From Bradyrhizobium liaoningense (lineage in GTDB: Bacteria; Pseudomonadota; Alphaproteobacteria; Rhizobiales; Xanthobacteraceae), in NCBI RefSeq assembly GCF_018130785.1, contig NZ_JAFCJT010000023.1:40147-104146 (forward strand): DNA of 64,000 bases. Reading direction: 5' to 3'. Below are positions 1 to 64,000 of this stretch, piece by piece. Below the pieces are notes generated by a model that saw only the letters and a program-made list of their open reading frames with translations, made no database searches and was not told the origin of the DNA. Positions within the stretch are counted from its first letter, which is position 1, and each line of letters opens with the position of its first letter. The position numbers and the translations under genes were made by a program.

Positions 1-292
1 CGCCGAGCACTGCACCCGCAAGATACGCGGAATTGGCGATACCGAGATCGAGATTGGAGAACTGCAGCGACGGGCTCTGCTTCAGCGCGCCGGAGAGCGC
101 GCCGGCCAGCGTCACCTCGAGCCCGTCGAGGATCCAGGTGATGCCGAGCGCCAGCACGACACGGGTGTGGAAGCCGCTCCACGGCAGCGCATCGAGCCGC
201 GACGGAATGCTGGTCTCGACGATGCGGTCGGTCGCGGCCGCCGCCGAGATCGCAGGTCCATAGTTCAGCGCTGGGCTTTGCTGCAATTCCAT
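1..292 (-). CDS. MFS transporter, N-terminal part (runs off the window)
   Basis: This is the first 97 residues of an inner-membrane major facilitator superfamily transporter; the rest lies left of position 1. After a polar leader of about 30 residues comes IPSRLDALPWSGFHTRVVLALG and a first membrane segment with WILDGLEVTLAGALSGAL, the pattern at the start of sugar/metabolite-porter MFS proteins. The next segment (NLDLGIANSAYLAGAVLG) begins TM2. The ATG at 292 opens the frame. Substrate cannot be told from this part. Confidence 0.8.
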   Translation of the reverse strand, partial: MELQQSPALNYGPAISAAAATDRIVETSIPSRLDALPWSGFHTRVVLALGITWILDGLEVTLAGALSGALKQSPSLQFSNLDLGIANSAYLAGAVLG

Positions 293-469
293 CGTGTTGT
301 TGCGTCTGACCAATGCGAGCATCCCCGGTTCACATGACGTGGACGGGGATCGATCCGATGGGTGCGGCATTCCGCCTGCCACCTGCGACAACGTCCGCGG
401 CAAGCGAGGGTTCCCATGGGAACAGCGCCCAAGGCCGCCCGTTTCCGATGGAGGCGCCGGAGTTGACGC

Positions 470-859
470 ATGGCTCACGTCAGAAAGACGACACATTCGC
501 GGAAAACCGTCGCGCGAAAGACGGCGCACCGGAAGAAGACCAGCACGAAGCGCAGCACCTCGGCGCGCAAGAGCACCGAGCGCGCCACCCCAAAGCGCTG
601 GTCGCAGCGGGTGACGAAGGAGAGCGACGCGCTCGACCTCAAGCAAGGCGTGTTCAAGCTGACCAGCGCGAAGAAGATCGCGGCCTCGCTGAAGCGCTCG
701 GCCGAGCGCAGCTCGCGCCGCAAGACCGGCGCCTACCGCTCGGCGCTGTCGATGCTGACCTTCTACATCAATCGCGCCGGCAAGACGCTGCCGGAGGCAC
801 AGCGCACGCGGCTGGAGCGCGCGAAGGTGGAATTGAAGCGGGCGTTCGGGAAGGCGTAA
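470..859 (+). CDS. DUF3175 small basic protein
   Basis: A 129-residue, extremely Lys/Arg/Ser/Thr-rich protein. Residues 1-45 are a histone-like basic tail (RKTTHSRKTVARKT, TKRSTSARKS). The folded part from about residue 45 (KRWSQRVTKESDALDLKQG, then a Ser/Arg-rich helix and LSMLTFYINRAGKTLP) is typical of the DUF3175 family, widespread in Bradyrhizobium and without known function. The basic tail could bind nucleic acid, but that is inference. It stands alone, with its 3' end facing a chemotaxis gene and a palindromic repeat between them. Confidence 0.85.
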   Translation: MAHVRKTTHSRKTVARKTAHRKKTSTKRSTSARKSTERATPKRWSQRVTKESDALDLKQGVFKLTSAKKIAASLKRSAERSSRRKTGAYRSALSMLTFYINRAGKTLPEAQRTRLERAKVELKRAFGKA

Positions 860-872
860 TGACCTTGCTCCG

Positions 873-1010
873 CTGTCGTCCCGGACAAGCGCAGCGCAGA
901 TCCGGAACCCATAGCCACAGGGAGAAGTTTGGCGATGGACTCGGAGTTGCCTGCTCGCTCCATAACCGCTGCCTGTGGTTATGGGGTCCCCGCATTCGCG
1001 GGGACGACAG
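873..1010. repeat. Palindromic intergenic repeat, GTCGTCCC family, long form
   Basis: The outer arms CTGTCGTCCC and GGGACGACAG pair across the element, and a second inner pair (cccatagccacaggg near 910 and cctgtggttatgggg near 970) pairs inside. It sits between the 3' ends of two convergent genes (stops at 859 and 1063). Such elements recur through Bradyrhizobium-type genomes; a terminator or mRNA-end role is inferred. Confidence 0.75.
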
Positions 1011-1062
1011 TGGAGAGTAAGGCGACAGTGGAGCGCCTAACTCGCAGCGAGCCCAAGCAGCC

Positions 1063-3108
1063 TTACGCCGCCCGGATATTGCCCATGAAACGATCGAGCT
1101 CGGCGCGCAAACGCGTGCTTTCGCTGGAGAGGGATTTTGCCGAGTTCAACACCTCTTCCGAGGCCGAGCCGGTTTCGGCGGCGCCGCGGTTGACCTGGCC
1201 GATGTCGGTGGCTGCGGTCTGGGTACCCTGCGCAACGGTCTGGACGCTGCGCGCGATTTCCTGCGTCGCGGCGCCCTGCTGCTCGACGGCGCTCGCAATC
1301 GACGTCGAGATCGACGAGATCTGGCCGATGGTCGCGCCGATCTCCTTGATCGCTGCGACCGACTCGGCGGTCGCGCCCTGCATGCCGGTGATGTGCGAGG
1401 AAATCTCGTCGGTGGCCCTGGCGGTCTGACTCGCCAGCGACTTCACTTCGCTGGCGACCACTGCGAAGCCGCGGCCGGCCTCGCCCGCGCGCGCCGCCTC
1501 GATGGTGGCGTTGAGCGCAAGAAGATTGGTCTGCTCGGCGATCGCCGTGATCAACTTGACGACCTCGCCGATCTGCTGGGCAGCGTGCGAGAGCTTGCCG
1601 ATGCGGCCGTCTGTCTCCTTCGCCTGCACTACGGCGGCTTCGGCAATACGGCTGGAGTCGCGCACCTGGCGGCCGATCTCCTCGACCGAGGCCGAGAGCT
1701 CTTCCGTCGCTGTTGCGACCGACTGCATGTTCGAAGAGGCCTGCTCGGACACGCCGGCGACCTGGCTCGACAGACTCTGCGTGGTCTCGGCGGTACGCGT
1801 GAGCGTCGATGCTGCCGATTCGAGTTGCACGGCGGAAGCCGAGACGTTGGAGACGATGGCGCCGACCGCGCTCTCGAAGTCGTCGGCAAAGCGGATCAGC
1901 TCGGAGCGGCGGCTTGCGGCCTGCTCCCTGTTCTGGACTTCGCTGGCGGCGGCATCGCGCTCGGCCTTGGCGACGGCCTGAACCTTGAATTCCTCGACTG
2001 CACCGGCCATCTCGCCGATCTCATCCTTGCGACCCAGGCCCGGCAACACCACGTCGAAATTGCCCGACGCAAGCTCGCGCATCGCCTTGCACATCGCGAT
2101 CATCGGACGCGAGATGCCGTTGCCGAGCATCAGGGCGAGCACGGCGCCGATGGCGAGGCCGCCGAGCGCCAACATGATCATCAGCCGCTCGGTATCCACG
2201 ATCGTGGAGTTGGCGCTTGCCTCGATGCGCTCCTGATCGGCACTCAGGTCCGACCGCAGCTCGCCCGAGAGCTTGAGGATGCCCGCCGCCGTCTTGGTCA
2301 TCTCGCCGTTCGACTTGACGATGATCTTCACGTTCTCGGTCAGCTTCGAGAAAGAGGTGCGGTACTGCTTCAGCAGGTTGCCGATCTCGGTGACGCGGTC
2401 GGTGATCTTCTGGTCGTTGGCGTAGATCGAGACCAGAAGGGTCTCCAAAAACTTGATGCGGGCGATCACGCCGTCGGCGGTCTTCGGCTCCGGCTTGGCG
2501 ACGAAGGCGCTCACCGAGGTGGAGACCGCCAGATATTGCGACGTCACGTCCTTGGCCGTGGTCTGGACCGAACTCAGGCCGGCCAGCGCCGCGGTATCAG
2601 CGAGGTCGTCGAACTTGAAGCGGATCTTGTTGCCGACGCTGTTGAGCTCGTCGGCGGCGATCTTGTTGTTCTCGCGTGTCAGCGTGATGATTTCGCCGAA
2701 CACCTTCGTGAAGCGCTGGAACTCGGCCTCTAGCTTGCCGACCTGCTCGCGGCGGGCGGCACCGGTCGTGGCCGCCATCGACTTGGCGATTGCCGCCCTC
2801 AGATTCCCTTCCGCCGCCTTGGCCGCAATCTCGTCATCGGTCGCGCCGGTCAGAGTGTAGGCCCGCGCCAGCCCCTGGTAGGAGATCAGTTCGCGATCGA
2901 CGGTCCGCGCGAGGTCCGCTTCCGACACGCTGGACCGGTAGGAGGCCACGGCAGCCCGGATCCGCTCGTAGCCGAAATAGGCGAAGGCCATGCTGACGGC
3001 GAGGATGGCGAGCACCGCCACGAAGCCGAGGATGATTTTTGCGCGAAAACGCAAGGTGAGCAGCTTCGACGTGTTCGGCTTCGACTTGACGGGCATTCCC
3101 CACCCCAT
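1063..3108 (-). CDS. Methyl-accepting chemotaxis protein (copy 1)
   Basis: A 681-residue membrane chemoreceptor that would signal to CheA/CheW. TM1 lies at about 24-46, a periplasmic helical sensor domain of about 260 residues at 47-306 (resembling the helical bimodular type), and TM2 at about 307-329. HAMP follows at about 331-383 ([13 protein letters not shown]...GRKDEIGEM), then a long coiled coil with the receptor hairpin tip [20 protein letters not shown] and [15 protein letters not shown]. No C-terminal CheR/CheB docking pentapeptide is visible. The last 351 residues differ at only 11 positions (counted by eye) from the neighbouring receptor at 3318-5369. An in-frame ATG 12 nt downstream is an equally possible start. 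The ligand is unknown. Confidence 0.95.
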
Positions 3109-3247
3109 TCCATTCGCGGAAAACCAGGCGCAGCCCGGAAGCAGCCCGCTTCCCGACTCGTGAGCACGGTAAGGGGCAAAGGATAAGCCGCGGTAAATTT
3201 ATGGTGTCGCAACTTGCGGTTAGGTGACGCGGGAGCTGCGCACTCCT

Positions 3248-3277
3248 CTGTCGTCCTCGCGTTCGCGGGGACGACAG
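3248..3277. repeat. Short hairpin form of the GTCGTCCC repeat
   Basis: A compact hairpin, CTGTCGTCC-(tcgcgttcgcgg)-GGACGACAG, between the two chemoreceptor genes. It looks like the two outer arms of the 873-1010 element with the middle removed. It also holds the same place relative to its receptor gene, just beyond the stop codon. Confidence 0.7.
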
Positions 3278-3317
3278 CCGAGAGTGGAGCGACAGCGAGG
3301 GCTTCCGGCGCGGCGCC

Positions 3318-5369
3318 TTACGCCGCCCGGATATTCCCCATGAAGCGGTCGAGCTCGGCGCGCAGGCGGTTGCTTTCGCTGGACAGGGTTTTGGCCGAAT
3401 TCAGGACCTCCTCCGAGGCCGAGCCGGTTTCGGCGGCGCCGCGGTTGACCTGGCCGATGTCGGTGGCGGCGGTCTGGGTACCCTGCGCGACCGTCTGGAC
3501 GCTGCGGGCAATCTCCTGCGTCGCGGCGCCCTGCTCTTCGACGGCGCTCGCGATCGAGGTCGAGATCGACGAGATCTTGCCGATGGTGGCGCCGATCTCC
3601 TTGATCGCGGCGACAGACTCGGCCGTCGCGCCCTGCATGCCGGTGATGTGCGAGGAAATCTCGTCGGTGGCCTTCGCGGTCTGGCTGGCCAGCGACTTCA
3701 CTTCGCTGGCGACCACGGCAAAGCCGCGGCCGGCCTCGCCCGCGCGCGCCGCCTCGATGGTGGCGTTGAGCGCCAGAAGGTTGGTCTGCTCGGCGATCGC
3801 GGTGATCAGTTTGACGACCTCGCCGATCTGCTGGGCGGCGTGCGACAGCTTGCCAATCCGGCCGTCGGTCTCCTTGGCCTGCACCACGGCGGCTTCCGCA
3901 ATGCGGCTGGAATCGCGGACCTGGCGGCCGATCTCCTCGACCGAGGCCGAAAGCTCTTCGGTCGCGGTTGCGACCGACTGCATGTTGCTCGAAGCCTGCT
4001 CGGACACGCCGGCAACCTGGCTCGACAAGGTCTGCGTGGTTTCGGCGGTTCGGGTCAGCGTGGAGGCCGCCGATTCGAGCTGCACGGCGGAAGCCGACAC
4101 GTTCGACACGATGGCACCGACCGCGCTTTCAAAGTCATCGGCGAAGCGAATCAGCTCGGAACGGCGTGCGGTGGCCAATTCCTTGTTCTGGGCTTCGCTT
4201 GCGGCGGCGTCGCGCTCGGCCTTGGCCACGGCCTGAACCTTGAATTCCTCGACCGCGCCGGCCATCTCGCCGATCTCGTCCTTGCGGCCGAGGCCCGGCA
4301 ACACGACGTCGAAATTGCCGGACGCGAGCTCGCGCATCGCCTTGCACATCGCGATCATCGGACGCGAGATGCCGGTGCCGAGCAGGAAGGCGAGGATCGC
4401 GCCGAGCAGCGTACCGCCGACGGCCAGCATCAGCACCAGTTGCTCGGTCCGTCCGATGGTCGCTTCCGACTCCGAATCCAGCCGGTGCTGTTCGGCAACG
4501 AGGTCCGCCTTCATCGCGGTGGCGCCTTGCAAGATCGCGCCGGCCGAACCGCTCATCTCGGTGACGAGCTCATCCACCATCTTGGCGTTGGCGATCAGCT
4601 TCTCCAGCGCTTCGCGATAAGCCACGAGGATGGTCTTGGCATCCTTCAGGCCGGCGACGATCTTGTCGTCCATGGAATAGACCGCGCCGAGCGAATTCTC
4701 GACGAATTTCAGCCGCGCCAGTGCGCTGGTCGCGATCGCTTGGTCGGAGGTCAGCACGAAATTGGTGGCTGCGGCGCTCGCGGTCTGGAACTGGGCGTTG
4801 ACCTGCTTGGTGCCGAACTCGATCGACTGCGCCTCGGAATCGGAGGCGTTGTTGCCGATATCGTCAAGCTTGTATTTCAGGAGATTGGCTTGGCGCGTCA
4901 GCTGGTTCTGCACCAGCAGCGCGCTGTCGCGCTTGGCCTGGAGGACCTTGGCGAAGGTCGCGGAGAAGTTGGAAAATTCCTTGGCGAGCTTGTTGAGGCT
5001 CTCCTGCCGCGCCGGTTTCTTGGCACTCTTGACCGCGTGGTCGATGGCGCTCTTCAGGCCGGTCTCGGCGTCGAGCGCCGCCTTGGCGTCGTCTTCCTTG
5101 CCGGTAACGACGAAATAGCGGACGGCCGAACGGTAGGCGAGCAGCTCGCGGTCGATGTTGCGGGCGAGATCGGCCTCGGTGACGCTGCTGCGGTAGGACC
5201 CGACCTCGGACGAGACCCGCTCGAAGCCGAAATAGGAGAAAGCCATGCTGCCGGCGGAGATCACCAGCACCGCGGCGAAGCCGAGGATGATCTTGGCGCG
5301 GAACCTGAGGGTCGGAAATATTGTACGCTTCGACGCTGACGCGATACGCCCGGACATTCCAACCCCCAT
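3318..5369 (-). CDS. Methyl-accepting chemotaxis protein (copy 2)
   Basis: A 683-residue chemoreceptor paralogous to the gene at 1063-3108: TM1 near residues 27-48, a periplasmic helical sensor domain, TM2 near 309-331, HAMP from about 333, then the signalling coiled coil with the [15 protein letters not shown] tip. The sensor domain shares its topology with copy 1 (SYRSSV(S/T)EADLAR near the start) but is otherwise strongly diverged, whereas the cytoplasmic half is almost identical. The two would be expected to enter mixed arrays and feed one pathway with different stimuli. A second ATG 12 nt downstream (M-S-G-R-I) has a GGGGG element at better spacing and may be the true start. Confidence 0.95.
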
Positions 5370-5698
5370 TTTCTATTCAGCCGTGATCCGGAGGCGCCCC
5401 GCCCCCGGACCCGGATGCGCAAAACTAGGGCACAATGGATAAAGGGCGGTAAATTCGGCAGGCTCGTGCAATCCGGGGCTTTATCGGCCAAAGGCCGACC
5501 GGATGGGATGACGGCTGGCATCCCACATGGGCGGACCATTTTGCGGCGGTCGACCCGCCTCGCCCGCCCAAGTCATTGCCCGCTCGTCAGGACCGATGAC
5601 TTTTCCATGACCGGCGTGACCAAAATCCTAGTTGCAAAGTCCAGGGGCGGCGGTCTCTAATTAGAAACAATCAAAATCAATCCGGGGAGGTATGTTCC
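5370..5698. other. Intergenic region between divergent chemoreceptor and molybdenum hydroxylase genes
   Basis: 329 bases holding both 5' regions. It contains no convincing gene and no repeat of the families found elsewhere in the window. The last 60 bases before the GTG at 5699 are AT-rich (attagaaacaatcaaaatc) and end in a strong Shine-Dalgarno sequence (GGGGAGG). I could not pick out a confident promoter. Confidence 0.5.
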
Positions 5699-6184
<486 letters not shown>

Positions 6185-6269
6185 AGCGGCGCGCCTCGAA
6201 TAAAGAACCACCGCTGCTGCTTTCGAGGGAAAGCGCAGTCAAAGAAATTTCCGGTCGGGAGGACCAGAC

Positions 6270-8612
<2,343 letters not shown>

Positions 8613-8625
8613 GAGGAGCAACAAG

Positions 8626-9426
8626 ATGTACCAGACCACTTATCATCGCCCCTCCTCGATCGACGAGGCCGTCAGCCTGTTCGGCAAGAGCAGCGAGGCG
8701 AAATTCCTCGCCGGCGGCCAGACCTTGCTGCCGGTCATGAAGCAGCGCCTCGCCGGCCCGTCCGACGTGATCGACCTCGGCAAGATCAAGGAGCTGCAGG
8801 GCGTCGAGCTCTCGGGCGATGTGCTGACCATCAAGGCCGGCACGACCTATTTCGACATCATGCAGAATGCCGATGTGAATAAGGCGATCCCCGCGATTGC
8901 CTATCTCACCTCGGTGCTCGGCGATCCCGCGGTGCGCTATCGCGGCACGATCGGCGGCTCGATCGCCAACAACGATCCCGCCGCGGATTATCCGGCCGCA
9001 CTGCTGGCGCTCGGTGCCACCGTAAAGACCAACAAGCGGTCGATCTCGGCCGAGGATTTCTTCCAGGGCCTGTTCACGACGGCGCTCGAAGACGGCGAGA
9101 TCATCACCGCGGTGTCGTTCCCGGTGCCGGCGAAGGCGGGCTACGAAAAAATGCGGCACCCGGCCTCGCGCTTCGCACTGACCGCCGTGTTCGTCGCGCA
9201 GACGAAGTCGGGCGAGATCCGTGTTGCCGCCACCGGCGCCTCGCAGAGCGGCGTGATGCGGGTGGGCGCGATCGAAGCCGCGCTGAAGGCGAACTGGTCG
9301 CCGTCGGCACTCGATAATGTCAGCATTCCGGCGAGCGGACTGTTGGCCGATATCCACGGCACGGCGGAATACCGCGCCAACCTCATCAAGGTGATGGCGC
9401 AGCGCGCGGTGGCCGCTGCAGGCTGA
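8626..9426 (+). CDS. coxM: FAD-binding medium subunit of a molybdenum hydroxylase (CoxM type)
   Basis: A 266-residue FAD subunit passing electrons from the iron-sulfur subunit to the acceptor. It has the two FAD-contact motifs of the family, FLAGGQTLLP near residue 26 and TIGGSIANNDPAADYPAAL near 108, and a C-terminal CODH flavoprotein domain. It begins 13 bases after the large-subunit stop with a GAGAGGAG ribosome site, so the three subunits are co-translated. A strong terminator follows at 9485. Confidence 0.93.
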   Translation: MYQTTYHRPSSIDEAVSLFGKSSEAKFLAGGQTLLPVMKQRLAGPSDVIDLGKIKELQGVELSGDVLTIKAGTTYFDIMQNADVNKAIPAIAYLTSVLGDPAVRYRGTIGGSIANNDPAADYPAALLALGATVKTNKRSISAEDFFQGLFTTALEDGEIITAVSFPVPAKAGYEKMRHPASRFALTAVFVAQTKSGEIRVAATGASQSGVMRVGAIEAALKANWSPSALDNVSIPASGLLADIHGTAEYRANLIKVMAQRAVAAAG

Positions 9427-9484
9427 TCGCGCAAGATAAAGCGCGACAGCGCGTCGCGCCTTAGCGACTCAACACAAATCTTCC

Positions 9485-9512
9485 GCGGCGCGCAGCAATG
9501 CGCGCCGCTTTT
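9485..9512 (+). terminator. Rho-independent terminator after the S-L-M operon
   Basis: A nine-pair GC stem (GCGGCGCGC / GCGCGCCGC) with a six-base loop AGCAAT, followed directly by TTTT. It lies 58 bases after the CoxM stop and separates that operon from the racemase-like gene. Confidence 0.85.
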
Positions 9513-9657
9513 ATTATGCGCCCATGCATGAAAAGCGCTTGCCTCGCTGGCGTGAAGGCAGGAAAAGTTAATCAGCCAATTAACTCGCCCCAGAGAGGAA
9601 TGTCCGAGGCGCTTGCCGGCTCACCGGCATCCGCCCGCGACCCGAGGAAACAACAAC

Positions 9658-10764
9658 GTGCTCGATAAACCAGCCCAGAACGCTTCCGTCCGCACTTCCG
9701 GCCCGCTCTCGGGCTTTCGCGTCGTCGAATTCGCCGGCATCGGCCCCGGCCCGTTCGCCTGCATGATGCTGGCCGACATGGGCGCCGATGTCGTCACGCT
9801 CGATCGCGTCGGCGCGAAGAAGAGCATGAAGTCGGTGGCTGGCCGCGGCCGCAAGGTGATCGAGCTCGACCTCAAGGACAAGGCCGCGATCGCGCAGGTG
9901 CTCGATCTGCTCGCGAGCGCCGATGCGCTGGTCGAAGGTTTTCGCCCGGGCGTGATGGAGCGGCTCGGTCTCGGCCCCGACGTGGTGCTCGCGCGCAATC
10001 CAAAACTCGTCTACGGCCGCATGACCGGCTGGGGCCAGGAAGGCCCGCTCGCCAACGCCGCCGGCCACGACATCAACTACATCTCCATCACCGGTGCGCT
10101 CGCCGCAATCGGCACCAAGGAAGCGCCGGTGCCGCCGCTCAATCTGGTCGGCGATTTCGGCGGCGGCGCGCTCTATATGGTCGTCGGTGTGCTCGCCGCA
10201 CTCTTGGAAGCGCAGAAATCCGGCAAGGGCCAGGTCGTCGATACCGCAATGTGCGATGGCGCGGCATCATTGATGTCGTTCTTCTTCGACATGAAAACGA
10301 TTGGCCGCTGGAGCGAGGGGCGCAACCAGAACTTCCTGGATGGCGGCGCACATTTCTACGGCGTCTATGAATGCGCCTGCGGTCACTTCGTCTCGATCGG
10401 CTCGATCGAGCCGCAGTTCTACGCGCTGCTGCGCGAGCACGCGGGCCTCACCGACGTCGACTTCGACGCGCAGATGGACCCCAAGGCCTGGCCCGCGCTG
10501 AAGCAGAAGCTGCAGGCCGTGTTCAAGAGCAAGACCCGCGAGGACTGGTGCAAGATCATGGAGGGCACCGACATCTGCTTTGCGCCAGTCCTGACCATGT
10601 CGGAAGCGACCGAGCATCCGCACATGGTCGCCCGCAATGTCTTCCTCGAGCGCCACGGCGTGAAACAACCTGCGCCGGCACCAAGGTTCTCGCGCACGCC
10701 GTCTGCGGTGCGGGAGCCGGAGGGCGCGGAGATCGGAGCGGTGATGGCTGCGTGGAAGAGGTAG
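9658..10764 (+). CDS. Alpha-methylacyl-CoA racemase-like protein (CaiB/BaiF family)
   Basis: A 368-residue class III CoA-transferase-fold protein. The alpha-methylacyl-CoA racemase subgroup is indicated by [14 protein letters not shown] and [10 protein letters not shown], and the three residues used by the mycobacterial racemase are all in place (H137, D166, E251 in SIEPQFY). It would epimerise 2-methyl-branched acyl-CoAs ahead of beta-oxidation. The GTG at 9658 has GAGG ten bases upstream; an ATG at 9613 would add 15 residues of non-family sequence. It lies 231 bases after the CoxM stop, beyond a terminator, so it need not be part of the molybdenum hydroxylase pathway. Confidence 0.88.
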
Positions 10765-10785
10765 ATCTAGCCCCGGCAAAGATCG

Positions 10786-10879
10786 CGTAGGGTGGGCAAA
10801 GGCGCGAAGCGCCGTGCCCACCATCTCTCCACAATCCTGATAGAAGTGGTGGGCACGCTTGCGCTTTGCCCACCCTACG
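10786..10879. repeat. GTAGGGTGGGCAAAG palindromic repeat, copy 1
   Basis: A 94-bp element with 16-bp outer arms CGTAGGGTGGGCAAAG and CTTTGCCCACCCTACG. Each half also folds alone (GTGGGCA...TGCCCAC), so it can form one long hairpin or two side by side. It lies between convergent stop codons at 10764 and 10903. Confidence 0.9.
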
Positions 10880-10902
10880 GCAGTGTGCCCGAACTCAGCG
10901 AC

Positions 10903-12021
10903 CTACGCCGCCGTATCCACCTTCAACACCCCGCGCCGGATCTGATCTTCCTCGATCGACTCGAACAGGGCCTTGAAATTGCCCTCGCCAAAACCATCGT
11001 CACCCTTGCGCTGGATGAACTCGAAGAAGATCGGACCGATCGCGTTGGCCGAGAATATCTGCAGCAGCACCTTGGTCTGGCCGCCGTCGACCACGCCTTC
11101 ACCGTCGATCAGGATACCGTTCTTCTGCAATCGCGCGACATCCTCGCCGTGCTTGGGCAGCCGCGCATCGACCTTCTCGAAATAGGTGTCGGGCGGTGAC
11201 GGCATGAAAGGCAGACCGGCCTCACGCAGGCCTTCGATCGTGCCGTGGATCTCGCGGCAGCCGCAGGCGATGTGCTGGATGCCCTCGCCGTGATAGATCT
11301 TCAGATATTCCTCGATCTGGCCGGAATCGCCGGCGTCCTCGTTGATCGGAATCCGGATCTTGCCGTCGGGGCTGGTCAGCGCACGCGAGAACAGGCCGGA
11401 GGCGCGACCCTCGATGTCGAAGAAGCGGATCTGGCGGAAGTTGAAGAGTTTTTCGTAGAAGCCGGTCCAGACATCCATGCGGCCGCGATGGACGTTGTGG
11501 GTGAGGTGGTCGAGATAGAACAGGCCGGCACCAACCGGACGCGGGTCGCGCGCACCGAGCCATTCGAACTCGGCATCATAGGCCGAGCCCTTGGCCCCAT
11601 AACGATCGACGAAATAGAGCAGGCTGCCGCCGATGCCCTTGATCGCGGGCACATCGAGCGTCTTCTGCGCCGATGAGACTTCCGCTGGCTCCGCGCCGAG
11701 CGAAATCGCACGGTCATAGGCCGCCTTCGCATCGACCACGCGGAACGCCATCGACGGCGCGCAGGGGCCATGCGCGGCGACGAAGTCGTAGCCGTGGGTG
11801 CCGGGCTGCTCGTTGACGAGATAGTTGATGTCGCCCTGGCGATAGACCGTGATCTTCTTGGCCTTGTGGCGCGCGACGGGTGCGTAGCCCATCAGCTTGA
11901 ACAGCGCATGCAGCTCTTCCGGGTTGGGATGCGCATATTCGACGAACTCGAACCCGTCGGTGCCCATCGGATTGTCGGCGCTGACAGTGGCCGGCGGTGC
12001 ATCGTGCGGAAACGGACCCAT
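10903..12021 (-). CDS. hppD: 4-hydroxyphenylpyruvate dioxygenase
   Basis: A 372-residue non-haem iron dioxygenase that converts 4-hydroxyphenylpyruvate to homogentisate in tyrosine breakdown. It has the two vicinal-oxygen-chelate domains of the family. The 2-His-1-Glu iron site is visible as H172 (LDHLTHNV), H250 (EGIQHIACG) and E334 (IFFEFIQRKG), followed by the C-terminal GFGEGNFKALFESIE that closes the active site. GGGAGAG precedes the ATG. It is divergent from an Lrp-type regulator at 12128, which is its likely controller. The later pathway genes hmgA and fahA are in a separate same-strand unit just downstream in the window. Confidence 0.97.
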   Translation of the reverse strand: MGPFPHDAPPATVSADNPMGTDGFEFVEYAHPNPEELHALFKLMGYAPVARHKAKKITVYRQGDINYLVNEQPGTHGYDFVAAHGPCAPSMAFRVVDAKAAYDRAISLGAEPAEVSSAQKTLDVPAIKGIGGSLLYFVDRYGAKGSAYDAEFEWLGARDPRPVGAGLFYLDHLTHNVHRGRMDVWTGFYEKLFNFRQIRFFDIEGRASGLFSRALTSPDGKIRIPINEDAGDSGQIEEYLKIYHGEGIQHIACGCREIHGTIEGLREAGLPFMPSPPDTYFEKVDARLPKHGEDVARLQKNGILIDGEGVVDGGQTKVLLQIFSANAIGPIFFEFIQRKGDDGFGEGNFKALFESIEEDQIRRGVLKVDTAA

Positions 12022-12102
12022 GGTGCTCTCCCAAATTGCTGCTGGAAGGAACTATCCTTCATCGGGCGTGCAATGAGCGTGCAAATGGGACGCGCTTTGG
12101 CT

Positions 12103-12116
12103 ATCATATGCATGAT
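12103..12116. promoter_or_regulatory. Candidate Lrp-type operator
   Basis: A near-palindromic AT-rich site, ATCATATGCATGAT, in the 106-bp space between hppD and the divergent regulator gene. Lrp/AsnC proteins commonly bind imperfect AT-rich palindromes beside their own genes. The match is by position and symmetry only. Confidence 0.4.
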
Positions 12117-12127
12117 CCGTGCATAAA

Positions 12128-12622
12128 ATGGACAAAAGGCGCATGATTTCTGTTGACGCTTTCGACCTCAAGATCCTTGGCGCGCTTCAGGACGACGGCC
12201 GCCTCACCAATCAGGAGCTCGCCGACCTTGCGGGACTTTCGGCCTCGCAATGCTCACGGCGACGGATGCGGCTCGAGGAGGAGAAGGTGATCTCGGGCTA
12301 TCACGCCGACCTCTCCAGCGAGGCGCTCGGATTCGGCGTCATCGCCTTCATCCAGGTGGGGCTTGCGACCCACTCGCCGGACAATTCAAAACGCTTTCGC
12401 ACGCTGGTGAACCGCATCGACGAAATTCAGGAAGCCTATTCGCTGACGGGCGATGCCGACTATGTGCTGAAGGCCGTGCTGCGCGACCTCAAGGGCCTCT
12501 CCGACCTCGTCAACGACGTGCTGATGCCGCACCAGAGCGTGGCGCATGTGCGCTCCTCGATCGTGCTCGACAGGCTGAAGGAAAGCTCAAAGCTGCCGCT
12601 AAAGGATTTGAAGGCTGGCTGA
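12128..12622 (+). CDS. Lrp/AsnC family transcriptional regulator
   Basis: A DNA-binding amino-acid-responsive regulator of about 164 residues. An N-terminal winged helix-turn-helix (DLKILGALQDDGRLTNQELADLAGLSASQC) is followed by the RAM effector domain (GVIAFIQVGLAT, and EAYSLTGDADYVLKAVLRDLKGL). The divergent position next to hppD suggests control of tyrosine catabolism, probably with tyrosine or phenylalanine as effector; this is inference. The start is uncertain: GTG 12119, ATG 12128 and ATG 12143 are in frame, and none has an ideal ribosome site. Confidence 0.9.
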   Translation: MDKRRMISVDAFDLKILGALQDDGRLTNQELADLAGLSASQCSRRRMRLEEEKVISGYHADLSSEALGFGVIAFIQVGLATHSPDNSKRFRTLVNRIDEIQEAYSLTGDADYVLKAVLRDLKGLSDLVNDVLMPHQSVAHVRSSIVLDRLKESSKLPLKDLKAG

Positions 12623-12695
12623 AATCGAGGGAACTACGCCATTCGCGCATCACGCGCCGTCTGCGATGATCGGCTCAATCTGCGGAGATACAACC

Positions 12696-13007
12696 ATGGC
12701 CCTCCAGCTTCGACCGAACTGCGAGTATTGCGACCGCGACCTGCCGCCTGATGCGACGGATGCACGAATCTGCTCCTATGAATGCACGTTCTGCGCGGAC
12801 TGCGTGGAGACGAAACTCTCCAACGTCTGCCCGAACTGCGGCGGCGGTTTCGCGCCGCGCCCTGTCCGGCCGACGCAGGAATGGCGGCCCGGCGTGTGCA
12901 CGACCAAGCAGGCACCGTCAGACAAGCGGGTGCATCTGAAGTACAGCGTGGAGGATGTCGCGGCGCATTGCGCGCGGATCAAGGACGTGGCGCCGGAGAA
13001 GCGGTAG
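12696..13007 (+). CDS. DUF1272 zinc-ribbon-like protein
   Basis: A 103-residue protein starting MALQLRPNCEYCDRDLPP, the hallmark start of the DUF1272 family. The cysteine pattern CEYC, CSYECTFCADC and CPNCGGGF suggests one or two structural zinc sites. The family is common in proteobacteria and has no assigned function. GGAG lies nine bases before the ATG. A tail after residue 60 (TKQAPSDKRVHLKYSVEDVAAHCARI) extends beyond the core. It faces fahA with repeat copy 2 between them. Confidence 0.88.
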   Translation: MALQLRPNCEYCDRDLPPDATDARICSYECTFCADCVETKLSNVCPNCGGGFAPRPVRPTQEWRPGVCTTKQAPSDKRVHLKYSVEDVAAHCARIKDVAPEKR

Positions 13008-13020
13008 TTTCGAGGCAGTT

Positions 13021-13114
13021 CGTAGGGTGGGCAAAGCGAAGCGTGCCCACCATGTATTGCGATCGAAGAGGGGAACGGTGGGCATGGCGCTAATGCGCCT
13101 TTGCCCACCCTACG
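13021..13114. repeat. GTAGGGTGGGCAAAG palindromic repeat, copy 2
   Basis: A 94-bp copy starting 14 bases after the DUF1272 stop and ending 19 bases before the fahA stop on the other strand. It has the outer arms of copy 1 (GTAGGGTGGGCAAAG and its near-complement at 13098-13114) with some inner mismatches. Confidence 0.88.
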
Positions 13115-13132
13115 AGACCGAGTGTACGGCAG

Positions 13133-14407
13133 TCACTCCACCGCCAAAATCGTCCCCTCGACCTCACCAAACCCGACGCGATAACCGTTGCCCTGGCACC
13201 AGCCGCGCATGACGAGGCTGTCGCCGTCCTCAAGGAACGAGCGCTTGACGCCGCCGGGCAATTCCACCGGCTCGGTGCCGTTCCAGCTGATCTCCAGCAG
13301 GCTGCCGCGCTGATTCTTCTCAGGACCGGAAATGGTGCCGGACCCCAGGAGATCACCGACATTCATGGCGCAACCGCTGGAGGCGTGGTGCATCAATTGC
13401 TGGACCGACGACCAGTACATGTATTTGAAATTGGTGCGGCTGATCCCGGCGGGTGCGTTGGCGCCGGCGGTGCGCAAGGAGACGTCGAGCTCCAGATCGT
13501 AGTTCTGCGGCTTCGCCTGCTTGAGATAGTCGAGCGGCGCGGGCTCTTGCTCCGGCCCCTTCAGGCGGAACGGCTCCAGCGCCTCGCGCGTCACCACCCA
13601 CGGGCTGATCGAGGTCGCAAACGCCTTGGCGAGGAACGGGCCGAGCGGCACATACTCCCATTGCTGGATGTCGCGCGCGCTCCAGTCATTGAGCAGAACG
13701 AAGCCGAAGATCATCTCCTCGGCCTGTTGCTCGGTCAGCATGCCGCCCATCGGCGAGGACTGGCCAACGACGACACCCATCTCCAGTTCGAAATCCAGCC
13801 GCTCGCACGGCCCGAAGCTCGGCAGTTCGACATTCGGCGGCTTCAACTGCCCGCGCGGCCGCTTCACGCTGGTGCCGGAAACCACGACGGTGGAGGCGCG
13901 GCCGTTATAGGCGATCGGCATGTGCAGCCAGTTCGGCTGCAGCGCATTGTCCTTGCCACGAAACATCACGCCGACATTGGTGGCGTGCTCCTTCGAGGAA
14001 TAGAAGTCGGTGTAGCCGGAGACCGCAAACGGCAGATGCAGCTTTGCATCGCGCATCGGCACCAGGACCTGCTTGCGCAGCTCCTCGTTGTCGCGCAGCT
14101 CCGGATGATCGTGACGCAGCAGCTCGCTGATCCGCGCGCGGGTCTTGCTCCAGACTTTGGGCCCCAGCGCCATGAACGGATTGAGCGACGCCCCGGAGAA
14201 CACGCCGAGAGGACCGACGTCGAGGCGGCAGTCCTGCTCAAGCTCCCAGAGATCAAGCACGTAATTGCCAATGGCAACACCGACCCGCGGCGTCGGATTC
14301 GCCGCGGTCGAGAACACGCCATAGGGCAGGTTCTGGATCGGGAAGTCGGAGGCGGGATCGATTTCGATGAAGGAGCGGAGGCCGGGATCGTTGGGGTGCT
14401 TTGTCAC
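13133..14407 (-). CDS. fahA: Fumarylacetoacetase
   Basis: A 424-residue hydrolase that splits fumarylacetoacetate to fumarate and acetoacetate, the last step of homogentisate breakdown. An SH3-like N-terminal domain (to about residue 120) precedes the FAH catalytic domain. Metal ligands matching the mammalian enzyme are D134 (GYTD), E207 and E209 (DFELEM) and D241 (LLNDWSARD); H141 (SSKEH) is the general base. The GTG at 14407 is chosen because the frame upstream is translated intergenic repeat, giving a spurious 53-residue Arg/Pro-rich extension. It is last in the hmgA-containing unit. Confidence 0.96.
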   Translation of the reverse strand: MTKHPNDPGLRSFIEIDPASDFPIQNLPYGVFSTAANPTPRVGVAIGNYVLDLWELEQDCRLDVGPLGVFSGASLNPFMALGPKVWSKTRARISELLRHDHPELRDNEELRKQVLVPMRDAKLHLPFAVSGYTDFYSSKEHATNVGVMFRGKDNALQPNWLHMPIAYNGRASTVVVSGTSVKRPRGQLKPPNVELPSFGPCERLDFELEMGVVVGQSSPMGGMLTEQQAEEMIFGFVLLNDWSARDIQQWEYVPLGPFLAKAFATSISPWVVTREALEPFRLKGPEQEPAPLDYLKQAKPQNYDLELDVSLRTAGANAPAGISRTNFKYMYWSSVQQLMHHASSGCAMNVGDLLGSGTISGPEKNQRGSLLEISWNGTEPVELPGGVKRSFLEDGDSLVMRGWCQGNGYRVGFGEVEGTILAVE

Positions 14408-14426
14408 TTTTCGCTCGGTCCTTTTT

Positions 14427-14577
14427 CCTTCTCCCCTTGTGGGAGAAGGTGGCGCGAAGCGCCGGATGAGGGGTTCTATCCGCGAGTCCAAATGAGAGAG
14501 GTTCACTCGCGGAGACAGACCCCTCACCCGTCTCGCCGCTACGCGGCGAGCCACCCTCTCCCACAAGGGGAGAGGGG
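14427..14577. repeat. CCTTCTCCCCTTGTGGGAGAAGG repeat family, copy 1
   Basis: A compound palindrome. The left end folds as CCTTCTCCC-cttgt-GGGAGAAGG; the right end CCCTCTCCCACAAGGGGAGAGG matches it in reverse, and CGCCGCTACGCGGCG lies inside. It sits inside the hmgA-fahA unit, so it may separate or tune expression of the two genes rather than end the whole transcript. Confidence 0.85.
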
Positions 14578-14584
14578 AAGACCG

Positions 14585-15931
14585 TCACGGCCTGCTTGGA
14601 TCGAACCGCTTCTCCAAACCCGTCCAGCAATCCGCGTAATTGTCCTGCAGCGTAGACGACTTCGCGGCATGGGCGGTGACGCGCTGCGGGTAGCGGGTCT
14701 CGAACATGAAGGCCATGGTGCCGGTCAGCTTGACCGGCTTCAGCTCGCCGTTGCTGGCATGCTCGAAGGCGTCGCGGTCGGGGCCGTGCGGCAGCATGCA
14801 ATTGTGGAGCGAGATGCCGCCAGGAACAAAGCCCTGCGGCTTGGCGTCGTAGACGCCGTAGATCAGTCCCATGAACTCGCTCATGATGTTCATGTGGTAC
14901 CAGGGCGGACGGAAGGTGTTGTCCGCGACCATCCAGCGCTCGGGGAAGATGACGAAGTCGATATTCGCGGTGCCCGCCGTCTCCGACGGCGAGGTCAGCA
15001 CCGTGAAGATCGAGGGATCGGGATGATCGAAGCCGATCGCACCTACGGGAGAGAAGGTGCGCAGATCGTATTTGTAGGGCGCATAATTGCCGTGCCAGGC
15101 GACGACGTCGATCGGCGAATGCGGCAACGTGGTCTTGAACAGCGAGCCGCCCCATTTCACATAAAGCTCGGTCGGCGTGTCCTTGTCCTCGTAGTTCGCG
15201 ACCGGCGTCAGGAAGTCGCGCGCGTTGGCGAGGCAGTTGGCGCCGATCGGCCCGCGCTCCGGCAGCGTAAAGGCGCCACCGTAATTCTCGCAGAGATAGC
15301 CGCGCGCCGGACCGTTCAGAATCTCGACGCGGAATTTGACGCCGCGCGGGATCACAACGATCTCGCCGGGCTCGGCGTCGATGCGGCCGAACTCGGTGAC
15401 GAGACGCAGATTGCCCTGCTGAAGCACGAACATCAGCTCGCCGTCGGCATTGTAGAAGTGCTGGTCCACCATCGACTTGGTGATGAGGTAGACATGCGCG
15501 GCCATGCCGGCCTGCGTGTTGACGTCGCCGGCGGTCGTCATGGTCTGCACGCCCTGGAGGAAGGTCATGTCCTCCTTCGGAATCGGCGCCGGGTCCCAGC
15601 GCAGCTGCGCGATCGGCAGATCGTATTCATGGCAGGGCGCCGAGCGCCACAGGCCGGCATCGGCCTTCTCGAAGCGGCCGGAATGTTTCACCGACGGGCG
15701 AATGCGATACAGCCAGGAGCGCTCATTGGTGCCGCGCGGCGCGGTGAAGGGTGAACCGGAGAGCTGCTCGGCATAGAGGCCGTAGGCGCAGCGCTGCGGC
15801 GAGTTGCGCCCGATCGGCAGCGCGCCCGGCAGCGCCTCGGTCTCGAAACTGTTGCCGAAGCCGGACATATAGCCCGGCGTGACCTGGGCCGAGCTGCGGA
15901 CGATCTGATCAGGCGAGGTATTGATGTTCAT
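14585..15931 (-). CDS. hmgA: Homogentisate 1,2-dioxygenase
   Basis: A 448-residue iron dioxygenase opening the homogentisate ring to maleylacetoacetate. The iron ligands match the human enzyme in residue and spacing: H346 and E352 in [11 protein letters not shown] and H382 in LPHGPD. The family start [18 protein letters not shown] is present near residue 22. AGGAGG lies five bases before the ATG at 15931. The gene begins two bases after the stop of the MBL protein, so the two are co-translated. No maleylacetoacetate isomerase gene lies in this cluster, so that step must be supplied from elsewhere or by another enzyme. Confidence 0.98.
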
Positions 15932-15933
15932 GA

Positions 15934-16890
15934 CTATCCTCCTCCTTGCAGGGCAGCCCACATTTCCTGGTCGCGCTTGTCGGTCCAGATGACGGGATCG
16001 TCGATTCCCGACGCCTCGTCATAGGCGCGCGACACGTTGAACGGCAGGCAGTGCTCGTAGATGGCAAAACTGTGGAATTTCGGATCCATCACTTCGCGCG
16101 TCGCCGCCATCGATTCCTTCAAGGTGCGCCCCCTGGCCACCGAGATTTCGGCCGCGCCATAGAGCGAGGTGACGAAGTCGCGCGTCATCGCGATGGCTTC
16201 GCGTACGGTGGCTGTGCCCTTCAGCGCGTCGCCGCGGCCCGGCGCAATCGCCTTGGGATTGAAGTTGCGGATCTCGTTCAGCGTCAGCGGCCATTCGCGC
16301 AAATGCGCATCGCCGCAATAGCAGGCCGAGTGATATTCGATGAGGTCGCCGGAGAACATCACTTCGGCGTCCGGCACCCAGGCGACGATGTCGCCGGAGG
16401 TGTGGCCGGCCCCGAGCTGCATCAGCCGCACCTCGCGCTTGCCGAGATAGATCGACATCTCGCCTTCGAAGGTCAGGGTGGGCCAAGTGAGTCCCGGAAT
16501 GCTCGCGGCATCCTGGAACAGGCGCGGGAAGCGGCCGTATTCGGAATCCCAATCCTGCTGGCCGCGCTCCTCGATCAGACGATAGGTCTCCTGCGAGGCC
16601 ACGATGCCCTGTGCCTTGTAGGCGGAGGCACCCAGCACGCGCACGGCGTGATAGTGCGACAGCATGACATATTTGATCGGCTTGTCGGTGACGGTGCGGA
16701 CGCGCTCGATGACCTTGTTGGCCATCGCCGGCGTGGACTGCGCGTCGAACACCAGACAGCCGTCGTCACCGACGATGATCGCGGTGTTCGGATCACCCTC
16801 CGCGGTGAAGGCATAGAGATCGGTTCCGATCTCGGAGAAGGTGATCTTCTTCTCAGAGAGATCGCCGGTGGATGCGAAGTTCTTCGCCAT
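15934..16890 (-). CDS. MBL-fold metallo-hydrolase with altered metal-binding motif
   Basis: A 318-residue metallo-beta-lactamase-fold protein in the homogentisate operon, two bases upstream of hmgA. The usual HxHxDH motif reads SHYHAVRV here: the first two histidines remain, but the Asp and the third His are replaced by Val and Arg. The later metal histidine ([12 protein letters not shown]) and aspartate (MFSGDLIEY) are kept. It may bind a single metal ion or have lost hydrolase activity. A substrate such as an aromatic ester, lactone or CoA thioester feeding homogentisate is possible but unproved. Start at ATG 16890, with GAGG eight bases upstream. Confidence 0.88.
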
Positions 16891-16913
16891 CAATTCATCC
16901 TCAGGTCTTTGGG

Positions 16914-17138
16914 TTATTGTTGTTGCTGTTGTTGCTGCTGGCCGTCGATCATGCGTCGCTTCGCGAGCGCGAGCGCTTCCCGCAATACGTCGATGTCGCC
17001 GATATGGTTGGCGAGGATCAGGACCAGCGCCGCGTCGAAATCGGCGCTCTGCTCCTCGGTGAAGCCGCGGTGCGCCTCGACGATGGCGCGAAACGCATCG
17101 TCGGGCCGCGCGAAGTTGGAGCTGGTTGAAAGCGGCAT
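16914..17138 (-). CDS. DUF2783 small protein with poly-Gln end (possible monooxygenase coupling protein)
   Basis: A 74-residue protein with family core NFARPDDAFRAIVEAHRG and ADFDAALVLILANHIGD, matching DUF2783. It ends in eight consecutive glutamines encoded by mixed CAA/CAG codons. It sits between the FAD monooxygenase and the MBL gene in a tight operon. MhaB, the small coupling protein of the 3-hydroxyphenylacetate 6-hydroxylase of Pseudomonas putida U, is of similar size and context, so a partner role for the flavoprotein upstream is the working hypothesis. Start placed at MPLSTS; an ATG four codons earlier would overlap the upstream stop by four bases. Confidence 0.85.
   Translation of the reverse strand: MPLSTSSNFARPDDAFRAIVEAHRGFTEEQSADFDAALVLILANHIGDIDVLREALALAKRRMIDGQQQQQQQQ
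16917..16940 (-). repeat. CAR triplet tract encoding eight Gln
   Basis: Eight Gln codons run directly into the TAA stop of the DUF2783 gene. Triplet tracts of this kind can change length by slippage. Codon mixing (CAA and CAG) makes this tract less unstable than a pure one. Confidence 0.8.
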
Positions 17139-17146
17139 GCGAATCC

Positions 17147-18763
17147 TCAATTCAAACCTTCGGCCCGCGACAGCGCGGCGGCAATGGCCTCGCGCGTCGG
17201 GTGGCGGAAGCGCGCCGCGACGTAGCCGTCGGGCCTGAGCAGATAGGCCGCACCGGGCTCGGCGTCATAGCGATTTGCGACGAGGCCCGAGGGATCGGCA
17301 AGCCCACCCTCGCCACCGATGCGGATATCCTTCACACCATCGGGCGCGTCGATCGCTGCGCCATTGCTGAACGACAGCAAGGTGAAGTCTGTTCCACCGC
17401 GGCGGAATGCATCCGTCAAATAGGCCTGCTCGCCAACGGGGGCGTCGAGCATTGAACAGCCGGGTGACGGTCCCGCACGCCACGCATCCGCATCGGGCGA
17501 TGACAGCGGCGAGTCATAGCTGCACGGCACCGAAAGCCGGCCGCCATTGACCATGCGCTTGCCGAACTCGGTCTCCTTGGCGAGCGACAGCACCGCCTTG
17601 CGCAGCCGCGCCTCCTGATGCGAGTTCGGCGCCATGAAATCGGTCGAGCGGGTGGATTCGCGGATGTTCTCGTCGGCCGCGAGACTCCGCTCGACATGAT
17701 AGCTCTCCAGCAGGCTCGCGGGCGAGGTCCCGCGTAGCACGCGGTCGAGCTTCCAGGAGAGATTCTCCGCGTCCTCGAGACCCGAGTTCGCACCCCGCGC
17801 CCCGAAGGGCGAGACCTGATGCGCGGAATCGCCCGCAAAAATCACCCGGCCGTGGAGGAAGCGATCCATCCGCCGGCACTGGAATTTGTAGAGCGAGATC
17901 CACTCGAACTCGAACTTGTCGTGACCGAGCATGCGCGCGATCCGCGGCCGCACGTTCTCCGGCTTCTTCTCGACGATGGGATCGGCATAGCGATTGAGCT
18001 GGAGGTCGATGCGCCAGACATCGTCAGGCTGCCGGTGCAACAGCGCAGAGCGCCCGGCATGAAACGGCGGATCGAACCAGAACCAGCGCTCGGTCGGGAA
18101 CTCCGCGGTCATCTTGACGTCGGCGATCAGGAACTGGTCCTCGAACACCTGTCCGGCAAATTCTGCCCCGACCATCTGACGCAGCGAGGAGCGCGCACCA
18201 TCGCAGGCGACGACATATTGCGCGTGCAGGCGATAGGCGCCTTCCGGCGTCTCGATCGTCAGCGCAACGGAATCGTTGCGGCTCTCCAGCGCCGTCACCT
18301 TGTTGCGCCAGCGGAGGTCGATCGCAGGCAGATCGCCGATGCGATCGACCAGATAGGCCTCGGCATAATATTGCTGGAGGTTGATGAAGGCCGGCCGCTT
18401 GTGGCCATCCTCGGGCAGCAGGTTGAACTGGTAAAGCTGCGACTCGCCGTGGAAGATGCGGCCGACGCTCCAGACCACGCCCTTGTCGACCATGCGGTCG
18501 CCGACGCCGAGCCGGTCCCAATATTCCAGCGAACGTTTCGAGAAGCAGATCGCACGCGAGCCTTCGCCGATCCGGTCGGCATCATCCAGAAGGACGACGC
18601 GCTGGCCGCGCTGGGCAAGGTCGATCGCGAGCGAAAGCCCCACCGGCCCCGCGCCGACGACCACCACGGGATGCTCGGCCGCGCCTGGGCCGGGACGATC
18701 CTGGTCGGGGTGGCGGCGATAGCCGAACTGGGTTTTGGCCTGCTGCGTATTGGCCTGCGCCAT
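17147..18763 (-). CDS. FAD-dependent aromatic monooxygenase (MhaA/MhpA-like)
   Basis: A 538-residue group A flavoprotein hydroxylase. The dinucleotide-binding motif is VVVVGAGPVGLSLAIDLAQRG near residue 33, the FAD/NADPH motif CDGARSSLR lies near 190, and the FAD ribityl motif GRVIFAGDSAHQVSPFGARG near 315. A thioredoxin-like C-terminal domain follows. It is first in a minus-strand operon with a DUF2783 protein, an MBL protein and hmgA. A ring hydroxylase next to hmgA would fit 3-hydroxyphenylacetate 6-hydroxylase, which makes homogentisate; related substrates are equally possible. The divergent MarR gene and operator at 18806-18825 point to effector-controlled transcription. Confidence 0.9.
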   Translation of the reverse strand: MAQANTQQAKTQFGYRRHPDQDRPGPGAAEHPVVVVGAGPVGLSLAIDLAQRGQRVVLLDDADRIGEGSRAICFSKRSLEYWDRLGVGDRMVDKGVVWSVGRIFHGESQLYQFNLLPEDGHKRPAFINLQQYYAEAYLVDRIGDLPAIDLRWRNKVTALESRNDSVALTIETPEGAYRLHAQYVVACDGARSSLRQMVGAEFAGQVFEDQFLIADVKMTAEFPTERWFWFDPPFHAGRSALLHRQPDDVWRIDLQLNRYADPIVEKKPENVRPRIARMLGHDKFEFEWISLYKFQCRRMDRFLHGRVIFAGDSAHQVSPFGARGANSGLEDAENLSWKLDRVLRGTSPASLLESYHVERSLAADENIRESTRSTDFMAPNSHQEARLRKAVLSLAKETEFGKRMVNGGRLSVPCSYDSPLSSPDADAWRAGPSPGCSMLDAPVGEQAYLTDAFRRGGTDFTLLSFSNGAAIDAPDGVKDIRIGGEGGLADPSGLVANRYDAEPGAAYLLRPDGYVAARFRHPTREAIAAALSRAEGLN

Positions 18764-18805
18764 GCGCTAACCTCGGCTCTGGTCAGGAGGGGACTGATCT
18801 GCTAG

Positions 18806-18825
18806 ATAGTCTCACGTGCAACTAT
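18806..18825. promoter_or_regulatory. MarR-type operator between divergent genes
   Basis: A 20-bp inverted repeat, ATAGT-N10-ACTAT, with a central CACGTG. Eight of ten base pairs are complementary. It lies 42 bases before the monooxygenase start and 48 before the marR start. Its size and symmetry fit a MarR dimer that could repress both directions. Confidence 0.75.
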
Positions 18826-18873
18826 TTTGGACCGGAGCCGGCCGGCCGTCAACTGGAATTCGGAGCGCTCTCC

Positions 18874-19416
18874 TTGGCGAGGACATCCAGCGACATCGCG
18901 CTGAAGACACGCGAAGCCGACGAGGCTTCATTGCGGCCAAAGTCACGGCTCGATTTGTTCAAGTTCGTGCCGTTCCGCCTCAACCGGCTCGCGGCGGAAG
19001 TCAGTGCCGCGCTTTCGGTCGAATATCAGGAACGTCACGGCCTCGACATTCCCGCCTGGCGTGTGATTGCCACGCTCGGCTTCCGCAACGATGCCTGTAG
19101 CGCGCAATACATCTCGCAATGCACCCGCACGCACAAATCGACCATCAGCCGCGCCGTGACCGCGCTGCTGCACCAGGGGCTGATCGAGCGGGTCGAGAAC
19201 GAAGCCGACCGCCGCGAATTCCGCCTGCAACTGACGAAGAAGGGCCGCGCGCTGTACGAAGAGCTGTTCCCGCAATTGCTGCAGCGGGAAGACGAGATCC
19301 TCGCCTGCCTCTCCGCGCAGGAGCGCAAGCAGCTCTCGGCCCTGCTCGGCAAGATCGAACAGAGCCTCGACCTGATCCAGACCAGCGAAGAGGCCGACGC
19401 GAAAGAGGCGTATTAG
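18874..19416 (+). CDS. MarR family transcriptional regulator
   Basis: A 180-residue winged-helix regulator. The DNA-binding core runs from WRVIATLGF through CTRTHKSTISRAVTALLHQGLIERVENEADRREFRLQLTKKG, with the wing arginines of the family. The start is TTG at 18874, with GGAG eight bases upstream and no better in-frame start. It is transcribed away from the monooxygenase-hmgA-fahA operon and probably represses it until an aromatic ligand binds. The effector is unknown. Confidence 0.9.
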   Translation: MARTSSDIALKTREADEASLRPKSRLDLFKFVPFRLNRLAAEVSAALSVEYQERHGLDIPAWRVIATLGFRNDACSAQYISQCTRTHKSTISRAVTALLHQGLIERVENEADRREFRLQLTKKGRALYEELFPQLLQREDEILACLSAQERKQLSALLGKIEQSLDLIQTSEEADAKEAY

Positions 19417-19451
19417 GGCGCATACTCAGACGTCGGCTTTTGGGAGGCCGA

Positions 19452-20216
19452 TTGAGAAAGCTTGGCAGGTCCGTCACGGCACTGGCTTATATAGCGGCGC
19501 TACTTGTGGCGTTTGCCGCAACTCGCGCATACGCCGCTGACATAGGTTATCTGGCTCCCTCCGGAGTCGCTGCAAACGAGTTTCCCTCACCGCAGCGCCC
19601 TGTTGCACGGATCGTCAGCTCGCGCCGCGCCGCCGAAGACCGCCGAGACGCCCTCAATGAGGCCGGTCAAATCGCACGTGCTCTTGAACTGAAACCAGGT
19701 ATGACAGTCGGCGACATTGGAGCAGGCAGTGGCTACCACACGGTCAAGCTCTCCCGCCTCGTCGGACCCGCCGGCTCTGTCGTTGCCCAGGACGTCACGC
19801 GGGACTACCTCATCGAGCTCGCCAGGCGAACAGAACGTCTGAAGTTGACGAACGTGCAATTCGCCCTCGGCGAACCACACGACCCGCATCTACCCGCTTC
19901 CTCGCTGGACGCCGCAATCCTCGTGCACATGTATCACGAGATAGCCCAACCCTACGCCTTCCTCTACAACCTCGCGCCCGCCTTGAAACAGGGTGCGCGG
20001 GTCGGGATCGTCGATCTCGAGCTTCCGACGTCGAAGCATGGCACGCCAATTGAGCTCTTGCGCTGCGAATTGACCGCCGTCGGCTATCGCGAGGTCGCCA
20101 CATATAAGCTCGCAGGCGACGGTGGATATTTGGCGGTATTCTCTCCGCCGGAGGTCGCGGCTCGAAAATCTCCCCGCGAAATCGTTGCTTGTGCGGATCC
20201 TGCCGGCACTCGCTGA
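19452..20216 (+). CDS. Exported class I SAM-dependent methyltransferase-like protein
   Basis: A 254-residue protein with an N-terminal signal peptide (VTALAYIAALLVAFAATRAYA, cleavage near residue 28) followed by a Rossmann-type methyltransferase domain: VGDIGAGSGYHTVKLSR is the SAM loop, VVAQDV the acidic strand end, and LVHMYHEI the post-II region. SAM is a cytoplasmic metabolite, so export is odd, yet such predicted periplasmic methyltransferases recur in proteobacteria. The TTG start follows GGGAGG by four bases. The gene begins 35 bases after the marR stop. Substrate unknown. Confidence 0.75.
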   Translation: MRKLGRSVTALAYIAALLVAFAATRAYAADIGYLAPSGVAANEFPSPQRPVARIVSSRRAAEDRRDALNEAGQIARALELKPGMTVGDIGAGSGYHTVKLSRLVGPAGSVVAQDVTRDYLIELARRTERLKLTNVQFALGEPHDPHLPASSLDAAILVHMYHEIAQPYAFLYNLAPALKQGARVGIVDLELPTSKHGTPIELLRCELTAVGYREVATYKLAGDGGYLAVFSPPEVAARKSPREIVACADPAGTR

Positions 20217-20388
20217 CACCATGCCCGCCGCTCAGAGGCTAAACATATCCGAAGAAGAGGTTAGACCGGAAGTTGCCGGCCGAGGCTCAAACCGGCGCTT
20301 TTGACCCGGAACGGCCTTACCCGCGTGCGCCTGTTGCCGCGCCGGTCGTCACGACGAAAGACGGCGGTGAGTCATGGTATCCGGGCGA

Positions 20389-20619
20389 TCAGCGCGATCG
20401 AAAGCGCTTGACGCCGGTGGTATGATTTCCGCGATGTGGCCGTACTGATAGTCCCGATGCGTCGCCATGCATGCCCGAATTGATGTCGCCATGCATGCCC
20501 GAATAGATGGAGAAGGTGGGGTCCGCGGCTAATGCCGCGGCGGGTTCCCATGCCGAGGCGGGCGTCGCAAGGAGCGCAGAAAAAACGAGCGCCGCGCCCA
20601 AAAATTTGAAGCCGGTCAT
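20389..20619 (-). CDS. Small secreted protein with an SGMHGD repeat
   Basis: A 76-residue protein: signal peptide (FKFLGAALVFSALLATPASA, cleavage after about residue 23), then a short mature chain holding two copies of an eight-residue unit, IYSGMHGD and INSGMHGD, and a basic His/Arg-rich end. GAGG precedes the ATG. No family recognised. Because the repeat carries Met, His and Asp it could bind a metal, but that is speculation. Confidence 0.6.
   Translation of the reverse strand: MTGFKFLGAALVFSALLATPASAWEPAAALAADPTFSIYSGMHGDINSGMHGDASGLSVRPHRGNHTTGVKRFRSR
20461..20508 (-). repeat. 24-bp tandem repeat, two copies
   Basis: Two adjacent 24-base units (20461-20484 and 20485-20508) differ at one base (ttgat against tagat near their ends). 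They encode the repeated SGMHGD unit of the small secreted protein, and being in frame they can expand or contract without a frameshift. Confidence 0.85.
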
Positions 20620-21002
20620 GCTATCCTCTTGTTATTGGCGTGCAACCGATGCGCGTGCTGTCCATTGACATGAACGACAGTTAGGCGTTGGCATTCCCCT
20701 AGCGCAGGGGTGGCGCAATCACGCTTCGTCGATCGGCGTGATGCTGATGTCGGCAACCGGCCGCGTTTCGCAAGCCGTTGAAAAACTCTCTCCGGACTGT
20801 GAATAGAATTTTAGCCGCCGACGGCGCGTACACGCACAACGGCGCGTGACGGGCGCGGGCCGGAATTTGCGATTCCTCCGCCGACTTCGCGCAGCGGTAA
20901 ACGACCATGAAGAATATTTTAATTTAAACCGCCGGTCGCTCCACCCATTTCCAAAGCAGACGCCAAAATGTTTTGGCTTCCGTATCCAATGGAGAAACTG
21001 AA
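20620..21002. other. Divergent intergenic region without a convincing gene
   Basis: 383 bases between two divergent genes for small secreted proteins. A 69-codon minus-strand frame at 20699-20908 has neither a ribosome site nor protein-like composition. A short AT-rich run (aatattttaatttaaacc near 20912) may mark promoter DNA. No known repeat element is present. Confidence 0.4.
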
Positions 21003-21218
21003 ATGACCAGATTCAAAGTTCTGTCGGCTGGGCTGATCGCCGCATCCATGCTGACCACGCCCCTGATGGCTCGGGAATATCGGCACGTCGCGAGGTCCGA
21101 TGTCAGCGCCCCTTTTGGCGCCCTTGATGGGCGCGACTGCGTCCGCGCTCCGGACGTCGGCGCATATGCGTCGGCCCCCTACACCAGACCCCCGTGCGAA
21201 CCCACGTCGTTTAATTGA
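21003..21218 (+). CDS. Small exported protein of unknown function
   Basis: A 71-residue protein with a signal peptide (MTRFKVLSAGLIAASMLTTPLMA, cleavage near residue 23). The short mature part is rich in Ala, Pro and Tyr (APDVGAYASAPYTRPP) with two cysteines that could pair. GGAG ends eight bases before the ATG at 21003. Small exported proteins starting M-T-(R/G)-F-K are common in Bradyrhizobium; none has a known function. Confidence 0.6.
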   Translation: MTRFKVLSAGLIAASMLTTPLMAREYRHVARSDVSAPFGALDGRDCVRAPDVGAYASAPYTRPPCEPTSFN

Positions 21219-21383
21219 TCAGTCGGCGCCGCATCGGGCTGAACGGCCCAGGCAATGACCCCGGATCGATAACGGTGTGCCCCTTGACACTGTAATGTGG
21301 GGAGTCTCCGAATAGTTCGGGCTGGGAGCCGATTTGTCGCCAGCCCGAATTCTAGGACTCGCAAGTACACGCCCCGGATTCCG

Positions 21384-22190
21384 TCACTTCGCAAACGACC
21401 GCGACGGCGGCAGATGCAGCGCCCAGGCATCGACCTTGTCGCTGGCACGCGGATAAATTTCCGTCACGATCGGATCATGGCCGGGAATGAAACGATCGGG
21501 ATGACCGGCGAGGCGTTCGATCGTCTCCCAGCCCTGCGCCATGTCGCCGATATTGTAGACGATGGGGAACGGGCTCTTGCGCTGCAGATTGGCATAGTAG
21601 TGCGCGGCATCGGACGCCAGCACCACGGAGCCGCGCGCGGTCTCGACCCTGACCACCTGCAAGCCGTCGGAATGGCCGCCGACGCGATGCACGGTGACGC
21701 CGGGCGCTACCTCGCCGTCGCCCGCATAGAAGGTGACGCGCTCGCCATAGACGTGGCGCACCATCTGCGTGACGTGCTCGACCGAGAACGGATGTCGCAG
21801 CAGTCCGTTGCACATGCAGCGTCCCGTCGCGTAAGCCATCTCGCGCTCCTGGAGATGGAAGCGCGCGTTCGGGAAGCGATCGAGATTGCCGGCGTGGTCG
21901 TAATGCAGATGTGTCACGATAATGTCGCGAATGCTTGACGCTGCAACGCCAAAGCGCTCCAGCGCATCGACCGGATTGAGCGTCAGCTTGCGCGCCCGCG
22001 CGCTCGCTTCCTCGGCATTGAAACCGGTATCCACCAGGATGTCGCGGCCGTGCCCTCGGATCAGCCAGACGAAATAGTCGAGATCCTGCGCCGCGCTGTC
22101 ATGCGGGTCGGGCTGAAGAAAATTCATGTTGGGGGTGCGCGGCGTCATGGTCGCATAGCGCAGGGCGTAGATTTCGTAGGCGTTTCCCAT
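21384..22190 (-). CDS. MBL-fold hydrolase, N-acyl-homoserine-lactonase-like
   Basis: A 268-residue metallo-beta-lactamase-fold enzyme. The complete dizinc motif THLHYDHAGN is present, then a conserved histidine in HRVGGHSDGLQVV, an aspartate in VLASDAAHYY and the terminal histidine in FIPGHDPIV. The arrangement matches the AHL-lactonase/AttM-AiiB branch, so quorum-signal or other lactone hydrolysis is the best guess. Length is in the family range. The ATG at 22190 is chosen because upstream in-frame sequence is not protein-like. It is divergent from the caspase-like gene. Confidence 0.85.
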   Translation of the reverse strand: MGNAYEIYALRYATMTPRTPNMNFLQPDPHDSAAQDLDYFVWLIRGHGRDILVDTGFNAEEASARARKLTLNPVDALERFGVAASSIRDIIVTHLHYDHAGNLDRFPNARFHLQEREMAYATGRCMCNGLLRHPFSVEHVTQMVRHVYGERVTFYAGDGEVAPGVTVHRVGGHSDGLQVVRVETARGSVVLASDAAHYYANLQRKSPFPIVYNIGDMAQGWETIERLAGHPDRFIPGHDPIVTEIYPRASDKVDAWALHLPPSRSFAK

Positions 22191-22556
22191 GGTTTTCTTT
22201 TCTGAGTTGGACCTTCGGGGACGATCGAGCGCACCAAGCCATTGTCCGCCGCAAAGGTCAAACACCGGAGGGCTGCGACGGCGTCCAGCCTGCTATGTGA
22301 GACCCCTCACATTTCCCTTGTCGCGGCTGCTCCAGCATCCTGCCGCAGAGTCGAACCAGATGACGTCGAGCAACCCGTGACAGCCCGTTCATTCCCCTCG
22401 CAGCGCGCCCGTGCATCGCGGTCAATTGTCGCGATAATGTCGAATCTCCAAGCGGTTGACGCCCCCCTTCCGCGGTTTGATAATGCATATTGCGTAAGTT
22501 AAGGTCGCCGCGGCGCAAGCTGGTAACGGCGCCTTTTTGGCTGGACCGCGCTGATT
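22191..22556. other. Divergent regulatory region
   Basis: 366 bases between the lactonase-like gene and the caspase-like gene. Apart from the sigma-70-type promoter at 22456-22484 I see no gene or repeat. Reading frames here lack ribosome sites. Confidence 0.5.
22456..22484 (+). promoter_or_regulatory. Sigma-70-type promoter of the caspase-like gene
   Basis: TTGACG and GATAAT are separated by exactly 17 bases. Five of six bases match the consensus in each box. The start point would lie near 22491, giving a leader of roughly 65 bases before the ATG at 22557. Confidence 0.7.
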
Positions 22557-24077
22557 ATGAAAATTCGCTTCCTTTTTCTTCTGCCCCTGCTCGTTTCGCT
22601 CGTCCCGGTTGCGCCATCCCTGGCCGCCGGCGACCGTTATGCGTTGGTCATCGGCAACGCCAAATATCCGGACGCGGACGCCCCGCTGAAGGAACCGCTC
22701 AACGACGCGCGCGACGTCGCCGACGAACTCAAGCGCGACGGCTTTTCCGTTGAAATCGGCGAGAACCTGACCGGCGACGGCATGCGCCGCGCCTTCGACA
22801 AGCTCTACGGCAAGATCAAGCCGGGCTCGGTGGCGCTGGTCTTCTTCAGCGGGTTCGGCATCCAGTCGGCGCGCCAGAGCTACATGCTGCCGATCGACGC
22901 GCAGATCTGGACCGAATCCGACGTGCGCCGCGACGGTTTCAGCCTCGAGACCGTGCTTGGCGAACTCAATACCCGCGGGGCGGGCGTCAAGATCGCGCTG
23001 GTCGATGCCTCCAGGCGCAATCCCTTCGAGCGCCGGTTCCGCAGCTTCTCGGCCGGCCTGACACCGGTCATCGCGCCGAACGGCACGCTGGTGATGTATT
23101 CGGCGGCGCTGGCCTCGGTGGTCTCGGACGCTGGCGGCGAGCACAGCCTGTTCGTCCAGGAACTCCTGAAGGAGATCCGCGTCCCCGACCTGATGGCCGA
23201 GGAGACGCTGAACCGCACCAAGATGGGCGTCACCCGCGCCTCGCGCGGCGAGCAGGTGCCGTGGATCTCCTCTTCGCTCGCCGAAGATTTTTCGTTCATC
23301 CCGAGTGCCGGCGGATCGCGCCCGCCGGTGACGGCACCCCCGCCACTGCCGCCGGTCGTCGCCAACAACCCGCCGCCGGCTCCGCCCGCACCGCCTCCGC
23401 CGCCGAAGCCGGCGGACACGGCAGTTGCACCTGCTCCAGCAGCGGCACCTGCTCCCGCACCGGCGCCCTCGCCGAAGCCGCAGGTCGAGGCCGCCTTGCC
23501 GCCGCCGCCACCGCCGGTGAAACCAGCCGAGACCACCCCCGCGCCGAGCATGGATAGCGGGCCGAGCGCGGCCGTGTTGGCGGAGGATCCGACCATCAAG
23601 GGCCTGACGGCCAAGATCGCCGCCAATCCGGACGACGTGAACGCGCTGTACCGGCGCGGTCAGGTCTATGCCAGCAAGGGCGCCTACAGCCTCGCCATCA
23701 AGGACTTCGACGAGACGCTACGGATCAACTCGAAGGACGTCGAGGCGCTTAACAACCGCTGCTGGACCCGCACCGTGGTCGGCGACCTCCAGGGCGCGCT
23801 GAAGGATTGCAACGAGGCGCTGCGGCTGCGGCCGAATTTCGTCGATGCGCTGGACAGCCGGGGGCTCGTCAATCTGAAATCGGGAGCGGTCAAGAATGCC
23901 ATCGCCGATTTCGACGCAGCCCTGAGGATCAACCCGCGCCTGACCTCATCGCTCTATGGCCGCGGGATTGCCAAGCAGCGCAACGGCTCGGCCCAGGAAG
24001 GCGCGCTCGACATCGCCAACGCCAAGGCGATGGACCCGAACATTGTTCAGGAATTCGCAAGCTACGGAGTACGCTAG
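22557..24077 (+). CDS. Caspase-fold pseudoenzyme with TPR repeats, exported
   Basis: A 506-residue protein: signal peptide (1-24), peptidase C14 caspase-like domain (about 25-255), a Pro/Ala-rich linker (about 265-345) and three TPR-like repeats (about 365-500). In active family members the dyad lies in SGHG and DAC. Here they read SGFG (F100 for His) and DAS (S152 for Cys), so the protein cannot be a cysteine peptidase by the known mechanism. The fold is otherwise intact, which suggests a scaffold or binding role in the periplasm. A paralogue with the same losses is at 51270-52118. An OmpA-family gene follows at 24226. Confidence 0.88.
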   Translation: MKIRFLFLLPLLVSLVPVAPSLAAGDRYALVIGNAKYPDADAPLKEPLNDARDVADELKRDGFSVEIGENLTGDGMRRAFDKLYGKIKPGSVALVFFSGFGIQSARQSYMLPIDAQIWTESDVRRDGFSLETVLGELNTRGAGVKIALVDASRRNPFERRFRSFSAGLTPVIAPNGTLVMYSAALASVVSDAGGEHSLFVQELLKEIRVPDLMAEETLNRTKMGVTRASRGEQVPWISSSLAEDFSFIPSAGGSRPPVTAPPPLPPVVANNPPPAPPAPPPPPKPADTAVAPAPAAAPAPAPAPSPKPQVEAALPPPPPPVKPAETTPAPSMDSGPSAAVLAEDPTIKGLTAKIAANPDDVNALYRRGQVYASKGAYSLAIKDFDETLRINSKDVEALNNRCWTRTVVGDLQGALKDCNEALRLRPNFVDALDSRGLVNLKSGAVKNAIADFDAALRINPRLTSSLYGRGIAKQRNGSAQEGALDIANAKAMDPNIVQEFASYGVR

Positions 24078-24225
24078 TATTTTTTTAAGTCGAGGCCGGA
24101 GACGCCTCGAACCCCTGGCGGCCCAAGGAAGACTAACGAACGGATGCCACAGGCGGCCTTTCCTGGGGGGCCTATTGCAGGAATTTTGGAACCGCGCAGG
24201 TCAGCTGCGCAGGAGGGGACTGGCA

Positions 24226-24897
24226 ATGCGATCGGCTGCAAAGGGATTTACCGCGATCCTGTCCATCATCACAGTCGGCGCCGCTCTGTCGCTGACGACC
24301 CCGCCCGCATTCGCGGGCGACGACGGCAACAGCAAGAACGTCACCGAGGACGAGATCGTCCGCGCGCTGGCACCGCCGCCGAAAAAGCCGTTGACCCGTG
24401 GCCTTTCGATCGCGCCGCAGGCCGATCCCGCGCCCAGTGCGGCGGAAACCAAGCTGATCCAGTCCGTGCGTGGCCGCTCAACGCGCTCGCTTTCGTCGAC
24501 CGAGCGCGAAGAAATCGCGTCGGTGGCCAAGGACAAGCCGAACATCGATCTGGAAATCACGTTCGACTACAACTCGGCCAATATCAGCGCCAAGTCGCTC
24601 GCCTCGGTACAGGCACTCGGTCGCGCGCTGACCAGTCCCGACCTGAGGGGCTCGACCTTCGTGGTTGCCGGCCACACCGACGCCGCCGGCGGCGAGGGCT
24701 ATAATCAGGACCTGTCGGAGCGCCGCGCGGATTCGATCAAGCGCTACCTCATCGACAAGTACGGCATCTCCGCGACCGATCTCGTCACCGTCGGCTACGG
24801 CAAGAGCAAGCTGAAGGACCCGGGCCAGCCGATGGCGGAGGTCAATCGTCGCGTGCAGGTCGTCAACATGGAAAACAAGACCACCGCATCGAAGTGA
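24226..24897 (+). CDS. OmpA-family peptidoglycan-binding protein
   Basis: A 223-residue exported protein. A signal peptide (about 1-30, ending PPAFA) precedes a linker with a Pro-rich patch (ALAPPPKKPLTRGLSI). An OmpA C-terminal domain follows from about residue 105: ITFDYNSANIS, VVAGHTDAAGGEGYNQDLSERRA and VGYGKSKLKDPGQPMAEVNRRVQV, with the Asp and Arg that hold diaminopimelate. It lacks an outer-membrane barrel and probably anchors a complex to the cell wall. The ATG follows AGGAGGGG by seven bases. Its place 148 bases after the dead caspase-TPR gene suggests a shared envelope role. Confidence 0.9.
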   Translation: MRSAAKGFTAILSIITVGAALSLTTPPAFAGDDGNSKNVTEDEIVRALAPPPKKPLTRGLSIAPQADPAPSAAETKLIQSVRGRSTRSLSSTEREEIASVAKDKPNIDLEITFDYNSANISAKSLASVQALGRALTSPDLRGSTFVVAGHTDAAGGEGYNQDLSERRADSIKRYLIDKYGISATDLVTVGYGKSKLKDPGQPMAEVNRRVQVVNMENKTTASK

Positions 24898-24960
24898 GAG
24901 CACGACGTAATCCGTTGAAGTGACAAGTCGTGATGTGGTGTAAAGTCTTGCTTCCAAAGC

Positions 24961-24990
24961 GCGTCCCGCAGCCTTGCGGGACGCCGCTTT
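24961..24990 (+). terminator. Terminator after the OmpA-family gene
   Basis: A ten-pair stem GCGTCCCGCA / TGCGGGACGC with a four-base loop GCCT, followed by the short T-rich stretch cgctttgttt. It lies 63 bases after the stop at 24897. Confidence 0.75.
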
Positions 24991-25057
24991 GTTTCAGGGA
25001 AACGCTCTCTTTGGGCCTCGCGCGGATGGCCGTGAGACAGGCCAGGATGATCCGGCG

Positions 25058-25987
25058 ATGAATTTCACCGAATATCTCAAGCCTGCCGGAACCGTGGCGT
25101 TCGTCGTTGCGCTCGGCATCGGCTATTATCTGTTCGAGCACCGGCGTCGCCCCGAGGCGAAGGAAACGCCGAGCGAGGCGCTCGTCATCGTGACGAAGTC
25201 GACCAACGCCTGTTTTTCCGACCTCGTGCGGGTGACCGGCTTCTTCGTGCCGCGCCGCGAGGCCGTGGTGGTCGCCGACCAGGAAGGCTCCAGGGTAACC
25301 GACCTCTTCGTCACCGAGGGCACCATGGTCACCGAAAATCAGGAGCTGGCGCGCCTGACGGCGCCGCCGCAGATCCCCGGCCAGCCGCAAAGACCCGGCC
25401 CGCAAGGCCCGATCTCGCTGAAGGCGCCCGCGCCAGGCCTCGTCACCGAAGTGCGCACCATCGTCGGCGCGCCCGCCTCGCCGCAAGCCGGCCCGATGTT
25501 CCGCATCGCCGTCAACAACGAGATCGAGCTCGACGCCCAGGTCCCGGCGGTGCACATGCCCAAGCTCAGCCCCGGCGCGACCGTGCGCATCAGCCGCGAC
25601 GACGCGCCCGATTTGATCGGCCGGGTCCGGCTGGTTGCGCCCGAAATCGACCGTGCCACGCAGCTCGGCCGCGTCCGCATCAGCGTCACCAACAATCCAT
25701 CGCTGAAGGTCGGCGTGTTTGCCCGCGCCTCGATCGACGCCAAGCGAAGCTGCGGCGTCTCGATCCCCAAGACCGCGATCGACCATCTCACCGTGCAGGT
25801 CGTCAAAGGCAATATTGTCGAGACGCGCAAGGTGCGGGTCGGGCTGTCGTCCGACAGCGCGACGGAAATCCTGGAAGGCCTCGAGGTCGGCGAAATCGTC
25901 GTGGCCGACGCCGGCTCTTCGCTCCATGACGGCGACCAGATCAAGACCATGTTCGCCGATGAACTCGATCGCACGCGGGTACGCTGA
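25058..25987 (+). CDS. RND efflux periplasmic adaptor (membrane fusion protein)
   Basis: A 309-residue adaptor: an N-terminal membrane anchor (about 10-28, VAFVVALGIGYYLF), then lipoyl/barrel-sandwich halves around residues 55-150 interrupted by a Pro/Gln-rich insert in place of a long coiled-coil hairpin (PPQIPGQPQRPGPQGP), then beta-barrel and membrane-proximal domains. It links the pump at 25987 to an outer-membrane channel, for which no gene is in the window. Its stop TGA overlaps the pump's ATG. The motif CFSDLVRVTG near residue 52 recurs in the orphan adaptor at 50111. Confidence 0.9.
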   Translation: MNFTEYLKPAGTVAFVVALGIGYYLFEHRRRPEAKETPSEALVIVTKSTNACFSDLVRVTGFFVPRREAVVVADQEGSRVTDLFVTEGTMVTENQELARLTAPPQIPGQPQRPGPQGPISLKAPAPGLVTEVRTIVGAPASPQAGPMFRIAVNNEIELDAQVPAVHMPKLSPGATVRISRDDAPDLIGRVRLVAPEIDRATQLGRVRISVTNNPSLKVGVFARASIDAKRSCGVSIPKTAIDHLTVQVVKGNIVETRKVRVGLSSDSATEILEGLEVGEIVVADAGSSLHDGDQIKTMFADELDRTRVR

Positions 25988-28900
25988 TGGCTCTCAATAT
26001 CTCGGCTTGGTCGATCCGCAATCCGCTGCCGTCGGTCGTCTTCTCGATCATCCTCCTGATCCTCGGCTGGGTGTCCTTCACCAAGCTCGCGGTGACGCGG
26101 TTGCCTTCGGCCGACATCCCCGTGATCTCGGTCGTGGTGTCGCAGTTTGGCGCAGCACCGGCTGAGCTCGAATCCCAGGTCACCAAGACGGTTGAAGACG
26201 CCGTCTCCGGCGTCGAGGGCGTCAGGCACATCACCTCCTCGATCACCGACGGCGTGTCGGTGACCACCATCCAGTTCGCGCTGGAAACCAACACCGACCG
26301 CGCGCTCAACGACGTCAAGGACGCGGTGACGCGCGTGCGCTCCAACCTGCCGCAGAACGTCACCGAACCGCTGATCCAGCGCGTCGACGTCATCGGCCTG
26401 CCGATCGTCACCTATGCCGCGATCTCGCCCGGCAAGACGCCGGAGCAGCTCTCTTATTTCGTCGACGACGTGGTCAAGCGCGCGCTGCAAGGCGTGCGCG
26501 GCGTCGCCCAGGTCGAGCGCATCGGCGGTGTCGAACGCGAGATCCTGGTCTCGCTCGATCCGGATCGTTTGCAGGCAATGGGGCTGACTGCAGTCAATGT
26601 CAGCCAGAGTCTGCGCGGCACCAATGTCGACGTCGCCGGCGGCCGCGCCGAGATCGGCAAGAACGACCAGGCGATCCGCACGCTCGCGGGCGCCAAGACG
26701 CTGGGCGATCTCGCCGGCACCATGATCCCGCTGTTCGGCGGCGGCGAGGTCCGGCTCGACGACCTCGGCACCGTCACCGACACCATCGCGGACCGCCGCA
26801 CCTTCGCCCGCTTCAACGGCGAGCCGATCGTCGCGCTCGGCATCAAGCGCTCCAAGGGCGCCAGCGACGTGAAGGTGGCCGAGGCCGTGCAGAAGCGCAT
26901 CGACGCGCTGAAAGCCGCCTATCCCGACGTCGACCTGAAGGTGATCGACACCTCGGTCGATTATACCAACGGCAATTACCACGCGGCGATCTCGACCCTG
27001 TTCGAAGGCGCCATCCTTGCCGTCATCATCGTGCTGCTGTTCCTGCGCGACCTGCGCGCCACCGTCATCGCCGCGATCTCGCTGCCATTGTCGATCTTCC
27101 CCGCGTTCTGGGCGATGGACCTGCTCGGCTTCTCGCTGAACCTCGTCAGCTTCCTCGCCATCACGCTGTCGACGGGTATTCTCGTCGACGACGCCATCGT
27201 CGAGATCGAGAACATTGTCAGGCACATGAACATGGGCAAGTCGCCCTATCGTGCCGCACTCGAAGCCGCAGACGAGATCGGCCTTGCGGTCATCGCGATC
27301 TCGCTGACGATCATCGCGATCTTCGCACCCGCGAGCTTCATGTCCGGCATCGCGGGACAGTTCTTCAAGCAGTTCGGCATCACCGTCTCGGTGCAGGTAT
27401 TCTTCTCGCTGCTCGCGGCGCGCTTCGTCACGCCGGTGCTGGCCGCCTACTTCCTCAAACATAGCAATCACGAAGAGCCGCCGCCCGGCCGTGTGCTGCG
27501 GTCCTATCACAGGATCGTGGCCTGGTCGGTGAAGCACTATTTCATCACGGTGCTGGTCGGCTTCGGCGTCTTCGCCGCCTCGATCTGGAGCATCACGCTG
27601 CTGCCGCAGGGCTTCCTGCCGGCGCAGGACAGCGCGCGCTCGCTGCTTGCCCTCGAGCTGCCGCCGGGCACCCAGCTCGCCTACACCGAAAAGGTCACCG
27701 AGGACATCGTCGCGCGGCTGCGCAAGCGGCCCGAGGTGAAGAGCATCTTCGTCGACGGCGGACGCGTTCCTCCCGGGACGCAGGAAGTCCGGCGCGCCTC
27801 GTTGATCATCAACTACACGCCGAAGGATAGCCGCGACATCACCCAGCGCGAGCTCGAATTCTCGATCAGCCAGGAGCTGGAGAACGTTCCCGACATCCGC
27901 TTCTGGTTCCTCGACGAGAACGGCCTGCGCGCCATCTCGCTGGTCGTGACCGGCGTCGATGCCAACATCGTCAACAACGTCGCCAGCGAACTCGCGACGC
28001 AGATGAAGCGGATTCCGACCGTCTCCAACGTGATCTCGGAAACCACGCTGGAGCGGCCCGAGCTGCGCATCGAGCCCCGCGCCGATCTCGCCGCGCGGCT
28101 CGGCGTCTCGACCGAAAGCCTCTCGCAAACCATCCGCGTCGCCACCATCGGCGACGTCGGCCCCGCGCTCGCGAAGTTCGACGTCGGCGACCGTCTGGTG
28201 CCGATCCGCGTGCAGCTCGAGGATGCCGCACGCGGCAATCTGAAGACGCTCGAGCAGTTGCGCGTGCCGCTCGGCGAGCACGGCGAGAAGGGCGGCGTGC
28301 CGCTCTCGGTCATCGCAGACGTCAAGCTCGACCAGGGTCCGACCAGCATCAACCGCTACGATCGCGAACGGCAGGCGACCGTCGCGGCCGACCTCGTCGG
28401 CTCCGCCGCGCTCGGCGACGCCACCAGGAAGATCTACGATCTGCCGGTGATGAAGAGCCGGCCGAAGGGCGTCAAAGTCTCCCCCTCCGGCGACGCCGAA
28501 AGCCTGAACGAACTGTCCGACGGCTTCGCCACAGCGATCACGGCGGGCCTGATGATGGTCTACGCCGTGCTGGTGCTGCTGTTCGGCACCTTCCTGCAGC
28601 CGATCACCATCCTGTTCTCGCTGCCGCTGTCGATCGGCGGCGCCATCGCCGCGCTGCTGATCACCGGCAAGCAGCTCACGACGCCGGTGTGGATCGGTAT
28701 CCTGATGCTGATGGGCATCGTCACCAAGAACGCGATCATGCTGGTCGAGTTCGCCATCGAATCCATTCGCGCCGGCAAACCGCGCGACGAGGCCATGATC
28801 GATGCCGGCATGAAGCGCGCCCGTCCGATCGTGATGACCACGATCGCGATGGCCGCCGGCATGATGCCGAGCGCGCTCGCGGTCGGCGCCGGCGGCGAGT

Positions 28901-29121
28901 TCCGCTCGCCGATGGCGCTCGCGGTGATCGGCGGCCTGATCTTCTCGACCATCCTGTCGCTGGTGTTCGTGCCGGCGATGTTCATGGTGATGGACGATCT
29001 CGGCGCCCTGATCTGGCGCTTCGCCAAGCGGCTGATCGTGCACAGCGAGGATGCCGAGGGCGCCGATCATCATGGAAAGGTGCCGGATCCGAAGAATGCC
29101 CCGCACCCAGCGGCGGAGTAA
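25987..29121 (+). CDS. RND efflux pump, inner-membrane permease (HAE1 type)
   Basis: A 1044-residue proton-driven transporter of the AcrB/MexF class, with the expected 12 membrane segments and two large periplasmic loops. TM1 begins near WSIRNPLPSVVFSIILLILGW. The TM4 proton-relay acid pair is visible in STGILVDDAIVEIENI, and the TM10-12 repeat half shows GIVTKNAIMLVEFAIE. Full family length with no frameshift. Translation is coupled to the adaptor through the TGATG overlap. Export substrates (drugs, solvents, plant phenolics) cannot be inferred from sequence. Confidence 0.96.
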   Translation: MALNISAWSIRNPLPSVVFSIILLILGWVSFTKLAVTRLPSADIPVISVVVSQFGAAPAELESQVTKTVEDAVSGVEGVRHITSSITDGVSVTTIQFALETNTDRALNDVKDAVTRVRSNLPQNVTEPLIQRVDVIGLPIVTYAAISPGKTPEQLSYFVDDVVKRALQGVRGVAQVERIGGVEREILVSLDPDRLQAMGLTAVNVSQSLRGTNVDVAGGRAEIGKNDQAIRTLAGAKTLGDLAGTMIPLFGGGEVRLDDLGTVTDTIADRRTFARFNGEPIVALGIKRSKGASDVKVAEAVQKRIDALKAAYPDVDLKVIDTSVDYTNGNYHAAISTLFEGAILAVIIVLLFLRDLRATVIAAISLPLSIFPAFWAMDLLGFSLNLVSFLAITLSTGILVDDAIVEIENIVRHMNMGKSPYRAALEAADEIGLAVIAISLTIIAIFAPASFMSGIAGQFFKQFGITVSVQVFFSLLAARFVTPVLAAYFLKHSNHEEPPPGRVLRSYHRIVAWSVKHYFITVLVGFGVFAASIWSITLLPQGFLPAQDSARSLLALELPPGTQLAYTEKVTEDIVARLRKRPEVKSIFVDGGRVPPGTQEVRRASLIINYTPKDSRDITQRELEFSISQELENVPDIRFWFLDENGLRAISLVVTGVDANIVNNVASELATQMKRIPTVSNVISETTLERPELRIEPRADLAARLGVSTESLSQTIRVATIGDVGPALAKFDVGDRLVPIRVQLEDAARGNLKTLEQLRVPLGEHGEKGGVPLSVIADVKLDQGPTSINRYDRERQATVAADLVGSAALGDATRKIYDLPVMKSRPKGVKVSPSGDAESLNELSDGFATAITAGLMMVYAVLVLLFGTFLQPITILFSLPLSIGGAIAALLITGKQLTTPVWIGILMLMGIVTKNAIMLVEFAIESIRAGKPRDEAMIDAGMKRARPIVMTTIAMAAGMMPSALAVGAGGEFRSPMALAVIGGLIFSTILSLVFVPAMFMVMDDLGALIWRFAKRLIVHSEDAEGADHHGKVPDPKNAPHPAAE

Positions 29122-29132
29122 CCGTAACCCCG

Positions 29133-29306
29133 TTGTCGAAAGCGCATACATTTCTGCAAGCGACGTCGGAGAGCCTGACGTCGCGGAGGATCGTCTTCGA
29201 GCCTACAGGTCAGGCCGTGCCGCTGGAGGCCGTCAAAGCATGGGTCGCGAGTTGGGGCTCACCTGGCGAACTACCTCGGCCCACCGGGGACGAAGTGCGC
29301 AAATAA
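29133..29306 (+). CDS. Possible small hypothetical protein
   Basis: A 57-codon frame starting at TTG 29133 with protein-like composition (SLTSRRIVFEPTGQAVPLEAVKAW, ending SPGELPRPTGDEVRK). It lies 12 bases after the pump stop and ends three bases before the convergent CRP-type gene. The only ribosome site, GGAG at 29115, is too far away (14 bases), so coupling to the pump would be needed. It resembles no family I know. Confidence 0.35.
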   Translation: MSKAHTFLQATSESLTSRRIVFEPTGQAVPLEAVKAWVASWGSPGELPRPTGDEVRK

Positions 29307-29309
29307 TCC

Positions 29310-29984
29310 CTACTCGTTGCGCGCGATCGCCGTCAGCTTGGTCATGTTCCTCAGCAGGATGCGGCCGCGCTGGAGATCCAGGATCGCTTCCTTGCGCCAG
29401 GCCTGCAGCTGGCGGTTGACGCTCTCGCGGGCGGCGCCGACGAAGACGCCGAGCTGCTCCTGCGAGATGTGGACTTCCGAGCCGAAATCGGCGGCCAGCG
29501 CGCAGAGCCGCCGTGCCAGCCGCACCGGCAGCGGCTGCAGCATGGATTCTTCCATCCGCTCGCTCTGCCAGCGGATGCGCTGGCACAGCAGCGCGATGAT
29601 CTTGATCGCGACCTTCGGCTCGCGTTCGAGGAAATTGAGAAAATCCTCGCGCCGCAGCACGAACAATTCGCTTGTCTCGCCTGCGGTCGCATCCGCGGTG
29701 CGGCTCTGGCCGTCCAGCACCGCGACCTCGCCGAACAGATCGCCCGGCCCCATGAAGTTCAGGGTCAGACGGCTGCCGTCGGAGGCGCCGGTCTCGATGC
29801 GGACCTGGCCCCGGCGCACGCCGAACAGCGCGTCCCCCGCATCGCCCTTCTGGAACAGCACCTCGCCATTGCCCAGATGCTGGGTGTGGCAGAGATTCGA
29901 CAGCCGCTGGAGCTCGTCTGCGCCGAGATCGGCGAACATCGCGTTCATCTTCAGGATGACCGCAAATTCGGCCTGCTTGCTCAT
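29310..29984 (-). CDS. CRP/FNR family transcriptional regulator (CRP-type)
   Basis: A 224-residue regulator with a cyclic-nucleotide-binding-fold domain (about 10-125; GEVLFQKGDAGDALFGV, PGDLFGEVAVLDGQSRTADA) and a C-terminal helix-turn-helix. The recognition helix ARESVNRQLQ keeps the Arg-Glu...Arg pattern CRP uses to read TGTGA. There is no N-terminal cysteine cluster, so it is not an oxygen-sensing FNR. AAGGA lies eight bases before ATG 29984; a further ATG at 30047 would add 21 residues. A TGTGT-N6-TCACA site lies 92 bp upstream, pointing to autoregulation and possible control of the divergent AsmA gene. Confidence 0.92.
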   Translation of the reverse strand: MSKQAEFAVILKMNAMFADLGADELQRLSNLCHTQHLGNGEVLFQKGDAGDALFGVRRGQVRIETGASDGSRLTLNFMGPGDLFGEVAVLDGQSRTADATAGETSELFVLRREDFLNFLEREPKVAIKIIALLCQRIRWQSERMEESMLQPLPVRLARRLCALAADFGSEVHISQEQLGVFVGAARESVNRQLQAWRKEAILDLQRGRILLRNMTKLTAIARNE

Positions 29985-30076
29985 TTCAATGTCCTTGTGA
30001 ATGTCCTTAACCAGCTTCCTTGGCAAATCGCTTGGAACCATCAACATCAGGATCGCGTAAAACCGCGCCGGAGAAG

Positions 30077-30092
30077 TGTGTCATAAGTCACA
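30077..30092. promoter_or_regulatory. CRP-like binding site
   Basis: TGTGTCATAAGTCACA matches TGTGA-N6-TCACA at nine of ten defined bases. It lies between the CRP-type regulator and the divergent AsmA-family gene, 92 bp from the regulator's start and 140 bp from the AsmA start. Confidence 0.7.
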
Positions 30093-30232
30093 TAACTTTG
30101 CAGCACCCCCCGACTATTTTTACGTGCTTGGAGCCGCTTCCCGTCAGGGGATAAACTGAGGCGCAAAGGACGGGTGCAAAGGACGGTCATTTGCCGGATC
30201 CGACGCCGATTGTCCGTCGTTGGAAAGTCGAC

Positions 30233-32284
30233 ATGAGAGCAGTGAAATTCGCCGGCGCGACGATAGCCGCCATCATCATCGTGATCGGGCTTCTCCTCGT
30301 GGTCGGGATCCCCTCGGGATTCCTGACCACGACGATTGCCTCGCGGGTCGAGACCGCGACCGGCTATCGCCTGTCCATCGACGGCACCACGAAGATCAGC
30401 CTGTGGCCGACGCTGAACGTCACGCTCAACGATCTCACGCTTCAGGACCCGAAGGACCGCAGCGGCATCACGCGCCTGACGGTCGACAGCGTGCAGGCCG
30501 ACATGTCGCTCTCGAGCGTATGGTCGGGCCGCCCGAAGATCAGCGAACTCGTCGTCACCCATCCCGTGCTCCACCAGCCGCTGCTGCGTGAGCGACTGCC
30601 GAATGCCGGCACCGCCTCGAAGCCGCTGGCGCTCGGCACCGATGGCGCGACCATCGACCGCGTCAAGATCGTCGACGGTGAGGTCGCATTCGCGCGCGTG
30701 CGCGATCGTGTCGAGGGCCGCATCAGCGCCATCAACGCCGACGCCGTCGTTGGCCGCGACCGCAAGGTCGACATCGCCGGCACCACGCGTGTCGGCGATC
30801 ATCCGACCAAGTTCGACATCAAGGCGGCGATGCCGACCCCGCCAGCCGACCGGCCGACCATTCCGGTGGATTTCGCCATCGACATGCCTGACGTGCTGAA
30901 GTCTCAGCTCACCGGTCATGCCGAGATGCGGCTGAGCGGCGATGTCGTGATGATCAACGGCGTGAACGGCAGGCTCGGCGACGGCGCCTTCAACGGCTGG
31001 GCCTCGGTCGATATTGCGAGCAAGCCTCTGGTCAAGGTCGATCTCGACTTCCAGCGGCTCGCTATACCGCTGGCGAAATCGCCGGAGGGCGCGCCGGGAC
31101 AGCCCTGGAGCAACGCGCCGATCGACGTGTCCGGGCTCAATTATGTCGATGCACAAATCAGGATCTCCGCGAACGAGGCCGTGATCGGCGATGCGCGCCT
31201 CGCACCGCTGGCGCTCGATGCGAAGCTCGCCGGCGGCGTGCTGAAGGCCGGCACCGCCAATCTCGGCGCCTATGACGGCCAGGTCTCGGGCGAAGTGATC
31301 CTGGATGCCACCAGCGGTGCGCCGAGCTTTGCGATGCATTCCGATCTCGTCGGCGTGCGCGCATTGCCGTTGCTCCAGGGCCTTGCCGAGTTCGACCGGA
31401 TCGAAGGCAAGCTGCAAGCCAAGCTCGCGCTGCGCAGCGCCGGCACCAGCCAGCGCGCGCTGATGGCGAACATGCAGGGCACGGCCTTCGTCAATTTCCA
31501 GGATGGCGCCATCCGCGGCATCAACATCGCGCAGATGATCCGCTCGCTGACGACGGGCACGCTGTCCGGCTGGCAGGACAATGAGGCCCAGAGCACGGAT
31601 TTGTCGCAGCTCTCGGCGTCCTTCCGCATCGACAAGGGTCAGGCGGTGACGACCGATCTCAACCTGATCGGACCGCTGGTCCGCGTGACCGGCGCCGGCA
31701 CCATCGCACTCGACACCAAGATGATCGGCTTCCGCGTCGAGCCGAAGCTCGTGATGACGACCGAAGGCCAGGGCCGCACGTCGGATCCAGTCGCCTTCGG
31801 CATTCCCGTGATGATCCAGGGCAGCTGGTCGCAGCCGCGGATCTACCCGGACATGGCCGGCATGCTGGACAATCCGGACGCCGCCTACGCCAAGCTGCGC
31901 GAGATGGGCAAGGGCCTGTTCGGCTCTGATGGCGCCGGGCTCGGCAATATCCTGGGCAGCCTCGGGCTGGGCGGCACCGCCGCACCTGGCGGCGGCAACG
32001 CGGCCGGCAATGCCAATCCACAAACCCAGCAGCCGGGACAGAACAACCCGCTCGGCGGCCCGCTGGGCGAGGCGATCGGCAATCTGATCCAGCAGGGGCT
32101 TTCCGGTACTGGGACCGCAACCGGCACCGGCCGCAGCCGCGGCCTGCCGGCCACGCCGTCCACACCCGCTCCGCAGGCCTCTCCCGCGCCCCCGGGCCAG
32201 GCTCAGGTCCAGGACGACGCGCCGGTGGCGCAACAGGACAGCCAGCCGATGAACGACGTGCTGCGGCAGCTCTTTAATCGATGA
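30233..32284 (+). CDS. AsmA-family envelope protein
   Basis: A 683-residue protein with an N-terminal membrane anchor (about 5-27, GATIAAIIIVIGLLLVVGIPSG) and a long periplasmic beta-rich body typical of AsmA/bridge-like lipid-transfer proteins. Segments such as ISLWPTLNVTLNDLTLQDP near the start and the conserved AsmA end (GTIALDTKMIGFRVEPKLV, VPVMIQGSWSQPRIYPDM-like) support this. The last 90 residues are a Gly/Pro/Gln-rich low-complexity tail. Such proteins are implicated in phospholipid movement to the outer membrane. The ATG at 30233 is chosen over a TTG 14 codons earlier. Confidence 0.92.
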   Translation: MRAVKFAGATIAAIIIVIGLLLVVGIPSGFLTTTIASRVETATGYRLSIDGTTKISLWPTLNVTLNDLTLQDPKDRSGITRLTVDSVQADMSLSSVWSGRPKISELVVTHPVLHQPLLRERLPNAGTASKPLALGTDGATIDRVKIVDGEVAFARVRDRVEGRISAINADAVVGRDRKVDIAGTTRVGDHPTKFDIKAAMPTPPADRPTIPVDFAIDMPDVLKSQLTGHAEMRLSGDVVMINGVNGRLGDGAFNGWASVDIASKPLVKVDLDFQRLAIPLAKSPEGAPGQPWSNAPIDVSGLNYVDAQIRISANEAVIGDARLAPLALDAKLAGGVLKAGTANLGAYDGQVSGEVILDATSGAPSFAMHSDLVGVRALPLLQGLAEFDRIEGKLQAKLALRSAGTSQRALMANMQGTAFVNFQDGAIRGINIAQMIRSLTTGTLSGWQDNEAQSTDLSQLSASFRIDKGQAVTTDLNLIGPLVRVTGAGTIALDTKMIGFRVEPKLVMTTEGQGRTSDPVAFGIPVMIQGSWSQPRIYPDMAGMLDNPDAAYAKLREMGKGLFGSDGAGLGNILGSLGLGGTAAPGGGNAAGNANPQTQQPGQNNPLGGPLGEAIGNLIQQGLSGTGTATGTGRSRGLPATPSTPAPQASPAPPGQAQVQDDAPVAQQDSQPMNDVLRQLFNR

Positions 32285-32531
32285 TTGGCCGACCAACGTA
32301 CTGGACTCCACGCCAATCCTTACATCGGCCTCCCCGTCCGCCGCTTCCTCCAAAGGGATGATGCTGCGACGATTCACGCCCCTTTCGACCCCGATCCGGC
32401 CTCTGCAGCGGGTAACCACGCCGGCCGCCCACCGGTCGCAGGACGGTCCCATGGCCCAAATTGTGGTAGAAGGGCGCTTGGACCGGTACGGCCCGCAGCG
32501 CCGGCGTCGATGACGGCGCGAGAGGATCTGG

Positions 32532-34979
32532 ATGGCGGGAACGAAAGACAAGACACGGTTTCTGCACGAGGGCCTGTTCGCCAAATACGTCGTCTCCCTC
32601 GTCGGCCTCGTCGTGTTTGTCCTCGCCGTCAACGGCGCGATGGAGACCTGGATCTCCTATCGCGCCACCAGGACACAGCTGACCGACGGGCTCGAGGACA
32701 AGGCGCAAGGAGCCGCCCGGCGGATCGAGCAGTCGATCTCCGAGCTCGAACGCCAGATCAGCTGGGTGACGCGGGCAAGCCAGGACACGCTCGAGAAGCG
32801 CCGCGCCGACTACGCATCGCTCCTGCACCAGGTCTCGGTCGTCAACCAGCTGTTCCAGCTCAACGGCGAGGGACGTGAGGTGCTGCGCGTCTCGCGCCAG
32901 TCGACCACGACCGGCGGCAATGCCGACCTCTCCCGCGACATGCGCTTCACCGACACGGTCGCCCGCGGCGTCAGCTACGCGCCTGCCTGGTTCTCCGACC
33001 GGACGCCCTTCATGTCGATCTCGGTGGCGCATTCCGGCTTCAATGCCGGCGTCACCGTGGCCGAGATCGATCTCGGCTTCCTCTCCGACTTCCTGTCCGA
33101 CGCCCAGGTCGGCAAGGCCGCGTTCGCCTATTTGGTCGATCCGCGGGGGCGCGTGCTGGCGACGTCGTCGAAAGGGCCCGATGTCGGCAAGGATCTGTCG
33201 AAGCTGCCGCAGGTGGCGGCGGCGATTGCGCCCGGCCGCGAGCCCGGCACGTCGGGCACCGACTTCAACGGCCAATCGGTGATGAGCGCCGCGAGCACCG
33301 TGCCGAAGCTCGGCTGGAACGTGATGTTCGAGCAGCCGACCGCGCAGGCCTTGATGCCGATCCGCGACCAGCTCGTGCGCATCGCGCTCTTGATCGGGAT
33401 GGGCCTGATGGTCGCGATCCTCGCCGGCACGCTGCTCGCCCGCCGCATGATCATCCCGATCACGGCGCTGCGCGACGGCGCGCACAAGCTCGGCGAAGGC
33501 GATTTCAGCCACCGCATCGACGTCCACACCTCCGACGAGCTGGAAGACCTCGCCGGCCAGTTCAACCGCATGGCCGGCCAGATCCAGGAAACCTATTCGA
33601 ACCTGGAGACCAAGGTCGACGAGCGCACCCGCGATCTCGCGCAGTCGATCAACGAGCTCAAGGTGCTGGAAGAGGTCGGCCGCGCCGTCGCATCTTCGCT
33701 CGATCTCAACGCCGTGCTGCCGACGATCGCCGCCCGCGCGATCGAGATCACCCGCGCCGATGCGGTGTTGATCTACGGCTTTGACGCCGAGACGCGCCGC
33801 TTTGGCCTGGTCGAGGCCAACGGCATCGACAAATCCGCCGACGGCGCCCATCTCACCATCGAGGAAGGCGAGAACATCCTGAGCGATGCCGCAGCGACAT
33901 GCGAACCGATCGCGATTGCCGATCTCGACCATGCCGCCGAACAGCCGCTGCGCGATGCCGCGATCAATGCCGGCTTCCACTCCGTGCTGGTGGTGCCGCT
34001 GGTCGACCAGCAGGGTACGCTCGGCTCGCTGGTGGTGCTGCGCCGCGCCAGCGGCGAGTTCGCCGGCAGCATCATCGGCCTGATGCGCACCTTTGCCAAC
34101 CAGGCCGTGCTGGCGATGCGCAATGCGCGGCTGTTCACCGAGGTCGATCACAAGAGCCACGCGCTGGAGGCTGCGAACGAGACCGTTCGCGCCCAGGCCG
34201 ACAAGCTGCGCGTGCAGACCGAGCAGCTCAAGGACTGGAACAAGTCGCTGGAGGAGCGTGTCGAGACCCAGCTCGGCGAGATCGAGCGCATCCGCAAGCT
34301 CGAGCGATTCCTGGCGCCGCAGGTGGCGCAGTTGATCGCCTCCTCCGACAGCCCCGAGGGGCTGCTCACCAGCCAGCGCCGCGAGGTGACCGTGGTGTTC
34401 TGCGACTTGCGCGGCTTCACCGCGTTCACGGAAGCGACCGAGCCGGAAGAGGCGATGAACGTGCTCCGCGAATATCACGCAGCGCTCGGCAAGCTGATCT
34501 TCAAATACGAGGGCACGCTCGACAAATATGCCGGCGACGGCGTGATGATCCTGTTCAACGCGCCGATTCAATTCGAGGACCATACTCAGCGCGCCGTGAA
34601 GATGGCGATGGAGATGCGCGACACGATCGGCCCGTTGACCGAGCGCTGGCGCAACCGCGGGCATAGCCTCGGCTTCGGCATCGGCATCGCGCTCGGCTAT
34701 GCAACGCTCGGCCAGGTCGGCTTCGAACAGCGGCTGGAATATGCCGCGATCGGCAGTGTCACCAACCTCGCCTCCCGCCTCTGCGGCGAGGCCAAGGCCG
34801 GCCAGGTCGTGGTCAGCCGCCGCGTCTACGGCATGGTCGAGCCCTGGGTCGAAGCCCGCGCGCTCGACGATCTCGTGCTGAAGGGGTTCAACCACCCGGT
34901 GCTCGCGATGGAGATTTTGTCCTGGCGCGAGGACGTGGAGAACGTGGTGGATGCGTCTGTCGCCCGCCGGCGGGGGTAG
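32532..34979 (+). CDS. Sensor adenylate/guanylate cyclase (dCache-HAMP-GAF-class III cyclase)
   Basis: An 815-residue membrane receptor cyclase. Domains: TM1 at about 22-42; periplasmic double-Cache-like sensor at 43-275; TM2 at about 285-307; HAMP at about 308-360 (RRMIIPITALRDGAHKLGEGDF); GAF at about 385-535; a coiled coil; class III cyclase from about 618. The two metal aspartates are in FCDLRGFTAF and DKYAGDGVMILFN. The transition-state Asn and Arg (NLASRL) and the purine-selecting Lys of DKYAGD are present, but the partner Asp/Thr is Ser (IGSVTNLASRL). It should make cAMP in response to a periplasmic ligand. GAGAGGA lies six bases before the ATG. Confidence 0.92.
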   Translation: MAGTKDKTRFLHEGLFAKYVVSLVGLVVFVLAVNGAMETWISYRATRTQLTDGLEDKAQGAARRIEQSISELERQISWVTRASQDTLEKRRADYASLLHQVSVVNQLFQLNGEGREVLRVSRQSTTTGGNADLSRDMRFTDTVARGVSYAPAWFSDRTPFMSISVAHSGFNAGVTVAEIDLGFLSDFLSDAQVGKAAFAYLVDPRGRVLATSSKGPDVGKDLSKLPQVAAAIAPGREPGTSGTDFNGQSVMSAASTVPKLGWNVMFEQPTAQALMPIRDQLVRIALLIGMGLMVAILAGTLLARRMIIPITALRDGAHKLGEGDFSHRIDVHTSDELEDLAGQFNRMAGQIQETYSNLETKVDERTRDLAQSINELKVLEEVGRAVASSLDLNAVLPTIAARAIEITRADAVLIYGFDAETRRFGLVEANGIDKSADGAHLTIEEGENILSDAAATCEPIAIADLDHAAEQPLRDAAINAGFHSVLVVPLVDQQGTLGSLVVLRRASGEFAGSIIGLMRTFANQAVLAMRNARLFTEVDHKSHALEAANETVRAQADKLRVQTEQLKDWNKSLEERVETQLGEIERIRKLERFLAPQVAQLIASSDSPEGLLTSQRREVTVVFCDLRGFTAFTEATEPEEAMNVLREYHAALGKLIFKYEGTLDKYAGDGVMILFNAPIQFEDHTQRAVKMAMEMRDTIGPLTERWRNRGHSLGFGIGIALGYATLGQVGFEQRLEYAAIGSVTNLASRLCGEAKAGQVVVSRRVYGMVEPWVEARALDDLVLKGFNHPVLAMEILSWREDVENVVDASVARRRG

Positions 34980-35191
34980 CCAACAACAAAAATGTCGAAA
35001 ACAACCCCATGCACCGTAGCCGGGGTCCGTAAGATCAATGACTTACGCAGATGCCGGCGCGGTTTGACACGTCGGGCAAAACACCGGCAGGATGGCATCA
35101 TCGTCTTCAGCGCTCCCACGAACCACATCCCTCCTCCCCGCGACTAACCATCGCCTCAATGGCGAGGTCAGATTTCGGATGGAGACGACCT

Positions 35192-36058
35192 GTGGCGTTT
35201 GCCTTGCCTTCGCGTGCGTATGATTTGCAGATGCTGGACCGTCCCGCTGATCGTGAGCGCGATCACGGCTGGGTCTTTGGCCTGCCGCCGGGCATCAGCA
35301 GCGAGCAATGGCCGCTCGATCCCGTCACCGGCTTTCCGCTGATGCACGGCTTCACCTTGAAGCTGCCGGACGATTATCGCGTGCATGGCGAGGACATCGT
35401 CGCGGTGTCGTTCTTCGCCACCGCGCCCGACCACAATGACGGCGGCGCGCCTGACGACCCTGAAATCCGCGAGGCGGTCGCGGCGCGCACCTCGCATCCG
35501 CGCCTCTCGCGAATGACGGATATTCTCGACTACGAATATGCCGCGCTGCTGCTGACCGCACGCGAATATGACGGCGCGTTCGCGACGCCGCCCGCACCGC
35601 TTGCACTTGCGACGGCCGACCGGCCGCGCTGGCTCGATGTCGGCGGCGCCAGCGCTTTCTTCGAGGCCGCGGCGCCTTACGCGAGGAAGATGTTTGCCGG
35701 CTCCCCGCGCACCGATCTCAGCGAGACCCGCGCGATCGCGCTTGTGCCGCGCGCGACCGATCCCAATGCCGGCAAGGGCCCGCAGGACGAGCACACCCGC
35801 CAGAACCCGCCGACCGGCTATCAGCCGTACTATTACTATGTCGGCGGCGTGCCGAGCCGAGACAATTTCCGCCTGCATGATTGGGGCAAGGATCACGCAC
35901 CCAACCATCTTGGCGGCACCATGCGGCCGTGCCAGGCGGTGCCGGAGATGAGCCCGTTCTACATCGAGTTCGAGGAATATTTCGGCGGCTACAATTTCGG
36001 CGGCGGCAATGCGCAGCTCGACTTCAGGGACATGAAGTTCGACTGGGCGTGCGGATAA
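35192..36058 (+). CDS. Hypothetical protein, about 288 residues
   Basis: No family recognised. No signal peptide or membrane segment is evident. It is rich in aromatic residues, with HGWVFGLPPGISSEQWPLDP near the start, YQPYYYYVGGVPSRDNF, LGGTMRPCQAVPEMSPFYIEFEEY and the end DFRDMKFDWACG. The start is uncertain: GTG 35192 has GGAG seven bases upstream, while ATG 35159 adds 11 residues without a ribosome site. The stop codon ends at 36058, directly against the stop of the convergent gene at 36059. Confidence 0.8.
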   Translation: MAFALPSRAYDLQMLDRPADRERDHGWVFGLPPGISSEQWPLDPVTGFPLMHGFTLKLPDDYRVHGEDIVAVSFFATAPDHNDGGAPDDPEIREAVAARTSHPRLSRMTDILDYEYAALLLTAREYDGAFATPPAPLALATADRPRWLDVGGASAFFEAAAPYARKMFAGSPRTDLSETRAIALVPRATDPNAGKGPQDEHTRQNPPTGYQPYYYYVGGVPSRDNFRLHDWGKDHAPNHLGGTMRPCQAVPEMSPFYIEFEEYFGGYNFGGGNAQLDFRDMKFDWACG

Positions 36059-37327
36059 TCACGCCCCGCGCTTCGGCCCCATCGCCTCGAAGCCGGCCTT
36101 CTGCTCGTCGCTCAAATCTGCCTCGAAATCGTCGAGCGCGTCGCCGACGCCCTTCACCGCCTGCAGCATCGTCTCCAGCCGCGCCTTCACGGCAGTGAGA
36201 CGGGCCTGCGGCGTTGCGGCCGCCTTGGTCGGGCAGGCACTGAGTGTCTCCATGGTGCGCAACGTGGTGTCCTGGAGCACGTCGAGCCGCGCGCGGGCGG
36301 TGTCATCGAGCTTGAGCGTCGACGCAATCTCGCCGGCGGGCCATTGCTGCTGCACGAGCTGCTCGTATTGCCGCTGCGCCTGCACATCGTAGCGGGGATC
36401 GTAGCCGGCCTCGCAGGCGGCTGGCACCTGCACGTCCTTGCGCTGGCCGACCGCAAGCGCGGCACGGCGCTCATCGGCGAGCGCGTCGAGCCTTGTCTTC
36501 TGGCCGGCATCGAGCAGATCGACGAATTTTGCGAGCGGCGGCGCGATTGCGTCCGTCGCCCTGATCATGGCTTCGAGGCGCTCGCGCATCAGGCCGACGC
36601 GCTCCAAGGCGGTCGCGGGGGCCTGCGTGGGGCAGGCCGTGCGAATGGTGTCGCGCGCAGCCAGCCAGGCGGTCGCGAGCTCGTCGAGCGCTGCGCGCTG
36701 CAATTCGTTCGGCCGCACCACGGCTGCGATGCGGTCGACGGGCAAGCCGCCGGTGTCACTGGCATCGCAAACGGCCTCGACCGAAGGGACCTTTCGTGCG
36801 CGCCTGCCTAGTGGCGCCGTGTAGGCGGCGAACTCCGCGGCCGCATAGGGCGCGAAGATCGCGGCGTAGATGTCGCCATAGCCATAGAGCGAGAGGCTGG
36901 TCGCATCGCCCAGGATGATTGCGGTGGTGAGGTCGTCATGCGCAAACGGCCAGAACACCGGGCCGGCCCAGCCATAGCTGCCATCGGGGTGGCGCCACCA
37001 GCCCTGCGGGCGGCGGCCACCGTGCCAGCCCGACAGTGCAGCTTGCGCCGTGAGCGCGGCGCGCAGGATGTAGGGATTGGCCGGCTGGCCGCGCTCGGCG
37101 CCGCGCGGATCCTGCGACCGCAACGCGGCGGAGCGGTATCGGCCACCGCGTACCGCCATGCGCGCGTGGCGCAGGCGCGACATGCCGATCACGTGGCCGA
37201 CGGCAAAGCGCGCGACGCCAAGCGGACCACCGCGCAATCCGAACTGCGCCTCGGCTTTACTCGGCAGCAGCACTGCCACAATCATGAGTGCAGCGCCCGC
37301 CAGCGCCAATCCCATGCGTCCGGACAT
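36059..37327 (-). CDS. LTXXQ-motif (Spy/CpxP-like) periplasmic protein
   Basis: A 422-residue exported protein: signal peptide (1-27, ending SKAEA), a Gly/Arg/Trp-rich region (about 30-175, including RRPQGWWRHPDGSYGWAGPVFWPF), then two helical LTXXQ-type modules. The two modules show the duplication clearly: AVCDASDTGGLPVDRIAAVV with TACPTQAPATALERV, and AACEAGYDPRYDVQAQRQ with SACPTKAAATPQARL. Spy/CpxP relatives chaperone periplasmic proteins or sense envelope stress. Start at MSGRMG. A smaller LTXXQ protein is encoded at 45920. Confidence 0.88.
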   Translation of the reverse strand: MSGRMGLALAGAALMIVAVLLPSKAEAQFGLRGGPLGVARFAVGHVIGMSRLRHARMAVRGGRYRSAALRSQDPRGAERGQPANPYILRAALTAQAALSGWHGGRRPQGWWRHPDGSYGWAGPVFWPFAHDDLTTAIILGDATSLSLYGYGDIYAAIFAPYAAAEFAAYTAPLGRRARKVPSVEAVCDASDTGGLPVDRIAAVVRPNELQRAALDELATAWLAARDTIRTACPTQAPATALERVGLMRERLEAMIRATDAIAPPLAKFVDLLDAGQKTRLDALADERRAALAVGQRKDVQVPAACEAGYDPRYDVQAQRQYEQLVQQQWPAGEIASTLKLDDTARARLDVLQDTTLRTMETLSACPTKAAATPQARLTAVKARLETMLQAVKGVGDALDDFEADLSDEQKAGFEAMGPKRGA

Positions 37328-37469
37328 GAAAGCGGACCTGACCACCTCGGCCTCCTCCCAGCGCCAAGCGCGCACTGGGTCGCATCACAATGACGCGCTG
37401 GGGAACCGAATGTTCCGGAGCGACGGCGGGCAAAGCGTCGCAACGCCTACCGGCGCTGCCGATGCGACC

Positions 37470-38549
37470 TCAATCCGCCTTCCGCGGCACCACAAAAGTC
37501 TGGCCGGGATAGATCAGGTTGGGGTTGTGGATCTTGCCGCGGTTAGCGTTGAAGATCACCGCGTAGCGGGCGCCATCACCGTAAGCGAGCTTGCTGAGAG
37601 CCCACAGGCTGTCGCCGCGGGAGATCACCCGGTTGCCGCCTGCTTCGGCCGGTGGGCCGCTGATGGCGTCCGCCGGCGACGCCGATGCAACGGTCGTGGC
37701 CGCGGGCGCCCGCGCCATGACCCTGGGTTTCGGTGCACCGATAAATCTCGGCTGAGCCGTGGGCCTGTCATGCGCCGATGCTTGGCGCGCCGATTCCTGG
37801 CGCGACGATGCCGATGGCAGGGATGCAACGACATCAGACTTGTCGTCGGGCTTCTCGGCCTGCTTCAGCTCCTGTTTCGCGGCCAGTGCCGGGCGCGCGG
37901 GCGGCGGCGCGGCTTCGGCGATGGTCACCGGCATGCTGCGGCCCGACTGCGTCACGGTACCGTCAGGCGCTTTCGCCCGCAGGGTCAGCTCATAGGAGCC
38001 GGCGGGAAGCTGCGGCGGGGTCATCACGAACTGGCCCGAGGCATCGGCGACCACAGTATCGAGCGGCTTGCCGTCGCGCAGCAGCTCGACCTGTGCACCC
38101 GGCGCGGCCCGCCCCGCGATCACCGCCGCCTCGCCGTGATCGTCGACGCGCGCGACGTCGAACCGCGGGCCGGTATCGGTTGCGGCCGGCGGCGGCTTGA
38201 CCGGCGCGAGATCGGCGAGCGCGGCCGTGGCCTGCTTCTGCGTCTCGGCCAGCGCATCTACCTTCGGGGCGGGGGCCGATGGCGCAGGCGGCGCGGTGGC
38301 GGCGAGCTTTGGTTCGTCCAGCTTCGGCTCTGGTTTGGTCTCGGGCTTGGTCTCGGGCTTGGTCTCGGCCTTGGCTTCGGGCTTCGCTTCAGCCTTGGCT
38401 TCGGACTTTGCCTCCGGCTTGGCGGCGGCGATCTCGGTCTGCGCGCCGCCCGGCAGCAGGCGGCGCAGCTCAGTGGGACCGATCACAAGTACGGTGCCGC
38501 CCACCGCGAGCAGACAGAATGCAATGAGGGCCTTGGAAGCGGTGATCAT
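37470..38549 (-). CDS. LysM-domain envelope protein with Ala/Lys/Pro/Glu linker
   Basis: A 359-residue protein: N-terminal membrane anchor (about 6-25), a repetitive charged linker (about 42-80, AKPEAKAETKPETKPETKPE), a carbohydrate-binding-like or Ig-like module around residues 130-215 (AVIAGRAAPGAQVELLRDG), a second disordered stretch, and a C-terminal LysM domain (about 307-357, SRGDSLWALSKLAYGDG, LIYPGQTFVVP) that binds peptidoglycan. This layout is common in rhizobial LysM proteins of unknown specific function. The linker repeats are degenerate at DNA level (gcctcggactttg-like units) and may vary in length between strains. Confidence 0.92.
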   Translation of the reverse strand: MITASKALIAFCLLAVGGTVLVIGPTELRRLLPGGAQTEIAAAKPEAKSEAKAEAKPEAKAETKPETKPETKPEPKLDEPKLAATAPPAPSAPAPKVDALAETQKQATAALADLAPVKPPPAATDTGPRFDVARVDDHGEAAVIAGRAAPGAQVELLRDGKPLDTVVADASGQFVMTPPQLPAGSYELTLRAKAPDGTVTQSGRSMPVTIAEAAPPPARPALAAKQELKQAEKPDDKSDVVASLPSASSRQESARQASAHDRPTAQPRFIGAPKPRVMARAPAATTVASASPADAISGPPAEAGGNRVISRGDSLWALSKLAYGDGARYAVIFNANRGKIHNPNLIYPGQTFVVPRKAD

Positions 38550-38735
38550 CAGAAAATGAACCCTTGGGTCGCAAATTAACCTAGGTCGGCAAATTGCGCC
38601 GATTTGGCTGCGGCAGCAAGACGATCATTGGGATGATGCACCTTTCGTTCCGGCTCGGCCAGCGTGAACCGGCGGGGCGCCGACGGCGTCAAATCATCGA
38701 GGCCGCATCGCTGTCATTTTTTGAGGATTTTTCCC

Positions 38736-39431
38736 GTGAACCCATTTTGCCGTCCCGCGCCATGGCTGGCGCTTGCCCTGATGCTGGCCGCCTCCCCCGC
38801 GCTCGCCGCATCCGGCCCGCCGCCGGGGTTCGTCCTCACCGACAATGCCGGCCTCGCCTTCACCTCGCCCGACGGCGCCACCAGGATCGAGCAGTACATG
38901 AAGGACAGCAAGGATTTCGACGTCAAATGGCAGGCCTGGGCGCGGCGCGGCGAGCAGATGACGGAGCTGAAGCCCGAGCAGGGCTACGGGGCCGGCTTCC
39001 GCTTCACCAGTGACTCGCAATGGCTGGTGCGGATGCAGAAGACCGGCTCGGGCGAGCAAGACCTCTATCTCTACCATGTCGAGAAGGGCGCCTTCGCGAG
39101 CGCGACGAAGAAGCCGCTCAGCGATCTCGCCTGGGCGTATTTCTACGGCCGGCCGGAGACGAAGAGGTTCGCCAAGCTCGACTTCCACATCTCGGCCAAT
39201 CTCATGGAGGGTACGGAAGAGGCCTATCGGTCGCTCGGCATGGACTGGCCCAACAACCGCTACCTCGTGATCTCGCTGTCGGGCGAATATGACAATCATC
39301 CCAAGAACGTCGCCATGAAGGGACTGGGCGGCTGGCATTGCCGCTTTGATCTCGAGACCGGAAAGTTCGACGTGCCCGAGACGTTCGCCAAGAAGAATGC
39401 GGAAGCCTTGAGGTGGGAAATCCGCCGGTGA
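38736..39431 (+). CDS. Exported hypothetical protein, 231 residues
   Basis: Signal peptide at 1-25 (PWLALALMLAASPALA). The mature part is mixed alpha/beta with many aromatics (YMKDSKDFDVKWQAWARRG, EQDLYLYHVEKGAF, LGMDWPNNRYLVISLSGEYD, GGWHCRFDLETGKF). No family recognised with confidence. The GTG at 38736 has GAGG nine bases upstream; an ATG 24 codons earlier would put a basic stretch before the signal peptide. It stands alone between the LysM gene and the GGDEF-EAL gene. Confidence 0.82.
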   Translation: MNPFCRPAPWLALALMLAASPALAASGPPPGFVLTDNAGLAFTSPDGATRIEQYMKDSKDFDVKWQAWARRGEQMTELKPEQGYGAGFRFTSDSQWLVRMQKTGSGEQDLYLYHVEKGAFASATKKPLSDLAWAYFYGRPETKRFAKLDFHISANLMEGTEEAYRSLGMDWPNNRYLVISLSGEYDNHPKNVAMKGLGGWHCRFDLETGKFDVPETFAKKNAEALRWEIRR

Positions 39432-39589
39432 TCCACCGGAATCGCATCAGCGTAAATCCAGCCTGCGGAGCTCCCGCCGATCGAGGGGAACCAACCCTCT
39501 GATTCCGTTTCGATTCATGTTTCCCTAACCCTTACTGGTAACGGGCTCTTGTCGGTTTTGCTGCATCTTGCATCCCACGGGAGGACTGG

Positions 39590-42253
39590 ATGGGCACATC
39601 AATCCGATGGACCACGCGCATGCGCGTGTTGCTCCGCCGTTGGCAGGGAGCGCCGCTGACGTGGCTGATCGCCGGCGGCTTCGTGCTGATGGTCGCGATG
39701 GCCATCGGCACCGCGCTGACTGTCGATCGTTTCCGGCAAAATGCGATCGAAAGCGGCCGCGACAGCCTGGAAAACTCCGTGCGCATGCTCGCCCGGCATT
39801 TCGACCGCGAGTTCGAGGACTTTGCGGTGCTCCAGAAGAGCATCATCGCCGAGCTCGAAAGCCACGGCATCGCATCCGCCGATGTCTTCAGCAGCGAGAT
39901 GGGCACGCTGGCCATGCACGAGGTGCTGCGTGCCAAAGCCAGCGGCTGGTCCGACGTCGCCGGCGCCAACGTGTTCGATTCCAACGGCGTGCTGATCAAC
40001 TCGTCGCGGCGCTGGCCGGTCGCCCATATTTCGGTCGCCGACCGCGGCTACTTCAATCGCCTGAAGAACGATCCGGCCTCGCCGGAAGAGATCGAAGTCG
40101 TGCCCGGCCGGTTCGGCAAAGGACCCGCGATCGTGTTCGCGCGGCGCGTCTCAGGTCCGCGCGGCGAATTCCTCGGCATGGTGTCGCGGGCCATCTCGCC
40201 GGAGCAGCTCGAATCCTTCTTCGCCTCGGCCGGGCTCGGCGAGGAATCCTCGATCGCGATGCACCACCAGAATGGCCAGCTGCTCGCGCGCGTTCCGCAT
40301 GTCGCCGCGATGATCGGGCAGAATTTTCGCAACGGCTCGCGCGAGCAGATGGCGGTGTTCGAGCGCACCTTCGTCACGACGCAGCTCGCCAGCCCGATGG
40401 ACGGCAAGGACCGCATCGTCGCCTCGCGCATGCTGACCGGCGAACCGCTGGTCGTGGTCGCAACCAAATCGCTGGATGCGACGCTCGCGACCTGGCGCAC
40501 GCAAACGAAATTCTTCGTCGCCGTCGCCGTGCTGTCGATCGGCCTGCTCGTGCTCACGCTGTTCCTGATCTTCCGCCAGATGACGCGCAGGCTCGCCGTG
40601 GAGAAGCAGCGGCTCGACACCGCGATGAACACGATGACGCAAGGCCTGTTGATGTTCGACCGGGACGAGCGGCTGATCGTCTGCAACCGGCGCTATATCG
40701 AGATGTACGGACTGTCGGCCGACGTGGTGAAGCCCGGCGCCTATTTCCGCGACGTGATCCAGCATCGCCATGACACCGGATCCTTCCACGGTGACGTCGC
40801 CTCCTACTGCGACGACATTCTGAGCAATGCCGGGCGAACCCAGAGCGCCGTCGTCGAGACCGCGGACGGCCGCCTGATCGAGATCAAGAACCAGCCCGGC
40901 GCCGCCGGCGGCTGGCTCGCGACCCACGACGACGTCACCGAGCGTATCCGCGCCGACGAGCGCATCGCGCATATGGCGCATTACGACGCGCTGACCGACC
41001 TGCCCAACCGCGTGCTGATGCGCGGCCATCTGGAGCGCCGCGTGGCGGAGCTTGCCCAAGGCAAGCCGTTCGCGATCCTCTACATCGACGTCGACGAGTT
41101 CAAGGGCGTCAACGATTCGCTCGGCCACGAGGTCGGCGACGAGCTGCTCCGCCAGGTCGCCAACCGCCTGCGCGCCTGCGTCAGCGGCAACGACCTCGTC
41201 GCGCGGCTGGGCGGCGACGAATTCGCCATCGTCAAGGCCGGCACCAGCGATCAGGCCGAGCTGACGACGCTTGCGGAAAATATCCTGAAGGCGTTGCGCA
41301 TGCCCGTGAACTGCAACGGCCAGGAAATCCCGACCGATGCCAGCATCGGCATCGCGATCGCGCCCGATCACGGCGACAATCTCGACGACCTGCTGAAGCG
41401 CGCAGATCTCGCGATGTATGCGGCGAAGTCCGAAGGCCGCCGCACCTTCCGCCTGTTCGTGCCCGAATACGACGCCAAGGCGCGGCAGCGCCGGCAGCTC
41501 GAGCTCGATTTGCGCCAGGCGCTCGCCCGCGGCGAATTCGAGGTGCATTACCAGCCGCTGGTCGATCTCGCGGCCGATGTCGTCAATGGTTGCGAGGCGC
41601 TGCTGCGTTGGCGCCATCCCGAGCGCGGCATGATCTCGCCCGCCGACTTCATTCCGGTCGCGGAAGAGACCGGCCTGATCGGCGAGATCGGCGAATGGGT
41701 CTTGCGGCAGGCCTGCACCGAGGCGGCCAGCTGGCCTGGCGATATCCATGTCGCCGTCAATGTCTCGCCGGTGCAGTTCCGCGCCAGGACGCTGGCGCTG
41801 AAGGTCGCAGCCGCGCTCGCCGAATCAGGCCTCGCCCCCGGCCGCCTCGAGCTCGAGGTCACCGAGACCGTCCTCATTCGCGACGACGAGGAGGCGCTGA
41901 CGATTCTCCAGCAGCTCCGCGAACTCGGCGTGCGCATCGCGCTCGACGATTTCGGCACCGGCTATTCGTCGCTGAGCTATCTGCACCGCTTCCCGTTCGA
42001 CAAGATCAAGATCGACCGCAGCTTCATCAGCGATATCGGCCAGTCCGAGGATTCGTCCCCGATCGTGCAGGCCGTGGTGCACATGGCCGCCGCCCGCCAC
42101 ATGGCGACGACGGCCGAAGGCGTCGAGACCGAAGCCCAGCGCGAGGTGCTGCGGCAGCTCGGGTGCAGCCAGATGCAGGGCTGGCTGTTCAGCCCGGCCG
42201 TGCCGGCGGCGAAGCTGAAGCTGCTGTTGTCGGCGCAGGCTGAGGCGGCTTAG
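39590..42253 (+). CDS. Cache-PAS-GGDEF-EAL cyclic-di-GMP enzyme
   Basis: An 887-residue membrane regulator. TM1 lies at about 24-45, a periplasmic Cache sensor at 46-300, TM2 at about 305-327, and a PAS domain at about 340-455 (AMNTMTQGLLMFDRDERLIVCNRRY). The GGDEF domain follows at about 460-620 with an intact LGGDEFAIV, then EAL at about 635-880 with an intact CEALLRW, VNVSPVQF and the DDFGTGYSSLSYL loop. Both active sites look complete, so it may make or break c-di-GMP depending on its ligand. GGGAGGA precedes the ATG. Confidence 0.95.
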   Translation: MGTSIRWTTRMRVLLRRWQGAPLTWLIAGGFVLMVAMAIGTALTVDRFRQNAIESGRDSLENSVRMLARHFDREFEDFAVLQKSIIAELESHGIASADVFSSEMGTLAMHEVLRAKASGWSDVAGANVFDSNGVLINSSRRWPVAHISVADRGYFNRLKNDPASPEEIEVVPGRFGKGPAIVFARRVSGPRGEFLGMVSRAISPEQLESFFASAGLGEESSIAMHHQNGQLLARVPHVAAMIGQNFRNGSREQMAVFERTFVTTQLASPMDGKDRIVASRMLTGEPLVVVATKSLDATLATWRTQTKFFVAVAVLSIGLLVLTLFLIFRQMTRRLAVEKQRLDTAMNTMTQGLLMFDRDERLIVCNRRYIEMYGLSADVVKPGAYFRDVIQHRHDTGSFHGDVASYCDDILSNAGRTQSAVVETADGRLIEIKNQPGAAGGWLATHDDVTERIRADERIAHMAHYDALTDLPNRVLMRGHLERRVAELAQGKPFAILYIDVDEFKGVNDSLGHEVGDELLRQVANRLRACVSGNDLVARLGGDEFAIVKAGTSDQAELTTLAENILKALRMPVNCNGQEIPTDASIGIAIAPDHGDNLDDLLKRADLAMYAAKSEGRRTFRLFVPEYDAKARQRRQLELDLRQALARGEFEVHYQPLVDLAADVVNGCEALLRWRHPERGMISPADFIPVAEETGLIGEIGEWVLRQACTEAASWPGDIHVAVNVSPVQFRARTLALKVAAALAESGLAPGRLELEVTETVLIRDDEEALTILQQLRELGVRIALDDFGTGYSSLSYLHRFPFDKIKIDRSFISDIGQSEDSSPIVQAVVHMAAARHMATTAEGVETEAQREVLRQLGCSQMQGWLFSPAVPAAKLKLLLSAQAEAA

Positions 42254-42467
42254 CAAGGCGATATTGTTCGAGTACGACACGATTTCGCAACAAATCCCGT
42301 CGTGCTCGAAGCGATCCGCCAACCCGCTTCAGCCCCGACGTAGCGCCGAGAAAACACACCAGAGAGCGCGACGCATCAACATCTCTCGGCTGACTCCTTG
42401 CGCACGGTTGTGTGCACAACTCCGTTAGACACGACTTGAGCTTTAGTCACGATGCAGACCAAGGCGC

Positions 42468-42481
42468 TTGATCCTTGTCAA
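42468..42481 (+). promoter_or_regulatory. FixK2/FNR-type box 1
   Basis: TTGATCCTTGTCAA fits the rhizobial FixK2 pattern TTG(A/C)-N6-(T/G)CAA exactly. It ends 62 bases before the start codon at 42544, the right distance for an activator site centred near -41 with a leader of about 30 bases. Confidence 0.75.
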
Positions 42482-42543
42482 GGTCGGCATCAACCGACGG
42501 GCCTACTTATGCAAAGGGGGCGAGACAGGATAGGAGCAAAACG

Positions 42544-42942
42544 ATGAAGCAGATGGCTTTCAGAAATTTTGCAATTGCAACTTCGATCATCGCCTTTGCA
42601 GCAATGTTCAGCGTTGGCTGGTCTGAGCAAAGCGGGATCTCGCTGTCAGTTGAGAGTGCCCAAGCGAGGCGACTCTATGTCAGCCCGTATCCTTATAATC
42701 ACTACATTCCCGATCAAACCGGTCTGCCCTGGTACGCAGTGCGAGCCTACTACGCTGGCGGCCCCTGGTGTGGGGCCGGCGGCGGGACCGGGTACGGGTA
42801 CGGCACGACGGCTGGAGTCTTTGGGCGTGCTTCCTATACCTGCTACGACGGTTGGGATAGCTATGCGAAGCTCAACGGCATTGGCTGCACGCCCGGCACA
42901 TTGATCAAGGGCGGTGACGGAATCATGTACGTCTGCCAGTAA
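42544..42942 (+). CDS. Secreted WSEQSG-family protein, member 1
   Basis: A 132-residue exported protein of unknown function. A signal peptide (about 1-40) includes FSVGWSEQSGISLSVESAQAR, a motif shared with the proteins at 43194 and 45239. The mature part is Tyr/Gly-rich (YVSPYPYNHYIPDQTGLPWY, GGGTGYGYGTT) and ends with a cysteine module, GCTPGTLIKGGDGIMYVCQ. AGGAG precedes the ATG. A FixK2-type box 62 bases upstream suggests low-oxygen induction. A decayed copy of its last third lies at 43821-43932. A terminator follows at 42961. Confidence 0.8.
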   Translation: MKQMAFRNFAIATSIIAFAAMFSVGWSEQSGISLSVESAQARRLYVSPYPYNHYIPDQTGLPWYAVRAYYAGGPWCGAGGGTGYGYGTTAGVFGRASYTCYDGWDSYAKLNGIGCTPGTLIKGGDGIMYVCQ

Positions 42943-42960
42943 ACACGCGGAGCACAAGGA

Positions 42961-42987
42961 GAGGCGGCGCAATCGCCGCCTCTTTTT
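42961..42987 (+). terminator. Terminator after secreted-family member 1
   Basis: A nine-pair stem GAGGCGGCG / CGCCGCCTC with loop CAAT, followed by TTTTT. A classic rho-independent terminator, 18 bases after the stop. Confidence 0.92.
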
Positions 42988-43116
42988 CAATTTTGAAAAC
43001 GCTGTCCGTTCTCGCCGTCACGGGATCGTTTGGCTCGATCCGCACCATCGAAGAAAACTCGTTGGTAGCGTCAAAGTCTCTGTCTCATCCGAGCTCGCAA
43101 GCCCCCTCGCCTATCC

Positions 43117-43130
43117 TTGATCTAGCGCAA
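43117..43130 (+). promoter_or_regulatory. FixK2/FNR-type box 2
   Basis: TTGATCTAGCGCAA fits TTG(A/C)-N6-(T/G)CAA exactly and ends 63 bases before the start codon at 43194, almost the same distance as box 1. Confidence 0.72.
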
Positions 43131-43193
43131 TGCCGACCCGGCGGTGAGGCAGCATCCTTTCGTCATGGGGCAAGCCAGTAATGGAGCAAGTTC

Positions 43194-43709
43194 ATGAGAC
43201 AGATGCTTCTAACAAAACTTGCAATTGCGGGCTCAACTGTCGCATGCGCGGCACTGTTCTCGTTTAGCTGGTCTGAGCAAAGCGGCGTCTCCTTGTCGGT
43301 GGAGAGCGCCCAAGCGCGGGTCGGTCGACCACTGACCCCGATGAGCGTTGCAGGTGTCGCTCGCCGGCAAAACCGGCGGGCTGCTTACGGGTATGGAGCT
43401 GGAGTAGTCGGCGCCGGCGTCGCCGGCGCGGCCGCCATAGGCACGGCTGCTGCAGTGGCGGCGACATCCCCCAACTGGGGATGGGGAGGCGGCTCTTACT
43501 CCACAGTTGTCGACAACTATGGAGTTACGGGCGTGAGTCCCGACAGAGGTGGGCCTTCCTACGGTGGCGGCGCTATGGGAGCCAACGCCTACTATGCTGG
43601 ATCCACAGCCACCCCCGGCACTGGATGGTACATAACGCCCGGCGGCATGGCCTGCACCTCGGGGACTTGGGTCACAGGCGCCAACGGCATGCCGTTCCAC
43701 TGCCCGTAA
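43194..43709 (+). CDS. Secreted WSEQSG-family protein, member 2
   Basis: A 171-residue exported protein. The signal region carries SWSEQSGVSLSVESAQAR as in member 1, followed by the module RVGRPLTPMSVAGVARRQNR shared with member 3 at 45239. Then comes an Ala/Gly hydrophobic segment (about 68-90, VVGAGVAGAAAIGTAAAVAA) that could span or coat a membrane, a Gly/Tyr/Ser-rich region, and a C-terminal cysteine module ACTSGTWVTGANGMPFHCP resembling that of member 1. ARVGRP proteins of this sort are frequent and uncharacterised in Bradyrhizobium. FixK2-type box 63 bases upstream. Confidence 0.8.
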   Translation: MRQMLLTKLAIAGSTVACAALFSFSWSEQSGVSLSVESAQARVGRPLTPMSVAGVARRQNRRAAYGYGAGVVGAGVAGAAAIGTAAAVAATSPNWGWGGGSYSTVVDNYGVTGVSPDRGGPSYGGGAMGANAYYAGSTATPGTGWYITPGGMACTSGTWVTGANGMPFHCP

Positions 43710-43820
43710 CACACAGACGAAGCGGGTAAAGCGGACATGGACTTCGGCCCGTCAGGGTACCAGCGACGTTAGGGCACCCTGATCTAACGGGTCACACGAA
43801 CAGGTGATTGTGCCCAAAGC

Positions 43821-43932
43821 AACGGAATTGGTTGCACGCCCGGCACACCGATCAAGGGCGACGACGGAACGATGTACGTCGGCCAGCAAGGAAACACGCA
43901 GCGACGAGGAGGCGGTCCAAGCGGCCGCCTCC
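43821..43932 (+). pseudogene. Decayed duplicate of the 3' end of secreted-family member 1
   Basis: The sequence from 43821 translates as NGIGCTPGTPIKGDDGTMYVGQ and aligns, codon by codon, with the last 22 residues of the gene at 42544. The final Cys is Gly and the stop codon is CAA. The similarity continues past the stop into aacacgc-g-agc and a hairpin (43908-43915 with 43925-43932, GGAGGCGG / CCGCCTCC) equivalent to the terminator at 42961. No start, signal sequence or upstream box accompanies it. Confidence 0.8.
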
Positions 43933-44023
43933 AGATCAAACTCTTTCTGATCCTGCATGCGGATTGATGTTGCTTTCGAAGGGCACCAACCTTGCTTTGC
44001 GTGATTTCAAGAGGAGAGTGACC

Positions 44024-44260
44024 ATGATCAGGCTATTTGCTGTTGCAGGCTTTGCGTTAGCCATCGCGTCATCGACGCAGGCAATGCCACGCGCGCCGAT
44101 TCATGCGGACGACCTCATCACGCAAGTCGCGGCCGGCTGCGGGCCAGGCAGGACAATGGTTGGCGGTGTGTGCGTAGCCAGAACCACAATCCGCCAAACC
44201 CGCCGGGACGTCCGCAGGTGCGTGCGATGGAATGCGGGCATTTGCGCGCTGTACCAGTGA
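44024..44260 (+). CDS. Small exported Cys/Arg protein
   Basis: A 78-residue protein with signal peptide (MIRLFAVAGFALAIASSTQA, cleavage near 20) and a mature chain APIHADDLITQVAAGCGPGRT, then MVGGVCVARTTIRQTRRDVR and a cysteine near each end. The GCGPGRT...GGVCVAR pattern is a recurrent Bradyrhizobium small-secreted-protein signature; four cysteines could form two disulfides. GAGGAGAG lies six bases before the ATG. Only a half site (TTGAT at 43964) is seen upstream, so membership of the FixK2-type group is not supported. Confidence 0.75.
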   Translation: MIRLFAVAGFALAIASSTQAMPRAPIHADDLITQVAAGCGPGRTMVGGVCVARTTIRQTRRDVRRCVRWNAGICALYQ

Positions 44261-44862
44261 ACCATCATCACGCCGGCATCTGATCGGCCTCGCGCAGTTC
44301 AAACGTGAGAAAACGTAGTTCGCCGCGCCTGCTTCGCGTCGGGAAGGGTAACACTCGCGAAGCTCCGCAGGCGTCACCTGTTACCGCAGCTTCCCTTTCG
44401 GACAATGGCGTGAGCAGCAATTTCACGCTCCTAATTAACGGCCGACCTCTCGAGTAAGTTTGCACCCGCGGTCGGTTTGGTGGGCTCCGGAGGAGTGCAG
44501 GTCAATCATGCTTGTCCGGGGATGGAGACAATTGTGCGCCCTGCCGGGCGAACGCCCGCGCATCAGCGTGCGCGCGTGGATCATGGCGGGCCACAAACCT
44601 TATTCGTCAAACGAGCGCTCTCTTGATGCGCTCGCGTCCCCAATCGTCACGGGCTGGATGAAGAGCAGCTTGCATCCGCCTCCGGATGATCTGCGCGGCG
44701 TCAAGGTTGCCTCGCTCCCCAAAACAGCGAGCAGGCTCGATGGAGAGACGATGCTGTAAGTCCGTCATGCCTGGAATCTGCAGGCTTGGAGCCTGCCCCT
44801 GAGGCCCGCGGAGGGCTGGGACGGCGATGGAACTATCGTTACTCCACATAACTTGAAAGGAG
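44261..44862. other. 602-base region without a supported gene
   Basis: A plus-strand frame from ATG 44508 to 44759 (83 codons) has some protein-like stretches (RISVRAWIMAGHKPYSSNERS) but no ribosome site and no family. An antisense frame covers the same DNA. No repeat element or terminator stands out. The area may hold remnants of older genes. Confidence 0.35.
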
Positions 44863-45123
44863 ATGACGGCAATCTGGTACGTGACCTTTGAGGTGCGTAG
44901 ACATGGCCTGCTCCTGAAGCCGCGAAGTCCCTACGAAACGAGGACGTTTGCGACGGAGGCGGACGCCAAGGCGTTCACTCGCTCAAAGCTTGAGGACGGC
45001 GTGGTGCTATTGGCCGGGACGATCAATCCGCATTTTCCCAAGCAACTCATTCCGGCGTCCCGAATCCAGTCCTGGCTGGCTGAGAAGGAAGGAGACCCCA
45101 CTAGTGCCGCCCGTCCCGGATAG
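44863..45123 (+). CDS. Conserved small protein, WYVTFEVRRHG family
   Basis: An 86-residue cytoplasmic protein: IWYVTFEVRRHGLLLKPRSP, ETRTFATEADAKAFTRSKL, GTINPHFPKQLIPASRIQSW. The pattern is one I associate with small conserved hypothetical proteins of Bradyrhizobium. The strand-helix order suggests a compact alpha/beta fold. The ribosome site AAAGGAG almost touches the ATG at 44863, which is unusually close; no better start is seen. Confidence 0.72.
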   Translation: MTAIWYVTFEVRRHGLLLKPRSPYETRTFATEADAKAFTRSKLEDGVVLLAGTINPHFPKQLIPASRIQSWLAEKEGDPTSAARPG

Positions 45124-45163
45124 GCGCGCAAATGGCGACCTCGTCCAAGATAGCTTCTCGCCG

Positions 45164-45177
45164 TTGATGTGGATCAA
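45164..45177 (+). promoter_or_regulatory. FixK2/FNR-type box 3
   Basis: TTGATGTGGATCAA matches both the FixK2 pattern and the stricter FNR consensus TTGAT-N4-ATCAA at every defined base. It ends 61 bases before the ATG at 45239. Confidence 0.8.
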
Positions 45178-45238
45178 GCGACGCGTTCGCCATGGGGGAA
45201 GTATCGGCCGGCAAGGTAGACTGGCCACGAGGAGGCTC

Positions 45239-45511
45239 ATGATGAAGCGGATTGGCGCAATGCGGCTCGCATTCGTAGCATTCGGGCTGGCATGTGGATT
45301 TGGTACGATCAATTGGTCGGAGAGCGACGGCCTGTCGCTTATCCAAGGCGCAGAAGCCAGGGTCGGACGACCGGCAACGCCGGTGAGCGTCGCAGGTGTT
45401 GCGCGCAGACAGACGCGACGGGCAGTCGTCGGGGGAGCTGCGGTCGGAGCGGCGGCCGCCGGTACGGCCTGTGTGCGCGTGCTGGTGAATGGTGCCTACG
45501 TGTGTCGCTGA
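45239..45511 (+). CDS. Secreted WSEQSG-family protein, member 3
   Basis: A 90-residue exported protein. The signal region has NWSESDGLSLIQGAEARVGRP, the diverged form of the WSEQSG motif, then TPVSVAGVARRQTRR as in member 2, an Ala/Gly hydrophobic run (VVGGAAVGAAAAGTA) and a short end ACVRVLVNGAYVCR with two cysteines. It is the minimal form of the family. Two ATG codons lie in tandem (45239, 45242); GAGGAGG favours the second. FixK2/FNR box 61 bases upstream. Confidence 0.8.
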   Translation: MMKRIGAMRLAFVAFGLACGFGTINWSESDGLSLIQGAEARVGRPATPVSVAGVARRQTRRAVVGGAAVGAAAAGTACVRVLVNGAYVCR

Positions 45512-45919
45512 GACACTTCCGGACCTCGAGTTCGATGTCGTGGTCCGGAGCAGCTTCACGCAGGCCTCGCAGCTCGTTCTGATCGCAGAGCCAACCGGCG
45601 CTCCACGGGCGCTTATTTGTCTGGATAGGCAATGACGCTGACGCGCATGCGCAGCGAACACGAAAGCTGCTGTTGTCAGATGCTGCGCGGTATTGGAATG
45701 ACGACATCGACTTGATGGCGCGCTCGCGGTGGATCAGCGTCAGGGTGATCGCACCTTGATCCATATGCAACGGCGTCAAAACGGAATCAGCGGCGGTCGT
45801 TGGTCGCGCATGCTGCCTGGGGATGTCGGCCTTGGCAAAGCGGACACCGCCCAGGCTTAAAGTCAGCCAGCCGCGCAGGTCCAGACCGTCACGCGGCGGG
45901 TATGAATCAACATCCTGTC
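45512..45919. other. 408-base convergent region, possible gene remnant
   Basis: A 47-codon frame (GTG 45492 to 45635, overlapping the end of member 3) reads LEFDVVVRSSFTQASQLVLI and is protein-like, but has no ribosome site; it may be a truncated gene. A near-box TTGATCCATATGCAA at 45756-45770 has one base too many to be a FixK2 site. Nothing else is supported. Confidence 0.35.
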
Positions 45920-46435
45920 TCAGTCCTCGTCCTCGGCCTGCGCACGACGTCTTTCCACGACATCACTCATATCGTGAAGGACAAGCACCGCGAGGGCCCC
46001 CATGCGCTGCCTCTGTTCGGGACTGAGGGTCTTGTAGAGTGGCTGCCATGCCTCGGCGAGTTTATCCAGATCGGCTGATCGTTGAGCCAATGCCTCCGAG
46101 CGTCGCTGCAGGAAGGCAATGGGGTCACGATTGCGCAAGGTTTCGACGGCATTTTGGTCGGCCCGTCGACCCACTGTTTCCGAGATTTTTGCAACACGGG
46201 CCCTCCGATCCTCCGCCCTGGCACGAATGGCGCTCTCGACGGGCGGCCAGAGCTTTTCCTGTTCAGGTGTCAGCTGCAAGGCGGCCTTGGTCAGATCGAT
46301 CCGCATGTCGACCAGTGTATTCCGGTCCACCGCGTTTAGCCGATCTGGCGTCGCGGGGGATGGCTGTTGCGCGTTGGCAACCGACGGTGCGGTGATAAGG
46401 AGTGCAGCTGTTGCGATCACTACTATTTTCATCAT
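45920..46435 (-). CDS. Small LTXXQ-motif (Spy/CpxP-like) periplasmic protein
   Basis: A 171-residue exported protein: signal peptide (1-23, MKIVVIATAALLITAPSVANA) and an all-helical mature chain with two LTXXQ-like motifs, LQLTPEQEKLWPPVESAI and KTLSPEQRQRMGALAVLVL. Spy-like proteins bind unfolded periplasmic proteins or act in metal and envelope-stress responses. AGGAGG lies seven bases before ATGATG at 46435. A perfect FNR/FixK2 palindrome 66 bases upstream suggests induction when oxygen is low, which is not the usual Cpx-type control. Confidence 0.9.
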   Translation of the reverse strand: MMKIVVIATAALLITAPSVANAQQPSPATPDRLNAVDRNTLVDMRIDLTKAALQLTPEQEKLWPPVESAIRARAEDRRARVAKISETVGRRADQNAVETLRNRDPIAFLQRRSEALAQRSADLDKLAEAWQPLYKTLSPEQRQRMGALAVLVLHDMSDVVERRRAQAEDED

Positions 46436-46844
46436 CGGCAACCTCCTAGGTGAGCGGCCCCCAGGCACCACGCAAAAAATGATCGGCAGTGCGATCTCGC
46501 TTTGATTCAAATCAAGGGACTTGGAGAAAGAAAAGGACCTGGAGAAAGAATTGTGGCGCGGGCTGAGCGAGACCTGCGACATGTCCGTTCCCTGCGAAGC
46601 CTTCGGCGGGAGCACGCGTGATCCCTCAGTCACCGGTCGAAGCCGTTGAGACGTGCGGTGACAGCAACGACCCAACGCCGGCACCGAACCAATAGCGAGG
46701 GTTAAGATGCTGCGCGAATGACGGCTGCGCTGTGACATCGTGGTTTGTCGGCGGCGACGATAGTGCTGGCTATTGCCGTGGCAAGCGCGCATGGTCGTGA
46801 AAGCCGGCACCGGTTGGGGCTTCACTTGCGAAAGGCAAGCGTGC
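46436..46844. other. 409-base divergent region
   Basis: Promoter region of the LTXXQ gene on the minus strand, with the FNR/FixK2-type box at 46502, then a short direct repeat (ggagaaagaa near 46525 and 46544). No further gene is supported; minus-strand frames here are low-quality extensions of the LTXXQ frame. Confidence 0.4.
46502..46515 (-). promoter_or_regulatory. FixK2/FNR-type box 4
   Basis: TTGATTCAAATCAA is a perfect match to FNR TTGAT-N4-ATCAA and to the FixK2 pattern. It lies 66 bases before the LTXXQ start codon at 46435. Confidence 0.82.
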
Positions 46845-47066
46845 ATGACCATCCGCTCGCGGCGAGAAACCGTCACCTTCAGGCATCCGTTCCGCATCCG
46901 CGGCATCGAGCGCATCTTTCCGGTGGGCGCCTTTGACGTCGTCACTGACGAGGAGTCGATCGAGGGCCGGACCTTTTCGGCCTATCGCCGCGTTGCCACG
47001 ATGATCACCGTGCCCGCCGAAGGCCCTCGCGGCGAATATCAGGGAGCTGCGCTGTCGGCGGGATGA
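46845..47066 (+). CDS. Conserved small hypothetical protein
   Basis: A 73-residue protein starting MTIRSRRETVTFRHPFRIRG, then ERIFPVGAFDVVTDEESIEG and FSAYRRVATMITVPAE. It is beta-rich, with no signal peptide. I associate this start and the DEE-IEG-SYRRVATMI pattern with a small Bradyrhizobium family of unknown function, usually a little longer; the C-terminus here (GPRGEYQGAALSAG) may be shortened. AAAGG lies nine bases before the ATG. Confidence 0.7.
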   Translation: MTIRSRRETVTFRHPFRIRGIERIFPVGAFDVVTDEESIEGRTFSAYRRVATMITVPAEGPRGEYQGAALSAG

Positions 47067-47187
47067 CTGAGGCAAGCGACGACCGCCTGCGTTCTCGGCG
47101 CGCGCCATGCTCCGGACTACCGGGAATTTGGCGGCGACGATTTGAGGGGTGATCGTGCCAGGAAGCAATCAAGTAAAGGAGTGAGCC

Positions 47188-47466
47188 ATGACATTGACCA
47201 GCGGCCGCTTCATCGGCCACGAATACGACCGGATGATCGTCCGGTTCTCCATGCATGACGGTGCCAAGGAGATTCCTTGCGCAATCTCGACCTCGGCGAT
47301 GGACTACCTCGAGCCTAGCCCGCAAGTCAGGCCCGAGCAACGTGAAGCCCAGTTCATTCGCCTGCGGGATCGCATCGAAGCACGGGCGGCGAGCAAATAT
47401 CGCGCGACGGAGTTCGAAGGCACGCCGCCCGGCATCGTGCTACGGGGCATCGACTTCAGGCTGTAG
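47188..47466 (+). CDS. DUF1488 family protein
   Basis: A 92-residue protein with DUF1488 features: [47 protein letters not shown] and the conserved end [23 protein letters not shown] lies six bases before the ATG. Function unknown. Its last 11 bases (47456-47466) overlap the 3' end of rpsU on the opposite strand, so the two mRNAs are antisense at their ends. Confidence 0.85.
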
Positions 47467-47737
47467 GGACCCGGGCTTTGACCTCCGGCAAGGGCGACTT
47501 GCGCTCAAAAGGCTTCTTTTTCGGTGGAGCGGGCAGCAATCCTTCCCGGATTGCCTGCTTTCGAGCGAGCTTGCGGGCTCGTCGAACTGCTTCGGACTTC
47601 TCGCGAGCCTTTCTCTCCGAGGGCTTTTCGTAGGAACGCCGCTGCTTCATTTCCCGGAAGACGCCCTCGCGTTGCATCTTCTTCTTGAGAACACGGAGTG
47701 CCTGCTCAACATTGTTGTCTCTGACGAGTACCTGCAA
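47456..47737 (-). CDS. rpsU: 30S ribosomal protein S21
   Basis: A 93-residue S21: [40 protein letters not shown] and [20 protein letters not shown] match the family, followed by a rhizobial-type basic/Pro tail ([20 protein letters not shown]). The start is TTG at 47737 with GAGGAG six bases upstream; the longer reading frame upstream is not S21. S21 helps initiation and is often present in several copies in Bradyrhizobium, so this may be an accessory copy. The neighbourhood of stress-type small genes favours condition-specific use, which is inference. Confidence 0.92.
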
Positions 47738-48012
47738 TCGATTCTCCTCGCTTGGGGCTGCAAATGCGACACGTCCTGCATGGCAGCCAATTGCGCAGGA
47801 CCTTCTTGCGATTTTGAGGATAGCGCTGCGACATTGGTCGCCAGCTTCGGGCAAGTCGATGCGCTTGTCACAGCGATGCAACTTCGTGCCGTCACGTGAC
47901 CACTCTCTTGCAGCCCTGTCAATCGATAAGACCTTGCCTGCACGTCGACCGGATCGCGTGAGCCTCCCGATCGAAGCGGCGGAGCTGCAGATGTGCCGGG
48001 AGGTGCGAAGGC

Positions 48013-48135
48013 TCACATCGGCCGTTTTGCGGCACGCACTTCGGCGATTTCGGAATCGGGATGGCTGACGATGGTGGCGACCCAGATGCCGCTGATGATG
48101 AGCGACCAAGCGGTGTTCCAATAGATCCAAAACAC
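48013..48135 (-). CDS. 40-residue small membrane protein
   Basis: A short frame starting GTG 48135 with GGAGG exactly seven bases upstream. It encodes a hydrophobic aromatic-rich helix ([22 protein letters not shown], about residues 2-23) and a charged tail ([17 protein letters not shown]), the form of a single-pass inner-membrane microprotein with its tail in the cytoplasm. No family recognised. The ribosome site and the clean hydrophobic-then-charged layout make it likely to be real. Confidence 0.65.
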
Positions 48136-48221
48136 GTGCCAGCCTCCGGTTCGACCTCGTCCGCTTGCGGGATCAGCATAACGGCAAGGCGAGGCTGATG
48201 TTCCCGGCGCGAAATACGGCG

Positions 48222-48398
48222 CTATTTTTGTTTGGTCGGCGGCGGCGTGCGATCGGTTTGGCCGGTGTGGCGCTTTGCCACGACATCCTCATCGCGCGGA
48301 CCCTCGCGCGGGCGCGGCGGCGGCTTGGGCTGGCCCTTCTGGCCGCCATGCTTGCCGCCCATGTCGGGCTTGCCTTCAAGGTCGTTTTCGCGGGGCAT
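48222..48398 (-). CDS. 58-residue Gly/Pro/Lys-rich small protein
   Basis: Starts at ATG 48398, preceded in frame by TGA. The sequence is hydrophilic and disordered: PRENDLEGKPDMGGKHGGQK, GQPKPPPRPREGPRDEDVVA, ending TGQTDRTPPPTKQK. The composition is unlike a random GC-rich frame (Asp, Glu, Lys and Gly rich, few Arg/Ala/Ser runs). No clear ribosome site is present. Unknown function. Confidence 0.5.
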   Translation of the reverse strand: MPRENDLEGKPDMGGKHGGQKGQPKPPPRPREGPRDEDVVAKRHTGQTDRTPPPTKQK

Positions 48399-48545
48399 GC
48401 GGGGTCAATGCGCTCGCGCGGCATTGGTTCGCGATGATGATGATGTGATGTTTTGCCTGTGAACGAGTTCATAGGATCGTCGCGGTTTGCAGTGCAGGAT
48501 CATTCGCGTGCCCCGGGGCATCAAACGACGGATGGACTTGGCCTG

Positions 48546-48683
48546 ATGCGGAAACGATTGGTCGCCTGGACCATTTTGACCTGCGCGCTGCTTGCGGTGG
48601 CCGTGTGGGGCCTGCTCGGGGCACCCGACACTGCGTCCGGCCCGCATCTGCCCTCCCGCAGCCTGACAGCCGCAGTGCGGTAG
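48546..48683 (+). CDS. 45-residue single-pass membrane protein
   Basis: The frame from ATG 48546 reads MRKRLVAWTILTCALLAVAV followed by WGLLGAPDTASG and a short Ser/Leu/Arg tail. A basic start and one hydrophobic helix suggest a signal anchor or an exported peptide. The ribosome site is weak (GGA at 48531). Plausible but unproved. Confidence 0.4.
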   Translation: MRKRLVAWTILTCALLAVAVWGLLGAPDTASGPHLPSRSLTAAVR

Positions 48684-48810
48684 CCAGCCCCCGCGCGACC
48701 GATACAATTTCGGCATCGATCAATCTCCAACTGGAATTTGGTACCGCGGCACGGCTCCCGCTATCCTCCACGGCAAAACGACAACGCCATACGGCTTTCA
48801 GGAGGACCCC

Positions 48811-49926
48811 ATGCTGAGACCGCCCCGACGCATCGCGCCACGCGCTGCGATCGCCACCACCCTCGCTTTCCTCACCCTCGTTTCTGGAGTCCGCGCCGGC
48901 ATGGCCGAGACCTTCGCCTATGTCGGCAATGCCGACAGCAACGACATCAGCGTGTTCAAGATGGCCGAGAGCGGCGAGATGACACTGGTGCAGACCGCCG
49001 CCTTCACCGGCGTCGACAAGCCCGGCTCCTCGACGCCGCTTGCGATCACGCCCGACCATCGCGTCCTGATCGCCGGCGTGCGCTCGCAGCCATTCCTCGC
49101 GGTGAGCTTTGCGATCGATCCCAAGACGGGACAGCTCAGCCACATCGGCAACGGCCCGCTCGCCGACAGCATGGCGAACATCGCAGCCGACCGCGGCGGC
49201 AAATTCCTGTTCAGCGCCTCCTATGGCGGCAACAAGGTCGCGCTCAATCCGCTTAACGCCAACGGCGTCGCCGGCGAGCCGAAGCAGGTGATTCCGACCG
49301 GGCTGAACGCGCATGCCTTCCTGCCCTCGCCCGATAACCGCTTCGTGTTCGCGACCAATCTCGGCTCCGACCAGATTCTGAGCTTCGCGTTCGACGCCAC
49401 GGCGGGCACGCTGAGGCCGAGCGATCCGCCGGTGACCAAGGTGCCGGAGAAATCGGGGCCGCGGCACTTCGTGTTCCATCCCAATGGCAAGTTCGTCTAT
49501 CTCATCCACGAGCTGAACGGTGACGTCGCGGCGTTCGCCTATGAGGCCAAGAGCGGTGCCTGGGACGAGATCCAGCGCACCACCGCGCTGCCGGAAGGTT
49601 TTAACGGAAAGCCCTGGGCCGCCGACATCCACATCACCCCGGACGGCCGCTTCCTCTACGCCTCCGAGCGCACCACCAACACGCTCACCGCCTACAAGGT
49701 CGACGCGACGAGCGGCAAGCTGACCACGATCGGCAGCGTGCCGACGGAGAAGCAGCCGCGCGGCTTCCACATCGATCCCTCCGGGCGCTACCTCGCCGCC
49801 GTCGGCGAGCTCTCCGACAGCATGACGGTCTATGCGATCGACCAGAGCAGCGGCGCACTCGCCAAGCTGAAATCCTATCCGACCGGCAAGAAGCCGAACT
49901 GGGTGGAGTTTCTGAACCTGCCGTGA
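48811..49926 (+). CDS. Exported lactonase-family beta-propeller protein
   Basis: A 371-residue protein of the 6-phosphogluconolactonase-like (YbhE type) seven-bladed propeller family, with a signal peptide (about 1-32, ending VRAGMAE). Repeated blade motifs include FAYVGNADSNDISVFKM, HAFLPSPDNRFVFATNLGSD, RHFVFHPNGKFVYLIHE, IHITPDGRFLYASERTTNT and FHIDPSGRYLAAVGE. The export signal argues against a role in the cytoplasmic pentose pathway; an extracytoplasmic sugar-lactone or other ring-opening role is more likely. AGGAGG precedes the ATG. Confidence 0.9.
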   Translation: MLRPPRRIAPRAAIATTLAFLTLVSGVRAGMAETFAYVGNADSNDISVFKMAESGEMTLVQTAAFTGVDKPGSSTPLAITPDHRVLIAGVRSQPFLAVSFAIDPKTGQLSHIGNGPLADSMANIAADRGGKFLFSASYGGNKVALNPLNANGVAGEPKQVIPTGLNAHAFLPSPDNRFVFATNLGSDQILSFAFDATAGTLRPSDPPVTKVPEKSGPRHFVFHPNGKFVYLIHELNGDVAAFAYEAKSGAWDEIQRTTALPEGFNGKPWAADIHITPDGRFLYASERTTNTLTAYKVDATSGKLTTIGSVPTEKQPRGFHIDPSGRYLAAVGELSDSMTVYAIDQSSGALAKLKSYPTGKKPNWVEFLNLP

Positions 49927-49931
49927 GGCTA

Positions 49932-49957
49932 CTTACCCACCGGAGGGGGAGGGTAAG
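49932..49957. repeat. CTTACCC hairpin, half element
   Basis: CTTACCC and GGGTAAG arms, with a ggaggggga core, six bases after the lactonase stop. The arms match those of the larger element at 54278-54405, so this looks like a solo end of that family, placed to act as a terminator. Confidence 0.65.
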
Positions 49958-50110
49958 AGACGGCGAACCTCTTCGTCCTTGCCACGACTAATTCAACGGG
50001 CGGCATCGCGCCGCCCGCGCTGCTGCGGCATTCTCGTCCGGCCGGCCCATGGTCCGCCGCGGTTGCTTCTGCTAACGATGAGGCCGTCAAGGCCCCAACC
50101 GGAATGACCG

Positions 50111-50998
50111 ATGCGTCCATTGCCTGCGCGTTCCTTTTCCCGAAAATTCGTTGCTCTCGCCGGACTGGTTCTGCTGTCCGCCCAGCCCACGCTCGCCGCC
50201 GATGACGACGCGCCCAAGGGGCCGGCGGTCACGGTGCTGAAGGTCGCAAAATCCTGCTTCTCCGACATCGTCGAGGCCACCGGCACGATCATCGCGCGCG
50301 AGGAGACCTCGGTGCGGCCGGAGCGTCCCGGCCTGAAGGTCACGGAGGTGCTGGCGGAAGCCGGCGACACCACCACGGCCGGCCAGGTGCTGGCGCGGCT
50401 GGCGCTGCCCGAAGGCGGCACGCTTCAGGTCACCGCCCCCGTGGCGGGCGTGATCGCGACGTCGACCGCGCAGATCGGCAACCTCGCCTCGGCCAAGGGC
50501 GAGGCGCTGTTCACGATCGTGGCGCGCAGCGAATATGATCTCGTCGGCCTGGTCGCGACCACCGATATTCGCAAGCTCGCGGTCAACCAGCAGGCAACCG
50601 TGCGCATTGCCGGCGCGGGCGATCTCGACGGCAAGGTGCGCCGCATCGGACCGACCGTCGAGCCGAACATCCAGCAGGGCATTGTCTATATCGCCATCAA
50701 CTCGCCGAAGCGGCTCTTGCTGAAAGCGAGCGGACGCGCGCTGATCAAGACCGGCCAGAGCTGCAACGTCGCGGTGCCTCTCACGGCCGTGCAATATACA
50801 TCCGCCGGCACCGTGGTGCAGGTGATCCGCCGCAACCGCGTCGAGACCAAGCGGGTCGAGATCGGCTTGATGTCGGGCGGCAATATCGAGGTTCGCGACG
50901 GCCTCAACGAAGGCGACGTCGTCGTCGCCCGCGCCGGCGCGCTGTTGCGCGAAGGCGATCCGGTGCGCCCGGTGATGGCCACGGAAGCTGCGAAGTAG
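50111..50998 (+). CDS. Orphan RND-type periplasmic adaptor
   Basis: A 295-residue membrane-fusion-like protein with a cleavable signal peptide (1-29, LSAQPTLA). The barrel-sandwich halves (ATGTIIAREETSVRPERPGL, LQVTAPVAGVIATSTAQIG) join almost directly without a coiled-coil hairpin, followed by beta-barrel and membrane-proximal domains. It shares the CFSD(I/L)V...TG entry motif and domain order with the adaptor at 25058 but has no pump gene beside it. It may serve a pump encoded elsewhere or a non-efflux role. Confidence 0.87.
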   Translation: MRPLPARSFSRKFVALAGLVLLSAQPTLAADDDAPKGPAVTVLKVAKSCFSDIVEATGTIIAREETSVRPERPGLKVTEVLAEAGDTTTAGQVLARLALPEGGTLQVTAPVAGVIATSTAQIGNLASAKGEALFTIVARSEYDLVGLVATTDIRKLAVNQQATVRIAGAGDLDGKVRRIGPTVEPNIQQGIVYIAINSPKRLLLKASGRALIKTGQSCNVAVPLTAVQYTSAGTVVQVIRRNRVETKRVEIGLMSGGNIEVRDGLNEGDVVVARAGALLREGDPVRPVMATEAAK

Positions 50999-51010
50999 GG
51001 TCTCGTGTGT

Positions 51011-51135
51011 CCCGGACGCGCTGCAGCGTGAAACGCTGCTGCGCCGAGCCGGGACCTGTCTCCCAGCGAACGATACGCCAAAAAGAATGGGCCCCGGCTC
51101 AGCGTCGCATCATTGCATGATGCGCCGCGTCCGGG
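51011..51135. repeat. Compound GC palindrome in a convergent region
   Basis: Outer arms CCCGGACGCG and CGCGTCCGGG, with inner pairs such as CTGCAGCG/CGCTG and GAGCCGGG/CCCCGGCTC. It is next to copy 3 of the GTAGGGTGGGCAAAG family, between stops at 50998 and 51270. Confidence 0.75.
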
Positions 51136-51153
51136 GCACGAAAACTCAGACAT

Positions 51154-51244
51154 CGTAGGGCGGGCAAAGCGGAGCGTGCCCACGTCTACTGTCGAAATCC
51201 TGGAGAGACGGTGGGCACGGCGCTTTGCGCCTTCCCACCCTACG
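51154..51244. repeat. GTAGGGTGGGCAAAG palindromic repeat, copy 3
   Basis: A 91-bp copy with CGTAGGGCGGGCAAAG at the left and CCCACCCTACG at the right end. It again lies between convergent genes, 25 bases before the caspase-like gene's stop. Confidence 0.88.
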
Positions 51245-51269
51245 AGAGCTCGCAAGCCCTCAGGAAAAA

Positions 51270-52118
51270 CTAGCCGCCGGCTTCGCCGAAATGGACGTCT
51301 TCGAGCAGCGAGGAGGAGATGGTCGGGACCTGGTCGCCTTCGGAGGCGCGGGAGATGGCGACGCGGGTCTTATTGAAGACGCCTTCGGCGCTACCCTGCG
51401 CATTGAGGTTGTTGAGGAACTCGCCGACCAGCACGCTGTGCTCGCCCTTGCCGTCATCGACGACCTTGCCGGGCGAAGCGGAGGAGAGGATCAGGGCATT
51501 GTCGGGCGCGCTGATCGGCGCAAGACCATGGCTGTAGGAGCGGAAGCGGCGCTCGTAAGGATTACGGCGGGAGGCGTCGACGACGACGAGCTTGGCCTTG
51601 GCGCCCTGCTCCTTCATCATGTCGAGCACGCCGTCGATGGAGACGCCCTGGCGGCGGACATCGCTTTCCTTCCAGATCACCGCATCGACCGGCAGCATGT
51701 AGCTTTCGCGGCCGGCCTGCACGCCGTAGCCGCCGAAGAACAGCATGACGACGGTGTCGCGCTTGATCCGGGACTTCAGGCGATTGACCGCGCGGACCAT
51801 GTCGTCCCTGGTGGCGTCTTCCACCATGTCGACGTCAAAGCCGTTCTTGCGCAGCGACGAGGACAGCGCACGGGCGTCGTTGATCGACTGCGTCAGCGGC
51901 GCGCTGGCGTCGGGATAATGTCCATTGCCGATGACCAGGGCGAGGCGGGACGACTGGCCGATCGAGCCGGTAACCTGGTCGGTCGACACGGCCTTGGCGG
52001 CATCGATCGCGCGCATGTTGAGGGCAGCATGGGCGCCGATCACGAGCGACACCGTGCCGATGAGGGCTGCGGCCACTGCAATCGTGCGTCTGGAAAGCTC
52101 GAGCTGCCTTACATTCAT
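51270..52118 (-). CDS. Membrane-anchored caspase-fold pseudoenzyme
   Basis: A 282-residue protein: one N-terminal membrane segment (about 12-33, TIAVAAALIGTVSLVIGAHAA), then a peptidase C14-like domain (about 58-275; RLALVIGNGHYPDASAPL). The catalytic His site reads GGYG (Y131) and the Cys site DAS (S183), so both dyad residues are lost, as in the protein at 22557, with which it shares ESDVRR and RRNP(F/Y)ERRFRS. It lacks the TPR part. A structural or competitive-binding role at the inner membrane is inferred. Confidence 0.87.
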   Translation of the reverse strand: MNVRQLELSRRTIAVAAALIGTVSLVIGAHAALNMRAIDAAKAVSTDQVTGSIGQSSRLALVIGNGHYPDASAPLTQSINDARALSSSLRKNGFDVDMVEDATRDDMVRAVNRLKSRIKRDTVVMLFFGGYGVQAGRESYMLPVDAVIWKESDVRRQGVSIDGVLDMMKEQGAKAKLVVVDASRRNPYERRFRSYSHGLAPISAPDNALILSSASPGKVVDDGKGEHSVLVGEFLNNLNAQGSAEGVFNKTRVAISRASEGDQVPTISSSLLEDVHFGEAGG

Positions 52119-52542
52119 CTCGCTTCATTCCTGTCAGTGCCAAAGACCAGCCAAGCGCGCGCACACTGTTTGAGTAGCGCGATAGCGTCTTCAGGTTTGA
52201 GGGATTGGCCGGGGATGTGCCCCCGAATTGCGCGCAATTTGCGGCGCCGCACCAAACAAAGCCTTAACCGGATATCGCCTCCCCGGCAATAGATCACCCA
52301 AAATTTGAACTAAGTACCTGAATATATTGGTTAATCCTCCGAGCGGAATTTGCACGTTTTTCATCGCCGGCCCCTTGTAACCGCCTTAATCGTGCAGCTT
52401 CCGTGCCGGATTTTTCCGTGACCACCATCACATTTGTATTTCCCGCGAATCCGGGTAGCTTTTTCAAAGACTTGGAGGGGGTGGTGCGCAGATGGGAGCG
52501 TGCCGGCCGGCCTCTGGCCAAGCCCCCGCGACCAGGTATTTC
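52119..52542. other. 424-base divergent region
   Basis: It holds the 5' sides of the caspase-like gene and of the 575-residue protein. An AT-rich run around 52300-52350 (ttgaactaagtacctgaatatattggttaat) is a likely promoter area, but I cannot assign boxes with confidence. No repeat or gene is seen. Confidence 0.4.
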
Positions 52543-54270
52543 ATGAGCTTTCATTATTTTGCCGGCGCCGCCTGCCGTGCGCTGACGGCGCAGAAAGACG
52601 GCCCCTCGCTTTACGACGTCTGCGATCCCGTATTGTCGGGCCCTGCCAGCGGCGATCCGCATCTGGCCAAGTTCTACAAGACCGCGCTCGGCAATCCCGC
52701 ATTGCGGATACTGCTGCGACGCGCGGGCGTGCCAGAGCTGCGTGACGAAGCGAAGCTGACCCGGCTCCGGGCGGCGCTCGCCCGCGCGCGCGACGAAGCC
52801 GAGCCTGATTGGGCGGCGGTCGGCCAGCCCGTCGCCGGTCTCGTCGACAGCATCGCGCTCGATCATCCCAAGCCGCCGCCGGCGATGTTCACCGGTTCCG
52901 CGCCGCCGCAGGGGCAGATCGACAGCGTGATCCGCGACTGCGCGCAGCATCTGCTCGGCTCGTACCGCAAGAACGGCTTCCTGCCGACCTATGCCGCGTT
53001 CAACCTGATCGGCGATCCTGACTTCCGCGGGCGCGAGCTGATCATGGCGCTCACCGGGCTGAACGCGCGCGGCTACAAGAATTCCTCGCTGCTGTTCAAC
53101 CTCGCCCGCGTTTTCATCGCGCGCTCGCCGGCAGCCGCCGTCGTCAATCCGCCCTGGCGCGGCATTGCCGAGCCGATGTGGGAGCCGGTGCAGATCCGAC
53201 ACCGCTCGGCCTATTACGACGCGTTCTTCATCGAGGCGCTGCTGAGCTATGTCGAGACCGGGCTCGCCTCGCCCGCCGACAAGATTGCGGCCGAGCGCGC
53301 GATCGCCGACATGGTCGATTTCTGCGTCAACATCAGCCGCGAAGAGGTCGAGGGCATCGACGGCGCACGGTTCAACGTCATCACCGCGCTGGCGCCCGCG
53401 CCGCATCCGCGCTTCTCCCGCTACTTCGCCCAGATCAAGCAGGACCTCGGCTTCGGCGTCTACGTGCCGGATTGCGACACCACGGCGTGCTCGATCTCGG
53501 CAGCGACGCAAGCCGGCTGCACCGATCCGATCATCGACCAGCCGCTGCTCGACTTCTATAGCGGCTACCAGGTGCGCGCAGGCGTCAACGCGCCGCGCGT
53601 GACCGTGCCGCTCAACGACAATATCGACTACGAGGGCGGCGTCGCGACCTGGATCGACAACCTCAAGGGCGAGCGGCCCTATGGCAATGATCTCGATCCG
53701 ACGCTCAATCTCGACATTCTCGAGGTCAGCTTTCGCAACCTCGCGCGCTGGAAGATCCTGGAGACGCCGGCGCGGCTCGCCACCGTGCATCGCATCATCG
53801 GCTTCCAGAAGCGGTTGGCGGCCAGCGGCGCCTTCGCCAATCCACGCTCGCACATCTATTACCTGCCTGAGCTCTACAGCGCCTATTTCGGCCGCTGCTA
53901 TGCCGCCTTCCTGGCGCTGCCGCTGGAGGCGCAGGCCGCGATCGATCCGGACGGCGATTTCGATTTCATCCGCCACCGCGTGCTCTCCTACGTCAAGGGC
54001 GAGCTGATGGCCGCGGAGATGAACGTGTTCGACGCGGCGCTGGCGCTGATCGCACTCGGCCATCTCGGCGCCGACCCGCGCGCGTTTGCACCGGCGCTGA
54101 ACGTCATCGTCGCTGGCTTGGGCGAAGGCGGCCGCCGCGGCCCGTTCCGCGCGTATGAATGGAACAAGATGAAGACGCCGACGCGGATTCTGGTGGGTGG
54201 TCCGGAGGTGACGTCAGCCTTCGTGCTGATGGGGCTGGCGGTGGCGAAGCGGGCGATGGCGCGGGGGTGA
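52543..54270 (+). CDS. Unrecognised 575-residue protein, possible alpha/alpha-toroid fold
   Basis: A soluble, helix-rich protein with no signal peptide. It contains VYVPDCDTTACSISAATQAG near residue 310, where D-x-D-T-T-A recalls the DxDDTA acid motif of class II terpene cyclases and related alpha/alpha-barrel proteins. It also has SSLLFNLARVFIARSP, HRSAYYDAFFIEALLSYVET, SHIYYLPELYSAYFGRCYAA and RGPFRAYEWNKMKTPTRILV. The repeated helical pairs fit a toroid, but terpene-cyclase QW repeats are not evident, so enzyme activity is only a guess. The start at MSFHYF is preceded by a weak AGG. Confidence 0.8.
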   Translation: MSFHYFAGAACRALTAQKDGPSLYDVCDPVLSGPASGDPHLAKFYKTALGNPALRILLRRAGVPELRDEAKLTRLRAALARARDEAEPDWAAVGQPVAGLVDSIALDHPKPPPAMFTGSAPPQGQIDSVIRDCAQHLLGSYRKNGFLPTYAAFNLIGDPDFRGRELIMALTGLNARGYKNSSLLFNLARVFIARSPAAAVVNPPWRGIAEPMWEPVQIRHRSAYYDAFFIEALLSYVETGLASPADKIAAERAIADMVDFCVNISREEVEGIDGARFNVITALAPAPHPRFSRYFAQIKQDLGFGVYVPDCDTTACSISAATQAGCTDPIIDQPLLDFYSGYQVRAGVNAPRVTVPLNDNIDYEGGVATWIDNLKGERPYGNDLDPTLNLDILEVSFRNLARWKILETPARLATVHRIIGFQKRLAASGAFANPRSHIYYLPELYSAYFGRCYAAFLALPLEAQAAIDPDGDFDFIRHRVLSYVKGELMAAEMNVFDAALALIALGHLGADPRAFAPALNVIVAGLGEGGRRGPFRAYEWNKMKTPTRILVGGPEVTSAFVLMGLAVAKRAMARG

Positions 54271-54277
54271 GATGTCT

Positions 54278-54405
54278 CTTACCCTCCGGGGTGGGGTGAT
54301 CTCTCCACTCGGGCACTGTTCGTCGCGGAGAGACCGTCACCCCACCCCGCTCGCGCTACGCGCGATCGACCCTCCCCCTCCAGGGCCCCGCAAGGGGAGG
54401 GTAAG
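54278..54405. repeat. CTTACCCTCC palindromic repeat
   Basis: Outer arms CTTACCCTCC and GGAGGGTAAG bracket inner complementary blocks (GGGTGGGGTGA with TCACCCCACCC; CTCTCC with GGAGAG) plus CGCTACGCGCG-like symmetry. It starts eight bases after the stop at 54270 and precedes the nuclease gene, so it lies between two genes of the same strand. Confidence 0.82.
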
Positions 54406-54526
54406 CGAAGCCCCGCCACAATGACGGGAAGTTGAAAGCTCAATCGTTGGGCAGGCGCTGGCCGGGCGGCCAAAAGCCGACCACAATTGCGGGGTCTATC
54501 GAGATTTTCATTACACGCGGACCGGC

Positions 54527-55252
54527 ATGTTGCGGAAATTCCTGATTGCGCTGTCTTTGCTCGCACTTCCGTCGCTGGCCGAGGCCGCCGACATCACCGG
54601 TACGGCAAAAGTCCGCGCCGGCGACGCCGTCCTGATCGGGAACACGCGGGTCCGGCTCGGCGGCATCGACGCGCCAGCGGTCGACCAGCTCTGCCTCAAT
54701 ACAAAAACCGAGCGCTGGACCTGCGGCATCGCGGCGCGCGACGAGCTCGCCAAATACACCGAAGGCAAGAGCTGGGTCTGCCACGCCCGCGCGATCGACC
54801 GGCGCGGCCGCACCGTGGCGCGCTGCGAGGTCGGCGGCGAGGACATCCAGAAATGGCTGGTGCGCAGCGGCTGGGCACTGGCCTACACCCGCCTCTCGCG
54901 CGACTACGAACCCGACGAGGCGGCCGCGCGCGAGGCAAAGGCCGGCATGTGGCAGGGCGCCTTCATCGCGCCGTGGGACTGGCGCGTCCGCAACAAGAAG
55001 ACCGCCATCCTGGGCGCGACCAAGCCGCCCGAGGGCGCGCATGCGGTGCTGCTCGCATCGGCCTCCGGGCCGGTCGCGCCCTCGCCGGACTGCACCATCA
55101 AGGGCAACGTCAACACCGCCGGCGAGTGCATCTATCACCAGCCGACCAGCCGCTGGTACACCCAGATCAAGATGAAGATCAGCAAGGGCACCCGCTGGTT
55201 CTGCTCGGTGGAAGAGGCCGAAGCCGCCGGCTGCCGCGAGACCAAGAGATGA
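54527..55252 (+). CDS. Exported staphylococcal-nuclease-like protein
   Basis: A 241-residue protein: signal peptide (1-20, LIALSLLALPSLAEA), SNase-like OB fold (about 22-150) with TGTAKVRAGDAVLIGNTRVRLGGIDAP, an Arg-rich loop and GEDIQKWLVRSGWALAY. A C-terminal extension follows with four cysteines (DCTIKGNVNTAGECIYH ... WFCSVEEAEAAGC). The usual catalytic Asp pair is partly replaced (GDAVLI where GDTI/D is typical), so nuclease activity is uncertain. The extension resembles small calcium-binding-like Cys modules found after SNase domains in other rhizobia. Confidence 0.88.
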   Translation: MLRKFLIALSLLALPSLAEAADITGTAKVRAGDAVLIGNTRVRLGGIDAPAVDQLCLNTKTERWTCGIAARDELAKYTEGKSWVCHARAIDRRGRTVARCEVGGEDIQKWLVRSGWALAYTRLSRDYEPDEAAAREAKAGMWQGAFIAPWDWRVRNKKTAILGATKPPEGAHAVLLASASGPVAPSPDCTIKGNVNTAGECIYHQPTSRWYTQIKMKISKGTRWFCSVEEAEAAGCRETKR

Positions 55253-55416
55253 GTGCATGGTCCGGAAACGTGTGAGGCGGTTTTCCGACAAGACCATGCT
55301 CGAAACAAAAACCACCCCAGACCTGCGTTTTGCGTGCTTTTCTTGGGCTTCCACGGCGCGTAAAATGTGAATCAGCAACCCACCAGCCTGTTCTCAAGCA
55401 ACAAGGACCAACAGCA

Positions 55417-56604
55417 ATGACCGTTCGCGCGGGCCGGGAATTTCTGGCCATCCCCGGGCCCACCACGATGCCCGACGAGGTGCTGCGGGCGATGCATCGT
55501 CCGGCCATCGACATCTACTCCAGGGAGATGCTCGACCTGACCGAAAGCCTGCTCCGCGACATCTCGAATCTGTTCGCGACCAAGGGCAAGTCCTACATCT
55601 ACATCGCCAACGGTCACGGTGCCTGGGAAGCCGCTCTGAGCAACGTTTTGTCGCGCGGCGACAAGGTGCTGGTGCTGGAGAGCGGACGCTTCGCGATCGG
55701 CTGGGGCAATGCGGCAGCCTTGATGGGCGCCGAGGTCGAGGTGCTCAAGGGCGACTGGCGCCGCGCGGTGCGGCCGAGTGAAGTCGAGGAGCGCCTGCGC
55801 CGCGACAAGGAGCACAAGATCAAGGCCGTCGTCGTCGTCCAGGTCGATACGGCGTCGGGCGTGCAGAACGACATCGAGGCGATCGGCAAGGCGATCAAGG
55901 CGGCCGGCCATCCCGCGCTGTACATGGTCGACACCGTGGCATCGCTCGGCTGCATGCCGTTCGAGATGGACAAATGGGGCGTCGACGTCGCGATGTCCGG
56001 CTCGCAGAAGGGCTTGATGACGCCGCCCGGCCTCGGTTTCGTCTCCGCCAATGCGCGCGCGCTCGAGGTGCACAAGAAAGCGAACATGGCGACGCCCTAT
56101 TGGAGCTGGAGCGAGCGCGAAGGCACCGAGAACTATCGCAAATACGCCGGCACCGCGCCGGTGCATTTGCTGTTCGCGCTGCGTCAGGCGATCGACCTCC
56201 TGCACGAGGAAGGTCTGGAGAACGCCTTCCGCCGCCACAGCCTGCTCGGCGAAGCCGCACGCCGCGCGGTCTCCGTATGGACGGAAGGCCAGGTGCTCGG
56301 CTTCAACGTTGCGGAGGCCAGCGAGCGCTCCAACACCGTGACCACGGTGACCATGAGCAACGGCCACGATCCGGCGGTGCTGCAACGCTATTGCAAGGAC
56401 AAGTGCGGCGTCGTGCTCGGCACCGGTATCGGCGACCTCTCGGGCCAGGCCTTCCGTATCGCCCATATGGGCCATGTCAACGCGCCGATGCTGCTCGGCA
56501 CGCTCGGGGTGGTCGAGGTCGCGCTGAACGCGCTGAAGATCCCGCATGGCAAGGGCGGGCTGGAAGCGGCGGTGTCGTATCTCGGCGAAGAGGTGGCGGT
56601 GTAA
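55417..56604 (+). CDS. PLP-dependent aminotransferase, serine/alanine-glyoxylate type
   Basis: A 395-residue fold-type I, class V aminotransferase. The PLP lysine is in SGSQKGLMTPPG (about residue 200), the cofactor aspartate in YMVDTVASLG, and the N-terminal substrate loop in FLAIPGPTTMP. It most resembles serine-glyoxylate and alanine-glyoxylate aminotransferases, which move amino groups to glyoxylate in C1/C2 metabolism; aspartate or 2-aminoethylphosphonate relatives cannot be excluded. The ATG follows AAGGACC. No serine-cycle neighbours are in the window. Confidence 0.9.
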   Translation: MTVRAGREFLAIPGPTTMPDEVLRAMHRPAIDIYSREMLDLTESLLRDISNLFATKGKSYIYIANGHGAWEAALSNVLSRGDKVLVLESGRFAIGWGNAAALMGAEVEVLKGDWRRAVRPSEVEERLRRDKEHKIKAVVVVQVDTASGVQNDIEAIGKAIKAAGHPALYMVDTVASLGCMPFEMDKWGVDVAMSGSQKGLMTPPGLGFVSANARALEVHKKANMATPYWSWSEREGTENYRKYAGTAPVHLLFALRQAIDLLHEEGLENAFRRHSLLGEAARRAVSVWTEGQVLGFNVAEASERSNTVTTVTMSNGHDPAVLQRYCKDKCGVVLGTGIGDLSGQAFRIAHMGHVNAPMLLGTLGVVEVALNALKIPHGKGGLEAAVSYLGEEVAV

Positions 56605-56641
56605 TTCTCTTTCGTCCCGGCGAAAGCTTTGATTCTTTCTT

Positions 56642-56838
56642 CCTTCTCCCCTTGTGGGAGAAGGTGGCATAGGCGGCCTTCGGCCGCCGTTCTTAGGAAC
56701 GCCGAAGCGAAGCTTCGGCTATGGCGCCGGATGAGGGGTTGTCTCAGCGAAATCAGTTGCGAGATGGCGTCGCCGATAGATACCCCTCACCCGTCTCACC
56801 GCTACGCGGCGAGCCACCCTCTCCCACAAGGGGAGGGG
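56642..56838. repeat. CCTTCTCCCCTTGTGGGAGAAGG repeat family, copy 2
   Basis: Same ends as the element at 14427-14577, with an extra inner block containing ggcggccttcggccgcc and gaagcgaagcttcggc hairpins. It lies between convergent stops at 56604 and 56843, unlike copy 1. Confidence 0.87.
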
Positions 56839-56842
56839 ACGA

Positions 56843-57949
56843 TCAGCGCTCGACACGATGCGCTTCGACTTGCGCCTTCAGCTCATTGAGCGACGCGAGC
56901 GGCGCCTTCGGATCCACCCGATACTCCCCACTCGCCAGCCACTTCAACACCTTCGCATCCACCATCGGCGAGTGGTGGATGACGTCGCCGTAATTGCCTA
57001 GATCGTGCGTCACTTCCTTGATCGCCCGGAAATCGTAGAGACGCACATTCGGAAGCTGCGTGAACCGCTCGGCGATGCGCGCCGTGAGATCCGTGACGGT
57101 CTTCAGCGTCGCAGGCGATGCATCGCGCATCGCGACGAATTGCAGGATCGAATAGGGCGGGAAGTAGATGTCGAAGGTTACGTCCGGATGACGCGTGATC
57201 AGGCCGACGGCGTCGCGCTCGAAATGCCGGACCATGGCGTCGTAGCCATAGCCTTCGCCGAGGAAGCGGCTGCGCACGGGACTGGTGATGTAGGCGAACG
57301 AGGCAAGCGTCTTCCTCGCATTGTAGTCACGCGCGACATCGAAATCCCGCGGCAGCGCATAGACGTCGTCGAGATCGGACAGCGCGAACTTGACGGGCAG
57401 AAAAGGCGCCGCCAGGGTCAGCGGCTCTCGCAGCGGCGGAAGCGACCGCAGCAGCGCGAACAGGGACTCCTTCGCCATCGCCGCGCTGAACAGATAGGAC
57501 GCGATCCCCTTCGTTGTCCTGCGGTAGAGATCAACGGAGAGATAGGGATCGGCCTCGATATCGGCCGCATCGACAAAGATAAAATCGTCCATCTCCCAGA
57601 TCACGCGCCGGGCGCCGTGGGCGATCGCCTGCTCCAGCACAAAGCTCTGCTGGCGCGAATTGGACCCGGTCATCGCCAGCTTGAGCGAACGCACGCCAAG
57701 CGCGCGATCGATGTCGCTCTGGCGGAAATGAATCGCGAGCGAGGTGCCCATGAAGGCGGTGTCGAACGACTGGCTGCGGATCAGCCCGGCATTCTGCACG
57801 CGTGTATCGTCGGAGTAGAAGGCCGCCACGAGACGCGACGGGCGAAACAGTTGCAGGGGGTCGACGACGTAGGTGAGTGCCGCCGCGCCCAGCATGCACG
57901 CGATGCTTGCGAGGAGAAGGCGCCTGAAATGTTTGAACGTGCCTCGCAT
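56843..57949 (-). CDS. SGNH-like partner of the MBOAT acyltransferase
   Basis: A 368-residue protein with an N-terminal membrane anchor (about 10-27) and a periplasmic domain showing a GTS block (residues 68-70, AFMGTSLAIHF) and a D-x-x-H block (D322, H325, YGDVIHHS). This is the Ser/Asp/His layout of SGNH hydrolase-like acetyltransferases such as AlgX/AlgJ, which hand acetyl groups from an MBOAT channel to a polysaccharide. Its ATG overlaps the stop of the MBOAT gene by one base (TGATG). The accepting polymer is unknown; no polysaccharide synthase lies nearby. Confidence 0.8.
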   Translation of the reverse strand: MRGTFKHFRRLLLASIACMLGAAALTYVVDPLQLFRPSRLVAAFYSDDTRVQNAGLIRSQSFDTAFMGTSLAIHFRQSDIDRALGVRSLKLAMTGSNSRQQSFVLEQAIAHGARRVIWEMDDFIFVDAADIEADPYLSVDLYRRTTKGIASYLFSAAMAKESLFALLRSLPPLREPLTLAAPFLPVKFALSDLDDVYALPRDFDVARDYNARKTLASFAYITSPVRSRFLGEGYGYDAMVRHFERDAVGLITRHPDVTFDIYFPPYSILQFVAMRDASPATLKTVTDLTARIAERFTQLPNVRLYDFRAIKEVTHDLGNYGDVIHHSPMVDAKVLKWLASGEYRVDPKAPLASLNELKAQVEAHRVER

Positions 57950-59385
57950 CAGAACCGGAAATAGATGAATTCGCTGTGGCTCTGGATGCCGAGGATGCCG
58001 AACGCCAGCACCAGCGACGCGCCATAAAGGAACAGCGGCCGCATGCGCCCTGCCCGCAAGGCCTCACCGACCCGGCGATTGTCATGATCGTATCCCATGA
58101 TCGCCTGCGTGCTCGGCGTCAGCCACACCAGCGCGGCGTAGATCGACACCAGCACCGAGGCGGCGATCTCCTCGCGGCCGAAGACGATATTCGAGGGATC
58201 GGCCATCGCATGGAGGATGCGCAGCGCCCACGCAACACTCTCGGCGCGGAAGAAAACCCAGGCCACGACGACGGCGAGGAAAGTCAGCGCGGCACCGGCG
58301 ACGCGGACCGGGCGCGCAAGCAACGTCGGAACGTTCGGCACCAGCGCGCTGAAAGCGTGATTGACGCAGAGATAAGCACCGTGCAGCGCGCCCCAAACGA
58401 CAAAAGTCCAGGCCGCGCCGTGCCAGAGGCCGCCGAGCAGCATCGTGATCATCAGGTTGACGTAGCGCAGCACGCGGCCGCGGCGATTGCCCCCGAGCGA
58501 GATGTAGAGATAATCGCGCAAGAACTGCGACAAGGTCATGTGCCAGCGACGCCAGAACTCGACGATGCTGGTGGCCTTGTAGGGTGAGTTGAAATTCACC
58601 GGCAGGAAGATGCCGAACATCAGCGATATCCCGATCGCCATGTCGGAATAGCCGGAGAAGTCGAAATAGAGCTGGAACGTGTAGGCGAGCGCGCCGAGCC
58701 AGGACTGGTCGAAACTCGGCGAGCGCGCCTCGAAAGCGAGCGCGACCAGCGGCTGGATGCCGTCGGCAAGGCAGGTCTTCTTGAACAGGCCGATGGCGAA
58801 GATGATGACGCCGCACAGCATCAGATGCGCATGCGGGAGTTTCGACTCCTTCTGCTCGAATTGCGGGATCATGTCCTTGTGGTGGAGGATCGGCCCCGCG
58901 ATCAGATGCGGAAAGTATGTCACGAACAGCGCATAGTGCGGCAAGGCGTAATGCGCGACTTGGCCACGATACGCATCCACCAGGAACGCGATCTGGGTGA
59001 AGGTGTAGAAGGAGATGCCGACCGGCAGCAGGATGTGGACCGCGACATGCGTACCTGCCAGCGCATTGATGTTCTCGGTGACAAAGCCGGCATATTTGAA
59101 GATGCCGAGCACGAGGAGGTCGCCGACGACGCCAAATGCGAGCGCCGCCTTCCGTTGCATTGGGATGAGCTCCGCCGCGATCAGGAGATAGCCGACACCG
59201 TAATTGAAGGCGATCGATAGCAGCAGCAGAGCTACGAACTGCCAGTTGCCGATGGCGTAGAAGGCGAGCGAGGCCAGCGCCAGCCAGATCACCGGGGTCA
59301 GATTGCTGCGCCGCCCCAGCCAGAAATAGCCGGCCAGCACGGCCGGCAGGAACAGCAGGATGAACGGGTAGGAATTGAACAGCAT
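57949..59385 (-). CDS. MBOAT-family O-acyltransferase (AlgI/DltB type)
   Basis: A 478-residue multi-pass inner-membrane protein of the AlgI type, with about ten hydrophobic segments from the start (FNSYPFILLFLPAVLAGYFW). Conserved signatures include GISFYTFTQIAFLVDAYRG, YFDFSGYSDMAIGISLMFGI, FNSPYKATSIVEFWRRWHMT and the catalytic histidine in LLGGLWHGAAWTFVVWG. It moves acyl groups from cytoplasmic acyl-CoA to the periplasm for O-acetylation of a cell-surface polymer. It is first in a two-gene operon with the SGNH-like protein. Confidence 0.93.
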   Translation of the reverse strand: MLFNSYPFILLFLPAVLAGYFWLGRRSNLTPVIWLALASLAFYAIGNWQFVALLLLSIAFNYGVGYLLIAAELIPMQRKAALAFGVVGDLLVLGIFKYAGFVTENINALAGTHVAVHILLPVGISFYTFTQIAFLVDAYRGQVAHYALPHYALFVTYFPHLIAGPILHHKDMIPQFEQKESKLPHAHLMLCGVIIFAIGLFKKTCLADGIQPLVALAFEARSPSFDQSWLGALAYTFQLYFDFSGYSDMAIGISLMFGIFLPVNFNSPYKATSIVEFWRRWHMTLSQFLRDYLYISLGGNRRGRVLRYVNLMITMLLGGLWHGAAWTFVVWGALHGAYLCVNHAFSALVPNVPTLLARPVRVAGAALTFLAVVVAWVFFRAESVAWALRILHAMADPSNIVFGREEIAASVLVSIYAALVWLTPSTQAIMGYDHDNRRVGEALRAGRMRPLFLYGASLVLAFGILGIQSHSEFIYFRF

Positions 59386-59554
59386 CAGGCTGGACCGGCG
59401 GCGGGATATCGACCCTTAAGCATACAAGGGGGCGATCAACAACCCGGCGACTTGGCGCAGTCCTTGGCCTTGGCGCAGTCCCTGGCGCAGCGGCGCTGGC
59501 AATTCGCGGAATCGGGACGATATAAGGTGGAACACGCAGTTGAACGAGGACCGA

Positions 59555-61660
59555 GTGACCCAAGCCAAGACACCTTCCAAGCCCCCCGTCGCCCCACGCC
59601 GACCTCAGTCCTTCACGCGGCACGGGATCGCCGTGACCGACGACTATGCCTGGCTGAAGGACGAGAAATGGCAGGAGGTGCTGCGCGATCCCGCCGTGCT
59701 CGATCCCGACATCCGCAAATATCTCGACGAGGAAAACGTCTACACCGAGAGCCTGCTCGGCCACACCTCGCCCCTTCAGAAAACGCTGGTGCGCGAGATG
59801 CGCGGGCGGATCAAGGAGGACGATTCCAGCGTGCCCTCGCCCGACGGCCCGTTCGCCTATTTCCGCCGGTTCCGCGAGGGCGGCCAGCACGAACTGTTCG
59901 GCCGCATGCCGCGCGACGGTGGCGAGGGCCATATCGTGCTCGACGGCGATGCGCTCGCAAAGGACCACAAATATTTCAAGTTCGGTGGCAGCCGTCACTC
60001 GAACGATCACAAGCTGCAAGCCTGGAGCGCGGACACCAAGGGCTCGGAGTATTTTTCCATCCGCGTCCGCGACTGGGCCACGGGCAAGGATCTTGACGAT
60101 TTGGTCGAGGAGACCGATGGCGGCATCGTCTGGAGCAAGGATTGCAAGAGCTTCTTCTATGTGAAGCTCGACGACAATCACCGGCCGATGCAGGTGTGGC
60201 GGCATAAGCTCGGCACCAAACAGGCCGACGATACGCTGGTCTATGAGGAGCAGGATTCCGGCTGGTTCACCCATCTGCACGAGAGCACCAGCGGCCGCTT
60301 CTGCGTGATCGCGGGCGGCGACCACGAGACCTCGGAGCAGCGGCTGATCGATCTCGCCCACTCCGAAGCGCCGCCGCGCCTCGTCGCAGCGCGCGAGGAC
60401 GGCGTGCAATATTCGCTGGCCGACCGCGGCGACGAGCTCTTCATCCTCACCAATGCCGACGACGCCATCGACTTCAAGATCGTCACGGCGCCGCTTTGCC
60501 AGCCCGAGCGCAAGAACTGGCGCGATCTGATCCCGTACCGTCCCGGCATCTACATCATCGACCTCGATCTCTATGCCGGCCATCTGGTGCGGCTGGAGCG
60601 CGCCAATGCGCTGCCGTCGATCGTGATCCGCGATCTCACGACCAGGGACGAGCACGCCATCGCCTTCGACGAGGCTGCCTATTCGCTCGACACGATGGGC
60701 TCCTACGAATTCGAGACGACGAATTTGCGCTTCGCCTATTCGTCGATGACGACGCCGTCGGAAGTCTATGATTACGACATGGTCAAGCGCACGCGGACCT
60801 TACGCAAGCGCCAGGAGATTCCGTCCGGCCACGATGCGGCCGACTATGTCACCACGCGCATCATGGCGAAGGCGCATGACGGCGCCGAGGTGCCGGTCTC
60901 GATCCTCTATCGCCGCGGCCTGAAGCTCGACGGTTCGGCGCCGCTGCTGCTCTACGGCTACGGCTCCTATGGCATGGCGATGCCGGCCTCGTTCAACGCC
61001 AACCGCCTGTCGCTGGTCGACCGCGGTTTTGTCTACGCCATCGCCCACATCCGCGGCGGCGCCGACAAGGGCTGGGGCTGGTATCTCGACGGCAAGCGCG
61101 AGAAGAAGACCAACTCGTTCGACGATTTCGCCGCCAGCGCGCGGGCGCTGACCGAGGCGAAATACACCAGCGCAAAGCGCATCGTCGGGCATGGCGGCTC
61201 GGCGGGCGGCATGCTGATGGGCGCGGTCGCCAACCGCGCCGGTGAGCTGTTCGCCGGCATCGTTGCCGAGGTGCCGTTCGTCGACGTGCTCAACACCATG
61301 CTCGACGACACGCTGCCGCTGACGCCGCCGGAATGGCCGGAATGGGGCAACCCGATCGAAAGCGAAAAGGATTTTCGTACCATCCTGTCCTACTCGCCGT
61401 ACGACAATGTCGCGGCGAAAGACTATCCGGCGATCCTGGCGATGGGCGGCTTGACCGATCCGCGCGTCACCTATTGGGAGCCCGCCAAATGGATCGCGCG
61501 CCTGCGCGCGACCATGAGCAGTGGCGGCCCGGTGTTACTCCGCACCAACATGGGCGCCGGCCATGGCGGCGCCTCGGGGCGCTTCGACCGGCTCGACGAA
61601 GTCGCGATCGTCTATGCGTTCGCGCTGTGGGCGGCCGGGATGGCGGAGGCCGGAGTGTAG
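59555..61660 (+). CDS. Prolyl oligopeptidase family serine peptidase (S9)
   Basis: A 701-residue cytoplasmic peptidase: N-terminal beta-propeller (about 30-420) and alpha/beta-hydrolase domain with catalytic S549 (GHGGSAGGML), D635 (GGLTDPRV) and H670 (GAGHGGASGR). The sequence YDYDMVKRTRTLRKRQEIPSGHDAADYV before the catalytic domain is typical of the oligopeptidase B branch, which cuts after basic residues in short peptides. The GTG at 59555 has GAGG six bases upstream and is preferred to TTG 59540. Confidence 0.94.
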   Translation: MTQAKTPSKPPVAPRRPQSFTRHGIAVTDDYAWLKDEKWQEVLRDPAVLDPDIRKYLDEENVYTESLLGHTSPLQKTLVREMRGRIKEDDSSVPSPDGPFAYFRRFREGGQHELFGRMPRDGGEGHIVLDGDALAKDHKYFKFGGSRHSNDHKLQAWSADTKGSEYFSIRVRDWATGKDLDDLVEETDGGIVWSKDCKSFFYVKLDDNHRPMQVWRHKLGTKQADDTLVYEEQDSGWFTHLHESTSGRFCVIAGGDHETSEQRLIDLAHSEAPPRLVAAREDGVQYSLADRGDELFILTNADDAIDFKIVTAPLCQPERKNWRDLIPYRPGIYIIDLDLYAGHLVRLERANALPSIVIRDLTTRDEHAIAFDEAAYSLDTMGSYEFETTNLRFAYSSMTTPSEVYDYDMVKRTRTLRKRQEIPSGHDAADYVTTRIMAKAHDGAEVPVSILYRRGLKLDGSAPLLLYGYGSYGMAMPASFNANRLSLVDRGFVYAIAHIRGGADKGWGWYLDGKREKKTNSFDDFAASARALTEAKYTSAKRIVGHGGSAGGMLMGAVANRAGELFAGIVAEVPFVDVLNTMLDDTLPLTPPEWPEWGNPIESEKDFRTILSYSPYDNVAAKDYPAILAMGGLTDPRVTYWEPAKWIARLRATMSSGGPVLLRTNMGAGHGGASGRFDRLDEVAIVYAFALWAAGMAEAGV

Positions 61661-61666
61661 CCCCTT

Positions 61667-61701
61667 GTAGCCCGGATGGAGCGCAGCGAAATCCGGGCTA
61701 C
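61667..61701. repeat. GTAGCCCGGAT hairpin repeat
   Basis: An 11-pair palindrome, GTAGCCCGGAT / ATCCGGGCTAC, with a 13-base loop. It lies seven bases after the peptidase stop and next to copy 4 of the GTAGGGTGGGCAAAG family, in a convergent region. Confidence 0.85.
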
Positions 61702-61714
61702 GGGCCAGCAGTCT

Positions 61715-61807
61715 TGTAGGGTGGGCAAAGGCGCGTCGCGCCGTGCCCACCATCTTTCTGCGATTGTGACGCGAGCGGTGGGCACGCTTCGCTTTGCCCA
61801 CCCTACG
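61715..61807. repeat. GTAGGGTGGGCAAAG palindromic repeat, copy 4
   Basis: A 93-bp copy with arms TGTAGGGTGGGCAAAG and CTTTGCCCACCCTACG, between the convergent stops at 61660 and 61832. It is the copy most like copy 1. Confidence 0.9.
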
Positions 61808-61831
61808 GCAGCTTAGCTGGTCACCTCTGCC

Positions 61832-62923
61832 TCACACCGCGCCGTGCGCCTCGACATAGAGCGCATACACCGAGTGGCTGCTGGCCATGTAGAGGCGATT
61901 GTTCTTCAGGCCGCCGAAGCAGAGATTGGCGCAGCGTTCGGGCAGCTTGATGAAGGCGAGCGGCTTGCCTTCAGGGTTGAACACCATCACGCCGTCGAGA
62001 TCCTCGGACTTGCCCTTGAGCTGAAAGACTCTGCGGCCGCCGACATCGGTGGGCTCGGACTGCAGCGCGCCGTTGGAGCCCCAGCCGCACCAGAGATTGC
62101 CGTCGCGATCGACGCGGAAACCGTCGAGCGAGGCCTGGTCGGCGGCGTCGATCAGCTTGGTCTTGCCACTGAGCGAGCCGTCGTCGCCGACATTGTAGCT
62201 CCAGATGCTGCGGTTGGGCGTACCCTTCCATTCGACGATGTAGAGCTTCTTCTCGTCCGGCGAGAAGGCGAGCCCGTTCGGATTGACGAGGTCGGTGAGG
62301 ACAGCGCTGACCTTGCCGTCCTTGGCAATGCGGTAGACGTTGGTGGTGGCCTGCTCGGCCTTCTCCTTCTTGCCTTCCCACTCGCCATTGATGCCGAACA
62401 GCGGATCGGTGAACCAGATGCTGTCGTCGGACTTCACCACGATGTCGTTCGGCGCGTTCAGCCGCTTGCCCTCGAACTTGTCGGCGAGCACGGTGATCTT
62501 GCCGTCCTTCTCGGTGCGGGTGATGCGGCGGGTGACGGAGTGCTCGCAGGTGACGAGGCGTCCCTGGCGGTCGCGCGCATTGCCATTGGCGTAATTGGCG
62601 TTGGCGCGGAACACGCTGGTCTGACCGCTCTTCTCGTCGAACTTCATGATCCTGTTGTTGGGAATGTCCGAGAACAGCAGATAACCGCCCTCGGGAAAAT
62701 AGGCAGGACCTTCGGCCCAGCGCATGCCGGTCGCGACCTGCTCCACCGTCGAGGAATAGAGCCGGTATTTTCCAAAGCTGGGATCGAGGATCTGGACCGC
62801 GGGATCGGGGTAGCGCTGGTTGGGCGTGAACGGGAACGATTGGGCGCCGGCGGCGCGGGCGAGATATGTGGAAGCTGCGGCCGCACCAGCGCCGGCCAAG
62901 AGATTGCGTCGTGTCAGATTCAT
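61832..62923 (-). CDS. Tat-exported SMP-30/gluconolactonase-family protein
   Basis: A 363-residue six-bladed propeller protein with a twin-arginine signal (LTRRNLLAGAGAAAASTYLA, cleavage near 30). Family features include RWAEGPAYFPEGGYLLFSDI, the blade ends GRLVTCEHSVTRRITRTEKD, LNAPNDIVVKSDDSIWFTDP, NPNGLAFSPDEKKLYIVEW and DGFRVDRDGNLWCGWG, which carry the metal-ligand Glu, Asn and Asp. It would hydrolyse sugar lactones in the periplasm. GGGGAGG lies upstream of ATG 62923. It is downstream of an RraA-like gene on the same strand, suggesting a sugar-acid pathway. Confidence 0.92.
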   Translation of the reverse strand: MNLTRRNLLAGAGAAAASTYLARAAGAQSFPFTPNQRYPDPAVQILDPSFGKYRLYSSTVEQVATGMRWAEGPAYFPEGGYLLFSDIPNNRIMKFDEKSGQTSVFRANANYANGNARDRQGRLVTCEHSVTRRITRTEKDGKITVLADKFEGKRLNAPNDIVVKSDDSIWFTDPLFGINGEWEGKKEKAEQATTNVYRIAKDGKVSAVLTDLVNPNGLAFSPDEKKLYIVEWKGTPNRSIWSYNVGDDGSLSGKTKLIDAADQASLDGFRVDRDGNLWCGWGSNGALQSEPTDVGGRRVFQLKGKSEDLDGVMVFNPEGKPLAFIKLPERCANLCFGGLKNNRLYMASSHSVYALYVEAHGAV

Positions 62924-63011
62924 TGGAGTTCCTCCCCTGGTTAAATTGAGGCCGGCGCTTGCGTTACGCCGGCCTGTTTCTCGACATGCAATATCGGGAT
63001 CGCGGACGCTT

Positions 63012-63731
63012 CTAGCGGCCGTTCTTCTTCCGCCATTCCGCAAAATCGGTGAGCGTCTGCGGATCGGTGGCGGGATAGAGGCCGAAGATGCCGCGGCCTC
63101 GGCCGACCTCCTCGGTGACAAAATCCTCGAACGCCGTCATCTCAAAGGTCTCGTTGGCGATCTCGTCGGCGAGATGCGCGGGGATCACGATCACGCCGTC
63201 GCTGTCGCCGAGGATGACGTCGCCGGGAAACACCGGCGCGTCGCCGCAGCCGATCGGCACGTTGATCTCGATCGCCTGGTGCAGCGTGAGGTTGGTCGGC
63301 GCGCTCGGGCGGTGGTGGTAGGCGGGAATGCCGAGCTTTGCGATCTCGGCGGAATCGCGAAAGCCGCCGTCCGTGACGACGCCGGCAACGCCGCGCTTCA
63401 TCAAACGCGTCACCAGGATCGCGCCGGCAGAGGCCGCGCGCGCGTCCTTGCGGCTGTCCATCACCAGCACGCTGCCGGGCGGACAATCCTCGACCGCCTT
63501 GCGCTGCGGATGCGAGCGATCCTTGAACACATCGATGGTGTTGAGATCCTCGCGCGCCGGCATGTAGCGCAGCGTGAAGGCCTCGCCGACCATGGTCGGC
63601 TGATCGGCGCCGAGCGGATGCACGTCCTGGATCATCTGGATGCGCAGGCCGCGCTTGAACAGCGCGGTGGCGACGGTGGCGGTGGAGACGGATTTGAGCT
63701 TGTTGCGGGTGGCTTCGGAAAGTTTTGTCAT
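63012..63731 (-). CDS. RraA-family protein / 4-hydroxy-4-methyl-2-oxoglutarate aldolase-like
   Basis: A 239-residue RraA-fold protein: STATVATALFKRGLRIQMIQ at the start, GSVLVMDSRKDARAASAGAI, the fold's GVAGVVTDGGFRDSAEI with Arg and Asp of the HMG/CHA aldolase site, and FPGDVILGDSDGVIVIP near the C-terminus. These residues favour a metal-dependent aldolase or decarboxylase acting on a keto or sugar acid rather than an RNase E inhibitor. Start at MTKLSEATRN; upstream sequence in frame is translated repeat. Confidence 0.9.
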   Translation of the reverse strand: MTKLSEATRNKLKSVSTATVATALFKRGLRIQMIQDVHPLGADQPTMVGEAFTLRYMPAREDLNTIDVFKDRSHPQRKAVEDCPPGSVLVMDSRKDARAASAGAILVTRLMKRGVAGVVTDGGFRDSAEIAKLGIPAYHHRPSAPTNLTLHQAIEINVPIGCGDAPVFPGDVILGDSDGVIVIPAHLADEIANETFEMTAFEDFVTEEVGRGRGIFGLYPATDPQTLTDFAEWRKKNGR

Positions 63732-63756
63732 TGGTCCAACTCTCTCATGGTCGTCA

Positions 63757-63851
63757 TTCCGGGGCGCCGCGCAGCGGCGAGCCCGGAATCCATCGGGCCG
63801 CACGCAACGCGGTGAAATGGGTTCCGGGCTCGCGCTGCGCGCGCCCCGGAA
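63757..63851. repeat. TTCCGGGGCGC palindromic repeat
   Basis: Outer arms TTCCGGGGCGC and GCGCCCCGGAA, with inner halves agcccggaatcc and gggttccgggct. It lies between two same-strand genes, 25 bases upstream of the RraA start and six bases from the stop of the last gene. Confidence 0.82.
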
Positions 63852-63857
63852 CAACGG

Positions 63858-64000
63858 TCAATAAATCGACGGCTCGCCGATCGGCGCACCGAAATCGGTC
63901 TCCAGGAAGTCGAAGTCGCAGCCGTCATTGGCCTGCTTGATATGCTTGGTGAACATCCAGCCATAGCCGCGCTCGAAGCGACGCTCGGGCTGCTTCCAGG
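63858..64000 (-). CDS. C-terminal end of an unidentified protein (runs off the window)
   Basis: The last 47 codons of a gene entering from the right. The end reads RFERGYGWMFTKHIKQANDG, then CDFDFLETDFGAPIGEPSIY and stop. The frame is protein-like, with no alternative frame of quality. I do not recognise the family from this part. Its place upstream of RraA-like and SMP-30 genes suggests the same sugar-acid operon. Confidence 0.65.
   Translation of the reverse strand, partial: WKQPERRFERGYGWMFTKHIKQANDGCDFDFLETDFGAPIGEPSIY

Follow-up and report, generated by a model that had tools for sequence, protein, structure and literature searches.

A cluster of box-bearing genes

Within the 64,000-nucleotide stretch of Bradyrhizobium liaoningense DNA analyzed here (the window), four small genes are each preceded by a 14-bp box (Table 1). 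All boxes lie where the original prediction had placed them and match TTG(A/C)-N6-(T/G)CAA, the FixK2 box consensus described in PMC5582078, and their distances to the start codons are as claimed. The description of the boxes as perfect is justified for this degenerate consensus but not for the stricter palindrome TTGAT-N4-ATCAA, the form of boxes 3 and 4, from which box 1 departs by one mismatch and box 2 by two. Boxes 1, 3, and 4 carry TTGA/TCAA ends like those of the FixK-type consensus, and box 2 shows the half-site pair TTGAT...GCGCAA of the nosR box TTGATCCAGCGCAA as given in PMC5582078. Across the genome, TTGAT-N4-ATCAA occurs at 38 places, against none for the reversed pattern. The genes under the boxes encode small, exported-looking proteins, three mutually related and one of the LTXXQ family, in agreement with the first reading of the locus. 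A piece matching the degenerate copy of gene 1 is also present in L041, L043, L264, and L265.

Table 1. Boxes, genes, and neighboring ORFs of the cluster, with positions in the window
Feature	Position	Strand	Description
Box 1	42468..42481		TTGATCCTTGTCAA; 62 nt 5' of gene 1
Box 2	43117..43130		Hybrid, TTGATCTAGCGCAA; 63 nt 5' of gene 2
Box 3	45164..45177		Palindrome, TTGATGTGGATCAA; 61 nt 5' of gene 3
Box 4	46502..46515		Palindrome, TTGATTTGAATCAA on the strand of gene 4; 66 nt 5' of gene 4
Gene 1 (P0001)	42544..42942	+	132 aa; N-terminal part of the family, without GRPxTP motif; Cys pair near C terminus
Gene 2 (P0002)	43194..43709	+	171 aa; GRPxTP family, long-tail form
Degenerate copy of gene 1 (last 25 codons)	43812..43886	+	76% identical (tblastn)
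P0005	44024..44260	+	78 aa; exported-looking; without credible box; syntenic in several relatives
P0006	44863..45123	+	86 aa; without box; syntenic in several relatives
Gene 3 (P0003)	45239..45511	+	90 aa; GRPxTP family, short form; C-terminal Cys pair
Gene 4 (P0004)	45920..46435	-	171 aa; LTXXQ family; N-terminal signal-like segment

Placement and conservation of the boxes

The number of boxes is by itself weak proof of function, since the 7 core matches in the whole window exceed those in shuffled sequence only marginally (mean, 3.12; standard deviation, 1.79; 5 of 100 shuffles reach 7). The matches other than the four boxes are poor candidates: the one at 43997 ends 13 nt 5' of the P0005 start, that at 46367 lies within the LTXXQ coding region, and that at 47478 starts 12 nt past the ORF at 47188-47466. 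Between positions 42260 and 46700 lie 6 core matches; shuffled sequence averages 0.33 there, and 0 of 1,000 shuffles attained 6. Four well-placed boxes were observed against 0.076 expected (Poisson P = 1.3e-6, with 60 genes assumed and a 26-nt range that was picked after the data were seen). The contention that the boxes are not due to chance is thus upheld for their placement but not for their bare count.

Conservation upstream of orthologs was the check on which the original prediction had staked itself, and the boxes are conserved there, which argues for putative FixK2-type promoters ahead of these exported-looking small proteins. Among the loci of the syntenic island that keep both gene and upstream region (own window counted), box 1 is present in 7/7, box 2 in 7/7, box 3 in 6/6, and box 4 in 8/8. 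Relatives that carry the island include B. huanghuaihaiense CGMCC 1.10948 (L116). The spacer of box 1 drifts among the island loci and its TTGA and TCAA ends are constant, while box 2 retains the identical 14 letters in all seven. Close orthologs of the LTXXQ gene have a box at 64 to 69 nt in 9/9 cases, own copy included (7 palindromes and 2 with one mismatch), in a scan that covered 20 of the 30 LTXXQ loci. For the family of genes 1 to 3, the best 79 of 363 candidate loci in named genomes, the closest of which is 94% identical to gene 3, include 55 with a box 189 to 212 nt before the GRP codon and 22 with none even over a wide range. As a control at the same 79 loci, the reversed pattern gave no matches in the two box bins and 2 in the adjoining bin. 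Core matches also fall within family coding regions (7 in one bin). In a broader family sample (own excluded), a box stands at the same distance in 12 of 23 loci and is absent from the other 11, and G061 (presumably B. diazoefficiens USDA110) has it at only one of four family members. The USDA110 gene at 867150-867392 is preceded by a palindromic box at 61 nt. Outside Bradyrhizobium, none of the scored family members carries a box (0/17 short and 0/3 long forms, a count that leaves out L236, L239, and L254, where the motif expression was unmatched).

These data bear on the view that the boxes are functionless chance matches that look conserved through close strain kinship. The marginally raised total of core matches in the window would fit such a view, but the placement (P about 1e-6) and the concentration of such boxes in the cluster, with 0 of 26 scored window ORFs outside it bearing one, argue against it. 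The box ends are constant while the flanks vary, and the spacers vary too in boxes 1, 3, and 4. The box is, moreover, common to 46 family upstreams of less than 80% identity (2 poor outliers among them), in whose logo the box columns reach up to 2.18 bits and the flanks stay at or below 0.58, with no clear -10 element seen. A fourth paralog, on another contig of the same genome, also has a box, a palindrome 63 nt 5' of its ATG. Chance is already disfavored by these observations and we regard it as extremely improbable.

Protein families under the boxes

Genes 2 and 3 bear the module GRPxTPxSxAGVxRR, and gene 1 has the N-terminal part only. Neither Pfam nor NCBIfam gave a match above cutoff for genes 1 to 3, and the same was true for two long and two short relatives; a PDB profile search with the GRPxTP family returned nothing at E 1, and no paper was found for five motif peptides of the family. 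The family profile matches 203 of 265 Bradyrhizobium genomes; a widespread family without a curated model is now defined. The hydrophobic segment of genes 1 to 3 stops well before an AxA site and would be long for a signal peptide, which suggests that the proteins may be anchored. As single-pass inner-membrane proteins with a periplasmic tail, they would not be secreted. This topology would account for the long stretch between the hydrophobic helix and AxA, and it is in line with the position of the motif 41 to 49 residues past the start, seen in short forms outside Bradyrhizobium as well. The P0003 model, with a helix at residues 3 to 20, then disorder and a hairpin at 80 to 89, is compatible with it, although a mean pLDDT of only 53.5 makes the model uninformative. 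On the other hand, A38 and A40 of AxA are invariant in the family, and AxA is absent from the long proteins that have the motif near the C terminus, both as should hold for a cleavage site. We treat anchoring as possible but somewhat doubtful.

Gene 4 matches PF07813 (E 3.1e-9; 37.9 bits against a Pfam gathering cutoff of 24.3) and in this respect resembles Spy and CpxP. The P0004 model is all-helical (pLDDT 69.5), and its Z scores for Spy (5.0 to 5.4) and CpxP (4.8) are tied with those of unrelated helical proteins and lie in the usual helical-bundle range, with no match below E 0.001 in the fold search. Neither Spy nor CpxP was among the matches listed at E 1 in a PDB profile search with P0004. 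Spy and CpxP answer to envelope-stress systems, whereas gene 4 lies under a FixK2-type box. Another LTXXQ protein, bll6433, is described in PMC8125078 as highly expressed in nodules of Aeschynomene afraspera.

Candidate regulators and a low-oxygen reading

A FixK2 ortholog is encoded in the same genome at C19:19171-19749. It aligns with 4i2o (E 7.2e-142), having Cys where 4i2o has Ser. Some 5 kb separate it from ccoN/fixN, the textbook FixK2 target. The fixN box at C19:14541 stands 58 nt 5' of the likely fixN start, a geometry like that of the four boxes; a fixN box is listed at position -70 in Table 1 of PMC6710368. The Crp gene at C1:450992 was also considered as FixK2 and rejected, since the gene of G061 with which it shares 91% identity is a different one. 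The cluster resembles the FixLJ-FixK2 regulon of Bradyrhizobium diazoefficiens (fixNOQP, napEDABC, and nosR) in box consensus, start-codon distance, and the presence of a FixK2 ortholog, but differs from the known targets in that its genes are small, exported-looking, and of no known function.

We consider it highly probable that the four boxes are FixK2-type CRP/FNR activator sites, each driving its own exported or anchored-protein gene at low oxygen. As oxygen falls, FixL-FixJ would turn on fixK2, and a FixK2 dimer on each box would recruit RNA polymerase. The box in such promoters can be 40.5 bp 5' of the transcription start, and the nosR transcription start is given at +40.5 in PMC5582078. 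The box-ATG distances here leave room for transcription to begin some 40.5 bp away from the box center, and their range of 61 to 66 nt implies a predicted leader of roughly 28 to 32 nt. The targets would then be the three exported or membrane-anchored relatives and one LTXXQ periplasmic protein, which may act in the cell envelope of a free-living soil bacterium at low oxygen.

The boxes could also be true CRP/FNR-type sites that answer mainly to NnrR (nitric oxide, denitrification), FixK1, or the product of C1:450992, with gene 2 and its hybrid box as the likeliest case. The genome has 17 HTH_Crp_2 matches, and the FixK2-like paralog at C1:450992 shows the same LTLETVSR helix. Of the boxed family members, 7 with 115 to 142 residues between GRP and the stop have a hybrid box (L100 would make eight but is a poor outlier), whereas none of the 48 shorter members does. 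Hybrid boxes may, however, be plain inheritance in one clade. Table 1 of PMC6710368 reports that nosR (TTGATCCAGCGCAA) and nirK fall in an nnrR mutant, and that fixN falls too but weakly; against this, the main activator of nosR itself is FixK2 according to PMC5582078. Box 2 is like the NnrR-type hybrid sites of nosR and nirK in its half-sites, but no denitrification gene was identified within 42000-47600. With the FixK-type ends of boxes 1, 3, and 4 and a FixK2 present, another main regulator seems unlikely to us.

FixK2 control thus remains our best reading, under which the genes would be new targets of the FixLJ-FixK2 regulon and belong to an undescribed exported family recruited within Bradyrhizobium. 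No paper was found for bsl0793-bsl0799 or bll0795-bll0799 (USDA110 tags estimated from position), in a search that did not cover the Mesa 2008 regulon paper. The original prediction had also invoked symbiotic life, which is unsupported in this strain because nifH and nodC gave no match at E 1e-20 in the 99.98%-complete genome. The targets proposed here lie behind FixK2-type boxes although neither nifH nor nodC was matched in the strain, and they would form a conserved group in an oxygen regulon that is among the most thoroughly studied in soil bacteria. Their promoters offer a first handle on function, suggesting when, and via which regulator, to look. Tentatively, the FixK2 regulon might have an unrecognized envelope arm made up of genus-wide exported or anchored microproteins with a portable GRPxTPxSxAGVxRR module, boxless in other Hyphomicrobiales and brought under low-oxygen control in Bradyrhizobium, which would act with the periplasmic LTXXQ chaperone, also in non-fixing, non-nodulating cells.

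Neighboring ORFs at the 79 named-genome loci were rejected as a neutral control because they are box-bearing themselves, with a box at 50 to 82 nt in 23 of 191 (21 of 156 under a longer upstream requirement). The same 156 ORFs gave 0 matches to the reversed pattern and 3 in a displaced range. At other loci of the own genome, fetched mainly for Crp genes, a box was found at 1 of 21 ORFs. Clustering of ORFs over the 79 loci recovered loose associations only, for example, of LTXXQ, P0005-like, and P0006-like genes. The boxed neighbors include several other exported-looking proteins or an LTXXQ gene, and the neighbors therefore look co-regulated.

Placement of the boxes before their genes

A FixK2-type box with the core TTG(A/C)-N6-(T/G)CAA stands before each of the four genes encoding the small exported-looking proteins P0001 to P0003 and the LTXXQ-family protein P0004, at the near-constant distances that the original prediction had claimed. 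The window corresponds to G000:C16:40147-104146.

Boxes in the window and their distance to the downstream start codon
Box	Window position	Gene	Box end to ATG (nt)
Box 1	42468	P0001	62
Box 2	43117	P0002	63
Box 3	45164	P0003	61
Box 4	46502	P0004	66

The claim that these boxes exceed chance expectation holds for their placement and only marginally for their number. The window contains 7 core matches, where shuffled copies average 3.12, which makes the count taken alone weak evidence. Placement is strong evidence against chance, with 4 well-placed boxes seen and 0.076 expected (P 1.3e-6, assuming 60 genes and a placement range of 26 nt that was fixed post hoc, with the data already seen). When each gene's own 200-nt upstream region was shuffled, a box fell at 55 to 75 nt in 0.04 to 0.3% of shuffles per gene.

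Conservation at the island and across the protein family

The four genes also occur together in four related genomes (G002, G231, G239, and G098), while one named locus (L042) holds the P0003-P0004 end of this island and two others (L116 and L119) hold P0001, P0002, and P0004 and lack P0003. With the window itself included, the boxes are retained at 7/7 loci (box 1), 7/7 (box 2), 6/6 (box 3), and 8/8 (box 4), 58 to 66 nt from the starts; L041 and L043, whose contigs match those of L264 and L265 in length, were not entered a second time. Window positions 43812-43886, downstream of gene 2, carry a degenerate repeat of gene 1's last 25 codons, which relatives also have and which is the remnant of an old duplication.

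Close LTXXQ orthologues have the box at 64 to 69 nt in 9/9 cases, own gene included, and three mid-distance paralogues also have one 37 to 65 nt before the script-chosen start. None of the eight distant LTXXQ genes scanned has a box at 64 to 69 nt, and one of them has a palindrome at 101 nt. The structure predicted for P0004 is compatible with a helical fold like that of Spy, short of proof.

The original prediction had named orthologous promoters as a check, and conservation there extends from the island and close LTXXQ loci to the family of exported-looking proteins. Among 79 named-record loci, the best of 363 candidates picked on protein similarity, 55 have a core box 189 to 212 nt before the GRP codon; over a wider range 57 of these best 79 have one (including the poor outliers L079 and L100) and 22 do not. 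The reversed control pattern occurs 0 times in the 189- to 212-nt bins and twice in the adjacent bin, and a further group of seven core matches lies within the coding region. The logo built from 46 upstream regions (<80% identity) reads TTGATCTRGATCAA, with flanks at ≤0.58 bits. The genome also encodes a fourth paralogue on contig C7, with TTGATCCAGATCAA lying 63 nt upstream of the ATG. Conservation is less uniform in a 23-locus sample from related genomes, two loci of which lie outside the genus, where 12/23 have a core box 55 to 81 nt before the chosen start and 11/23 lack it there. The genome inferred as B. diazoefficiens USDA110 has the box at only 1/4 family members, which counts against the FixK2-target reading.

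FixK2-type geometry and the hybrid boxes

The genome has 17 HTH_Crp_2 matches, including a FixK2 orthologue (C19:19171-19749) that aligns with crystallized FixK2 (PDB 4i2o) over 232/235 residues (E 7.2e-142) and has Cys at the position of Ser in the crystal protein. FixK2 C183 and its variant C183S are named in PMC9104804. A FixK-type paralogue (G000:C1:450992-451672), 91% identical to its USDA110 counterpart (G061:C1:3834652-3835329), has Ser where FixK2 has the redox-sensitive Cys, and is perhaps a naturally oxidation-insensitive FixK. P0007 (window 29310-30047, minus strand) is a Crp/Fnr-family regulator with a recognition helix unlike that of FixK.

The FixK2 orthologue lies ~5 kb from ccoN/fixN (C19:12872-14233), which has a palindromic box 58 nt before MPQPSISK, a start that we take to be that of FixN. 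PMC5582078, which gives the FixK2 box consensus, has the nosR start at +40.5, and in PMC6710368 the fixN box is placed at -70. The 61 to 66 nt of the four genes are thus close to the geometry of a proven FixK2 promoter.

Box 2 falls in a hybrid class, TTGA-N5-CGCAA, found in 7 of the best 79 of 363 candidate loci, all with 115 to 142 residues between GRP and the stop codon, and in 0/48 of the shorter box-bearing members among them; the poor outlier L100 is an eighth. This association of hybrid boxes with long tails could reflect common descent of these members. The nosR box TTGATCCAGCGCAA in PMC5582078 has the same half-sites as box 2, and nosR also drops in an nnrR mutant according to PMC6710368, so that two regulators may act on gene 2.

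The exported-looking proteins and a wider set of sites

P0001 to P0003 all have an N-terminal hydrophobic segment, a WSE..G.SL segment, and a terminal Cys pair, and P0002 and P0003 share GRPxTPxSxAGVxRRxxRR plus a Gly/Ala-rich stretch. Pfam and NCBIfam models all scored below cut-off for the three proteins, and the predicted structure of P0003 was uninformative. The family profile matched 203/265 genus genomes, some via long forms only, and 36/297 genomes from 15/122 genera in the order sample, Bradyrhizobium included. In long forms (174 to 226 aa where measured) the module lies near the C terminus, preceded by another domain, and the two such proteins that were scanned matched no Pfam or NCBIfam model. 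Exported-looking longer Hyphomicrobiales proteins (L253, L255, L256, L257, and L029-L033) have GRPxTPxSxAGVxRR near the C terminus. The module seems to predate its control by FixK2-type boxes, because outside Bradyrhizobium no box lies within 300 nt of the script-chosen start in short (0/17) or long (0/3) forms. Bradyrhizobium-like members also occur on contigs labelled Frankia sp. RB7 (L066) and Bryobacterales (L064), which are probably misassigned.

The suggested symbiotic life is unlikely for this strain, since nifH and nodC found no match in its genome at E 1e-20. The palindrome TTGAT-N4-ATCAA occurs at 38 places in the 8.3-Mb genome and its reversed pattern at 0. At 11 of the 38, judged by eye, an exported-looking protein starts 54 to 99 nt downstream, a purely descriptive tally that includes internal start codons; this fits palindromic sites that would serve an exported-protein arm. 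One palindromic box (G000:C13:134873) stands between two divergent small exported-looking genes, at 63 and ~100 nt from their starts. Open reading frames neighbouring the family in L041-L119 have boxes at 50 to 82 nt in 21/156 cases (reversed pattern, 0/156), and several of those with boxes encode exported-looking proteins.
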